Source: Pseudofrankia saprophytica
GTDB lineage: Bacteria > Actinomycetota > Actinomycetes > Frankiales > Frankiaceae
NCBI RefSeq assembly: GCF_000235425.2
Contig: NZ_KI912267.1
Span: 1,051,788 to 1,095,826 of the forward strand
Length of the DNA stretch: 44,039 bases
Direction of reading: 5' to 3'
Positions 1 through 44,039 of the stretch are shown here, piece after piece (position 1 is the stretch's first letter; each line of letters opens with the position of its first letter). A program made the position numbers and the translations under genes. The notes beneath the pieces were generated by a model that was not told where the DNA came from, did no database searches, and was given only the letters and a program-made list of their open reading frames with translations.

Positions 1-1
1 G

Positions 2-787
2 GCTCCGGCCGCCACGGCGCCCGCCCCGGCCCGCCCGGCCGCCCCCGCGGCCCCGGTGCCGGCGCTGCGGGGCAAGACCGAGAAGCTGTCCCGGCTGCGC
101 TCGGTCATCGCCCGCCGCATGGTGGAGTCGCTGCAGATCAGCGCCCAGCTGACCACGATCGTCGAGGTCGACGTCACGAAGATCGCCCGGCTGCGCGCGC
201 AGGCGAAGGACGCGTTCCTCGCCCGCGAGGGCGTCAAGCTGTCGTTCCTGCCGTTCTTCGCGGTGGCCGCCTGCGAGGCGCTGCGCGCGCACCCAGTGCT
301 CAACTCCAGCGTCGACACCGAGGCCGGCACGATCACCTACTACGACGTCGAGCACCTGGGCATCGCGGTGGACAGCGATCGCGGCCTGCTCGTGCCCGTG
401 ATCCACAATGCCGGTGACCTGAACCTCGCCGGGATGGCTCGCAAGATCGACGACCTGGCGAAGCGGACCCGGGCGAACCAGGTCTCTCCCGACGAGCTGG
501 GCGGCGGCACCTTCACGCTGACCAACACCGGCAGCCGGGGCGCGCTGATCGACACGCCGATCATCAACCAGCCGCAGGTCGGCATCCTCGGCACCGGCGC
601 CGTCGTCAAGCGCCCGGCCGTCATCGAGGACCCGAACCTCGGCGAGGTGATCGCCGTTCGCTCGACGGTGTACCTGTCGCTGACCTACGACCACCGGATC
701 GTCGACGGCGCCGACGCCGCCCGCTTCCTCAACACGATCAAGGCCCGCCTGGAGGAGGGCGCCTTCGAGGGCGAGCTCGGCCACTAG
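2..787 (+). CDS. sucB: 2-oxoacid dehydrogenase E2 component, dihydrolipoamide succinyltransferase (C-terminal part)
   Basis: The reading frame is open from the left edge, so the lipoyl and subunit-binding domains lie outside the window. The first about 18 codons are an Ala/Pro linker. A complete acyltransferase domain follows, starting near [17 protein letters not shown]. The catalytic motif [14 protein letters not shown] is present, with the general-base His at 692-694. This enzyme core moves the acyl group from lipoyl-lysine to CoA in the 2-oxoglutarate (or pyruvate) dehydrogenase complex in the cytoplasm. The nearby lipB and lipA genes supply the lipoyl cofactor, and this pairing is conserved in actinobacteria. 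Succinyl versus acetyl specificity cannot be settled from the sequence alone; sucB (also named dlaT in mycobacteria) is chosen from the gene neighbourhood. Confidence 0.93.
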
Positions 788-807
788 CACCTCGCCAGAC
801 AGCCCGG

Positions 808-835
808 GCCCTGCGCACCCTTCGGTGCGCAGGGC
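808..835. terminator. Hairpin terminator between convergent genes
   Basis: A perfect 12-bp stem (GCCCTGCGCACC, loop CTTC, GGTGCGCAGGGC) begins 20 bp after the sucB stop. It lies between sucB and the converging liv operon, so it can serve both directions. There is no T-tract, which is usual in high-GC actinobacteria. Confidence 0.75.
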
Positions 836-901
836 TCGCTGCTTCCTCCGCCGGAGGCACGCGGCTGGCGAACGTCTCGTGACCCGCCCGCGCCCCGCGC
901 C

Positions 902-1363
902 TCAGCTGACGCTGGCGGCGACCGAGTCGCCGGAGGCCTTGTCCCGCCCGTCGGGCGGGACAGCGGTGACCGCGACCGGCGCCCCGGTGTCAGCCACCCC
1001 GGGCCCCGCCTCCGACCGGCGGGGCTGGAAGACGGCGACCACCTGGTCGATCTGGCTCTGCGACTCGTAGACCTGGCGCAGCAGCCAGAACCGCAGGAAC
1101 CTCGCCAGCGAGGCGTAGAGGAACAGCGCCGCGCCGGCGCCGGCGACCGCGAGGAACGCGATGGCCAGGATGATGTCCGACTGGATGTCGCGGGGATCGT
1201 TCAGGTTGCGGGACGATGTGTACACCACGAGGTCGACGACGATGCCGACGACCATGAGGGCGATGCCGACGATCTGCAGGACGCCGTCCCGGCGACCGTC
1301 CCCGGTCCGCACCTTCAGCCTGGACACGTCGGCCTTGAACTGGTCGATCCGGCCTTGTTCCAT
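902..1363 (-). CDS. Small two-TM membrane protein, last gene of liv operon
   Basis: This 153-residue protein is of unknown function. The ATG at 1363 is 7 bp downstream of the livF stop, and a purine-rich GGGAGCGTGAGG precedes it. The N-terminus is charged and soluble (MEQGRIDQFKADVSRLKV). Two hydrophobic segments follow, near residues 27-48 (LQIVGIALMVVGIVVDLVVY) and 60-83 (DIILAIAFLAVAGAGAALFLY). The C-terminal tail is polar and Ala/Val/Pro-rich. The tight spacing indicates cotranscription with the ABC transporter, so an accessory or stabilising role is plausible, but no family is recognised. Confidence 0.75.
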   Translation of the reverse strand: MEQGRIDQFKADVSRLKVRTGDGRRDGVLQIVGIALMVVGIVVDLVVYTSSRNLNDPRDIQSDIILAIAFLAVAGAGAALFLYASLARFLRFWLLRQVYESQSQIDQVVAVFQPRRSEAGPGVADTGAPVAVTAVPPDGRDKASGDSVAASVS

Positions 1364-1370
1364 CGTTGCC

Positions 1371-2138
1371 TCACGCTCCCAGGTACGAGGCGGGGAGAAT
1401 TTCCTCCACCTCTGACGGTGCACCGACGTCGACGATCCGGCCATGGAGCATGAGGGCCACCTGGTCGGCGATGGGCAGAACGGTGCGGGCGAACTGCTCG
1501 ACGATGAGAATCGACATGCCCTCCGCCGCCAGCCGGCCGACGATCTCGTAGAGCTCGCGGACGACCCGGGGGGCCAGCCCCATCGAGAGCTCGTCCAGCA
1601 GCAGGACCGCCGGGTTGGTCCCGAGCGCCCTGGTCAGCGCCAGCATCTGCTGCTGGCCGCCGGACAGCGTGCCGGCCAGCTGACCGCGGCGCTGGCCGAG
1701 AACCGGGAAACGGGCGTAGGCGACCTCCTCGAGGTCCGCCAGCGACGTGCCGGCCTGCGACATCATCCACAGATTCTCCCGGACCGTGAGGTTCGGGAAG
1801 ATCCCGCGGCGCTCGGGGATCGTGCACACCCCGAGCCGCGCCAGCGCTTCGGCGGACGCTCCGGTGACGTCGCGGCCGGCGAGCCGCAGCTGTCCGCTCG
1901 CCGGCCGGAGCAGCCCGCAACAGACGCTCAGCGTGGTGGTCTTGCCAGCGCCGTTCGGCCCGAGCAGGGCGACCACGGAGCCGGCGGCCACCGCGAGGTC
2001 CACCCCGTGCAGGACCTCGATCGGGCCGTACCCGGCGCGGACCCCGGTCAGCTCCAGCAGCGGCGGCGCGCCACCCGCGCCCGCCCCGAGCCCGGCCCCC
2101 GCCGCCTCCGCCTCCGGCAGGACATCCGTCCCGCTCAC
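1371..2138 (-). CDS. livF: Branched-chain amino acid-type ABC transporter ATP-binding protein LivF
   Basis: This cytoplasmic ATPase of a HAAT-family importer has 255 residues. Walker A is GPNGAGKT at residues 60-67, the signature is LSGGQQQ, and Walker B is VLLLDELS. The length after the Walker motifs and the ending fit LivF. A roughly 25-residue Ala/Gly-rich N-terminal extension precedes the ABC domain. The GTG start at 2138 overlaps the livG stop (GTGA), which argues for translational coupling and supports this start. It probably pairs with LivG on the fused LivHM permease. The solute cannot be deduced; relatives import branched-chain amino acids, amides, urea or carboxylic compounds. Confidence 0.93.
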   Translation of the reverse strand: MSGTDVLPEAEAAGAGLGAGAGGAPPLLELTGVRAGYGPIEVLHGVDLAVAAGSVVALLGPNGAGKTTTLSVCCGLLRPASGQLRLAGRDVTGASAEALARLGVCTIPERRGIFPNLTVRENLWMMSQAGTSLADLEEVAYARFPVLGQRRGQLAGTLSGGQQQMLALTRALGTNPAVLLLDELSMGLAPRVVRELYEIVGRLAAEGMSILIVEQFARTVLPIADQVALMLHGRIVDVGAPSEVEEILPASYLGA

Positions 2139-2878
2139 GCGGCGTCCTCCTCGGCCGAACCCAGGTAGGCGTCGATGACGACCGGGTCGACGCGGACCAC
2201 CTCCGGCGGCCCTGAGGCGATGACCTTCCCGTAGTCCAGCACGTAGATCATCGAACACACGTCCATCACCAGGCCGACGTCGTGCTCGACGAGGCAGATG
2301 GCGATGCCGTCCTCCTGGGCGAGCCGGCGCAGGAGACGCCCGAACGCGTCGGTCTCCTGCTCGGTCTGGCCGGAGGCGGGCTCGTCCAGCAGCAGCACCC
2401 CCGGCCCGGTCATCAGCGCGCGGCCGAGCTCGACCAGGCGCGCCTGGCCCGTGGGCAGCTCGGCCACGTCCCGGTCGGCGACGCTGGTCAGACCGACGAG
2501 GTCGAGGACCCGGCCGGTCTCCCTGTCGACGTCGATGCGCCCGCCGCGCCGCCACGTGTTGCGTATCTGGCCGGCGACCCGGACGTTGTCCCGGACGGAC
2601 AGCGACACGAACGGTTCGAGGCGCTGGAAGGTGCGGGCGAGGCCGCGGTGCGCCCGCCTGTAGGGCGCCACGTCGGTCACGTCGGCGCCGTCGACGAGCA
2701 CCCGCCCGTGGGTGGGGGCGAGCAGCCCGGTGACGACGTTGAACAGGGTGGTCTTGCCGGCTCCGTTCGGGCCGATGAGGCCGGTCACCCGGCCTGGCTC
2801 GACGGAGATCGAGACGTCGTCCAGGGCGATGTTGCCGCCGAACCGGACCGTGATGGCGTCCGTCTCAAGCAAGGCCAT
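2135..2878 (-). CDS. livG: Branched-chain amino acid-type ABC transporter ATP-binding protein LivG
   Basis: This second ATPase of the importer has 247 residues. Walker A is GPNGAGKT at residues 36-43 and Walker B is VLLLDEPASG, followed by the H-loop VEHDVGLVMDVC. The ABC signature is unusual: LPTGQ where LSGGQ or LPYG is normal. This variant seems to belong to an actinobacterial LivG subgroup. The gene overlaps the end of livHM by 14 bp and shares four bases with livF, so the three proteins are probably made together. Confidence 0.93.
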   Translation of the reverse strand: MALLETDAITVRFGGNIALDDVSISVEPGRVTGLIGPNGAGKTTLFNVVTGLLAPTHGRVLVDGADVTDVAPYRRAHRGLARTFQRLEPFVSLSVRDNVRVAGQIRNTWRRGGRIDVDRETGRVLDLVGLTSVADRDVAELPTGQARLVELGRALMTGPGVLLLDEPASGQTEQETDAFGRLLRRLAQEDGIAICLVEHDVGLVMDVCSMIYVLDYGKVIASGPPEVVRVDPVVIDAYLGSAEEDAA

Positions 2879-5201
2879 GACGGGCCTCCCCTACTGCTTC
2901 GGGCGAACGGGTGGGCTCGAGTCGCGCGGCCGGCACGGCCCGCACGACCGGCGTCCCGGGCAGCCCAAGGGTGCGGTCCAGCAGCGCGAGATGCTCGGGT
3001 GTGAAGGGGACGTCCACGCCGACGAGCTCCAGCGGCGCCTCGCCCGAACCGGCGGTGGACGGCCCGGCCACCCTGGCCCGCGCGGCGGGGACCAACCGGT
3101 CGGTCACCAGCGGCGTGATCCGTGGCCAGATCCCCCACAGCAGGACGCTCAGCGCGACGAGCCACCAGTTGCTGGTCGTGTCGGTGTACGCCAGCAGGTA
3201 GATGGCTGCCTGCAGCGCCAGCCCGGCGCCGAGCATGACGCGGGCACGTCTGAAGACCGCGAAGGTCTCGATGATGTCGTTGACGAAGCCGGTCGGACTG
3301 CGGGACAGGCTGATGCCGATCAGCGCCGGCAGCACGGTCGAGAACTGGCTCAGGAACGAGAACAGGTCGTGCAGGGAGCTGTGGTCCGTGCCGACCTTGT
3401 CGAACACGTTCTGCAGGGCCACGAAGCCGACGCCGGCAAGGAGGCCACCGGCGAGCGCCCCGCTGACGTATCCGATGCCCGCGACGACCACGGTCATGAC
3501 CAGCCCGAGGCTGACGAAGATGGTGAACCGGTCGGGGTTGACGGATACCAGCGCCGACGACATCAGGGCGCCGCCAAGGCCCGCGATCGCGGCCGAGAGC
3601 ATGAAGACCGAGAGCTTGAGGCGGACGGGGTTCTGCCCCAGCGTGGCGCAGGCCGCCGGGCTGTCCTTCAGCGCCACCAGGCGGTGCCCATAGCCGCTGC
3701 GCCGTAGCGCGACCATGAGCACGCCGAGCACCGCGAACAGGATGGTGACGACCATCAGGAACGTCCCGCCGTTGGCCAGGTCGATCACGCCCAGTCTCGG
3801 GCGCGGGACGTTGAGGGTCCCGTTCGGGAAGATCGAGAACTTGAGGTGCAGCAGCGGCAGCACTCGGGGGACCGTGTCCGCGACGACCATCGTCGAGACG
3901 AACACACCGAAGGCCATCGTGGCCAGGGCCAGGTAGAGCCCGCGCAGGCGCAGCGCTGGCAGCGCGACGAGCGCGCCGACCACCGTGCACACCACGGCCG
4001 CGAGCAGCAGGCCCCAGACCGTCATCCGGGTGTCCGGCCCGCTGCCGGTGATGCCGTAGTGATAAGCGATGATCGTTCCGATGGCGCCGAAGGACACCGG
4101 GGCCAGGTTGATCTCCCCCGCGTATCCGGTCAGCGGGACCAGCGACAGCGCGATGATCGCGAAGGTCATACCGGTGACCATCGTGTTGACGACGGTCGGA
4201 GCCATGATCGCCTTGAGAAGGAACATGCCGACGACCAGGACCACCGCCCAGATCAGGGCCATCCGCATGGTCGGGACCCGGAACCGTTCCCGTGCCCTGG
4301 TGATCGTCCCGCCGCGCAGCCGATCCTGCGGCAGCCAGAGGAGCACGACGAAGAGCAGGATCATCGGCAGCGAGATGCGGAAGTTCGACGTCCACGTCCA
4401 TCGCTGGCTCGGGAAGTACGCCAGCACGTAGTTGTTCGCCAGACCCAGCACCACGGCGCCGAGGAAGGTCAGCGGCACGCTGCGCAGCCGGCCGAAGACG
4501 GCGGCGGCGAAGGCGTCGATGACCAGCAGGGTGAGCGCGTTCGGGTCGAGCGAGCCGCCCAGGATCGGTGTGATCAGGATGCCGGCGAGCGCCGCGAGCA
4601 TGGCGCCAAGCGCCCAGGACATCGTCGCCAGGCGCTCCGGGCGGCCCCCGGTCAGCTGCAGCAGCGGCGGGTCGTCGACGACGGCGCGCATGCCGACGCC
4701 CGTGCGGGTCCGGTAGAAGAAGAAGCGCAGTCCCACCGCGATCATCACGGCCGCGGCGAGCGCGAGTAGCTCGTGGTAGGTGATGTGGCTGCCGGCGATG
4801 TCGACCTGGTGGGTGGGGCCGAAGAAGTAGTCGAACCGTCGAGGGACGGTCGGGTCCCAGATCCAGTTCGCCAGGGCGAGCGAGCCGACGGTCAGTGCGA
4901 CCGTCACCGTGATCCTCGTGATCTCCGTCGTATCCCGCAGACCCCGCATGATCGACAGATGGAGCAACGCGCCAAGTGCCGGCGCGAACACGCCAAGGAC
5001 GGCGACGAGCGCCAGCGGGGCCGGCCAGTTCCAGCCGAACCGGACCTGCCAGTAGACAAATGCCGACAGCATCGCGATCGAGCCGTGACCGAAGTTGAAG
5101 ATGCCGGACGTGGTGCATGTCAGGACCAGGCCCGAGGCGGCGATTCCATAGATACCGCCCAGCACCAGGCCGAGGATCGTGTACTGCAGAAACTGGTCCA
5201 C
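2865..5201 (-). CDS. livHM: Fused LivH-LivM permease of branched-chain amino acid-type ABC transporter
   Basis: Two inner-membrane permeases that are usually separate are joined in one protein of about 778 residues. The first half is LivH-like and begins VDQFLQYTILGLVLGGIYG, with the family motif SGIFNFGHGSIAM. The second half is LivM-like, with GYAGEINLAPVSFGAIG and a loop ALKDSPAACATLGQNPVRLK that matches the LivM EAA-type coupling loop. A soluble tail of about 80 residues rich in Ala, Pro and Val ends the protein. GTG 5201 is chosen because the hydrophobic LivH N-terminus starts directly after it; an upstream in-frame GTG at 5279 would add a charged, non-homologous stretch. Confidence 0.9.
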   Translation of the reverse strand: MDQFLQYTILGLVLGGIYGIAASGLVLTCTTSGIFNFGHGSIAMLSAFVYWQVRFGWNWPAPLALVAVLGVFAPALGALLHLSIMRGLRDTTEITRITVTVALTVGSLALANWIWDPTVPRRFDYFFGPTHQVDIAGSHITYHELLALAAAVMIAVGLRFFFYRTRTGVGMRAVVDDPPLLQLTGGRPERLATMSWALGAMLAALAGILITPILGGSLDPNALTLLVIDAFAAAVFGRLRSVPLTFLGAVVLGLANNYVLAYFPSQRWTWTSNFRISLPMILLFVVLLWLPQDRLRGGTITRARERFRVPTMRMALIWAVVLVVGMFLLKAIMAPTVVNTMVTGMTFAIIALSLVPLTGYAGEINLAPVSFGAIGTIIAYHYGITGSGPDTRMTVWGLLLAAVVCTVVGALVALPALRLRGLYLALATMAFGVFVSTMVVADTVPRVLPLLHLKFSIFPNGTLNVPRPRLGVIDLANGGTFLMVVTILFAVLGVLMVALRRSGYGHRLVALKDSPAACATLGQNPVRLKLSVFMLSAAIAGLGGALMSSALVSVNPDRFTIFVSLGLVMTVVVAGIGYVSGALAGGLLAGVGFVALQNVFDKVGTDHSSLHDLFSFLSQFSTVLPALIGISLSRSPTGFVNDIIETFAVFRRARVMLGAGLALQAAIYLLAYTDTTSNWWLVALSVLLWGIWPRITPLVTDRLVPAARARVAGPSTAGSGEAPLELVGVDVPFTPEHLALLDRTLGLPGTPVVRAVPAARLEPTRSPEAVGEARHGLA

Positions 5202-5316
5202 TCCTGAACCAACCCGTCTCGAGTGACCGTTTTTTGTCGACTGGCCCACCGCCCGCGGGGCAGGGCGGGCGGGGACCACTCGGGGACAGCCGCCGCGGAC
5301 GCAGCCATGGCCAGAG

Positions 5317-5349
5317 GGGGGCGCGAAGATGGCCAGGCCTTGCGCCCCC
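5317..5349 (-). terminator. Intercistronic hairpin between livK and livHM
   Basis: A perfect 8-bp stem (GGGGGCGC with GCGCCCCC) encloses a 17-nt loop that contains a small inner hairpin (GGCC-A-GGCC). It lies in the 179-bp gap after livK. Such hairpins often lower permease expression relative to the binding protein, by attenuation or 3'-end protection. The function is inferred from position. Confidence 0.5.
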
Positions 5350-5370
5350 GGAGGCCCTCAGACAGCCCTC

Positions 5371-5394
5371 AGGTCTGCGGCTAGCTCTGCGGCT
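5371..5394. repeat. 12-bp tandem duplication across the livK stop codon
   Basis: AGGTCTGCGGCT (5371-5382) is followed directly by AGCTCTGCGGCT (5383-5394), 11/12 identical. The livK stop (complement of 5381-5383) sits at the junction. It is one of several stop-codon-associated duplications in the window. Confidence 0.7.
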
Positions 5395-6808
5395 TGATGG
5401 CCTTGTCGGTCAGGTAGTTCAGGGCGATCCGGTCGGAGTTGAGCTTCACGGTCACGAAGTCGGCCGGCAGTTTCACGGTGTAGCTCGGGGAGCAGTCGAA
5501 GGTCCCGGTCTTCTGCGGGTACACCTGGACGTACTTCGTGCCCTGCAGCCGCAGCAGCATGCCGCAGGTCGGGCCATGGTTCCCGCCCGGGTCGGTCGCC
5601 GCGTGCATGCCACCGCCGGTCCAGTCGTGGATCTTCGAGAGCTCGTTGACCATGCACTGCCTGGTGAGCGTCGACCCGCACTTCTTCGCCGCGGTCGCCC
5701 ACAGCAGGAAGGACGAGGTCGCCTGCATCCCCAGCTGGCTGACGTCACCGCCGTCAGCCCTGACGACGTCGATGTACTTCTTGACCGCCGGGAACTGGTC
5801 GGCCTGCTCCATCGGGATGTAGGCCGTACGGACGAAGACGTTGTCGGCCAGGCCGTTGGAGTTGAAGTCGGCGAAACCCTTGACGTAGTTGTTGGTCTCG
5901 GTGATCCAGAGCGGGTGGAAACCGACCTGGTTGGCGGCCTGCAGGGCGTTGTACAGCTGCGGTCCGGCGGAAAGGTTGAACCAGACGACCTCCGCCCCGC
6001 AGTCCTTCAGCTTCTGCATGAACGGCTTGTAGTCCGGCTCGCCGAAGTAGTTGACCGTCTGCGTGCAGGGCAGCCAGTTCCAGCCGAACTGCTGGGCGGT
6101 CACGACCCCACGCCTGTTCGAGTAGTTCTCGGTCGCGAGCGTCGTGGTGTACTGGGCAGCCTTCCGGACCTTGTCCGGGTAGAGCTTGGCGAACTGGGAG
6201 AAGAACGCCCCGACCGTCTCGTCGGCCGGGTTCGGCACGGCCTCGAACTGCATGGGACCGTTGGCGAACTCCGGGCTCACCGAGTAGGTCTCGACCGACA
6301 CGAGGTTGCAGTTGACCCGGGTCTGCTCACCAGTGGAGTCGAGCGCCCACCCCTGGCCGACGAGCATGAACGCCGAGGCGCACGCCTCGGTCATCACGTT
6401 GTTGGTCTCGGTGATCTTGGCGTCGTAGAACTTGCCCACGATCTCGCGGCCGTTGATCCCGCCCTGCTCGTTGCACCAGCCGATCATCGCCTTGACGGCG
6501 TCACCGACCTCGTGGGACAGGCCGGGGCTGCCGGTGAAGCCACGGTCGTCGCCGTAGGCGATGTTGATGGCGGTGTCGGTGACACCCTGGTCCGTCGCGC
6601 CCTTCGCGGCTCCCGGACCGCACGGGCTCGGCAGGTCGCCGAAGGTCTGGGACGCCGGCGCGGCGCTGCCCGAGGCGGCGGCGGACACGCCGCCGCTCCC
6701 CTCGGGATTCGCGCCGCGGTTGCCTGAGGCGCAGGCAGCGGCCAGGACGGCCGACACGACCAAGACGCCGAGACATCGCAAGCGGGGTAATCGGGACGAT
6801 CTCTCCAT
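5381..6808 (-). CDS. livK: LivK-type periplasmic solute-binding lipoprotein
   Basis: This extracytoplasmic receptor of the liv importer has 475 residues. The N-terminus is a lipoprotein signal peptide: basic residues, a hydrophobic run, and AAAC with the lipidated Cys at residue 26. A linker rich in Gly, Ser and Ala follows, then a type 1 periplasmic-binding fold. Visible family features include INIAYGDDRGFTG, GWCNEQGGINGREI and the hinge-region YTTTLATENY segment. Several cysteines in the mature part suggest disulphides. It is the first gene of the operon livK-livHM-livG-livF-membrane protein. ATG 6808 has an upstream GAAGGA. Ligand unknown. Confidence 0.9.
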   Translation of the reverse strand: MERSSRLPRLRCLGVLVVSAVLAAACASGNRGANPEGSGGVSAAASGSAAPASQTFGDLPSPCGPGAAKGATDQGVTDTAINIAYGDDRGFTGSPGLSHEVGDAVKAMIGWCNEQGGINGREIVGKFYDAKITETNNVMTEACASAFMLVGQGWALDSTGEQTRVNCNLVSVETYSVSPEFANGPMQFEAVPNPADETVGAFFSQFAKLYPDKVRKAAQYTTTLATENYSNRRGVVTAQQFGWNWLPCTQTVNYFGEPDYKPFMQKLKDCGAEVVWFNLSAGPQLYNALQAANQVGFHPLWITETNNYVKGFADFNSNGLADNVFVRTAYIPMEQADQFPAVKKYIDVVRADGGDVSQLGMQATSSFLLWATAAKKCGSTLTRQCMVNELSKIHDWTGGGMHAATDPGGNHGPTCGMLLRLQGTKYVQVYPQKTGTFDCSPSYTVKLPADFVTVKLNSDRIALNYLTDKAIKPQS

Positions 6809-6926
6809 GGCACGTCCTTCACGAGGGGAACACCGTTACGCCACGCGGCCGACCCTCGCGGACAACCCAACGATGCCGAGGTGGCGGCCCCACCGGAGCC
6901 CACGTCGCCTGCCCCGGTGGACGGGA

Positions 6927-6959
6927 ACCGTACCCATGGCAAATCTGATGGTCAATCAG
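6927..6959 (-). promoter_or_regulatory. livK promoter with overlapping palindromic operator
   Basis: On the minus strand TTGACC (6955-6950) and TACGGT (6932-6927) are separated by exactly 17 bp, a good housekeeping-type promoter about 120 bp upstream of livK. The -35 box lies inside the palindrome CTGAT-N5-ATCAG (6945-6959). A repressor bound there would block the promoter. A related palindrome lies 90 bp further upstream. Confidence 0.55.
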
Positions 6960-7034
6960 GAACCGCACCGACACGTGGACCGCGGACCCGGCTCGTCAAC
7001 GCGCAAACTCCGCACGAAACCCGATATTGATCAT

Positions 7035-7049
7035 CTGACACACCGTCAG
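7035..7049. promoter_or_regulatory. Upstream palindrome CTGAC-N5-GTCAG
   Basis: CTGAC ACACC GTCAG is a perfect 5-bp inverted repeat. Its architecture matches the box at 6945-6959: both read TCTGAY-N5-RTCAGG. It resembles TetR-type operators of actinobacterial catabolic genes. It is probably a second operator site for the liv operon; the regulator is not encoded nearby. Confidence 0.45.
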
Positions 7050-7105
7050 GTATGGTCCGCGCCCTCGCCCTCGCCCGGCAACTCCCGACTCCGGCAGCCG
7101 TCGGG

Positions 7106-7153
7106 GACCTGGTGTGCTCGTCGGGGTCAGGGCTCCGACGAGCCCACCAGGTC
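7106..7153. terminator. Long hairpin downstream of lipA
   Basis: Arms of 19 nt (7106-7124 and 7135-7153) pair with a single mismatch (T7115 against C7144) around a 10-nt loop. It lies 81 bp beyond the lipA stop and before the livK promoter region. It most likely ends the pepE-lipB-lipA transcript. No other gene or clear signal is seen in the 6960-7233 stretch except the palindrome at 7035. Confidence 0.65.
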
Positions 7154-7233
7154 ACGACCCGAGCCGCGGTCCTGGGGAGATCTTCAGTAGCGGCTGGCCG
7201 GTCGGCGGTGGGCCGTCCCGGCCGGCGTCCGGA

Positions 7234-8190
7234 TCAGGAGGTGGGGGCCATCGTGGCCGGGGACTGGCCACGGGCCGCTATCGCCTGCTGGTAGAGGCGG
7301 CCGGCGCGGTAGGACGACCGGACGAGCGGGCCGGCGAGCACCCCGGCGAAGCCCATCTGTTCGCCGCGCTCCGCCCATGCCACGAACTCCTCCGGCCTGA
7401 CCCAGCGCTCCACCGGGTGGTGACGCGGAGTGGGCCGCAGGTACTGGGTGACGGTCAGCAGGTCGCAGCCGGCGGCGACCAGGTCGGCCATCGCCGTCTC
7501 GACCTCGTCGTCGGTCTCGCCAAGCCCGAGGATCAGGTTCGACTTCGTCACCAGCCCCGCCGCGCGGGCGGCGGTGATGACCTCCAGCGAGCGCTCGTAG
7601 CGGAACGCCGGGCGGATCCGCTTGAAGATCCGGGGAACGGTCTCGACGTTGTGCGCCAGCACCTCGGGGGCGGCGCCGAACACCTCGGCCAGTTGCTCGG
7701 GACGGCCGCCGAAGTCGGGGATGAGCACCTCGACCCCGGTACCGGGCGACATCTCGTGCACGGCGCGGACCGTCTCCGCGTACAGCCAGGAGCCGCCGTC
7801 GGGCAGATCGTCGCGGGCGACACCGGTGATGGTCGCGTAGCGCAGGCCCATCGTGCGCACCGACTCGGCCACCCGGCGCGGCTCGTCCCGGTCGAGCGGG
7901 GTGGGCCGGCCGGAGTCGATCTGGCAGAAGTCGCACCGGCGGGTGCACACATCCCCGCCGATGAGGAACGTCGCCTCCCGGTCCTCCCAGCACTCGTAGA
8001 TGTTGGGGCAGCCGGCCTCCTCGCACACCGTGTGCAGGCCTTCGGCACGGACCAGGTTCTTGATGTCGCTGTACTCCGGGCCGGTGCGCAGCCGGGTGCG
8101 GATCCACGGCGGCTTGCGCTCGATCGGCGTCGCCGCGTTGCGCGCCTCCAGCCGCAGCAGCGGACGCCCCTCCGGCGCGACCGCACTCAT
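7234..8190 (-). CDS. lipA: Lipoyl synthase
   Basis: This radical-SAM enzyme inserts two sulfur atoms into octanoyl groups on E2 and GcvH proteins, and has 318 residues. The auxiliary cluster cysteines are C56, C61 and C67 ([12 protein letters not shown]). The SAM cluster cysteines are C82, C86 and C89 (CTRRCDFC). The conserved C-terminal RSSY motif is present (VRSSYRAG). ATG 8190 overlaps the lipB stop as ATGA, fixing the start. The frame runs open further upstream into lipB but without homology. It acts after LipB, and its client SucB is encoded in the same window. Confidence 0.97.
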
Positions 8191-8873
8191 GCGGACACCC
8201 CCGCCGGGGACTCGCTCGCCACCAGGACCGCGCCGTCCCCTTCGGAAGGGCGGCCGCCGGTGAGGAAATGACCGAGGTGGTGGAGCACGTGCCGCTCGAC
8301 GACCGGCCGGGCCTCGGCGACCGTGACGGTCCGGCCCAGCTCCGCGGTGAGGCTGCCCGCGCTCGCGTCGGTGATCCCGCAGGCGACGATCCGGTCGAAG
8401 ACACGCAGGTCGGGGCAGCAGTTCAGTGCGATGCCGTGGTACGTCACGCCCTTGCGGACCCGGATGCCGATGGCGCCGAGCTTTCGCTGGTCGTCCATCG
8501 TCCAGACGCCCGAGCGCCCCTCGACCCGGTGGGTCGGCACGCCGAACTCGGCGCACACGGCGATCATCGCGTCCTCCAGAGCCCTGACGTAGGCGACCAC
8601 GTCGAGCGGCCGGGGCAGCGCTACGATCGGGTAGCCGACCAGCTGGCCTGGCCCGTGCCAGGTGATCTTGCCGCCGCGATCGACGTCGACGACCTCGGTG
8701 TCGTCCTCGGGACGCTCCCAGGCCTCGGTGCGCCGGCCGGCGGTGTAGACGTCCGGATGCTCCAGCAGGATCAGCGTGTCCGGCGCGTCCCCCGCGGCCC
8801 GTCTCGCCGCCAGGTCACGCTGCAGATCCCACGCCTCGACATACGGCACAACGGACAACCGCACGACATCCAC
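8187..8873 (-). CDS. lipB: Lipoyl(octanoyl) transferase
   Basis: This enzyme transfers octanoate from acyl carrier protein to the lipoyl domains of E2 and GcvH. It has 228 residues. The family signature is [19 protein letters not shown] (residues 65-83). The catalytic pair is Lys131 (KLGAIG) and Cys165 (ACGITD). The start is GTG 8873; no ATG is available before the conserved N-terminus. The C-terminal 25 residues are not conserved. It follows pepE by 32 bp and is coupled to lipA by a 4-base overlap. Confidence 0.96.
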
Positions 8874-8905
8874 CCGTCCGAGCCTACGCCGGCCGCGGCA
8901 CTCGC

Positions 8906-9628
8906 TCAGTCAGACAGCAGCCGGGGTTCGACGGCCGTCTCGACGACCGCGCCGTCCTCGCCGAGCTGGACCCGCCAGGCCTTCGCGTTCGGCCGGTCGG
9001 CGACCGCCTCGACCAGCTCGATGCCGCGGAAATGCAGGCCGACCCCGTCGTCGGTGGCCCAGCCTGCGGGCAGCACGCCGTCGCCGACGAGCTTCTGGTA
9101 GAGCGGGCGGCGGGCGGCCTCGGAGTCGTAGTGCGGGGTGTTGCTGAACGGCAGCAGCGCGAGGCCGTTCGTCACCGGCCGCAGGTCGGGGCCGAAGGAG
9201 TCGGTAGTGCCGCCGACGTGCCAGCACAGCGAGCCGGCGGACACCCCGGCGAGCACCACCCCGGCCCGCCACGCCTCGGCGAGGATCTCCGGCAGCCCGT
9301 GCGTGCGCCATACCGCGAGCAGGTTCGCGACGCTTCCGCCGCCGACCCAGATGACGTCCTGACCGAGCAGGTGCGCGCGGACGTCGTCCACATTCGGCAT
9401 CGGGAACAGCGCCAAGTGGCTGGCCCGCACGTCCGGTCGGTCGCGCGACATCGCCGCGTACCAGCGGGCATAGGCCGCCGAGTCGTCGCCGAGCGCGGTC
9501 TCCAGCAGGCACACCCGGGGCCGGTCGCCGGCGTCCGACAGCGCGATCGCGTGCTGGATCAGCGGGCCGATCCGGGCCCCGTAGCGGCCGTCCGGGCGGT
9601 AGCCGCCGCTCGTCGCGAGGATGTTCAC
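8906..9628 (-). CDS. pepE: Peptidase E-like serine peptidase (family S51)
   Basis: This cytoplasmic protein has 240 residues and the class-I glutamine-amidotransferase-like fold of the S51 family, which cleaves Asp-X dipeptides. The nucleophile is Ser130 in [10 protein letters not shown]. The oxyanion/loop motif [17 protein letters not shown] precedes it, and [14 protein letters not shown] follows. The GTG start at 9628 has GGAG about 8 nt upstream. The 32-bp gap to lipB on the same strand suggests one transcript pepE-lipB-lipA. Other S51 members cleave cyanophycin, so the substrate is not certain. Confidence 0.85.
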
Positions 9629-9721
9629 CGCTGCGCTCCAGTCTGAGGACGGGTCCTGGGGGCGGGTCCGGCCCTCGCACCAACCTATCCGCGGGGTCCC
9701 GTGAATCCTCGCGCCAAGAAG

Positions 9722-9730
9722 TTATCCACA
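9722..9730 (+). other. DnaA-box-like 9-mer
   Basis: TTATCCACA is a perfect match to the E. coli DnaA box consensus. It lies in the 154-bp divergent region between pepE and the pseudokinase gene. A single box is weak evidence for function; it may regulate or titrate DnaA, or be chance. Confidence 0.3.
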
Positions 9731-9782
9731 ACTTGCGCAGAACCCAGGACACCGCCTTCCCAATCGGCCAGCGTCGCCGTTT

Positions 9783-11807
9783 GTGACGTCGACGCACGGT
9801 TATGGGACGGACCCTCCCCCGCCCGGCGGCCCGGACGAGCTGGGGCCGCCGCGCGAGGTCGAGACGCCCGCGCCGCCGGCGGTGCCCGGAGTGACGCTCG
9901 GCGGATGGCCGGGTGACGCGGGTGTGGGCGAGGTCTGGGCCGCGATGCTCGACGACGACGCCACGCCGTGTGTGGTGCGGCTGGTCCGGCTGCCGGCCGA
10001 CCCGGTCCGGCGCGGCCAGGCTGCCACTGCCGGGCAGCGGCTCACCCAGCTGCGCCATCCCCACCTGGTGCCGGTGCTCGCGGTGGAGGAGGTCGACGAC
10101 GGGCTCGCGGTGGTGACGGCCCAGGTGCCCGAGGCGGTGAGCCTGCGCAGGTTGCTCGGCGCGCGGGGACGGCTGGATCCTGGCGAGGTCGTCACGGTCG
10201 GTCTGCCGGCCGCGCAGGCGCTGGCGGCCGCGCATGCCGCCGGCCTCGCGCACGGCACGCTCACGCCGGCCGACATCCTGCTGGAGCCGAACGGCCGGCC
10301 CCAGCTCGCCGGGATCGGCGTCGCGGCGCTGCGCGCCCTCGCGGCCGGCGGGCCGGCGCCGACGACGGCGGCCGACGTGTTCGACCTCGCCGACCTGCTG
10401 CTCGACACGATGGCGCGGGCGACCGGCCCGGACGCCGCCGCGGTCGCGGTCGCCGTGGCGACCGCCCTGGTACCGGACCCGACCAGGCGGCCCACAGCGG
10501 CGGAGCTGGCCTCGGCGCTCGCGCACAGCGCCCGCCCCGCCCCCGTCCAGATGATCACTCCGCCACCGCCGGTACCGCCGCCCGGCGAGGAGCTGCCGGC
10601 CTCGGACGGCGCCGACATCCTGGCCACGGGCGACGACCGGGCCTCGGCCACCGGGCCCGAGACGACCGGCCCGGCCCCAGGCCCGGCACGCACCGCACCT
10701 GGCGAGGACGACGACGAGGACGAGGAGGACGACGGGTACGACCTGTACGACGCCGGCGCCGCCCGCGAGACGCGCGCCGGCGGCGCCCGTGCGGACGATG
10801 ACCATGACGACGATGACCATGACGATGGTGGCTACGCCGACGGCGGCTATGACGACAGTGGCTATGACGACGACGTCGTCGACGCCGTCTTCGTCGACAC
10901 ACCCGTCGTGGACGACCTGCCCGTCGCAGACGTCGGGCCGAGGGCGGGCAGCACGGTCGTCGAGGGGGCCGTCGTCGACCCGGAGGTCGACGTCCTGCCG
11001 ATGCTGCCCCGGCCGGAACCACCAGACCTCCGCCGCCCCGGACCTCCCGCGGCGGGGCACCAGGACGTCCGGCCGGGCGCTCGGATGGGGGGCGCCCGGC
11101 CGGACGGACGCGCCAGCACCACGCCGGGCCGGGCCGGGCGGGGGCCCGGAAGCGGCAGGGGGCGCGCCCACACCGCACGGCTGGGCAGCCGGGAGGCGCG
11201 CGGGCGTGGGCGGATGTCCCGCCCGTTGCTCGTGCTCACGGGGATCGTCGGCCTCATCGCGGTCGCCGTCGCCGCGGTGCTGCTGAGCACCGCGGGCGGT
11301 GACACGCACGACGAGGTGGGTGCCCCGGTTCCCGGGACGGCTACTCCCCGAGCTGGAGTCTCGGCCAGCGGGAGCACGCCCAGGCCGTCGGCGGCCACGC
11401 CCGCGACGGCGAGCCAGCCACCGGAGAAGGCCTGGGAGACGGTGCTCGCCGGCCTGGACGCGGCCAGGGGCCGCGCGTTCGAGCAGGTCGACGAATCCGC
11501 GCTGGCGAACGTCTACGAGGCCGGCAGCGCCATCTACGCCGCCGATCTTGCCCTGCTGCGGCAGGTCGCCAGCGGGGGCGGGCATGTCTCCGGGCTGTCG
11601 CTGCGTGTCCGGGACCTGCAGATCCGGGAACAGACCCAGGACCGGGTGGTGCTACGAGTCACCGAGCAACAGGGCGCCTACGAGATCCTGGACGCGAGCG
11701 GCAAGGTGCTCGTGAACAAGGAGCAGGCCGCCCCCGAGCGCCGTGACGTCACCCTGGTCCGCACCGCGGGAGGCTGGCGCATCTCCCAGCGGGTGGCCGC
11801 CTCCTGA
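9783..11807 (+). CDS. Membrane-anchored pseudokinase with acidic linker and extracytoplasmic domain
   Basis: This 674-residue protein has three parts. Residues about 35-255 resemble a Hanks-type kinase but lack catalytic residues: HGTLTPADILL stands where HRDxKPxN is expected, no DFG is seen (LAGIGVAAL), and no VAVK lysine is found. Residues about 300-370 form a very acidic low-complexity stretch of Asp, Tyr, Gly and His. A Pro/Arg-rich segment leads to a transmembrane helix at about 482-504. The last about 130 residues lie outside and look like a small alpha+beta domain. GTG 9783 is chosen as the first start before the conserved part. It precedes sigA by about 1 kb. Confidence 0.75.
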   Translation: MTSTHGYGTDPPPPGGPDELGPPREVETPAPPAVPGVTLGGWPGDAGVGEVWAAMLDDDATPCVVRLVRLPADPVRRGQAATAGQRLTQLRHPHLVPVLAVEEVDDGLAVVTAQVPEAVSLRRLLGARGRLDPGEVVTVGLPAAQALAAAHAAGLAHGTLTPADILLEPNGRPQLAGIGVAALRALAAGGPAPTTAADVFDLADLLLDTMARATGPDAAAVAVAVATALVPDPTRRPTAAELASALAHSARPAPVQMITPPPPVPPPGEELPASDGADILATGDDRASATGPETTGPAPGPARTAPGEDDDEDEEDDGYDLYDAGAARETRAGGARADDDHDDDDHDDGGYADGGYDDSGYDDDVVDAVFVDTPVVDDLPVADVGPRAGSTVVEGAVVDPEVDVLPMLPRPEPPDLRRPGPPAAGHQDVRPGARMGGARPDGRASTTPGRAGRGPGSGRGRAHTARLGSREARGRGRMSRPLLVLTGIVGLIAVAVAAVLLSTAGGDTHDEVGAPVPGTATPRAGVSASGSTPRPSAATPATASQPPEKAWETVLAGLDAARGRAFEQVDESALANVYEAGSAIYAADLALLRQVASGGGHVSGLSLRVRDLQIREQTQDRVVLRVTEQQGAYEILDASGKVLVNKEQAAPERRDVTLVRTAGGWRISQRVAAS

Positions 11808-11821
11808 CGACCAGCGCGACA

Positions 11822-11837
11822 ACCGGCGCGGGCCGGT
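11822..11837 (+). terminator. Short hairpin after the pseudokinase gene
   Basis: ACCGGC-GCGG-GCCGGT forms a 6-bp stem 14 nt after the stop codon. It is a possible but weak terminator. Confidence 0.35.
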
Positions 11838-11903
11838 AGGCGTCTTTCACCGCGGCGGGGTGTCCGCGGGGCCATGGGCGCGGAACGTCGACCATCTCGG
11901 AGT

Positions 11904-11930
11904 GGTTCGAGAGGTTCGAGAGGTTCGCGA
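11904..11930 (+). repeat. Three tandem 9-mers GGTTCGAGA
   Basis: GGTTCGAGA is present twice and followed by GGTTCGCGA. It lies in the long region upstream of sigA. It could bind a regulator or be a simple slippage repeat. Confidence 0.6.
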
Positions 11931-12560
11931 CCAGGCGCCGAGCTGCCGAGTGCCGGGTGTTCCGGTGCGCCACACCCCGATCAGCCGGTCGATAGGGAAG
12001 ATGGCGGTTGTGGTGGTGGAGCCGAGATCGTGCGACCATGGCTGCGCTCCCGTAACGATCACGCCGCCGTCGGGGTTTGGCCTGGCCGGCCCTGGTGACG
12101 CCGGGAGGCGAGGAGATGGGCGCTATGGGCGAGTCCGGCCAGGTAGGGCGGGGGGTCCTTGTGCTGTCGACTCCGCGTGCCGCCCGGCCGCCCGCCGTCC
12201 AGGTGCGAAAGTATGCCGGTCAGCCATGCCGACCCGCGCGGATCGGAGCGAGCCGAAGCGTGACATCCGGGAACCCGGGCTGTTCCGCCCGCCGCCGGGA
12301 GTTCCATGGGACCAACTCATGGTCAGCGGCCCCACCCGGCCGTTTACCAGGCATAGTTGGTCGGACACCGAGCATGAGACCGGGCGAACGCCTCCCTGGC
12401 CGATCCGCGCCGCGCATCGGCGGGAACCCCACCACCAGGCGTTCGCAGGTCGCTCCCCAACGACGGAGCCGAGAGGGAACCACCTCGTCGAACCGGGCTG
12501 GCGCCTCGCTACCCACATACCGCGAGTTGTGTCGTATCCTTGGGGGCGAAACTTGGCCAC

Positions 12561-12566
12561 TATACT
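12561..12566 (+). promoter_or_regulatory. Probable -10 element of sigA promoter
   Basis: TATACT (5/6 to TATAAT) lies in the most AT-rich part of the region. The best upstream -35 candidates (CTTGGG or TTGGGG near 12539-12545) have short spacers of 15-16 bp, so only the -10 is firm. Confidence 0.4.
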
Positions 12567-12795
12567 ACATCACCGTAGTTCGGTCAATACATTGGATGCC
12601 TAGCAGCGGTGAGCCCGACAACAGTCCGGCGCGACGAAGCGACCGGATCGGGCGGGGCCGACCGGCCAGAGGAGGTGCGATCTTGAAAATCGAGCGCGCA
12701 TCTCCCGGTCTCGGTCGCTCTGGCGATTACTGTAGGTCGGTCGATCACGCCAGATCGGTCCATCATCGTCATTCCGGCAACAGGATTCGGGAGGG

Positions 12796-14046
<1,251 letters not shown>

Positions 14047-14055
14047 ACCGGGCAC

Positions 14056-14084
14056 CGCGGTGGGGCGCGAGGCGCCCCACCGCG
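14056..14084 (+). terminator. Strong hairpin terminator of sigA
   Basis: A perfect 13-bp stem (CGCGGTGGGGCGC, loop GAG, GCGCCCCACCGCG) starts 10 bp after the sigA stop. The 3' arm recurs in the tandem repeat just downstream. Confidence 0.75.
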
Positions 14085-14121
14085 AGGCGCCCCACCGCGA
14101 GGCGCCCCACCGCGAGGCGCC
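14071..14121 (+). repeat. Three perfect 15-bp tandem repeats reiterating the terminator arm
   Basis: GGCGCCCCACCGCGA occurs at 14071-14085, 14086-14100 and 14101-14115, followed by a partial GGCGCC. Each copy includes the 3' arm of the sigA terminator, so the 5' arm could pair with any of the three. Confidence 0.85.
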
Positions 14122-14134
14122 ATCGTCGGGCGCC

Positions 14135-14180
14135 TCCCTCGCGGGGCGGTTCCACGAATCCCTCGGGACGGTTCTACGAA
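14135..14180. repeat. Tandem duplication (24 and 22 bp) at the epimerase stop codon
   Basis: Positions 14135-14158 and 14159-14180 are adjacent copies, identical except for two substitutions and a 2-bp indel (both begin TCCCTCG and end CGAA). The stop codon (complement of 14174-14176) lies inside the copy that overlaps the gene. Confidence 0.75.
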
Positions 14181-15166
14181 CGCTGGTCGGTCAGGGTGGC
14201 GCGCAGTGCGCCGGCCAGGTCGGGGTACTGGAAGTGGAAGCCCGCGTCCAGCAGCACTCGTGGGACCACCCGCTGGGAGGCGAGCACACCTTCGTCGGTG
14301 AAGCCGCCGACGACGGCACGCAGCGCGAACCTGGGCACGGGCAGCAACGCCGGGCGGTGCAGCACCCCGCCTAGCGTCCGGGCGAACTCCGCCCCTGTCA
14401 CCGGATTCGGCGAGACCAGGTTCACCGGCCCCGCGACCCTCGAGGCCGCCTCCTGCCGGGGTTCGCCGGGAGCCGACCCATCGGCGGCGAGCAGGAAACG
14501 GACGGCGGCCACCCAGTCGTCGATGCCGATCCAGGCCAGCCACTGCCGGCCGGACCCGAGACGCCCGCCAAGCCCCACCCGGAACAGTGGCAGCTGGCGG
14601 GCGAGCACCCCGCCCTGGCGGGCGAAGACGGGGCCGGTGCGCAGCAGGCACACCCGCAGGCCGGCGTCGACGGCGGCCACCGTCGCCTCCTCCCAGGCAC
14701 GCACGACGTCCGCGAGGAAGCCACCGCCCGCCGGCGCCGTCTCGTCGACCTCGTCGTCGGCGGCTGTCCCGTACCAGCCGACACCGCTCGCGGACAGCAG
14801 GACAGCCGGCGACCGCGATCCCGATCCAGATCCCGCGGAGCCGGCCGGCGAGGTGTTGGCGCCCGCGCTCGCGGCGAGGGCGCCGGCCAGCAGCCGGGTG
14901 CCCTGGACCCGGCTGTCGAGGATGGCGCGGCGGTAGTCCGCCGTCCACCGGTGGTCGCCGACGCCGGCCCCCGCGAGGTGCACAGCCGCGTCGACGCCGA
15001 CGAGGGCGGCGTCGTCGAGCTCGCCGCGCGCCGGGTCCCAGCGGAACTCGCCGGGGCCTCGCGGCTCGCGCCGCACGAGTGTCGCCACGTCGTGGCCGTC
15101 CGCCCGCAGCGCGGGCACCAGTTCCGAACCCAGCAGCCCGGACGCCCCGGTGACGATGATCCTCAC
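14174..15166 (-). CDS. TIGR01777-family NAD-dependent epimerase/dehydratase
   Basis: This cytoplasmic short-chain dehydrogenase-like protein has 330 residues. It opens with a Rossmann motif, VRIIVTGASGLLGSEL, and has the family segments VHLAGAGVGDHRW, LSASGVGWYG, and GLGGRLGSGRQWLAWIGIDD. The substrate of the family is unknown; names such as SulA-like or YfcH are only homology labels. The M. tuberculosis counterpart (Rv2216) lies between dlaT and lipB, so it belongs to the conserved block. GTG 15166 places the start directly at the Rossmann strand; a longer form from an upstream ATG cannot be excluded. A 13-residue Ala/Gly/Ser insert lies near residue 105. Confidence 0.88.
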   Translation of the reverse strand: MRIIVTGASGLLGSELVPALRADGHDVATLVRREPRGPGEFRWDPARGELDDAALVGVDAAVHLAGAGVGDHRWTADYRRAILDSRVQGTRLLAGALAASAGANTSPAGSAGSGSGSRSPAVLLSASGVGWYGTAADDEVDETAPAGGGFLADVVRAWEEATVAAVDAGLRVCLLRTGPVFARQGGVLARQLPLFRVGLGGRLGSGRQWLAWIGIDDWVAAVRFLLAADGSAPGEPRQEAASRVAGPVNLVSPNPVTGAEFARTLGGVLHRPALLPVPRFALRAVVGGFTDEGVLASQRVVPRVLLDAGFHFQYPDLAGALRATLTDQRS

Positions 15167-15685
15167 TCGTCCATCCTGTCGCACCGGCGGGCCCGGCCGC
15201 ATCCGGTCACCTGCCGACTCACCCGGCGGGCGGCGAGCCACCACGCCGTCGTGGCCGGCAGGGCCGGCAGGGCCGACCCGAGGGTGCCAAACCCGGAAAT
15301 CTCACTCGACTCACCCGGGTACCAACTGGTTGTGCATCGATAGTTCTTTTTGTGCGCTAGAACACGCACTCCCGTAAGCAGCTGCGACTGGTGACCAGAC
15401 AGGCACGGGACTAGGCTTCGGCGTAGCGTCACCTGGCGGTCACCACCGCGAGTCACGCGCTGACATGAGTACGCGCCAATGGGAGTGCTCGCCGCCGCAT
15501 GGGCTGGCAACGCCCACGACCACCATCCACCTCCGTTCCCGGTAGCCCGTTCCCCCACACCGGCAAGCCCGCCACCCGTGCCAGGCCCCGCGCGGCGCCG
15601 ACGGAGTGCCGGCGGGACGGCGCCGTCGGTGGGACGACGAGCGTGGGTGGGAGAACCACCACCGTGTCGGGAGGTCAGACCCGCT
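15167..15685. other. Intergenic region between divergent epimerase and small-protein genes
   Basis: About 520 bp. It contains an AT-richer stretch near 15330-15350 (TAGTTCTTTTTGTGCG), likely part of a promoter, and a perfect 11-bp palindrome CTGGTGACCAG at 15388-15398. No convincing gene is seen. Confidence 0.4.
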
Positions 15686-15925
15686 GTGTTCCGCTCGTTG
15701 CTGTCGACCCTGGAAGAACTGACCCTGCTGGTGCTGCCGCACGGCGGTCAGCGCACCGCCCGGCGCAACGCCTGGCGCGCGGCCACCGACCTGCACGTCA
15801 CCTCCGGCTACCGGTGGGCCGAGGGCGGCGGGCCCGGTTCCCCGGCCGGCTCGGTCGCCGCCGCGCCGGCACGGCCCTCGTTCGCCGCGGCCAGGCCGCG
15901 GCGCCCCGCCGCCGCCCACCGCTGA
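15686..15925 (+). CDS. Small conserved-looking protein of unknown function
   Basis: The predicted 79-residue product starts VFRSLLSTLEELTLLVLPHGGQRTARRNAW (first 30 residues, quoted in two blocks: VFRSLLSTLEELTLL and VLPHGGQRTARRNAW). An amphipathic helix and a basic segment are apparent, followed by an Ala/Pro/Arg-rich tail. A GGGAGG lies 11 nt upstream of GTG 15686, a little far. The ordered first half and non-random composition suggest a real gene; the tail looks variable. The function is unknown. The reading frame also extends upstream without a plausible start. Confidence 0.5.
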   Translation: MFRSLLSTLEELTLLVLPHGGQRTARRNAWRAATDLHVTSGYRWAEGGGPGSPAGSVAAAPARPSFAAARPRRPAAAHR

Positions 15926-16105
15926 TCCGGCTCGTCGGGCGCTCCCGGAGACCCGACAGCCCGGCCCGCTGCAAGGCCAGGCGAGGCGCCGGAACCCGGA
16001 GAAACACGGGCCCAGCCAGCCGCCACCCCACCGTCGTCCTCCTCACGAGGCGTCATCGCGGCGGTCATGGCCGCGCCCCGCGCCACAGGCCGTAGGCTCG
16101 CGGGC

Positions 16106-16879
16106 ATGGCACTGAGGAAGAAGCCGGCGGCAGCCGCGGCCACACCGGCTACGCCCCCGGCACGCGGCACGAAGGGCCCGGCGAAGCCGGGTGGCGCCGC
16201 GCGTACGCAGGAGGCCGACACACCCAGTCGGCTCGCCCAGATCCGTCTCGTCTTCAAGGTCACGCGGCAGCGCGACCCGAAAGTCGTCTGGATCATGCTG
16301 CTCGGCTTCGTGGTGCCGCTGGCGGTGCTCCTCGTGCTGGGCCTCTTCATCGGGCCGATCTGGCTGTGGACACCCCTCGGTGTTCTGCTGGGTCTCCTCG
16401 TCGCGGTCAACCTGTTCAGCCGCCGGGTACAGCGCAGCGCCTACGCGGAGCTCGAGGGCAAGCCAGGCGCCGCCGCCGGCATCATCGAGCGGATGAGGGG
16501 CGACTGGCGGCTCACCCCGGCCGTCCAGGTGAACAGGAACCAGGATGTCGTGCACCGCGTCGTCGGCCGGGCGGGCATCGTGATCATCGCGGAGGGGCGG
16601 GGCCGAGGCGCCCGCGACCTGCTCGCCACCGAGGTGCGCCGGATCCGCCGGGTCGCCGGCGATGTGCCAATCACCGACGTGATCGTCGGCAACGGCGAGG
16701 GCGAGGTCCCGCTGGCCAAGCTGCAGCCGACCCTGATGCGGCTGCGGCGCACGCTGCGCCGCCGCGATGTCGACCAGCTCGACCGGCGGCTGAAGGCCGT
16801 CGCGGGCACCGGTCCGTCGCTGCCGATCCCGAAGGGTCCGGTCCCCCGCAACATTCCCCGCAGCGGCCGCCCGCGCTAA
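16106..16879 (+). CDS. DUF4191 family membrane protein
   Basis: This 257-residue protein has an Ala/Pro/Lys-rich N-terminus. Two adjacent transmembrane segments follow at about residues 67-112 (WIMLLGFVVPLAVLLVLGLF and WLWTPLGVLLGLLVAVNLF). A cytoplasmic domain then contains RSAYAELEGKPGAAAGI and RAGIVIIAEGRGRGARDLL, typical of DUF4191. The family has no established function. Its place between lipA and glnA is conserved (Rv2219 in M. tuberculosis). ATG 16106 fits the family's short basic start; an in-frame ATG at 16067 would add 13 residues. Confidence 0.9.
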   Translation: MALRKKPAAAAATPATPPARGTKGPAKPGGAARTQEADTPSRLAQIRLVFKVTRQRDPKVVWIMLLGFVVPLAVLLVLGLFIGPIWLWTPLGVLLGLLVAVNLFSRRVQRSAYAELEGKPGAAAGIIERMRGDWRLTPAVQVNRNQDVVHRVVGRAGIVIIAEGRGRGARDLLATEVRRIRRVAGDVPITDVIVGNGEGEVPLAKLQPTLMRLRRTLRRRDVDQLDRRLKAVAGTGPSLPIPKGPVPRNIPRSGRPR

Positions 16880-16987
16880 ACCGGCGCGCCTGGGGCGGAG
16901 AGACCCAGCGGGCTACCGCCTCCCGCTCCAGAGCTGAGCCTGCGGCCCTTGGGGCGCAGGTCCCAGCGGACTTCTCCCGCTCCATGC

Positions 16988-17014
16988 GGCGCGGCGCGAC
17001 CTAGGCGCGGCGCG
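16988..17014. repeat. 11-bp direct repeat flanking the RDD gene stop codon
   Basis: GGCGCGGCGCG occurs at 16988-16998 and 17004-17014 with the stop codon (complement of 17001-17003) between and touching them; the period is 16 bp. The composition is simple, so chance is possible. Confidence 0.5.
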
Positions 17015-17471
17015 CCGCCCTTACGGGGGCGGTGCCCGCGGCGCGGTCATGCAGGCCGCGCAGGTCACGGTCGACGAGGAACACCGGGATCAGCAGGGCG
17101 AGCAGCAGCGTCCGCACGAGGACGAGCGGGAAGCGCGCCCGCCCGCCGCCGGGAACCTTCACCACGCCGAAGCCGAACAGCCGCATGCCGACGGTCTGGC
17201 CGGTGAGGCTCACCAGCACGAGCTCCTCGAGCAGGAAGATCGCGAGCACGACCAGGCCGCGCGTCGAGGCGCCATAGGTCGCGCCGAAGAGCACAGGCAC
17301 GCCGGCGAGCAGGTTGGCCAGCACCGCGTCGACGATGTAGCCACCGAACCGGGCGCCGTAACTGGCCAGCGAACCGGGGCCGTCGGCCGGCAGGCCCAGC
17401 CGATCCCCGGGGGTGCCGTCTGTGGGCGGCAGGCCTGGGCCTTCCAGCCAGCGTCCGATCTCACGTCGCAC
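17001..17471 (-). CDS. RDD family membrane protein
   Basis: This 156-residue protein has an N-terminal soluble part followed by the RDD domain. The motif GARFGGYIVDAVLANLL carries the Arg and Asp residues that name the family. Three or more hydrophobic segments follow, including STRGLVVLAIFLLEELVLV and FPLVLVRTLLLALLIPVFLV, and then VDRDLRGLHDRAAGT, the conserved C-terminal signature. Family members are poorly characterised, some linked to ion transport. It lies next to DUF4191 and divergent from glnA, as in mycobacteria (Rv2219A), but here on the opposite strand. The start is GTG 17471. Confidence 0.88.
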   Translation of the reverse strand: MRREIGRWLEGPGLPPTDGTPGDRLGLPADGPGSLASYGARFGGYIVDAVLANLLAGVPVLFGATYGASTRGLVVLAIFLLEELVLVSLTGQTVGMRLFGFGVVKVPGGGRARFPLVLVRTLLLALLIPVFLVDRDLRGLHDRAAGTAPVRAARRA

Positions 17472-17538
17472 CGCGCAAGCTTATGCGCAACGGGCTCACG
17501 CCCAAGTCTGGTTACAGAAAGTGACGAAGACGGGCCCG

Positions 17539-17554
17539 GCAACCGGATCGAAAC
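17539..17554 (+). promoter_or_regulatory. Possible GlnR half-box upstream of glnA
   Basis: GCAAC-N6-GAAAC matches one a-b unit of the GlnR consensus (GTnAC-N6-GAAAC) with one mismatch. The second unit is not recognisable. Isolated GTTAC motifs occur at 17511 and 17585. Regulation by GlnR is plausible for glnA, but this site is weak. Confidence 0.35.
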
Positions 17555-17626
17555 ACATCCGCCATGCCCGCTTCACACCGTGGGGTTACGCACCGCGTCC
17601 GGACATGGGTATCCTTGCGGGCCAGG

Positions 17627-17632
17627 TAGTAT
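17627..17632 (+). promoter_or_regulatory. Probable -10 element of glnA promoter
   Basis: TAGTAT lies 21 bp before the glnA ATG. No good -35 box is seen at 16-18 bp, which suits an activator-dependent promoter. Confidence 0.35.
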
Positions 17633-17652
17633 GCCGCGCGGGTGGAGGATGA

Positions 17653-19077
17653 ATGTTCGCGAACGCCGACGAAGTGCTCCGCTACATCCGGGACGAAGGC
17701 GTCGAGTTCATCGACGTGCGTTTCTGTGACCTACCGGGGATCATGCAGCACTTCACGATTCCGACGGAAGTCTTCACGGAGTCGGTCTTCACCGATGGCC
17801 TCATGTTCGACGGTTCATCCATCCGCGGTTTCCAGGCCATCCACGAGTCGGACATGCTGCTGCTTCCGGACCCGCGGACCGCGTTCCAGGACCCTTTTCG
17901 GGAACACTCCACGCTCGCGATGACGTTTTTCATCCACGACCCCATCACCAAGGAAGAGTACTCCCGCGACCCGCGCAATGTGGCGCGTAAGGCGGAGGCA
18001 TACCTGCGCGGTTCAGGGATCGCGGACACGGCGTTCTTCGGGCCAGAGGCCGAGTTCTACATCTTCGACGACATCCGGTACGAGTACACCCCGTACGGAT
18101 CGATGCACAAGGTCGACTCGGTCGAGGCCGCGTGGAACAGCGCGCGCAAGGAGGAGGGCGGCAACCTCGGCTACAAGCCGAGATTCAAGGGCGGCTACTT
18201 CCCCGTGCCGCCGACCGACCACTTCACCGATCTTCGCTCGGAGATGGTCAAGACGCTGATCAAGGTCGGCATCACCGTCGAGATGCAGCACCACGAGGTC
18301 GGCACCGCCGGCCAGGCGGAGATCGACTTCCGCTTCGACACGCTGCTGAAGACCGCCGACAACCTGATGCTCTACAAGTACGTGATCAAGAACGTCGCCC
18401 GCGACCGAGGCCGCACCGTCACGTTCATGCCCAAGCCGCTCTTCCAGGACAACGGCTCCGGCATGCACTGCCACCAGAGCCTCTGGAAGGACGACAGCCC
18501 GCTGTTCTACAGCGCCGAGGGCTACGGCGGGCTGTCCGAGACCGCTCGGCACTACATCGGCGGGCTGCTGCACCACGCCCCTGCGCTGCTGGCGTTCACC
18601 AACCCGACGACGAACTCCTACCGGCGGCTGGTGCCCGGCTACGAGGCGCCGGTCAACCTCGTCTACTCGGCCCGCAACCGGTCGGCCTGCTGCCGGATCC
18701 CGCTGACCGGCGACTCGCCGAAGGCCAAGCGGGTCGAGTTCCGCGTGCCCGACCCGAGCTGCAACCCGTACCTGGCGTTCTCGGCGATGCTGATGGCCGG
18801 GATCGACGGCATCAAGAACAAGATCGAGCCGCCGGACCCGATCGACAAGGACCTCTACGAGCTGCCGCCGGACGAGCTCGCGGCCGTCCCCCAGGTGCCC
18901 GGGTCGCTGGAGGCCGTGCTCGACCACCTCGAGGCCGACAACGAGTTCCTCACCGCGGGGGACGTGTTCACTCCGGACCTCATCGAGACCTGGCTGGACT
19001 ACAAGCGCACCCATGAGGTGGACGCCATCCGCCTGCGTCCCCATCCCTTCGAGTTCGACCTCTACTACGACATCTGA
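17653..19077 (+). CDS. glnA: Glutamine synthetase type I (beta subtype, adenylylated)
   Basis: This ATP-dependent enzyme makes glutamine from glutamate and ammonium and forms a cytoplasmic dodecamer. It has 474 residues, the normal length. Signatures include the N-terminal [12 protein letters not shown], the ATP-binding [19 protein letters not shown], and NRSACCRIP. Tyr402 in KDLYELPP corresponds to the E. coli adenylylation site (Tyr397), so GlnE encoded at 34584-38060 can switch it off. ATG 17653 has GGAGG 4 nt upstream; an overlapping ATG at 17649 is out of frame. It is the housekeeping enzyme, with glnII downstream as the second form. Confidence 0.98.
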
Positions 19078-19097
19078 GGCACTACGACATCTGAGGC
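19064..19097 (+). repeat. Perfect 17-bp tandem duplication spanning the glnA stop
   Basis: ACTACGACATCTGAGGC occurs at 19064-19080 and again at 19081-19097. The first copy contains the last codons and the TGA of glnA. The duplication left the protein unchanged. Confidence 0.95.
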
Positions 19098-19103
19098 CGG
19101 CTT

Positions 19104-19130
19104 GTGGCGAGGCGCCCGGCGCCTCGCCAC
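19104..19130 (+). terminator. glnA terminator
   Basis: GTGGCGAGGCGCC and GGCGCCTCGCCAC are complementary around a central C, giving a stem of about 11 bp once a realistic loop is allowed. It begins 27 bp after the glnA stop. Confidence 0.75.
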
Positions 19131-19652
19131 GACCCCGCCCTCGAGTGTGAAGGCGCGCGGCGCGGGCTGGCCGCGATCGGCGAACCAGCGGGCGCGACGC
19201 CGCCGTTCCCCCGCGTACGGCCGTCCTGCCGCGCACGGAACGACGAAACCTGCCCGAAAACCGGCCTTTCGAAATGGGCGCCGCGGCGCTGGAGACAGTC
19301 AACCGAGCGGCCACGCCTGGTCCTCACCGCGGTGGCAGTCCGCTGAACGAACCCCGTGACGACCCTTACGCGCCGCCTCGGGATACCTGTCGGGTCATCC
19401 ACCGGATGACCGAGGGCGAGCATCTCACCGAGATCCCGTGATTCGCGGGCGCGGAGCTGCCTGCCGAATCTGATGGCCGTCCAACGGTGCGGCCGTTTAG
19501 TGATCTGGCACACTTCACGAGGTGCTACCGATGTGTGGCGGCTACCACCCGGTGACACCACGTGCATTTCGAGCCGGTTTCAGCGGCTCCGGCGGCCTTC
19601 CCCCCGGGCCCATCGGCCGACCAACGACAACTGCGCGCCCTGAGACATAGAT
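19131..19652. other. Intergenic region between glnA terminator and glnII operator
   Basis: About 520 bp without a convincing gene. Long frames on either strand overlap and show no family motif. The sequence gets less GC-rich towards the GlnR box. No further repeats or hairpins were recognised. Confidence 0.4.
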
Positions 19653-19690
19653 TTAACAATCGGGGAACTGATCGGTAACGGGACCCGGAC
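19653..19690 (+). promoter_or_regulatory. GlnR operator of glnII
   Basis: Four 5-mers are spaced by exactly 6 bp each: TTAAC (19653), GGAAC (19664), GTAAC (19675) and CGGAC (19686). This is the a1-b1-a2-b2 layout of the actinobacterial GlnR box, GTnAC-N6-GAAAC repeated. One unit is perfect and the others carry one or two mismatches. It ends 10 bp before the predicted -35 box, fitting activation by GlnR under nitrogen limitation. Confidence 0.75.
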
Positions 19691-19700
19691 AGGCTCCAGA

Positions 19701-19729
19701 TGGACCCTCCCGTCAGTCGCGGCTAGCGT
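19701..19729 (+). promoter_or_regulatory. Predicted glnII promoter
   Basis: TGGACC (19701-19706) and TAGCGT (19724-19729) are separated by 17 bp. Both boxes are imperfect, as expected for an activated promoter. The start site would be near 19736, giving a leader of about 58 nt. Confidence 0.5.
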
Positions 19730-19793
19730 CGGCCCTCCCCCGGCCGGCCCCATCGTCGCGTGTCTAGGACCTGCCGATCACGGGGAGTATTGA

Positions 19794-20852
19794 GTGAGCT
19801 TTCAGGCCGAGTACATCTGGATCGACGGCACCGAGCCGGAGCCGCTGCTGCGCAGCAAGACCCGGATCATCAAGGACGGCAAGGAGCCGGAGATCTGGGG
19901 CTTCGACGGCTCCAGCACGAACCAGGCGCCCGGTTCCAACTCGGACTGTGTCCTGCGCCCGGTCTTCACCTGCCCGGACCCGATTCGTGGCGGCGACAAC
20001 ATCCTGGTGCTGTGCGAGGTGGAGCTGACCGACTTCACCCCGCACCCGACCAACACCCGCGCCAAGGCGCGTGAGCTGGCCGAGAAGTACGCCGACTTCA
20101 GCCCGAACTTCGGCATCGAGCAGGAGTACACGTTCTTCCAGAACGGCCGCCCGCTGGGCTGGCCGGCCACCGGCTTCCCGGAGCCGCAGGGTCCGTACTA
20201 CTGCGGCGTCGGCGGCGAGAAGATGCCCGGCCGGGACATCGTCGAGAAGCACACCCAGGCGTGCATCGACGCCGGCCTCGCGATCGAGGGCACCAACGCC
20301 GAGGTCATGATGGGCCAGTGGGAGTTCCAGATCGGCGTGCTGCCGGCGCCGGCCATCGGTGACCAGATCTGGGTCGCCCGCTGGCTGCTGCACCGCATCG
20401 CCGAGGACTTCGGCGCGTCGGTGTCCTTCGCCGCCAAGCCGGTCGCCGGCGACTGGAACGGCGCGGGCGCGCACACCAACTTCTCCACGAAGCAGACGAT
20501 GGAGAGCTGGGACGCGATCGTCACCTGCTGCGAGGCGCTCGGCACTCGGGTCATGGAGCACGTCACCAACTACGGTTACGGCATCCAGGACCGCCTCACC
20601 GGCAAGCACGAGACCGCTCCGTGGAACAAGTTCTCCTGGGGTGACTCGGACCGCGGCGCGTCGATCCGCATCCCGTGGGCCGTCTCGAAGGCCCGCAAGG
20701 GCTGGCTCGAGGACCGCCGTCCGAACGCGAACATGGACCCGTACGTGGTCTCGGCGCTGATGATCGACACCACCTGCAGCGCGCTGGCCGGCGACAAGCC
20801 GATCCTGTTCGTCCCGTCGCAGGCCGCCGCGACGGAGCACGCGACCGTCTGA
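19794..20852 (+). CDS. glnII: Glutamine synthetase type II
   Basis: This eukaryote-type glutamine synthetase has 352 residues and is expected to form a decamer. Signatures are EIWGFDGSSTNQAPG near the N-terminus, PNFGIEQEYTFF, EVMMGQWEFQIG, and the ATP site KPVAGDWNGAGAHTNFST. It has no adenylylation loop, so GlnE does not control it; control is expected at transcription, and a GlnR box lies upstream. The GTG start at 19794 has GGGGAG 6 nt upstream. GlnII placed after glnA is characteristic of Frankia, where it supports ammonium assimilation when nitrogen is scarce or fixed. Confidence 0.98.
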   Translation: MSFQAEYIWIDGTEPEPLLRSKTRIIKDGKEPEIWGFDGSSTNQAPGSNSDCVLRPVFTCPDPIRGGDNILVLCEVELTDFTPHPTNTRAKARELAEKYADFSPNFGIEQEYTFFQNGRPLGWPATGFPEPQGPYYCGVGGEKMPGRDIVEKHTQACIDAGLAIEGTNAEVMMGQWEFQIGVLPAPAIGDQIWVARWLLHRIAEDFGASVSFAAKPVAGDWNGAGAHTNFSTKQTMESWDAIVTCCEALGTRVMEHVTNYGYGIQDRLTGKHETAPWNKFSWGDSDRGASIRIPWAVSKARKGWLEDRRPNANMDPYVVSALMIDTTCSALAGDKPILFVPSQAAATEHATV

Positions 20853-20875
20853 CCGAAGGCCGAACCGAGGGCCGA
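20852..20875 (+). repeat. 12-bp tandem duplication at the glnII stop
   Basis: ACCGAAGGCCGA (20852-20863) is followed by ACCGAGGGCCGA (20864-20875), 11/12 identical. The first base of the first copy is the last base of the TGA stop. Confidence 0.7.
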
Positions 20876-20946
20876 GACCGCACGGTCGCATGACCGCGCG
20901 TCGCCTGGCCCGCTGACCCGCCCAGGCGGGCGGCACCAGCAGCACC

Positions 20947-20984
20947 CGGCGCCGCCGGTTCCCAGCAGGGAGCCGGCGGCGCCG
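20947..20984 (+). terminator. Strong glnII terminator
   Basis: A 17-bp stem (20947-20963 with 20968-20984) contains a single G-U wobble (T59-G72 in this block) and has the loop AGCA. It lies about 95 bp beyond the glnII stop. Confidence 0.8.
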
Positions 20985-20990
20985 TCGCGT

Positions 20991-21032
20991 TCTCGGCATT
21001 TGCCTCTCGGCGTTCGCTTCTCGGCGTTCGCT
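20991..21032 (+). repeat. Three tandem 14-mers
   Basis: TCTCGGCATTTGCC, then TCTCGGCGTTCGCT twice, follow the glnII terminator directly. The last two copies are identical. The rest of the 21033-21271 gap holds no clear gene; a perfect short palindrome CCCTAAGGG lies near 21084. Confidence 0.8.
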
Positions 21033-21271
21033 GGACATCACGAGTGCCGCCCGCGCGGCAGGTCAGCGGGTCTGCCAGTACCCCCCTAAGGGTGGATTAA
21101 CGTCCCCCGCGCCAAGGCACCTGGCCCGGTTGCTGCCAGAATCCGGTGGGCTCGACAGGCATGGGATCATGTCGGGTCGCTAGCCTCGGGGGAATTGTCC
21201 GTGGACGTCCGGTCTTCGGGGACATCGAGCGGTTGTGGCTTCGAAGTCGCCCGCGACGCTGGGAGGAATTC

Positions 21272-22120
21272 GTGGACGTCGTCCACAGGGATGAGTGGGT
21301 CGCGCCGCTGAGCGCGGACCGCGAGGAGATCCTCGCCCGGTGGGTCGGACTGGTCGGTGGCCTTCTACGGTCCCGCCTCTCCGAGGCGGAGCTGACCCGC
21401 GAGCTCGGCGAGCTCTACACCGCGCTGCTGGGCGGGCTGCGGGCGGGCGGGACCGACCTGAGCTCGGAGTCGTTCGGGGAGCTGCGTGCACTGCTCGCCG
21501 AGTTGTCCGGCACGCGGGCTCGGCAGGGTTTTACGCCCCGAGAGACCTCGATCACGGTGTTCACGCTCCGGGCGGCCGTGTCGCCAGCCTTCGAAGAGCG
21601 CGGTATCGCATTTGGCGGCTATGCGCAGTTCTCGGACTTCGTCGACGAGCTCGGCCTGTTCACATTCGAAACCTATGCGCAGGCCCGTGACGCGGTGATC
21701 GTGGAGCAGTCCGACCAACTGCTCGAGCTGTCCACCCCGGTCATCAAGCTGTGGGAGGGCGTGCTCGCCGTGCCGCTGGTCGGCACCCTGGACTCGGCCC
21801 GTACCCAGGTGGTGATGGAGACGCTGCTGGAAGCGCTGGTCGACACGGGCTCCCGGCACGCCATCATCGACATCACCGGAGTGCCCGCGGTCGACACCCA
21901 GGTCGCGCAGCACCTTCTCAAGACGGTGATGGCGGCCCAGCTGATGGGAGCCGACTGCATCATCTCCGGCATCCGCCCGCAGATCGCGCAGACCGTGGTC
22001 AGCCTCGGCATCGAGTTCGGCGAGATCGTCACCAAGGCGACGCTGGCTGAGGCACTCGCGCTGGCGCTGCGCCGGGAGGGCGTCCAGATCCGCCGTCCAG
22101 GCACGCCCGGGAGCCGTTGA
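21272..22120 (+). CDS. rsbR: RsbR-like STAS-domain co-antagonist
   Basis: This 282-residue protein has two parts. The N-terminal part, about residues 1-145, is helical and RsbRD-like (WVAPLSADREEILARWVGLV). The C-terminal STAS domain starts near LSTPVIKLWEGVLAVPLVGTL and contains DITGVPAVDTQVAQHLL, the strand-helix pair that carries phosphorylatable Thr residues in RsbR proteins. In Bacillus, RsbR and RsbS form the stressosome that holds the kinase RsbT. GTG 21272 is chosen because GGAGG sits exactly 5 nt upstream; the frame is open upstream without homology. It heads a six-gene operon with overlapping ends. Confidence 0.9.
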   Translation: MDVVHRDEWVAPLSADREEILARWVGLVGGLLRSRLSEAELTRELGELYTALLGGLRAGGTDLSSESFGELRALLAELSGTRARQGFTPRETSITVFTLRAAVSPAFEERGIAFGGYAQFSDFVDELGLFTFETYAQARDAVIVEQSDQLLELSTPVIKLWEGVLAVPLVGTLDSARTQVVMETLLEALVDTGSRHAIIDITGVPAVDTQVAQHLLKTVMAAQLMGADCIISGIRPQIAQTVVSLGIEFGEIVTKATLAEALALALRREGVQIRRPGTPGSR

Positions 22121-22632
22121 TGGATCGCATCCCGATCCTGAAGATGGGCAACCTGCTGCTCGTCTCGATCCAGGTGGACCTACAGGACCAGCTCGCGCTG
22201 GCGCTGCAGGACGACCTGTCCGAGCGCATCGTGGCGACCAGCGCCCGCGGCGTGCTGATCGACATCTCCGCGCTGGAGATCGTCGACAGCTTCATCGGCC
22301 GGATGTTGTCCACCATCGCCTCGCTGTCCCGGCTGCTCGACGCCGAGACCGTCGTGGTCGGGATGCGTCCGGCCGTCGCGATCACGCTGGTCGAGCTCGG
22401 CCTGCACATGCCCGGCGTACGCACGGCTCTCACCCTCGAGCACGGCCTGGCCCTGCTCGGCGCCGAGGTGCGTGTCCGCCTGCCGGAGGACGAGGCGAAC
22501 GGCGACCTCGGCGCGGACCCCACCGAGGTCATCGACGTCGCGACCGGCACGGCGGCCGACTCGAGCCGGGTTGGCGGCACCCCGGCACCGAACGGCCGCC
22601 AGGCGCTGGCGGAGGGGTCCTGGACCGGGTGA
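22120..22632 (+). CDS. rsbS: RsbS-like STAS antagonist
   Basis: This single STAS-domain protein has 170 residues. It starts MDRIPILKMGNLLLVSIQVDL and has the hallmark EIVDSFIGRML, where Ser57 corresponds to the residue phosphorylated by RsbT. The STAS domain ends near residue 118. A tail of about 50 polar residues, not seen in Bacillus RsbS, follows. ATG 22120 overlaps the rsbR stop by one base, so the two are translationally coupled. It is expected to sequester RsbT until Ser57 is phosphorylated. Confidence 0.93.
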   Translation: MDRIPILKMGNLLLVSIQVDLQDQLALALQDDLSERIVATSARGVLIDISALEIVDSFIGRMLSTIASLSRLLDAETVVVGMRPAVAITLVELGLHMPGVRTALTLEHGLALLGAEVRVRLPEDEANGDLGADPTEVIDVATGTAADSSRVGGTPAPNGRQALAEGSWTG

Positions 22633-23078
22633 GCACCGCGCGGTGGCCCACGCCGACGGGTGGCGGTGAGCCGACGGTCGAGCAGACCGAACGTCACCCG
22701 ATCAGCACCGAGGCGGACGTCGTGCGGGTGCGCCAGGTCGTGCGCAACCTCGCCGTGACAGCCAAGATGTCGCTGGTGGACCAGACCAAGATAGTGACCG
22801 CGGCGAGCGAGCTGGCGCGCAACACGCTCGTCTACGGCGGCGGTGGCTCGATGACGGTCGACGTGGTCCACAACGGCCGGCGCCGCGGCATCCGGGCGGT
22901 CTTCGTCGACAGCGGCCCCGGCATCCCCGACCTGGATCTCGCCCTGACCGACGGCTGGACGAGCGGCGGCGGCCTCGGCCTGGGGCTGTCGGGCAGCCGC
23001 AGGCTGGTCGACGACTTCTCGATCGAGAGTCGCCCCGGGGCAGGCACAACCGTCCAAGTCGTGAAATGGTCACGCTGA
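22629..23078 (+). CDS. rsbT: RsbT-like serine kinase/switch protein
   Basis: This GHKL-type ATPase has 149 residues. After about 22 non-conserved residues come HPISTEADVVRVRQVVRNLA, the N-box ASELARNTLVYG, the G1 box VDSGPGI, and the G2-type GLGLGLSGSRRLVDDF. This is the full set expected of RsbT, which phosphorylates RsbS and RsbR and then activates a partner phosphatase. The GTG start at 22629 overlaps the rsbS stop by four bases. The most likely partner is one of the phosphatases encoded just downstream. Confidence 0.92.
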   Translation: MSTARWPTPTGGGEPTVEQTERHPISTEADVVRVRQVVRNLAVTAKMSLVDQTKIVTAASELARNTLVYGGGGSMTVDVVHNGRRRGIRAVFVDSGPGIPDLDLALTDGWTSGGGLGLGLSGSRRLVDDFSIESRPGAGTTVQVVKWSR

Positions 23079-24154
23079 TCACGGCCGCCCACCACCCACT
23101 GGCCGAGGACATCGCCTGGTTCCGGGCCGACGGGCCGTCGATGCCCGGCGCCGTCCGGCGCGCCGCCGTCGCGCTCGCTGACCGCCTCGGGCTCACGGCG
23201 GACCGGGGCGCCGAGGTCGGCCTCGCGCTCACCGAGGTGGCCGAGAACCTGGTCCGGCATGCGGAGGAGGGTTCGCTACTGCTGCGGGCGCTGCGCTGGC
23301 CGGCACCCGACGAGGCCGTCACGGCACCGCGGACGGCGACGGCCATCGAGTTCGTCGCGGTCGACAGCGGACCTGGCCTGGCCGACATTCCGGCGATGAT
23401 GCGCGACGGCGCGACGTCCGCCGGCACCCTCGGCATCGGCCTGGGGATGATCGAGCGAATCGCGGACCGCTTCGACGCCTACTCGACCCCGGGCGTCGGC
23501 ACCGTGATGGCCGGCGCGTTCGGGCCGCGCCGGGCCGGCGTCCAGGCCGCGGCCGACCTTCGCGCGGTGCCCCGGGTGGCCGGACTGACCCGGCCGATCA
23601 CCGGGGAGACCGCCTGCGGAGACGCGTACGCCACCCGCGCGGAGGGCGGCCGGCTCGCGCTGCTGCTGTGCGACGGCCTCGGGCACGGGGAGCTCGCGGC
23701 CCGGGCGGCCGACGCCGCGGTGCGGATCTTCCACGCCGCCGGACCGCCCCTCGACCCGGTGGACCTGATGCGGCGCATCCACAACGGGATCTCGCACACC
23801 CGTGGCGCGGCCGTCGCGGTGGCCATCCTGGAGCCGTCCGCCGGTACCCTGCGTTTCGCCGGGCTCGGCAACATCAGCGGGGTCATCGTCGGGGGCGCCC
23901 GCCGCGTCGGGCTGACCAGCAGGCCGGGCATAGCCGGGCACCAGGCACGCGGCCTGGCCGAGACCCGGTACGAGATCCCGCCAGGCGCACTGGTCGTGCT
24001 GCACAGCGACGGGGTCAACCCGCGCTGGGACCTCGCCAACCATCCGGGAATCACCAGCCGTGGCGCGCTGGTGGTGGCCGCCAGCGTCCTGCGGGACGCG
24101 GGGCTGCGCCGGGACGACGCGTCCGTGCTGGTCGCGGGTGCGCCGTGGGGCTGA
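23066..24154 (+). CDS. Fusion of anti-sigma-type ATPase domain with SpoIIE/PP2C phosphatase (RsbX-like)
   Basis: This 362-residue protein joins two enzymes of opposite effect. Residues about 15-155 form a GHKL ATPase with N-box LTEVAENLVRHA, G1 VDSGPGLADI and G2 GTLGIGLGMIERIAD. Residues about 170-362 form a PP2C-type phosphatase with GDAYATR and LLCDGLGHGELAARAA, carrying metal-binding Asp residues, and LHSDGV near the end. In Bacillus, RsbX dephosphorylates RsbR and RsbS and resets the switch; this protein could do so while also binding STAS partners. ATG 23066 lies inside the end of rsbT (13-bp overlap). Confidence 0.88.
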   Translation: MVTLITAAHHPLAEDIAWFRADGPSMPGAVRRAAVALADRLGLTADRGAEVGLALTEVAENLVRHAEEGSLLLRALRWPAPDEAVTAPRTATAIEFVAVDSGPGLADIPAMMRDGATSAGTLGIGLGMIERIADRFDAYSTPGVGTVMAGAFGPRRAGVQAAADLRAVPRVAGLTRPITGETACGDAYATRAEGGRLALLLCDGLGHGELAARAADAAVRIFHAAGPPLDPVDLMRRIHNGISHTRGAAVAVAILEPSAGTLRFAGLGNISGVIVGGARRVGLTSRPGIAGHQARGLAETRYEIPPGALVVLHSDGVNPRWDLANHPGITSRGALVVAASVLRDAGLRRDDASVLVAGAPWG

Positions 24155-26127
24155 CCGGGGACGGGGGACCCGTCGCCGAGCTGCTGCGGGTGCGGCTGGG
24201 CCACGAGCCGGACGTCTTCGCCGCGCGCCAACTCGCCCGGGAGATCGGCGCCGCCGCCGGCCTGGACGGCCAGGACCAGGTGCGGCTGGCCACCGCGCTC
24301 AGTGAGGTGAGCCGGGACGCGCTGAGCGCTGGTGGAGCGTGGATCGACTTCGCGGTCCGCGCCCCCGCGACGCTCGTGGTGACGGTGACCGCCGACCAGC
24401 CACTCCCCCGGTCCGGCAGCGGGCTGGTCGCGGCCGGCCGTCTGGTCGACCTGGAGCACGGAGCGGGCGACGGCGGCTCGGCCTCGCCGGACCGGGTCGT
24501 CACGCTGGCCAAGCCGATCCTTCCGGGCCTGTTCTTCGACGACTCCCGCCTCGCCGAGCTGCGGCGATCCCTCGCCGCGATCGCGCCGAACTCGCCGGCC
24601 GACGAGCTGCGCGTGCAGAACAGCGACCTCGTGGCGGCGCTGGCGGAGCTGCGGGACAAGCAGGACGAGCTGCTGCGGCTGAACGCCGAGCTGGAGGAGA
24701 CGAACCGGGGCGTGCTGGCGCTCTACAACCAGCTGTCCACCGAGCTGGAGGAGACGAACCGCGGCGTCGTGGCGCTCTACGCGGAGCTGGACGAGCGTGG
24801 CATCGCCCTGACCCGGGCCAACGAGGCGAAGACCCGGTTCCTGCACAGTGTCAGCCACGAGCTGCGGTCGCCGGTGAACTCGGTGCTGGGCCTCGCGCGG
24901 CTCCTGCTCGACCCTGCCGGCGACCCGCTCTCCGACGAGCAGCGCCACCAGGTGGAGTTCATCCTGGCCAGCAGCGGTGACCTGCTCACCCTGGTCAACG
25001 ACCTGCTCGACCTGGCGAAGGCGGAGTCGGGCCGGCTGGAGGTGGTCGTCGACGAGGTCGACGTCGCGGCCCTGCTGCGGTACCTGGACGGGTCGCTGCG
25101 CCCGCTCGGGACTCGGCCGGAGGTGTCCTTCGCCGTCGAGACAGACGCCGACGTCGGCCTCCTGCGCACCGACGAGACCCTGCTCGCGCGGGTGCTGCGC
25201 AACCTGGTGTCCAACGCGCTGAAGTTCACCGAGCGCGGCGAGGTCCTCCTGACCGCCCGCCGGGGCGGCGCCCACGGCGCCGGCGCGCCGGACGACGGCC
25301 CCCGGCCGGGCGTCGGCCACCCCACGGACGGCGACGACCTCGCGGACGAGGACACCGTGGTGTTCTCCGTGCGGGACACAGGGATCGGCGTCGCCCCCGA
25401 CGACGTGGACCGGATCTTCGAGGAGTTCTACCAGGTGCGCACGCCGCTGCACGCCCGCGTGCGCGGCACCGGCCTGGGCCTGCCCTACGCCCGCCAGGTG
25501 ATCATGCTGCTCGACGGCCGTCTCGAGGTGATCAGCGAGCCCGGCCGTGGGTCGACGTTCACCGTCACGCTGCCCCGCCGGGGCCCCGTCGGCGCCGGGG
25601 CGGGGCGTGAGGACGAGGACTCGGACGAGGGCGCCGACGGCTTCCCGCCGGCCGGTGGACCGCGCTCCGGAGCCGTCGGCCCGGCCGCGGGAATGCAGCC
25701 GGCCCACCTGGACTGCGCGCTGGTGGTCGACGACGACCCGGCTTTCCTGGCGACCATGCGCTCGCTGCTGGCCGACCGGGTGGAGCGGGTCGTCGTGGCC
25801 GGGGACGGCGAGCAGGCGATCGCGGCGATGCGCGCCGATTCGCCGGATGTGGTCTTCCTCGACCTGATGCTGCCCGGCATGGACGGCGCCGCGGTGCTCT
25901 CGGCGATGAGTGATGATCCGAATCTGCGCGACCTTCCGGTCATCATCGTGAGCTGGAGCGACTACGCCTCCGACGTCGTCGACCACCGGGAACGCGGCCG
26001 CCGGCGCGAACGCGACCGCGAACGGGTCACGCTCGGGCCCGCCGTCGCGGTCGTGGCGAAGTCGAGGCTGACCGGACGCGCGATCGACGCCGCGCTTGCC
26101 CACATACACGACCGCGACCTGCCGTGA
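24145..26127 (+). CDS. Hybrid sensor histidine kinase with degenerate RsbT-like N-terminus and receiver
   Basis: This 660-residue cytoplasmic protein has four parts. Residues about 1-130 resemble the RsbT ATPase fold, but LSEVSRDALSAGG replaces the N-box Asn and no G1 box is seen, so this part is probably not catalytic. Residues about 150-225 are a coiled coil with an 18-residue unit (ELEETNRGVLALYNQLST) present twice. The HisKA domain has SHELRSP with His238, followed by a HATPase with NLVSNALKFT, DTGIGV and GTGLGL. A receiver at about 525-660 has acidic Asp529-531 and phospho-acceptor Asp573 (LDLMLPGMDG). GTG 24145 overlaps the previous stop. No membrane segment is present. Confidence 0.9.
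   Translation: MGLTGDGGPVAELLRVRLGHEPDVFAARQLAREIGAAAGLDGQDQVRLATALSEVSRDALSAGGAWIDFAVRAPATLVVTVTADQPLPRSGSGLVAAGRLVDLEHGAGDGGSASPDRVVTLAKPILPGLFFDDSRLAELRRSLAAIAPNSPADELRVQNSDLVAALAELRDKQDELLRLNAELEETNRGVLALYNQLSTELEETNRGVVALYAELDERGIALTRANEAKTRFLHSVSHELRSPVNSVLGLARLLLDPAGDPLSDEQRHQVEFILASSGDLLTLVNDLLDLAKAESGRLEVVVDEVDVAALLRYLDGSLRPLGTRPEVSFAVETDADVGLLRTDETLLARVLRNLVSNALKFTERGEVLLTARRGGAHGAGAPDDGPRPGVGHPTDGDDLADEDTVVFSVRDTGIGVAPDDVDRIFEEFYQVRTPLHARVRGTGLGLPYARQVIMLLDGRLEVISEPGRGSTFTVTLPRRGPVGAGAGREDEDSDEGADGFPPAGGPRSGAVGPAAGMQPAHLDCALVVDDDPAFLATMRSLLADRVERVVVAGDGEQAIAAMRADSPDVVFLDLMLPGMDGAAVLSAMSDDPNLRDLPVIIVSWSDYASDVVDHRERGRRRERDRERVTLGPAVAVVAKSRLTGRAIDAALAHIHDRDLP
24688..24795 (+). repeat. 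54-bp in-frame tandem duplication in the coiled coil
   Basis: Two adjacent 54-bp copies (24688-24741 and 24742-24795) encode ELEETNRGVLALYNQLST and ELEETNRGVVALYAELDE. The unit of 18 residues lengthens the signalling helix between the N-terminal domain and HisKA. Confidence 0.85.
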
Positions 26128-27377
26128 CAGCGCCCCTCGGGAGGCCTTCCGCCGGAACGCCGGTCAGCCAGGCGACCGTCCTCGTCGTCGACGACTCGGA
26201 CAGCAAGCGCTACATCATGGCGAGCTGGCTGCGACGCGCCGGCTACGTGGTGATCGAGGCGGCGTCCGGGCGGGAGGCGCTGAGCATCGTCGACGGCGGC
26301 GGGCCGGACCTCGCCGTGCTCGACGTCCACCTCCCCGACATGAGCGGTCTGGAGGTCTGCGCCCGGATCAAGCAGGCGCGGGCCACAGCCGGCATGCCGG
26401 TGCTGCACGTCTCGGCCACCGCCGTCGACGCCGCCGACCGCAGCGTCGGCCTGGACACGGGCGCGGACGCCTACCTGGTCGACCCGATCGAGCCGCGCGA
26501 GTTCCTGTCCACCGTCGGGGCGCTGGTACGCCAGTCCCGCCGGTTCGCCGAGGAGCACCGGATCGCGCTCACCCTGCAGCGCAGCCTGCTGCCGGCCGAG
26601 CCACCGAACCTCCCTGGCCTGCGCATCGCCGCGCGCTACCACGCCTCCGCCGAACAGGCGGAGGTCGGTGGGGACTTCTACGACGCCTTCGAGATGCCCG
26701 ACGGTGACGGCCTGGTCGTGATCGGCGACGTGCAGGGCCACTCGCTCGCGGCAGCGGTGATCATGGCGGAGCTGCGGTACTCGCTGCGGGCGTACGTCTT
26801 CGACGGGCACTCGCCGGCGGCGGCCGTCGAGCGGCTCAACCGGCTGATCCAGGTCACCCATCCCGAGTCCACGGCGACCCTCTGCCTGCTGACCTTCCCG
26901 CCGGACCGGTCCACGGTGACCGTGGTCAACGCCGGCCACCTGCCGCCACTGGTGGTCGGCCCGGCCGGCGCCGAGTTCTGGGAGGGGGGCGCCGGCGTGC
27001 TGCTGGGGGTGCCAGCTCCGGCGCCGACCGCGGACACCGTCGACCTCGCCGTCGGCACCCGGCTCCTGCTGTACACGGACGGGCTCGTCGAACGGCGGGA
27101 CCGGCCCCTCGACGAGACGATGACCGAGTTCGCCGCCCGGGTGGCGGCGAGGCACGGTGTCGCCCGCCTCGACACCGTCCACACCGGGGCCGCTGAGGGC
27201 GCCCGCGCGCCCGGGCTCGGCCGACGCACGCCCGACCGGCCGCGCGTCACGCTCGACCAGCTCGCCGACTCGCTGATCGACTCCGCGCGCGGGGCCGACG
27301 ACGATGTCGCGCTCGTCGTCCTCGAGCGGGTGCCCGAGGACGGGCCGCTCCACGACGCCGCAGGCCAGCGGTCGTAG
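26124..27377 (+). CDS. Response regulator with SpoIIE/PP2C phosphatase output (RsbU-like)
   Basis: This 417-residue protein begins with a receiver domain (VLVVDDSDSKRYIM; phospho-acceptor Asp67 in VLDVHLPDMSG). The conserved receiver Lys is replaced by Asp120 (YLVDPIEP). A linker SRRFAEEHRIALTLQRSLLP leads to a PP2C/SpoIIE domain with GGDFYDAF, VIGDVQGHSLAAA and LLLYTDGLVERR, the metal-binding Asp positions. It probably dephosphorylates a STAS anti-anti-sigma factor when the hybrid kinase upstream signals. A 35-residue Pro/Arg/Gly-rich insert lies before the last strand. GTG 26124 overlaps the previous stop (GTGA). Confidence 0.92.
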   Translation: MTAPLGRPSAGTPVSQATVLVVDDSDSKRYIMASWLRRAGYVVIEAASGREALSIVDGGGPDLAVLDVHLPDMSGLEVCARIKQARATAGMPVLHVSATAVDAADRSVGLDTGADAYLVDPIEPREFLSTVGALVRQSRRFAEEHRIALTLQRSLLPAEPPNLPGLRIAARYHASAEQAEVGGDFYDAFEMPDGDGLVVIGDVQGHSLAAAVIMAELRYSLRAYVFDGHSPAAAVERLNRLIQVTHPESTATLCLLTFPPDRSTVTVVNAGHLPPLVVGPAGAEFWEGGAGVLLGVPAPAPTADTVDLAVGTRLLLYTDGLVERRDRPLDETMTEFAARVAARHGVARLDTVHTGAAEGARAPGLGRRTPDRPRVTLDQLADSLIDSARGADDDVALVVLERVPEDGPLHDAAGQRS

Positions 27378-27404
27378 CCCGACGCCGTCTCGTAGCCCGA
27401 CGCC
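27372..27404 (+). repeat. 15-bp duplication (period 18) spanning the phosphatase stop
   Basis: TCGTAGCCCGACGCC occurs at 27372-27386 and 27390-27404. The first copy carries the TAG stop and the second repeats it in frame. A related sequence follows the stop of the next gene (29133). Confidence 0.9.
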
Positions 27405-27427
27405 CGTCTCGCCCGGACGGCCGTCGT

Positions 27428-27478
27428 AACCGTCCCGACGGACTGCACCACCGGCGGTGCTGGCGATCGGGGACGGTT
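27428..27478. promoter_or_regulatory. Nested inverted repeat before the LIVBP-like gene
   Basis: An outer perfect 9-bp stem (AACCGTCCC 27428-27436 with GGGACGGTT 27470-27478) encloses an inner GCACC/GGTGC stem. It ends at a -10-like TAGGAT (27478-27483) only 8 bp before the ATG. It may terminate the rsb operon and also be an operator for the next gene, whose transcript could be leaderless. Confidence 0.45.
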
Positions 27479-27491
27479 AGGATCGCGAATC

Positions 27492-29135
27492 ATGCCTGGG
27501 GGGTCAGAATTGTCCGGGTTTGCCGAGCCGAGCGCCGAAGAACCCGCTCACGCCGCGACGGACGTCACGCCGGTGCCCACCGACCCGCCGCGGTCCTCGG
27601 TCCCGCCGCCGCCACCGGTCACGCCGGCGCCGCTCGTCCCGCCGCCTTGGCCGGCGCCAACGCCGCCACTGGTCGCTTCGGCGCCACCGCTGACCCCGCC
27701 GCCCTGGCCGGTGCCGGAGCCGGCCGCCACATCGTCGACGGCCTCCCACACCTCCTGGGTGCCGCCGGCGAGCCTGCCGCCAGGTGTGCCCGGCTGGCCG
27801 GGAGGTCCCGGCGGTCCCGGCTGGACCGGCGGTCCCGGCTGGACCGGCGGTCCCCCGGCACCCGAGAGCCCGCCGCCGCGCCGGGCCCGCTCGCGGCGCT
27901 CGGCGGTCCTCGCGGCCGTCGGCGCCGCTACCGCGCTCGCCCTCGCCCTCGTCACGACCCTGGCCGTCGTGCTGACGAAGGGCGACGGCGGGAACGACGA
28001 TGCGGACGGAGACACCCAGCCCGCGGCCGCCACCGCGTCACCGGCCCAGGCGACGGCCAGTGCGTCGGGATCCGCCGGGGCGACGGCGAGAACCATCACC
28101 ATCGGGTTCCAGGGGCCGCTGTCCGGCGCCAACCAGCCGCTGGGCGACAACGCCGTCGGCGGCGTGAAGACCGCGATCGAGGAGGCGAACGCCCGCGGGA
28201 ACCTGCCCTTCACGCTGCGGCTCGCCACGTCCGACGACCTCGGCGACCCGGGCCTGGCGCCGCCGGCGGCGAACGCACTCGTCGCCAACCCTGACGTGCT
28301 CGCCGTCGTCGGGCCGATGTTCTCCGGCGCGACCAAGGCGAGCGAGCCCCTGTACTCCGGCGCGGGCCTGCTGTCGGTGAGCCCGTCGGCGGCGAGCCCG
28401 ATCCTGACCACGCAGGGTTTCTCGACGTTCTACCGGGTCGTCCCGACGGACGCCGCCCAGGGCCCGGCGGCCGCCGCCTACATCACCCGCGTCCTCAGGT
28501 CGGGCAAGGTGTATTCACTGGACGACCGGCTCGACTACGACATCGGCCTGTCCCGCGCCCTCGAGCAGGCGCTGCTCGCCAGCGATACCTCCTTCGTCCA
28601 CGGCAACGCCGACCCAGCCGGGGACTACTCCGCCGAAGCTGACAAGATCATGGCGGCGCATCCCGACCTGGTCTTCTACTCCGGCTACTACCCGGAGCTC
28701 GCGCTGCTGGCGAAGGCCCTGCGAGACAGGGGCTACGCCGGGAAGCTGATGAGCGGCGACGGGAGCCTCGACCCGGCATACATCTCCCTGGCCGGCGCGG
28801 CCGCGGATGGTACCTATTTCACCTGCGGCTGCCTGCTGCCCGCGGCCGACCCGACCGCGAAATCCTTCGTCACCTCGTACCGCAAGGTCAACGGGACGGA
28901 CCCGGGTACCTACTCCGCCGAGGCCTACGACGCCACCAACGCGATCATCAAGACGCTTACCGGACTGGGCGCCGACGCCACCCGCGCGTCGGTCACCACC
29001 GCCTTCGCCAAGGTCGACGTCCAGGGCGTGACCAGACACCTCACGTTCCAGCCCAACGGCGAGGTCACCGACGACAAGGTCTTCGTCTACCAGGCCCGCT
29101 CCGGCGCCCTGTCCCTGGTCGACTCCGTCTCATAG
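27492..29135 (+). CDS. Membrane-anchored LivK/LIVBP-like receptor with proline-rich cytoplasmic tail
   Basis: This 547-residue protein has a disordered N-terminus of about 130 residues rich in Pro (runs of PPPP, PPPWPAP), with repeated GGPGWTGG units. A transmembrane helix follows at about 138-160, then an Ala/Thr linker. The type 1 periplasmic-binding domain fills residues about 200-547 (ITIGFQGPLSGANQPLG, VVGPMFSGATKASEPLY, DLVFYSGYYPELALLAKAL). There is no signal peptidase site, so it stays anchored with the ligand domain outside. No permease or kinase domain is attached, so it looks like a sensor. It sits just after the rsb operon and may feed it. ATG 27492 is preceded by AGGA. Confidence 0.85.
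   Translation: MPGGSELSGFAEPSAEEPAHAATDVTPVPTDPPRSSVPPPPPVTPAPLVPPPWPAPTPPLVASAPPLTPPPWPVPEPAATSSTASHTSWVPPASLPPGVPGWPGGPGGPGWTGGPGWTGGPPAPESPPPRRARSRRSAVLAAVGAATALALALVTTLAVVLTKGDGGNDDADGDTQPAAATASPAQATASASGSAGATARTITIGFQGPLSGANQPLGDNAVGGVKTAIEEANARGNLPFTLRLATSDDLGDPGLAPPAANALVANPDVLAVVGPMFSGATKASEPLYSGAGLLSVSPSAASPILTTQGFSTFYRVVPTDAAQGPAAAAYITRVLRSGKVYSLDDRLDYDIGLSRALEQALLASDTSFVHGNADPAGDYSAEADKIMAAHPDLVFYSGYYPELALLAKALRDRGYAGKLMSGDGSLDPAYISLAGAAADGTYFTCGCLLPAADPTAKSFVTSYRKVNGTDPGTYSAEAYDATNAIIKTLTGLGADATRASVTTAFAKVDVQGVTRHLTFQPNGEVTDDKVFVYQARSGALSLVDSVS
27800..27853 (+). repeat. 18-bp tandem repeat coding GGPGWT
   Basis: Near-identical units of GGTCCCGGCTGGACCGGC recur about 2.5 times inside the proline/glycine-rich tail of the LIVBP-like receptor. 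The limits are approximate. Confidence 0.65.
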
Positions 29136-29211
29136 CCCCGACTCCTTCTCGCAATACCGGCTCGCTCCCAGCCCCGGCTCGATCCCGTAGCCCCGGCTCG
29201 ATCCCGCGGCC
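29133..29211 (+). repeat. Degenerate tandem repeats starting at the receptor stop codon
   Basis: TAGCCCCGACTC begins at the stop (29133) and recurs as CAGCCCCGGCTC (29170) and TAGCCCCGGCTC (29188). GGCTCGATCCCG is present twice (29176 and 29195). The start matches the repeat after the previous gene (27375) closely. Confidence 0.7.
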
Positions 29212-29264
29212 ACCGCCAAGCCGCCAGCCCCTGCGCCGATCCCCGTCCGGCCCGTCGCCACCTT

Positions 29265-29348
29265 GATGATCGCCGCCTCCGTGTCGCCAGGGTCGCGAAA
29301 CTCGCCAGATCGCGACCACGGCAACACGGAGCTGGCGATCATGGCGGG
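29265..29348 (+). repeat. 84-bp palindromic element, upstream copy
   Basis: This element is 80/84 identical to 30401-30484 and in the same orientation. Internally, 33-bp arms (29266-29298 and 29310-29342) match as an inverted repeat at 28/33 positions around an 11-nt loop. Both ends carry ATGATCG or its complement. It looks like a REP- or MITE-like element. It ends 79 bp before the DUF559 gene. Confidence 0.9.
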
Positions 29349-29352
29349 GGGA

Positions 29353-29377
29353 TGTGGACAGGAGTGAGTTGTCCACA
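29353..29377. repeat. Inverted pair of DnaA-box-like sequences
   Basis: TGTGGACA (29353-29360) and TGTCCACA (29370-29377) are perfect inverted 8-mers with a 9-nt spacer. With the flanking base the right one reads TTGTCCACA, the box preferred in Streptomyces. It lies between the first palindromic element and the DUF559 start, so it could also be that gene's operator. Confidence 0.5.
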
Positions 29378-29427
29378 GGTGATGGTCATCGCTCTGGGGC
29401 GGGCCGTGTACGGCCAAGACTGCCGCC

Positions 29428-30405
29428 ATGGCTGTGGTGGAGGACAGGCACCGGCCAGCGGCGGACGCGGCACGCGGGACACGGCGGCGCGAGTACCCGG
29501 GGCTCGACGTGGCGCTGGCCTTCGCTCGCCGGCAGGACGGTCTGGTGACCTACGAGCAGGCACGCGGCGCAGGCCTCACCGACGGACAGTTACGTCAACT
29601 GGTGCGCGACGGGTCATTCTTCCGGCCATTTCGGGGCACCTACCTCGTGACGGGGTCGGATCATCTCTGGGGGCGGGTACGTGCCGCGCTGCACGGCAGG
29701 TCCGGCGCCGTCGTCTGCGGGTTGACCGCGGCGCGTCTGCTCGACCTGCGGGCGCTTCCGCTGCCCATCGAGGCGGAACCCGTGCACCTGCTGGTGCCCG
29801 ACACAGCCCGCCGCGTGTCCCCGCGTGGAGTCGTGCTGCACACCGGAGACCCGAGAGGCGGGCAACTGGTGTCCCTAGGCGGGATGCCCGTGACCTCAGT
29901 GCCTCGGACGCTCGCGGATCTCGTGCTCGGCTGGGAACGGTCCGAAGCTGTCGCACTCCTCGACGCGGCGCTGCACGACCACCAGATCCCGAACCTCGAC
30001 GCAGTGCGCGCGGCGCTCTTCGGCCGGGCGGGCGTGGCCGGCCGCTACCCCTGGCTTGCGCTGGTCGACGGACGGGCCGAGTCCGCGCTGGAGTCGTGGA
30101 TTCGACTGATCCTCCTCGACGGGAACATCCGGCCCGAGGAGGTTCAGTACCGGGTGCGGGATCCAGCCGGCCGGATCCTCGCCCGCGTCGACCTGGCCTG
30201 GCCTTCCCGCAAGATCTACCTGGAGGCCGACGGCGTCGCGTTCCACGGCTCGCCGGCCGACCCCAGGCCGTTGCACGACGATCGTGATCGGCAGAACCGG
30301 CTACGCCGCGCCGGTTGGCACCCGGTCCGCTTCACCTGGAAAGACGTGCTGGCTCGCCCGAGCTACATCGTCAGAACGGTCGGCGACGCCCTCGCCGATA
30401 GATGA
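29428..30405 (+). CDS. AbiEi-type N-terminal domain plus DUF559 (Vsr-like endonuclease fold) protein
   Basis: This 325-residue protein belongs to a large actinobacterial group. Residues about 25-75 form a winged-helix like the AbiEi antitoxin N-terminus (ALAFARRQDGLVTYEQARGA, then LRQLVRDGSFFRPFRGTYLV). The middle part is AbiEi-like. The C-terminus (about 215-325) has a DUF559/very-short-patch-repair-like nuclease fold: ESALESWIRLIL, VDLAWPSRKIYLEADG, FHGSPADP, and DRDRQNRLRRAGWHPVRFTW. Glu and Asp residues in these motifs match PD-(D/E)XK positions. No AbiEii toxin gene is adjacent. It is flanked by direct 84-bp repeats, and its TGA lies within the second. Confidence 0.85.
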   Translation: MAVVEDRHRPAADAARGTRRREYPGLDVALAFARRQDGLVTYEQARGAGLTDGQLRQLVRDGSFFRPFRGTYLVTGSDHLWGRVRAALHGRSGAVVCGLTAARLLDLRALPLPIEAEPVHLLVPDTARRVSPRGVVLHTGDPRGGQLVSLGGMPVTSVPRTLADLVLGWERSEAVALLDAALHDHQIPNLDAVRAALFGRAGVAGRYPWLALVDGRAESALESWIRLILLDGNIRPEEVQYRVRDPAGRILARVDLAWPSRKIYLEADGVAFHGSPADPRPLHDDRDRQNRLRRAGWHPVRFTWKDVLARPSYIVRTVGDALADR

Positions 30406-30484
30406 TCGTCACCTCCGTGTCGCCAGCGTCGCGAAACTCGCCAAATCGCGACCACGGCAACACGGAGCTGGCGATCATGGCGGG
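30401..30484 (+). repeat. 84-bp palindromic element, downstream copy
   Basis: This is the second copy, with arms 30402-30434 and 30446-30478 and an 11-nt loop. The four differences from the first copy are at offsets 9, 11, 27 and 44. Bases 3-5 of the element are the TGA stop of the DUF559 gene. Sequence on either outer side of the two copies is unrelated. Confidence 0.9.
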
Positions 30485-30638
30485 AAGCGGTGGTCGGCTC
30501 GGCGTGGAAATGGGTCAGAGCCCGCGCCACAGCCGAAAATCGACCCGCCGTCTTACTACGATCTTTTTGTTATGGATACGACGGAAGTGCGGTCCGTCTG
30601 GCAACCTCGTCCCGCCACGGCCCGGCACTGCGACCAGA
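30485..30638 (+). promoter_or_regulatory. Leader region of receptor kinase gene
   Basis: An unusually AT-rich stretch (CTTACTACGATCTTTTTG, 30552-30569, then TTATGGATACG) stands out against the GC-rich surroundings and is the likely promoter. Exact -10 and -35 boxes are not clear. Confidence 0.35.
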
Positions 30639-32549
30639 ATGATCGTTGATCGGGCCGCGGTCGCCGCGGCGCTGCCAGGCATCGAGATCGGCGGCCAGGT
30701 CGGCGCCGGTGCGTTCGGGCTGGTCCTAGCCGGCCGGCACCGCGCCCTGAACCGAGACGTCGCGGTCAAGGTCCTCCCGGCGAGCTCGGAAGGAAGCCTA
30801 GGCCCTGTGCCTGGACCCGGCGCGGCCCCGCAGGCCGGCCCCGTGCGAGTCCCGGCCGGCCGGTCCGGCCTCCAGACCGAGGCCCGGCTGCTCGCCAGCC
30901 TGGATCACCCGAACATCGTCCGGGTCTACGACTACGTCGAGACCGACGACCTGTCTCTGATCGTGATGGAGCTGCTGCCAGGCGGAACGCTCGCCCAGCG
31001 GCGAGCCGGAATGGCCCCCCAGACCGCATGCGCCGTGGCCCTGGCCGTGGCCGCCGCGCTGTCCTACGCCCACGAGCGCGGGGTGCTGCACCGCGACATC
31101 AAGGCCGACAACGTCCTGTTCGACGCCTCGGGAGTCGTCAAGGTCACGGACTTCGGCGTCGCCAAGCTCCTCGACGGGCAGTCCGCGACTGCCAGCGCGC
31201 AGGTCGGCACGCCGATGTACATGGCACCTGAGCAGATCGCCGGCGGCCGGCTCAGCCCCGCCACCGACATCTACGCCCTGGGTGTGCTGCTGTACCAGCT
31301 GCTCGCCGGGGCGCCTCCCTTCGACGCCAGGCAGCCGACTCCCGCGCTCCTCCATCAGCACCTGACCGTCATCCCACCCCCTCCGGCCGGCGTCCCGACC
31401 CCGGTCGCCGCCGTCGTGCTGCGTGCGCTGGCCAAGCGGGCAGCCGACCGCCATCCCTCGGCCCGGGTGTTCGCGCTCGATCTGGCGGCCGCGGGCGCCG
31501 CGGCGTACGGCGCCGGCTGGCCCGCCCACGCCGGCCTGCCGCTGCGTCTCGACGACGACATCCGTGAGGCGGCGTACCGCCCGCCCAGCCCGACGTGGCC
31601 GACGGCTGAAGCGGCTGGTACCCGGCCCCTGGCTGACGGCGCCCTGGCGAACTGGACGACTCCAACCGCCGGCCACGTCGCCACGGACGCGATCACGTCG
31701 CGGCCCGGCCACCCGGGGAACATCCCACCGCCATCGAATGGCGGCCCCCACCCCGGGCAGCCCTCCGGCCGTCCAGGCCGGCACCGCTGGGCGTACGCGG
31801 CCGCCGCCGGCGCGGCGACGGCCCTGGTCATGGCCCTGGTCGTGACGCTGCCACGCCTGGGCGGAGACCAAGGGTCACCTGGAGGCGGTACGAACTCCAC
31901 CACGGCGGCGAATCCCGGCGGGGGTACCGCCACGGCGGTGCCGCCGGCGGCCACGGCGACGTTGACCAAGCAGGCGCCAGGCGCGTCCGCCCCACTCGTG
32001 AGCGAGGACTTCTCCACGAGCAGGCTGGGTCCTGAATGGAAGGTCCTGGCCGGTAGTTGGAGGGTCGAGAACGGGGCGCTCGTCGGCCAGGCCGACCAGA
32101 CGGGGCCCTGGCCGGTGATCGCCCTGAGCCGGGACATCCCGAAGGACAGCGTGGTGTCGTTCCGCGCCAAACTCACCGGCGACGCAAGCCTCGTCGAGCT
32201 GATGATGCACCTGACGAACCGCAGGTACGTCCGCGCTTACCTCTATTCGATCGACCAGGCCGCCACGCTCGGTGACGGCACTCTCGACTGGGATCGCTCC
32301 TCCTCGGCCGGCGCCAATCCCGGAGGCCCGACAGTCGCGCAGAAGGATTTCTCCATCGCCCACGACAGGTGGTACAGCCTGACCATCACGGCGCGCGGCG
32401 GTGCCTACACCGTCGCGGTCGACGGGACGATCGTCGTCGAGTACGACGATCCGACCGGCACGCTAAGCCAGCAGGGCGGGATCGGATTCGTCGGCAACGG
32501 CTCGACCGTCCTGTTCGACGACCTCGTGGTCCGGGCACTCCCCACCTGA
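30639..32549 (+). CDS. Transmembrane Ser/Thr kinase with LamG/jelly-roll-type ectodomain
   Basis: This Hanks-type receptor kinase has 636 residues. The kinase domain spans about 15-280: VGAGAFGLVLAGRH glycine loop, VAVK with Lys44, HRDIKADN with catalytic Asp153, DFGVAKL, and GTPMYMAPEQ. An unstructured Pro/Gly/Thr linker leads to a TM helix at about 384-405. The outer domain (about 450-636) has EDFSTSRLGPEWKVLAGSW and ends FVGNGSTVLFDDLVVRAL, as in concanavalin-like/DUF1080 jelly rolls that bind carbohydrates. The start MIVDRAAVAAALPGIEIG is shared with the kinases at 41182 and 42899. A 25-residue Gly/Pro insert lies after Lys44. Confidence 0.9.
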   Translation: MIVDRAAVAAALPGIEIGGQVGAGAFGLVLAGRHRALNRDVAVKVLPASSEGSLGPVPGPGAAPQAGPVRVPAGRSGLQTEARLLASLDHPNIVRVYDYVETDDLSLIVMELLPGGTLAQRRAGMAPQTACAVALAVAAALSYAHERGVLHRDIKADNVLFDASGVVKVTDFGVAKLLDGQSATASAQVGTPMYMAPEQIAGGRLSPATDIYALGVLLYQLLAGAPPFDARQPTPALLHQHLTVIPPPPAGVPTPVAAVVLRALAKRAADRHPSARVFALDLAAAGAAAYGAGWPAHAGLPLRLDDDIREAAYRPPSPTWPTAEAAGTRPLADGALANWTTPTAGHVATDAITSRPGHPGNIPPPSNGGPHPGQPSGRPGRHRWAYAAAAGAATALVMALVVTLPRLGGDQGSPGGGTNSTTAANPGGGTATAVPPAATATLTKQAPGASAPLVSEDFSTSRLGPEWKVLAGSWRVENGALVGQADQTGPWPVIALSRDIPKDSVVSFRAKLTGDASLVELMMHLTNRRYVRAYLYSIDQAATLGDGTLDWDRSSSAGANPGGPTVAQKDFSIAHDRWYSLTITARGGAYTVAVDGTIVVEYDDPTGTLSQQGGIGFVGNGSTVLFDDLVVRALPT

Positions 32550-33183
32550 TCAGGCACAGCTGACCACCGGAGCGATGAGCTCCGACCGGCCGACGCAGGC
32601 TCGGATCCGGGCTTTCGCCGCGGCCGTTGGCCCCGCTGTACCTCTGTGATCCATGCTGCGCCCCACCCGGGCACATCAACCTCCGTCGTTCACAACGGGG
32701 CCAGGCCGCCGTCTGGTTACAGGCGGTCGCCAGGTTCGTTGCGGGATGGCAACGAGGCGGGCATCTCGGTCTTTCAGTCGCTAGTGTCGGAGATCCCCGA
32801 AGGCAGACTCCCAGCAAACCTCCCCGGCCTCGCGATCTGGCAGGAATCCCGAGTACCGCGCTCCGGCTGACGTGTCCCCGCGCCAGGGCAGGGCACAGCC
32901 CGTGGGTACCGGCGACCGACACCAGACAGGGCGCGCCAGCGCTGGGTGGTGGGTGGCACGTCCACCTCCGGCAGTGCCGGCCGGGCAGCGGGCGCCGTTC
33001 GCATCGCGGCCAGCGTGGTCCCGGCGACCAGGCTGGTGGGGGTGGCGGAACTGACGGGGGCAGTCGGCCCTGGGCGCATGGCGAAGGACAGGCCATGCGC
33101 CCGCCGGCCGGTCGAGAAGGCAAGGCGGTTAGATCCGGACGACGTAGCCTGAGGTCGAGTCCACACCTCAACGTGGAGGGTTC
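32550..33183 (+). other. Intergenic region upstream of glnA2
   Basis: About 630 bp. A small hairpin (CGGAGC-GATGA-GCTCCG, 32568-32584) follows the kinase gene and may terminate it. A perfect 7-bp hairpin (TCGTTGC/GCAACGA) lies at 32736-32755. TAGTGT (32782) and TAGCCT (33144) are possible -10 boxes. No complete GlnR box and no convincing gene is seen. Confidence 0.45.
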
Positions 33184-34551
33184 ATGGACAAGCAGCAGGA
33201 GTTCGTGCTCAGGACGCTGGAGGAGCGGGACATCCGCTTCGTCCGGCTCTGGTTCACCGACGTGCTGGGCGTGCTGAAGTCCGTGGAGATCGCGCCCGCG
33301 GAGGCGGAAGGCGCGCTCCTGGAAGGCATCGGCTTCGACGGCTCCGCGATCGAGGGGTTCGCCCGCCTGCACGAGGCCGACATGCTCGCCCGCCCCGACC
33401 CGTCCACCTTCCAGGTGCTGCCGGGACGCGGCGAGGGGATGCTCACGGCGCGGATGTTCTGCGACGTCGTCACCCCCGACGGCCTGCCCGCCGTAGCCGA
33501 CTCACGCTGGGTGCTGCGCCGGTCGCTCGCCGCCGCCGCCGAGGCCGGGTTCACCTTCTACACCCACCCGGAGATCGAGTTCTTCCTGCTCAAGGAGCCG
33601 CCGCGGCGCGGCCAGCCCGCGCCGCAGCCGGTGGACGAGTCCGGGTACTTCGACGTCACCCCCAACGACATCAGCCATGACTTCCGCCAGCAGGTGATCG
33701 GCACGTTGGAGCGGCTCGGCATCTCCGTCGAGTTCAGTCATCACGAGGTGGCGCCGGGCCAGCAGGAGATCGACCTGCGGTATGCCGACGCGCTCACGAT
33801 CGCCGACAACGTCATGACGCTGCGCCAGGTCGTCAAGGAGGTGGCGCTGCGGCAGGGCAGCTACGCGACCTTCATGCCGAAGCCGTTCACCGAGCACGCC
33901 GGCTCCGGCATGCACACCCACATGAGCCTGTTCGAAGGTGACCGCAACGCCTTCTACGACCCGACCGACGAGCACCGGCTCTCCAAGGTCGCCAAGGCGT
34001 TCATCGCCGGGCTGCTGGCGCACGCGCCCGAGATCACCGCCGTCACCAACCAGTGGGTCAACTCCTACAAGCGGCTCATCAGCGACTCTGCCGAGGGCGA
34101 AGGCGCCGAGCTGCTGGAGGCGCCGGCCTACGCCTGCTGGGGGCACAACATCCGCTCCGCCCTGGTCAGGGTGCCGCTCTACAAGCGGAGCAAGGCGAAC
34201 ACGGCCCGGGTGGAGTTCCGACTGCCGGACAGCGCCTGCAACCCGTATCTGACCTTCGCGCTGATGCTGGCCGCCGGGCTGCGCGGCATCCAGGGTGGCT
34301 ATGAGCTGCCACCACCCGCCGGCGACGAGATCTGGTCGCTCACCGACGCGCAGCGTCGGGAGCGCGGGATCAGAGCTCTTCCCAGTTCCCTGTCCGAGGC
34401 GATCGCGGTGATGGAGACGTCGTCGCTGGTCCAGGAGACGCTGGGCGACGAACTGTTCGGGTTCTTCCTGCGCAGCAAGCGCGCCGAGTGGGCCTCCTAC
34501 CGCCGCCAGGTCAGCCAGTTCGAGATCAACCGCTACCTGCCACTCCTGTAA
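33184..34551 (+). CDS. glnA2: Type I glutamine synthetase homologue (GlnA2-like, not adenylylated)
   Basis: This 455-residue protein keeps the glutamine-synthetase fold: GIGFDGSAIEGFARLHEAD, EIEFFLL, FMPKPFTEHAGSGMHTHMS, and RVEFRLPDSACNPYL. It lacks the adenylylation tyrosine; the matching segment reads DEIWSL with Trp in place of Tyr. The sequence type resembles mycobacterial GlnA2. Streptomyces GlnA2 and GlnA3 were reported to ligate glutamate to polyamines, so a gamma-glutamylpolyamine role is an alternative to glutamine synthesis. ATG 33184 has GGAGGG 3 nt upstream. It is followed by glnE after 32 bp, probably in one operon. Confidence 0.92.
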   Translation: MDKQQEFVLRTLEERDIRFVRLWFTDVLGVLKSVEIAPAEAEGALLEGIGFDGSAIEGFARLHEADMLARPDPSTFQVLPGRGEGMLTARMFCDVVTPDGLPAVADSRWVLRRSLAAAAEAGFTFYTHPEIEFFLLKEPPRRGQPAPQPVDESGYFDVTPNDISHDFRQQVIGTLERLGISVEFSHHEVAPGQQEIDLRYADALTIADNVMTLRQVVKEVALRQGSYATFMPKPFTEHAGSGMHTHMSLFEGDRNAFYDPTDEHRLSKVAKAFIAGLLAHAPEITAVTNQWVNSYKRLISDSAEGEGAELLEAPAYACWGHNIRSALVRVPLYKRSKANTARVEFRLPDSACNPYLTFALMLAAGLRGIQGGYELPPPAGDEIWSLTDAQRRERGIRALPSSLSEAIAVMETSSLVQETLGDELFGFFLRSKRAEWASYRRQVSQFEINRYLPLL

Positions 34552-34569
34552 CGCGCACGCCGTATCTGC

Positions 34570-34590
34570 AACATGATGGAAACATGATGG
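34570..34590 (+). repeat. 10-bp duplication at the glnE start codon
   Basis: AACATGATGG occurs at 34570-34579 and 34581-34590 (period 11). Each copy offers an ATGATG pair, but only the second (34584/34587) is in frame with glnE. Confidence 0.7.
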
Positions 34591-37500
34591 GGAGCGTCGG
34601 TCGGCCAGGCGCGGCCCGGGCGCAGCGTGCGGCGCGGGCGCGCGCCCAACTGGCACAGCGCGACGGCCCGCCCGCGGAGCACACCTCGTCCTCGGAGCAC
34701 GAGTCCGCGCAGTGGGCTGTCGCCGACCGGCCGCCGGCGGTCGCGCCCGTCGGGCCGCCCACGCCCGCCCCCGCGTCCGCACCCGGCGGCGGCGCGCACC
34801 CGCGGGGCAGCTCCGCCGAGGCCCAGCTCGCCCGGCTGGGTTTCACCGACGTCGACCGGGTCGCGGCCACGCTGCACCGCCTCGGCTTCGGCCCGCCGGA
34901 CGGGCTGCCGCTCACCGCCAACCCGGTGGTGGCCGAGCTCGCCCACGCCGCCGACCCCGACCGGGCCCTCGCCGGACTGGACCGACTGATCGACACGCTG
35001 GACACCCAGGACCTGACGGACGCGCCGGGCCCGACGGGCGTGGCCGGGGCCGCACGCCCGGCGGACCCCACCCGATCGTCCGCCGAGCTACGCGCCGCGT
35101 TGGCCACCCGGCCCGGCTCCCGGCGGCGGCTGATCACCGTCCTCGGCGCGAGCCTCGCGCTCGCCGACCACCTCGCGGCGCACCCGGCCGACTGGCGGAT
35201 CCTCGCCGACGACGAGGCGACCGCCGCGGCGCCGACCGCGGCGACCCACCGTGCCCGGCTGCTCGCCGCGGTCGGCGCGGACCCGGACGACGAGCGGCCG
35301 CGTGCACGCGGCGACGGTCCGGACGTACTGGACGCGTTGCGGGTCGCCTACCGGCGAGCGCTGCTGGTGCTCGCCGCCCGCGACCTGACCAACACGGTGA
35401 CGGTCGAGGACGCGACGGCCGAGCTTGCCGACCTCGCCGCCGCCGCGCTCGACGCGGGCCTCGCCGTCGCGCGCGCGGGCCTCGCGCCGACCGCGCCGCC
35501 GGTGCGCCTGGCCGTCATCGGGATGGGCAAATGCGGCGGACGCGAGCTCAACTACGTCAGCGACGTCGACGTCGTCTTCGTCGCGGAGCCGGCCACGGCC
35601 TCACTCCCCGACGGCCCGGGCGCCGCCACCACCGCCGCCACCGGGACCGCCGACGCCGCGGAACCGCCCGAGGAGGCCGCGCTGCGGGCCGCGACCCGGC
35701 TGGCCGAGGGGCTGGTACGGGCCTGTGGAACGCGCACCAGCGAAGGAGCGCTCTTCCAGGTCGACGTCGGCCTGCGCCCGGAGGGCCGTGACGGGGCACT
35801 GGTCCGCACGCTCGCCAGCCATCGCGCCTACTACGGGCGCTGGGCGCGCACCTGGGAGTTCCAGGCGCTGCTCAAGGCCCGGCCGGTCGCCGGCGACCTC
35901 GCGCTCGGTGCCGAGTTCTGCTCGATGGTCGAGCCACTGGTCTGGTCGGCGGCGTCCAGGCCCGGCTTCGTCGCGGACATCCGGGCGATGCGCAGGCGGG
36001 TGGAGGCGTCGTTGTCGAGCCGGGAGGCGAGCCGCAACATCAAGCTGGGCCCCGGCGGGCTGCGCGACGTCGAGTTCGCCGTCCAGCTGCTGCAGCTCGT
36101 GCATGGCCGTACCGACACGAAGCTGCATGCCCGCGCGACCCTGCACGCGATCGACGGACTGGCCCGCGGCGGCTACGTCGGCCGCCGCGACGCGACCAGC
36201 CTCGCCGACGCCTACCGGTTCCTGCGCGCCGTCGAGCACCGGCTCCAGCTGCGCCGCCTGCAACGGACCCATGTCCTGCCGCGCGACCCGGACGAGCTGC
36301 GCTGGCTGGGCCGCTCGCTGGGGATGCTCGGCGCGGAGGAGTTCGCCGCCGAGCACGCGTACACCGCCAGGTCGGTGCGGCGGCTGCACGAGCAGCTCTT
36401 CTACCAGCCGCTGCTGGAGGCCGTCGCCCGACTGTCGGCCGAGCAGGTACGCCTTACTCCCGGCGAGGCCGCCGACCGGCTTGCCGCGCTCGGGTTCGCC
36501 TACCCACACCGATCGTTGAAGCACATCGAGGCGCTCACCGCCGGCGTGAGCCGGACGGCGACGATCCAGCGCCACCTGCTGCCGACGATGCTGCCGGCGT
36601 TCGCCGACGCTGCCGACCCGGACGCCGGCCTGCTCGCCTACCGGCAGGTCAGCGAGGCGCTCGGCCGGGTCCCCTGGTACCTGCGGCTGCTGCGCGACTC
36701 GGCCGGCGCCGCCGACCGGCTGGCCAGGGTGCTGGCGGCCAGCGGCTACGTCGCGGCGCTGATGCGCGCCGCCCCCGAGTCGGTACGGCTGCTGCGCACC
36801 GAGGAGGACCTGCGCCCGGTGGGCCGCGGCGAGCTCGCCCGCACCCTGCTCGCCGTCGCCCGGCGCAACCTGGACGCGGACGACGCGGCCGCGCGGGCCC
36901 GCGCGATCCGCCGGGTCGAGCTGGTCCGGGTCGCCTGCGCCGACCTGCTCGGCCTGCTCGACGCGACCGCCGTCGGCGAGGCGCTCGCCGCGGCGGCCAC
37001 CGCGACCATCGAGGCGTCCCTGCTGGTCGCCCGGCGCACCGTGACCCGCCGGCTCGCCGCCGGCCGGCCGGCGGCGGACCGGTTCGCGGCCGTCGGCCAG
37101 CCCGCGGACGACCTGGAAGACCAAAGGACATGCGAAAATGATCTTCCTTCGCACGCCCGGCAGGCCTCGTTCTCAGGAGCACTGGCCGGGGAGCCGGCAC
37201 GGATCGCGGTGGTCGCGATGGGCCGGCTCGGCGGCGGCGAGATGTCCTACGGCAGCGACGCGGACGTGCTGTTCGTCCACGAACCCAGGCCCGGCGTAGG
37301 CGCGCGGGCGGCCGGCGAGTACGCCACGGCGGTGGTCGAGGAGCTGGTCCGGCTGCTCGGGCAGCCGGGACCCGACCCGGCGCTGCGCCTGGACCTGGGG
37401 CTGCGGCCGGAGGGCCGTAACGGCCCGGTCACCCGCGACCTGGACGGCTACGCGGCCTACTACCGTCGCTGGGCGCTCGGCTGGGAGGCGCAGGCCCTGC

Positions 37501-38060
37501 TGCGCGCCCGCCCACTGGCCGGTGACGCGGAGCTGGCGGCGCGTTTCCGCGACCTGGCGGACGGGTTCCGCTATCCGGCGCGGCTGCCCGGCGGGGCGAT
37601 CGCCGAGGTCGAGCGGCTGCGGGACCGGATGGGCGCCGCGCGGGTTCCGCGCGGCGCCGACCGGACCCTGCACGTCAAGTTCGGGCCGGGAGGGCTGACC
37701 GACGTCGAATGGACGATCCAGATCCTCCAGCTACGGCATGCCCACGAGATCCCGGCGCTGCGCACGACCGGCACCCTCACCGCGCTGCGTGAGCTCGCCA
37801 CCGCCGGCCTGCTCGACGGCGCCGAGGCGGCGGTGCTGAGCGCCGCCTGGCTCTCGGCGTCCCGGATCAGGAACGCGATCCTGCTCGCCCGTGGCACGCC
37901 CGGCGACCTCATTCCCCGGACCACCCCCGCGCTGGACCGGGTCGCCGGCGTCCTCGGCTACCCCCTCGAGCAGGTCACCGACGTCCTCGACGACCACCGC
38001 CGCGCCGCGGCCGCCGCCCGCCACGTCACCGACCGGATCTTCGCCCGCGAACAGGCCTGA
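34584..38060 (+). CDS. glnE: Glutamine synthetase adenylyltransferase/adenylyl-removing enzyme
   Basis: This bifunctional enzyme adds and removes AMP on the GlnA tyrosine and has 1158 residues, longer than the mycobacterial protein (about 994). Two nucleotidyltransferase domains are evident. The first has GMGKCGGRELNY and SDVDVVF near residue 312; the second has AMGRLGGGEMSYGSDADVLF near 878. Each is followed by a helical domain with a LRPEGR motif (LGLRPEGRNGP in the second). The first about 75 residues are Ala/Pro-rich and non-conserved. ATG 34584 is taken as the first in-frame start; 34587 is equally possible. A less GC-rich insert lies before the second catalytic motif. Confidence 0.95.
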   Translation: MMGSVGRPGAARAQRAARARAQLAQRDGPPAEHTSSSEHESAQWAVADRPPAVAPVGPPTPAPASAPGGGAHPRGSSAEAQLARLGFTDVDRVAATLHRLGFGPPDGLPLTANPVVAELAHAADPDRALAGLDRLIDTLDTQDLTDAPGPTGVAGAARPADPTRSSAELRAALATRPGSRRRLITVLGASLALADHLAAHPADWRILADDEATAAAPTAATHRARLLAAVGADPDDERPRARGDGPDVLDALRVAYRRALLVLAARDLTNTVTVEDATAELADLAAAALDAGLAVARAGLAPTAPPVRLAVIGMGKCGGRELNYVSDVDVVFVAEPATASLPDGPGAATTAATGTADAAEPPEEAALRAATRLAEGLVRACGTRTSEGALFQVDVGLRPEGRDGALVRTLASHRAYYGRWARTWEFQALLKARPVAGDLALGAEFCSMVEPLVWSAASRPGFVADIRAMRRRVEASLSSREASRNIKLGPGGLRDVEFAVQLLQLVHGRTDTKLHARATLHAIDGLARGGYVGRRDATSLADAYRFLRAVEHRLQLRRLQRTHVLPRDPDELRWLGRSLGMLGAEEFAAEHAYTARSVRRLHEQLFYQPLLEAVARLSAEQVRLTPGEAADRLAALGFAYPHRSLKHIEALTAGVSRTATIQRHLLPTMLPAFADAADPDAGLLAYRQVSEALGRVPWYLRLLRDSAGAADRLARVLAASGYVAALMRAAPESVRLLRTEEDLRPVGRGELARTLLAVARRNLDADDAAARARAIRRVELVRVACADLLGLLDATAVGEALAAAATATIEASLLVARRTVTRRLAAGRPAADRFAAVGQPADDLEDQRTCENDLPSHARQASFSGALAGEPARIAVVAMGRLGGGEMSYGSDADVLFVHEPRPGVGARAAGEYATAVVEELVRLLGQPGPDPALRLDLGLRPEGRNGPVTRDLDGYAAYYRRWALGWEAQALLRARPLAGDAELAARFRDLADGFRYPARLPGGAIAEVERLRDRMGAARVPRGADRTLHVKFGPGGLTDVEWTIQILQLRHAHEIPALRTTGTLTALRELATAGLLDGAEAAVLSAAWLSASRIRNAILLARGTPGDLIPRTTPALDRVAGVLGYPLEQVTDVLDDHRRAAAAARHVTDRIFAREQA

Positions 38061-38075
38061 CCGGTCCCGGACCTG

Positions 38076-38107
38076 CCGGCGGGTGGTGTCACCGGCGGGT
38101 GGTGTCA
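38076..38107. repeat. Perfect 16-bp tandem duplication ending at a kinase stop codon
   Basis: CCGGCGGGTGGTGTCA occurs at 38076-38091 and 38092-38107. Read on the minus strand, each copy starts with TGA, and the upstream one is the true stop of the kinase gene. It fills the short gap between convergent glnE and the kinase. Confidence 0.95.
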
Positions 38108-41100
38108 GCGGACGCCGAGGGCGGAGAAGTCGATCGTGTCGTACGCGGGCTGGTAGTAGACGTTGGTGAGGCCGGAGCTGTAGATGTTCGTGACCCTGTC
38201 GCAGGTCAGCGGGATGTAGGCGGCCGTGTCGAGTATCAGCCGCTGGGCGGCCGCCCACCTCGTCGCGGCGGTCCCGGCCGGGTCGGCGGCGCGGGTGCTG
38301 TCGGTGATGTCCGCGAGGAAGGCGTCGTCGAGGGCGGTGTTCACCGCGGGGTCGTTGAGCTCGGCGAGGTTCCTGTTGTTCGCGGCGAGGATTCTGCGGC
38401 CGTCGGTGAGGCTGGCGAGCAGGCCGGCGGGCGCCGGCCAGCCCGGGTCGTAGCCGACGAGCGCCAGGCCGATGCCCTGGTCACGCATCTTCTGCGGCGT
38501 GAAGATCAGGTTGAAGAAGGCGTCCGAGTCGAGCGCCGAGAGCTGGACATCGACGCCGATTCCGGCCAGGGTTTTCTTGATCGCGTTGGCCTCCTGCTGC
38601 GACGTGTCGTCGTCGGCGACCGCCAGCTTCACCGGGAAGCCGGCCGGCCGGCCGCATGTCGCCAGCTCCCGCCTCGCCTGGCTGGCGTCGCCATGACCAC
38701 CAGCACTCGGGTACAGGTCGAGCGTCGAGTGGTACCGCATCGGCGGCGAGACCAGCGTCGTCGCGGCGACGGCCTCGTCCGGGCCGCCATGGGCGGTGAC
38801 CTGTGCCTGCCGGTCGATCGCCCAGGCGATCGCCTTGCGGCAGTGGACGTTGTCGAAGGGCGCCACCGTCGTGGTGAGGCTCAGGGAACGCACCACGCCG
38901 CTGGTGACGGTCAGGCGTTGGTTGGCCCGCATCGCGGAATCCGTCGGAGCCCTGTCCAGGGTGAGCGGCAGGGCACCGGTCTGCCCGGCGAACACGTCCG
39001 AGTGGCCGGAGAGGATTTGCTCGTCGATGGTTTGCCGAGGCAGGCGCATGGCCTCCTCGATCCGGTCCGGCAACGCCGTGTTCACCGGATCGGTGGCCGG
39101 GTCCCAGGAGAGGTTGCGGACCAGCGTCAGCGACTGGCCTCGCTGGTAGGAGGCGAACTTGTACGGACCGGACGAGAACGGCCGGTCGGCGTACTGGGCT
39201 CCGGTGTCCTTCGCCCGAGGCACCGGAGTGGACGCGGGCGAGGCCATCAGGTAGTTCCAGTCTCCGAACGGCGTGGTCAGATGGAAAACGATCGTCTGGT
39301 CGTCTGGAGTCTCGATCGACCTGAGACCCAGCTTGTCCGGACTCGGATCCTGGTAAGGCCCCGGATATTTGTTGTTGGGGTCGTCCAGGTACCGGGTGAG
39401 TCCCTTCAGCCCGGTGGTCACGAGCTGGGCGTCGAACACCCGCTCGATCCCGTACTTGATGTCCCTGGACGTGATCGAGGTGCCGTCCTCGAACTTCAGG
39501 CCGGCGCGCAGGGTGTACCGCCAGGTGACCGCGTCGGTGGAGGTGGGGACGCCGGTGGCGAGGTCGCCGATCAGATCGGTCGTACCCGGCTTGTAGGTCA
39601 GCAGCTGCCGGGAGAACCATCGCTGCTGCGCCCAGCACTCGTCGGAGTTGCTGCGCTGCGGGTCCCAGGAGTCGCAGTCGGCGGCGGCGGCCACCCGCAG
39701 GGTTCCGCCCTTGCCCGTGGACGGGCGCAGGATGGGCCCCTGGACCGCGAGCCGCGGCGTGGTGCTCTGGGTGGCGGCCGCCGTCGGCTGGCCAGGGCCG
39801 GTCCCCGCCTTCGGGCCGTCCTCGCGTGGGATCAGCACCAGGGGAAGGATGATGGCGAGCGCGCCCACGACACCGCCGACCAGCAGCCACCACCGCCGCC
39901 GGTGCCTGCCCGCCCTGGGCGCCGCCGGGGCCGGGGTCGGCGCCATCGGGGCCGGGCTCGGGACCTGCGGGACCTGGTGGGGCGCGAAGGGCGTTCCGAC
40001 CTGGGTCGGCTGCGCGGCGGGGATCCCGGGACCGGCGGAAGCCAGCCTGGCCGGACCAGGCTGGCCGGGCGACGGCGCGGTGGGCAGCGGCGCGGTGGGC
40101 GGCGGCGGGACCGGTATGGCCCACGGGTTCGACTGGGGGTGGCCGCCGACCGGGAGGGTCGGGCCGTCGGAGGTGCCCACGGGCTTGCCCGCCGTGGCGG
40201 GCAGCCCCGCCGCCGCACCCGGACCCGCCGCCGCGGCCCGGGTGCCGGGGTGCCCCGCCGAGGGCTGGCCGGCGGTGAACCGCGGCCCGGTCGGCGGACC
40301 GTCAGCCGCGGCGCGCACGTCGTCGTCGAGCTGGACCTGCAGGTCCGACCGGGTGAGCCAGCCACGGCCCAGCACGGCGGCCGCCGCCGCGGCGAACTCC
40401 AGGCCGAACGCCCGCGCGCTGGGATAACGCATCGCCGGGTCGGGGGCGAGGGCGCGCAGCACGACGTTCGCGACCGCCGCCGGCACGCCCGGCGGCCGGG
40501 GCGGCGGGGCGGTCAGGCGGCGCTGCCAGAGCTGCTGCACCGGCAGCGACCGGTCGATCGGCGGCGCGCCGGACAACAGCTGGTACAGCACCACGCCCAG
40601 GGCATAGATGTCGGTCGCCGGCCCCAGCTGCCCGCTGGTGATCTGCTCGGGCGCCATGTACAACGGGGTGCCGACCTGCGCGCTGGCGGTCGCGACCGTC
40701 CCCTCCAGGATCTTCGCGACGCCGAAGTCGGTGACCTTGGCGGTTCCGGCGGCCGTGAACAGCACGTTGTCCGGCTTGACGTCGCGGTGCAGCACGCCCC
40801 GGTCATGCGCGTAGCCGAGCGCGGAGGCGACCGCGAGCCCCACCGCGCAGGACGCTTCCGGCCGCATGCCCTCCCGCCGCTGGGACAGCGCGCCGCCGAC
40901 GAGCTGCTCCATCACGATCAGGCAGAGGTCCGCGGTCTCGACATAGTCGTAGACCCGGACGATGTGGGGGTGGTCCATGCGGCCCAGCAGCTGGCCCTCG
41001 GAGGCGATGCCCGGGCGATCGCCCTGCGCCGGCGGGCGGGCCGGCAGCACCTTGATGGCGACGTTGTGCCGCAGGTGCCGATGCTGGCCGGCGAGCACCA

Positions 41101-41182
41101 GCCCGTAGGCACCCGAGCCCAGCCGCCCGCCGATCTCCAGCCCCGGCAGCGCCGCCGCCACCGACTCCCGGTCGACGATCAC
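38105..41182 (-). CDS. Ser/Thr kinase fused to extracellular oligopeptide-type solute-binding domain (SBP_bac_5)
   Basis: This receptor kinase has 1025 residues. The kinase domain spans about 10-275, with GSGAYGLVLAG, VAIK (Lys44), HRDVKPDN (Asp134), DFGVAKI and GTPLYMAPEQ, so it should be active. A Pro-rich linker of about 150 residues follows. The TM helix is at about 431-452 (WWLLVGGVVGALAIILPLVL). The outer 540 residues are a full family-5 binding protein: GGTLRVAAAADCDSWDPQ, LRAGLKFEDGTSITSRDIKYG, SSGPYKFASYQRGQ and CRKAIAWAIDR. No ABC genes are adjacent, so it is likely a peptide or solute sensor. GTG 41182 aligns with the MIVDRESVAAALP start of its paralogue. Confidence 0.92.
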   Translation of the reverse strand: MIVDRESVAAALPGLEIGGRLGSGAYGLVLAGQHRHLRHNVAIKVLPARPPAQGDRPGIASEGQLLGRMDHPHIVRVYDYVETADLCLIVMEQLVGGALSQRREGMRPEASCAVGLAVASALGYAHDRGVLHRDVKPDNVLFTAAGTAKVTDFGVAKILEGTVATASAQVGTPLYMAPEQITSGQLGPATDIYALGVVLYQLLSGAPPIDRSLPVQQLWQRRLTAPPPRPPGVPAAVANVVLRALAPDPAMRYPSARAFGLEFAAAAAAVLGRGWLTRSDLQVQLDDDVRAAADGPPTGPRFTAGQPSAGHPGTRAAAAGPGAAAGLPATAGKPVGTSDGPTLPVGGHPQSNPWAIPVPPPPTAPLPTAPSPGQPGPARLASAGPGIPAAQPTQVGTPFAPHQVPQVPSPAPMAPTPAPAAPRAGRHRRRWWLLVGGVVGALAIILPLVLIPREDGPKAGTGPGQPTAAATQSTTPRLAVQGPILRPSTGKGGTLRVAAAADCDSWDPQRSNSDECWAQQRWFSRQLLTYKPGTTDLIGDLATGVPTSTDAVTWRYTLRAGLKFEDGTSITSRDIKYGIERVFDAQLVTTGLKGLTRYLDDPNNKYPGPYQDPSPDKLGLRSIETPDDQTIVFHLTTPFGDWNYLMASPASTPVPRAKDTGAQYADRPFSSGPYKFASYQRGQSLTLVRNLSWDPATDPVNTALPDRIEEAMRLPRQTIDEQILSGHSDVFAGQTGALPLTLDRAPTDSAMRANQRLTVTSGVVRSLSLTTTVAPFDNVHCRKAIAWAIDRQAQVTAHGGPDEAVAATTLVSPPMRYHSTLDLYPSAGGHGDASQARRELATCGRPAGFPVKLAVADDDTSQQEANAIKKTLAGIGVDVQLSALDSDAFFNLIFTPQKMRDQGIGLALVGYDPGWPAPAGLLASLTDGRRILAANNRNLAELNDPAVNTALDDAFLADITDSTRAADPAGTAATRWAAAQRLILDTAAYIPLTCDRVTNIYSSGLTNVYYQPAYDTIDFSALGVR

Positions 41183-41399
41183 GATGCCCGCCCGCGGCCT
41201 GCTCGTGCCCCAACAGAAGTTACCGAACCCCCGCGAACCCGACACATGATGTGCCGATCGTAGGCCGACCATCGACGTGCCGTCGGCCGGGCCGCCTCAC
41301 CGACCGGACGACACGCGTCGACGGCTGGCCACCTTCATCCGGCGGAACCAGCCGGCCTCCGCGGGGATCGAAACTAGGGTGGCGAGACCGACGCCGACG

Positions 41400-42899
41400 T
41401 CAGGGGGTGGGGGCCGGGCTGGGCTTGGGCGAGGCAGGCAAAGCCGCGATCCCACCGGTGACCCGGTGGAGGCCGAGCACCATGGCGCGAGCATCGGCGA
41501 CGTCGGCGGCGGGAATGCCGTCCTCCACCGCGCTTCGGTCCGGCTCCGCGACCTCCGAGATCGACATGTAGGTGCTATGGACGCTGGAAAGGCCGGCCAC
41601 GGACACCCCCTGGAAGATGGCCACCCGGCCGTCGTGCACACCGATGTAGTACTGGCTGCGCGTCCACCCCCAGGCGCCGAGCGCGCCCGCGAGAAGCACG
41701 ACGGCCACGATGGCCCCGACAAGCACCAGCCTGCGGCGGCGCCGGCGTGGGCCCACGCCGCCCACCGGGGTCGGCGGTCCGGCGGTGCCGGCGCCACCCG
41801 GTTCGTCGGCCGCCGTCGGATACATCGGCCGGGATGACGGCCCGAAGGCACGGGCCGTGGAATCCGTCCGCGTCGCCACCTCGTCGCGATATCCCTGGTT
41901 GTCGGTCCTGGATGGCGCGGCGGGCGCACGGTCCCCGACGGACCGGCGGACCCGTGGCGACGGCTCGATGACCTCCGGGTTCCGGGCGACCGATTCCTGG
42001 GACGGCGGTACCGAGCCATACGCTCCGGTTCCGGCCGCCGCGTCGCGGACGTCATCGTCCAGCCGCAGCGGCAGGCCGGCGTGGGCGAGCCAGTCGCGAC
42101 CGTGGACTCCGACCGCGGCGACGGCCAGGTCACGCGCGGACGCGGACGGCGGCCGGTCGCCCGGCTCCTTGGCCAGCGCCCGCAGCACCACGTCCGCCAG
42201 CGGGGCCGGCACCGACGGCGGCACGGACGGTGTCGTCGTCAGCTGCTGGTGCCAGAGCGCCTGCAGTGGCAGCGACGGGTCGAAGGGTGGCCGGCCGACG
42301 AGCAACCGGTACATCAGGACGCCGAGCGCGTAGATGTCCGTCGCCGGTCCGAGCCGGCCGCCACGGATCTGCTCCGGCGCCATGTACATCGGCGTGCCCA
42401 GTTGGCCGGTCGCCGTCGTCGCCGTGCCCTGGAAGATCTTCGCGATGCCGAAGTCCGTCACCTTGACGGTCGAGGTGGCGTCGAACATGACGTTGTCCGG
42501 CTTGATGTCGCGGTGCAGCACACCACGCTCGTGGGCGTAGGCCAGCGCGGTGGCGACCCCCACGCCGACCGCGCACGCGGCCGGCGGCGCGAGACCCGCC
42601 AGACGGCGGGTGAGCGTGCCACCGGACAGCTGCTCCATCACGATCAGGCACAGCTCGTCGGTCTCGACGTAGTCGTAGACCCGGACGATGTGCGGATGAT
42701 CCAGGCTGGCGAGCAGCTGGGCCTCGGCCTCGAATGCCGACCGGCCTTCCTGGCCGGCTGGCAGCACCTTGACGGCGACATCCCGGTTCAGCCGCCGGTG
42801 GCGCCCGGCGAGCACCAGTCCGAACGCACCGGCACCAAGCCGGCCCCCGACCTCGATCGCGGGCAGGGCCGCGGCCACCGACTCCCGGTCAACGATCAT
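41400..42899 (-). CDS. Transmembrane Ser/Thr kinase with PstP-like ectodomain
   Basis: This Hanks-type kinase has 499 residues. Conserved parts are GAGAFGLVLAGRH, VAVK (Lys44), HRDIKPDN (Asp131), DFGIAKI and GTPMYMAPEQ. A Ser/Pro/Arg-rich linker leads to a TM helix at about 391-412 (LVLVGAIVAVVLLAGALGAW). The outer 87 residues start SQYYIGVHDGRVAIFQGVS, closely like the extracytoplasmic end of the actinobacterial phosphatase PstP/PrpC (xQYYVGxxxGxVAIFRG type). ATG 42899 is taken because the shared kinase N-terminus MIVDRESVAAALP starts there. It is adjacent to, and codirectional with, the kinase-SBP fusion. Confidence 0.92.
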   Translation of the reverse strand: MIVDRESVAAALPAIEVGGRLGAGAFGLVLAGRHRRLNRDVAVKVLPAGQEGRSAFEAEAQLLASLDHPHIVRVYDYVETDELCLIVMEQLSGGTLTRRLAGLAPPAACAVGVGVATALAYAHERGVLHRDIKPDNVMFDATSTVKVTDFGIAKIFQGTATTATGQLGTPMYMAPEQIRGGRLGPATDIYALGVLMYRLLVGRPPFDPSLPLQALWHQQLTTTPSVPPSVPAPLADVVLRALAKEPGDRPPSASARDLAVAAVGVHGRDWLAHAGLPLRLDDDVRDAAAGTGAYGSVPPSQESVARNPEVIEPSPRVRRSVGDRAPAAPSRTDNQGYRDEVATRTDSTARAFGPSSRPMYPTAADEPGGAGTAGPPTPVGGVGPRRRRRRLVLVGAIVAVVLLAGALGAWGWTRSQYYIGVHDGRVAIFQGVSVAGLSSVHSTYMSISEVAEPDRSAVEDGIPAADVADARAMVLGLHRVTGGIAALPASPKPSPAPTP

Positions 42900-42952
42900 C
42901 TGCCCGCCACCCAGCCGAACCCGGCAGCCCGGGTGCACCGGGCGGCAATCGT

Positions 42953-42981
42953 CATATACACGCTCCCCGATTCTGGCGTCA
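42953..42981 (-). promoter_or_regulatory. Predicted promoter of the kinase gene at 42899
   Basis: On the minus strand TGACGC (42981-42976) and TATATG (42958-42953) are separated by 17 bp. Transcription would start near 42945, giving a leader of about 47 nt. A near-perfect palindrome centred on GGTGCACC lies within that leader (about 42928-42944). Confidence 0.45.
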
Positions 42982-43082
42982 CGGTCGGTGCCTGACATCC
43001 GGGTAAACGCGTAGACGACCGCGGCAAGGTCACGTCCACCTCGGCGAGGCGGCGTTCTCGCCGCCGCCCAGGCCTTCCTCCC

Positions 43083-44039
43083 TCAGTCCACGGACCCACG
43101 ACCCCGGCGCAGAGTAAGCGCTTCGAGCGCGCCGCCGACGCAGCCGGCGACGACGGCGGCAGGCACACCCAGCAGGAAGACGCTCCAGAAGACCTTGGAC
43201 AGGCTCGCGAACCAGAAATCGTCGTGCACCTGCGAGTAGACGAGGCAGGTCGTGAGCGCGGCCACGAGCCAGGCGAGCAGCCAGCCGCCGACACCCGCGA
43301 GCAGGCGGACCGGCCGACGGCCGGCACGCGGCCCGGCGAGGACACCCAGCACGCCTGCCGGGGCGATGCCCAGGATGAGGAGGAAGGAATCCACGAGCGG
43401 CTCGTTGCTGGTCCGGAGCCATGGCAACGTGGCGGCGGCCTGTCCGATTCCGACGGCCAACGTGGGCCAGATCCAGCGGCCGGAGACGTCCGCATAGCGG
43501 CCGAGCATGGCGCGACGCAGCAGCGCGAACACCACACCGCCGACGAACAGCGCCGCGAGGACGGGCGATTCGAACCGAAAACTCTGACCGTAGTAGTGAA
43601 ATTTAAGGGAGTACGACACCGCGGCCGCCGACAGCAAATAGGCAAACCCAAGCCCGACGGCGTTGGCAGCCAGCCAGGTCTTCCAGGGAAACCCGCTCGC
43701 CCCGGGCTCTGACGCGGGCCGGGTGGGAGCCGGCGTCCCCACGGACCGCGCCCCAGCGCCGGCCGGGCCCGCCAAGCCGGCACCCGCGAACTGGGTGACT
43801 GCCTGGGTGTCCACCGCGCGGGTCGAGCCCGTGATCACGGTTTCCGGGGCGCCGCCGGACCGGCCCCGCGGGTCGAGCGAGGGGGCACCGTCGGGCGAGT
43901 GGCCGATCCGGCCGGCCTGTCCCCCCGAGTGCCCGTCCCCGGCTGGCCCTGGAGCGGCACTCCGTCGGTCCGAGGTCGGCGTCGGCGTAGGTGCCGCAGC
44001 GCCGGCGGCCAACGGAGGGAACGTCGGCGGCGGCGGCAG
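43083..44039 (-). CDS. Multi-TM membrane protein with proline-rich N-terminus (partial)
   Basis: The frame stays open to the right edge, so the N-terminus may lie outside the window. The visible end codes for a Pro-rich start (PPPPTFPPLA), then a disordered Ala/Gly/Pro stretch. About six hydrophobic segments follow, for example WLAANAVGLGFAYLLSAAAV, VLAALFVGGVVFALLRRAM, LVDSFLLILGIAPAGVLGVL and VFWSVFLLGVPAAVVAGCVG. The C-terminus is short and charged. No family is recognised. The Pro-rich tail resembles other membrane proteins near Ser/Thr kinases, so it could be a kinase substrate. DNA around 43580-43610 is less GC-rich than its surroundings. Confidence 0.7.
   Translation of the reverse strand: MPPPPTFPPLAAGAAAPTPTPTSDRRSAAPGPAGDGHSGGQAGRIGHSPDGAPSLDPRGRSGGAPETVITGSTRAVDTQAVTQFAGAGLAGPAGAGARSVGTPAPTRPASEPGASGFPWKTWLAANAVGLGFAYLLSAAAVSYSLKFHYYGQSFRFESPVLAALFVGGVVFALLRRAMLGRYADVSGRWIWPTLAVGIGQAAATLPWLRTSNEPLVDSFLLILGIAPAGVLGVLAGPRAGRRPVRLLAGVGGWLLAWLVAALTTCLVYSQVHDDFWFASLSKVFWSVFLLGVPAAVVAGCVGGALEALTLRRGRGSVD

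Follow-up and report, generated by a model that had tools for sequence, protein, structure and literature searches.

A DUF559-type gene of Pseudofrankia saprophytica bracketed by dispersed palindromes: a candidate REP-like system with a predicted Vsr-like nuclease

The DNA analyzed here, referred to as the window, is a stretch of 44,039 nucleotides from an assembly of Pseudofrankia saprophytica (9.98 Mb in two contigs), and it contains a DUF559-type gene that has a copy of a palindromic repeat on either side (Table 1). The genomes and loci compared with it are labeled by G- and L-numbers, respectively. Self-comparison of the sequence aligns positions 29265–29348 with 30401–30484 in the same orientation at 95% identity over 84 bp; over a longer alignment, the identity is 91% across 93 bp. 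Copy 1 is an imperfect palindrome with arms of 33 nt that are 85% complementary and spaced by 11 nt. All four strands of the two repeats are predicted to fold stably as RNA (-46.2 to -59.2 kcal/mol, z -6.4 to -8.5), none of 200 shuffles of each strand being equally stable. An earlier note on this DNA had described a direct repeat pair, each copy of which is an imperfect inverted repeat, and a coding region ending inside the second copy, and these observations are confirmed. The repeat unit of 84 bp that it gave holds for the window pair, but the element shared family-wide is 77 bp long, and the GGCGGG that follows it is common to just the two window copies among 18 aligned.

The stop codon of the window gene overlaps the element by 4 bp, and the same overlap is observed at L039, L040, L148, and L149, the TGATC-type end of the element providing the stop; it is also found at L154 if the BLAST match is lengthened by one base. 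The longest frame of the kinase gene located downstream (30402–32549) has its first ATG within the second palindrome, the real start probably lying further on, and this frame has an additional match to the 3-keto-disaccharide hydrolase family.

Table 1. Features of the bracketed gene and its surroundings (positions within the window).
Feature	Position	Strand	Basis
Left neighbor, encoding a periplasmic binding protein; borders the orthologous site	27492..29135	+	Pfam, site comparison
Upstream 77-bp palindromic element, subfamily A	29266..29342	+	Repeat alignment, folding, covariance model
DUF559-type gene, 325 aa; AbiEi-like winged helix and Vsr-like PD-(D/E)XK domain (predicted)	29428..30405	+	
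AbiEi_4 match (residues 30-75), a domain that probably binds DNA	29515..29652	+	E 8.4e-10, over cut-off
Putative nuclease core: E222, D255, E266, D268, H273 (putative catalytic role)	30091..30246	+	Invariant, 32/32 aligned proteins
Downstream 77-bp palindrome; bases 2-4 are the stop codon of the gene	30402..30478	+	
TGA stop codon within the downstream palindrome	30403..30405	+	

The window protein exceeds the Pfam cut-off for AbiEi_4 only, its scores for MTES_1575 (22.8 of 38.2 bits) and DUF559 (16.4 of 20.6 bits) being below the respective cut-offs. The label DUF559/AbiEi proposed earlier needs this correction, but among 32 aligned proteins, the window protein included, matches at E ≤ 0.01 were obtained to MTES_1575 for 28, to AbiEi_4 for 25, and to DUF559 for 17. 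In Pfam, DUF559 is still listed as a protein of unknown function. The N-terminal part has profile matches to the AbiEi/AbiGi structures 6y8q and 9hlo (E about 0.008) and matches the AbiEi model in PADLOC (E 1.3e-18), while the C-terminal part has a profile match to 3hrl, an endonuclease-like protein (E 5e-4). In the AlphaFold model of the protein (pLDDT 91.3, pTM 0.86), residues 220-303 form a helix, three strands, a helix, and a strand, which is the order expected for a Vsr-type domain. The Vsr fold predicted for the C-terminal domain is based on this order, on the profile matches and motifs, and on general knowledge of such domains. A search of the own genome with the window protein yielded 12 matches.

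BLAST searches with the window element revealed many partial relatives in the same genome. A covariance model built from 18 copies of the element produced 99 matches over both strands at E ≤ 1, corresponding to 54 places, which were examined with 3 kb on each side using gene calls made by a custom script. The two weakest places (E 0.026 and 0.46) fall inside genes of this set and were regarded as chance matches, leaving 52 credible ones; none of the latter interrupts a called gene, and a few overlap a gene end by at most 33 bp. The solo positions comprise 26 codirectional, 19 convergent, 5 divergent, and 2 unassigned ones, as well as the 2 inside called genes. The window copies are the closest pair among the 54 places and the single one with members less than 3 kb apart. 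A bracket is likewise present at a second DUF559 gene of the same genome, with one of the copies absent from the 54.

Two subfamilies, A (including the window copies) and B, have identical ends (TGATCGCC...GGCGATCA) and different inner stems. Pairing between the arms within 46 copies exceeds that of permuted partners (0 of 500 permutations), with a contribution from the A/B split, and changes on both sides of a pair within the subfamily alignments number 7 vs. 3.1 in shuffles and 9 vs. 5.2 in shuffles. A family copy of 94 bp (L117; G000:C1:5231823-5231916) is about 17 bp longer than the 77-bp norm. Matches are present in each of the seven further genus members searched, numbering at least 73, 17, 71, 56, 77, 62, and 3 over both strands. 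The DUF559 loci of three genus mates gave matches identical to those of named contigs of Pseudofrankia asymbiotica, Frankia nepalensis, and Frankia sp. AgB1.9, in keeping with a genome of the Pseudofrankia type. Outside the genus, 10 of the 27 genomes searched from the rest of the family had 1 to 4 matches each, as did 2 of 23 more distant genomes; these matches are mostly weak, with one strong match in G029 (E 6e-17). The earlier note would have counted copies away from DUF559 genes against a gene-repeat partnership, and many of the 54 dispersed places are, taken literally, such copies; we do not read them in this way, because dispersed solos are the expected product of a REP-like system.

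At DUF559 loci of the genus, the covariance model showed that several further DUF559 genes have an element on either side, and a model-free self-comparison of the loci revealed further bracketing repeats of unrelated sequence. Once these other genes proved to be bracketed, the idea of a plain REP or terminator family with a chance bracket in the window was dropped. Bracketing was then scored de novo as the best direct or inverted match between the upstream and downstream flanks, relative to shuffles. For the first survey, 44 named loci were collected from GTDB genomes; it comprised 55 distinct genes, with 68 neighboring genes as controls. At a score of at least 27 and z of at least 6, a bracket was found at 27 of 55 DUF559 genes vs. 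3 of 68 neighbors; the counts were 26/55 vs. 1/68 at a score of at least 30, and 29/55 vs. 3/68 at a score of at least 24 with z of at least 5. Two of the three scoring control genes belong to loci whose DUF559 gene is bracketed (L180, L183). At the 27 bracketed genes, 33 of 54 repeat copies fold with z below -3, and near-perfect palindromes flank genes of Promicromonospora, Isoptericola, and Amnibacterium.

Six genomes of the Promicromonospora group contain 21 DUF559 genes at E ≤ 1e-10 (one genome having none), and 18 of these are bracketed. In this survey, which was controlled by cross-pairing, the neighboring-gene controls being those of the first-survey loci, the upstream and downstream repeats match each other at 18 of 21 loci compared to 1 of 94 cross-pairings within a genome. 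Overall, 44 of 75 distinct DUF559 genes are bracketed, as opposed to 3 of 68 neighbors (Fisher test, 4e-13), namely 10/29 in Frankiaceae, 20/24 in the Promicromonospora group, and 14/22 elsewhere. The 75 genes are what remains of 78 distinct loci after setting aside three with short flanks (L178, L190, L195), the duplicate L316, identical to L184, having been removed; an AbiEi_4 match of the own genome (C2:1714162) had no tblastn match and lies outside the tested set. The counting of L040 as bracketed rests on a different, low-complexity match, its element pair from the covariance model having been entered by hand.

The bracketed genes are drawn from six named families. When the bracket label was mapped onto a tree of 65 of the proteins, it required 11 changes, compared with 19.8 for shuffled labels (0 of 500 shuffles as low); hence, bracketing runs in clades. 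The stop codon is located within the downstream repeat in 30 of the 44 bracketed genes and 1-20 bp before it in another 9; the five genes with a repeat more than 20 bp past the stop include L149/L166, although the covariance model places the element of this gene over the stop. The repeats are mostly about 55-85 bp long, and the pairs are direct or inverted. No bracket was detectable at 31 of the 75 genes tested. Genes without repeats had also been named beforehand as an argument against the partnership, and this part of the collection agrees with that argument, but the control comparisons and the match of palindrome to clade stand. Four genes without a detected bracket (L041, L151, L152, L167) form one clade present in four genomes of the genus, possibly a fixed immobile branch.

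The palindromes follow the proteins. In Promicromonospora, paralogs of one genome have different palindromes, and their orthologs in other species have the same ones. Among 42 of the 44 bracketed genes (two were dropped as short or frameshifted), close proteins have related palindromes in 27 of 33 pairs, middle ones in 3 of 23, and distant ones in 0 of 805. Taken over all pairs, palindrome and protein have a weak rank correlation of 0.13, a value that 21 of 2000 permutations reached, most pairs simply being unrelated. Part of the clade match reflects shared inheritance, as proteins that share a palindrome often occupy the same orthologous locus. Thus, the loci Q, R, and U are orthologous, with a flank identity of about 82-95%; at locus R, both copies of the bracket have changed alike between two genomes. 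For the cassette P, the flanks in G066 and G068 match each other, and those in G058 are different.

Eleven joined bracket repeats were also searched for in nine genomes. Among the matches listed, each matching bracket repeat is confined to its own genome, except that the repeat of L039, from the genome of the window, also has a match in another genome of the genus that carries a cassette of the same type. Over both strands, there are at least 88 matches in Promicromonospora sukumoe, 98 in Catellatospora vulcania, 81 in Amnibacterium, and 79 in Oerskovia. Three genomes of Isoptericola have at least 25, 16, and 10, and these are bracket copies only among the matches listed. The solo positions (convergent/codirectional/divergent) are 11/7/1 in Promicromonospora, 7/12/1 in Catellatospora, 3/6/1 in Amnibacterium, and 1/2/0 in Oerskovia. 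The P. sukumoe palindromes (solos L228-L256 of G058) have nearly invariant arms of about 26 bp and a hypervariable central loop of about 8 nt. Among the matches listed, R2 in G058 occurs at 26 places beyond its bracket and R1 in G067 at 8, these variants of one orthologous locus being found only in the genome that holds the matching cassette; the families S, T, V, and Q have no copies beyond their brackets among the matches listed. Past the conserved arms, pairing of the outer flanks in three genera was not above permutation (the observed level was attained in 41, 98, and 436 of 500 permutations).

The hairpin family X (GTGGGCGTGATCGTTGC...) is abundant in G069, G067, and G065, and no DUF559 partner for it was found in the Promicromonospora relatives; it may have a different partner gene. 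Contrary to our prediction, hairpins X, Y, and Z from orthologous Promicromonospora sites were not found to bracket DUF559 genes. In the genus of the window, G006 contains family copies scoring up to 87.9 bits, yet only one DUF559 fragment at E ≤ 1e-10. Both are cases in which solos persist although no cognate gene was detected.

Orthologous sites were compared as cassette, solo, and empty states, a description that does not distinguish gain from loss at any one of them. At the L040 site, three genomes of the genus have the cassette (G000; G003, where the gene is broken; and G004, where one flank is past the contig end), one has a solo palindrome (G001), and three have neither (G002, G005, G006). 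The solo in G001 is the single-copy state that the earlier note had proposed to look for. The L044 cassette is missing in two relatives. At the window site, G006 lacks the gene as well as the repeats and contains 86 bp in place of 1.4 kb, and G005 has a decayed element and a truncated gene. The Promicromonospora solo L256 is missing at the orthologous site in four relatives, a fifth having a longer unrelated sequence there. At the L244 site, two relatives have the same family and three have different hairpins, as judged by eye. No target-site duplication was definable at the compared orthologous sites. At the convergent gene ends L244 and L249, compared in Promicromonospora relatives (L286, L289, L290, L306), the hairpin differs by species, as if replaced in place.

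In seven orthologous-site pairs, the DUF559 genes have dN/dS of 0.18-0.32, which supports purifying selection on the protein, as estimated from the sequences. Their synonymous divergence is higher than that of neighboring genes (dS 0.46-0.82 vs. 0.09-0.43), and sequence identity at orthologous sites falls around the palindromes. Taken together, the high dS and the drop of identity suggest that cassettes are replaced by divergent alleles, fast protein evolution not being the sole cause.

The location of the solos chiefly at gene ends, both in the genome of the window and in four other genera, is what one would expect if the palindromes were transcription terminators or mRNA-stabilizing 3' hairpins, of which the DUF559 gene merely has two; the occurrence of different hairpins at orthologous gene ends, which may vary between species, agrees with this as well. 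However, the two ends of one gene need no homologous terminators, and here they are homologous, as they are in just 3 of 68 neighboring genes. In addition, the repeats track the protein clade, and the family copies are dispersed. We therefore consider terminators or stabilizing hairpins an unlikely account of the bracket, although the palindromes may act as terminators in addition to their partnership with the gene.

Variable presence at orthologous sites, under no established target rule, is also compatible with MITE-like elements moved by some other transposase, the DUF559 gene being a passenger caught between two copies. Indeed, two solos can bracket unrelated genes, namely a regulator-like and a transporter-like gene at L243 and another gene at L224 in a second genome (gene kinds judged by eye from the translations). 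Such elements do not predict a separate palindrome for each DUF559 clade, 18 of 21 bracketed loci in the Promicromonospora group, or a stop codon within the repeat in 30 of 44 genes. Moreover, a search for Y1/HUH (RAYT-type) transposases (PF01797, Y1_Tnp, E ≤ 0.001) gave no match in the own genome, the same search being positive in 5 of 14 control genomes. A passenger gene thus appears quite unlikely.

AbiEi proteins bind inverted repeats, and the N-terminal part of the window protein matches AbiEi models in PADLOC and Pfam. The protein might accordingly be an AbiEi-like autoregulator with the palindromes as its operators and the dispersed copies as a regulon or decoys. This is hard to reconcile with the overlap of copy 2 with the stop codon of the gene itself, with the preference of solos for gene ends over divergent promoters, and with the invariance of the putative nuclease residues. 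The neighbors of the window gene encode a binding protein and a kinase rather than an AbiEii-like toxin. Autoregulation is in our view improbable.

Other candidates were rejected as well. RAYT membership is contradicted by the lack of Y1_Tnp matches in the own genome, an integron cassette array (attC) by the 54 dispersed places that form no tandem array and include a single pair less than 3 kb apart, and an AbiE toxin-antitoxin system by the lack of an AbiEii toxin gene among the two checked neighbors of the window gene. An Rfam scan returned five matches, every one under its gathering score, so that none identifies a known RNA. As for phage or plasmid carriage, neither the window protein vs. 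phages nor the Promicromonospora protein L184 vs. plasmids gave a tblastn match, and the window repeat had no match in plasmids.

The reading we prefer, and consider probable on balance, is that the window contains one cassette of a palindrome-plus-nuclease system, in which the nuclease would recognize and cut its cognate palindrome, spreading both solos and the cassette. The AbiEi-like winged helix would recognize the palindrome of its own cassette, either as an inverted repeat or as an extruded hairpin, and the Vsr-like domain would introduce a nick or a full cut. Solo palindromes could then be seeded between genes, chiefly at gene ends, by repair or copying at the break, which could also move or re-home the entire cassette. 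A cut solo repaired from a cassette via its two flanking copies would leave the gene between two repeats. The partnership of gene and palindrome itself is well supported, and we regard it as very probable; that cutting of the palindrome drives the spread is somewhat likely, with recognition, cleavage, and the copying route being steps that we infer. Comparative support is provided by recurrent bracketing, the clade match, cognate dispersal, presence and absence at orthologous sites, and purifying selection. The bracketed genes, the clade-matched palindromes, and the site states likewise favor the original suggestion of a mobile cassette or a REP/RAYT-like repeat-nuclease partnership.

If this is true, the strategy of an enzyme with dispersed palindromes has evolved more than once. 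We think it reasonably likely that a second REP-like system, evolved independently, exists in Actinomycetota and that its enzyme, a Vsr-like (DUF559) nuclease with an AbiEi winged helix, cuts its own palindrome; each nuclease clade would maintain a palindrome family of its own throughout the genome, with the cassette homing into solos and with turnover of the palindromes in concert with the enzyme. For a subset of DUF559 genes, which are numerous in actinobacteria, a substrate hypothesis can be read from the adjoining DNA, and since a predicted target accompanies every such gene, specificity is testable over dozens of natural pairs. The system is also a candidate answer to the origin of palindromic repeats that have no HUH transposase; CGTC repeats have been described without a dedicated transposase in the accessible part of a review (Di Nocera 2013, PMC3733652).

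Among known enzymes, the closest are the Vsr-like/DUF559 endonucleases: as far as the available portions of these reports go, Caulobacter VsrA bears a DUF559 domain (PMC12907096), and a novel Vsr-REase was named from MTES_1575 (PMC3710099). They have the same predicted nuclease domain as the window protein, and, unlike the genes considered here, are described in those portions without dispersed palindromes or bracketing. A further kind placed beside them is that of the Vsr-type homing endonucleases. A homing endonuclease gene would have alleles with and without the gene at a site and would spread by cutting the latter; the states observed at the L040 site are a full cassette, a lone palindrome, or neither, gain and loss not being distinguished there. 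The palindromes resemble MITEs of insertion sequences in being short, palindromic, intergenic, and variably present; in contrast, their partner is a bracketed nuclease gene of another superfamily, the parent-element search having been for Y1_Tnp.

In its logic, the arrangement matches REP/RAYT systems (REPtrons), the enzyme being unrelated. According to the accessible text of two papers (PMC2817692, PMC3733652), RAYT genes are flanked by two palindromes, often just behind the stop codon, the cognate palindrome is dispersed intergenically, and the RAYT gene co-evolves with the repeat and is more diverged than its neighbors. Similarly, a flanking pair of palindromes was found at 44 of 75 DUF559 genes, including the window gene; the cognate palindrome is dispersed outside genes, at 54 places (52 credible) in the own genome; and the DUF559 gene tracks its palindrome and is more diverged than its neighbors, part of the match reflecting shared loci. 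The differences concern the enzyme, a predicted Vsr-like PD-(D/E)XK domain with an AbiEi winged helix as opposed to the Y1/HUH transposase of RAYTs, and the repeats, which are mostly about 55-85 bp long and form direct or inverted pairs, whereas the same sources in their accessible parts give a length of 20-40 bp for REPs (Di Nocera 2013, PMC3733652) and describe RAYTs with inverted REPs (Nunvar 2010, PMC2817692). As the defining Y1/HUH enzyme was not found in the own genome, the system is not a member of REP/RAYT. In the open-access literature, insofar as its texts were available, we found no link between DUF559/MTES_1575 genes and bracketing palindromes, and the papers naming both DUF559 and "palindromic" apparently treat unrelated topics. 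This search left most subscription journals and preprints uncovered, and novelty is accordingly claimed provisionally: on the grounds of its enzyme the system would be new in kind, and it would be a variant if any pair of a gene and a palindrome counts as one kind.
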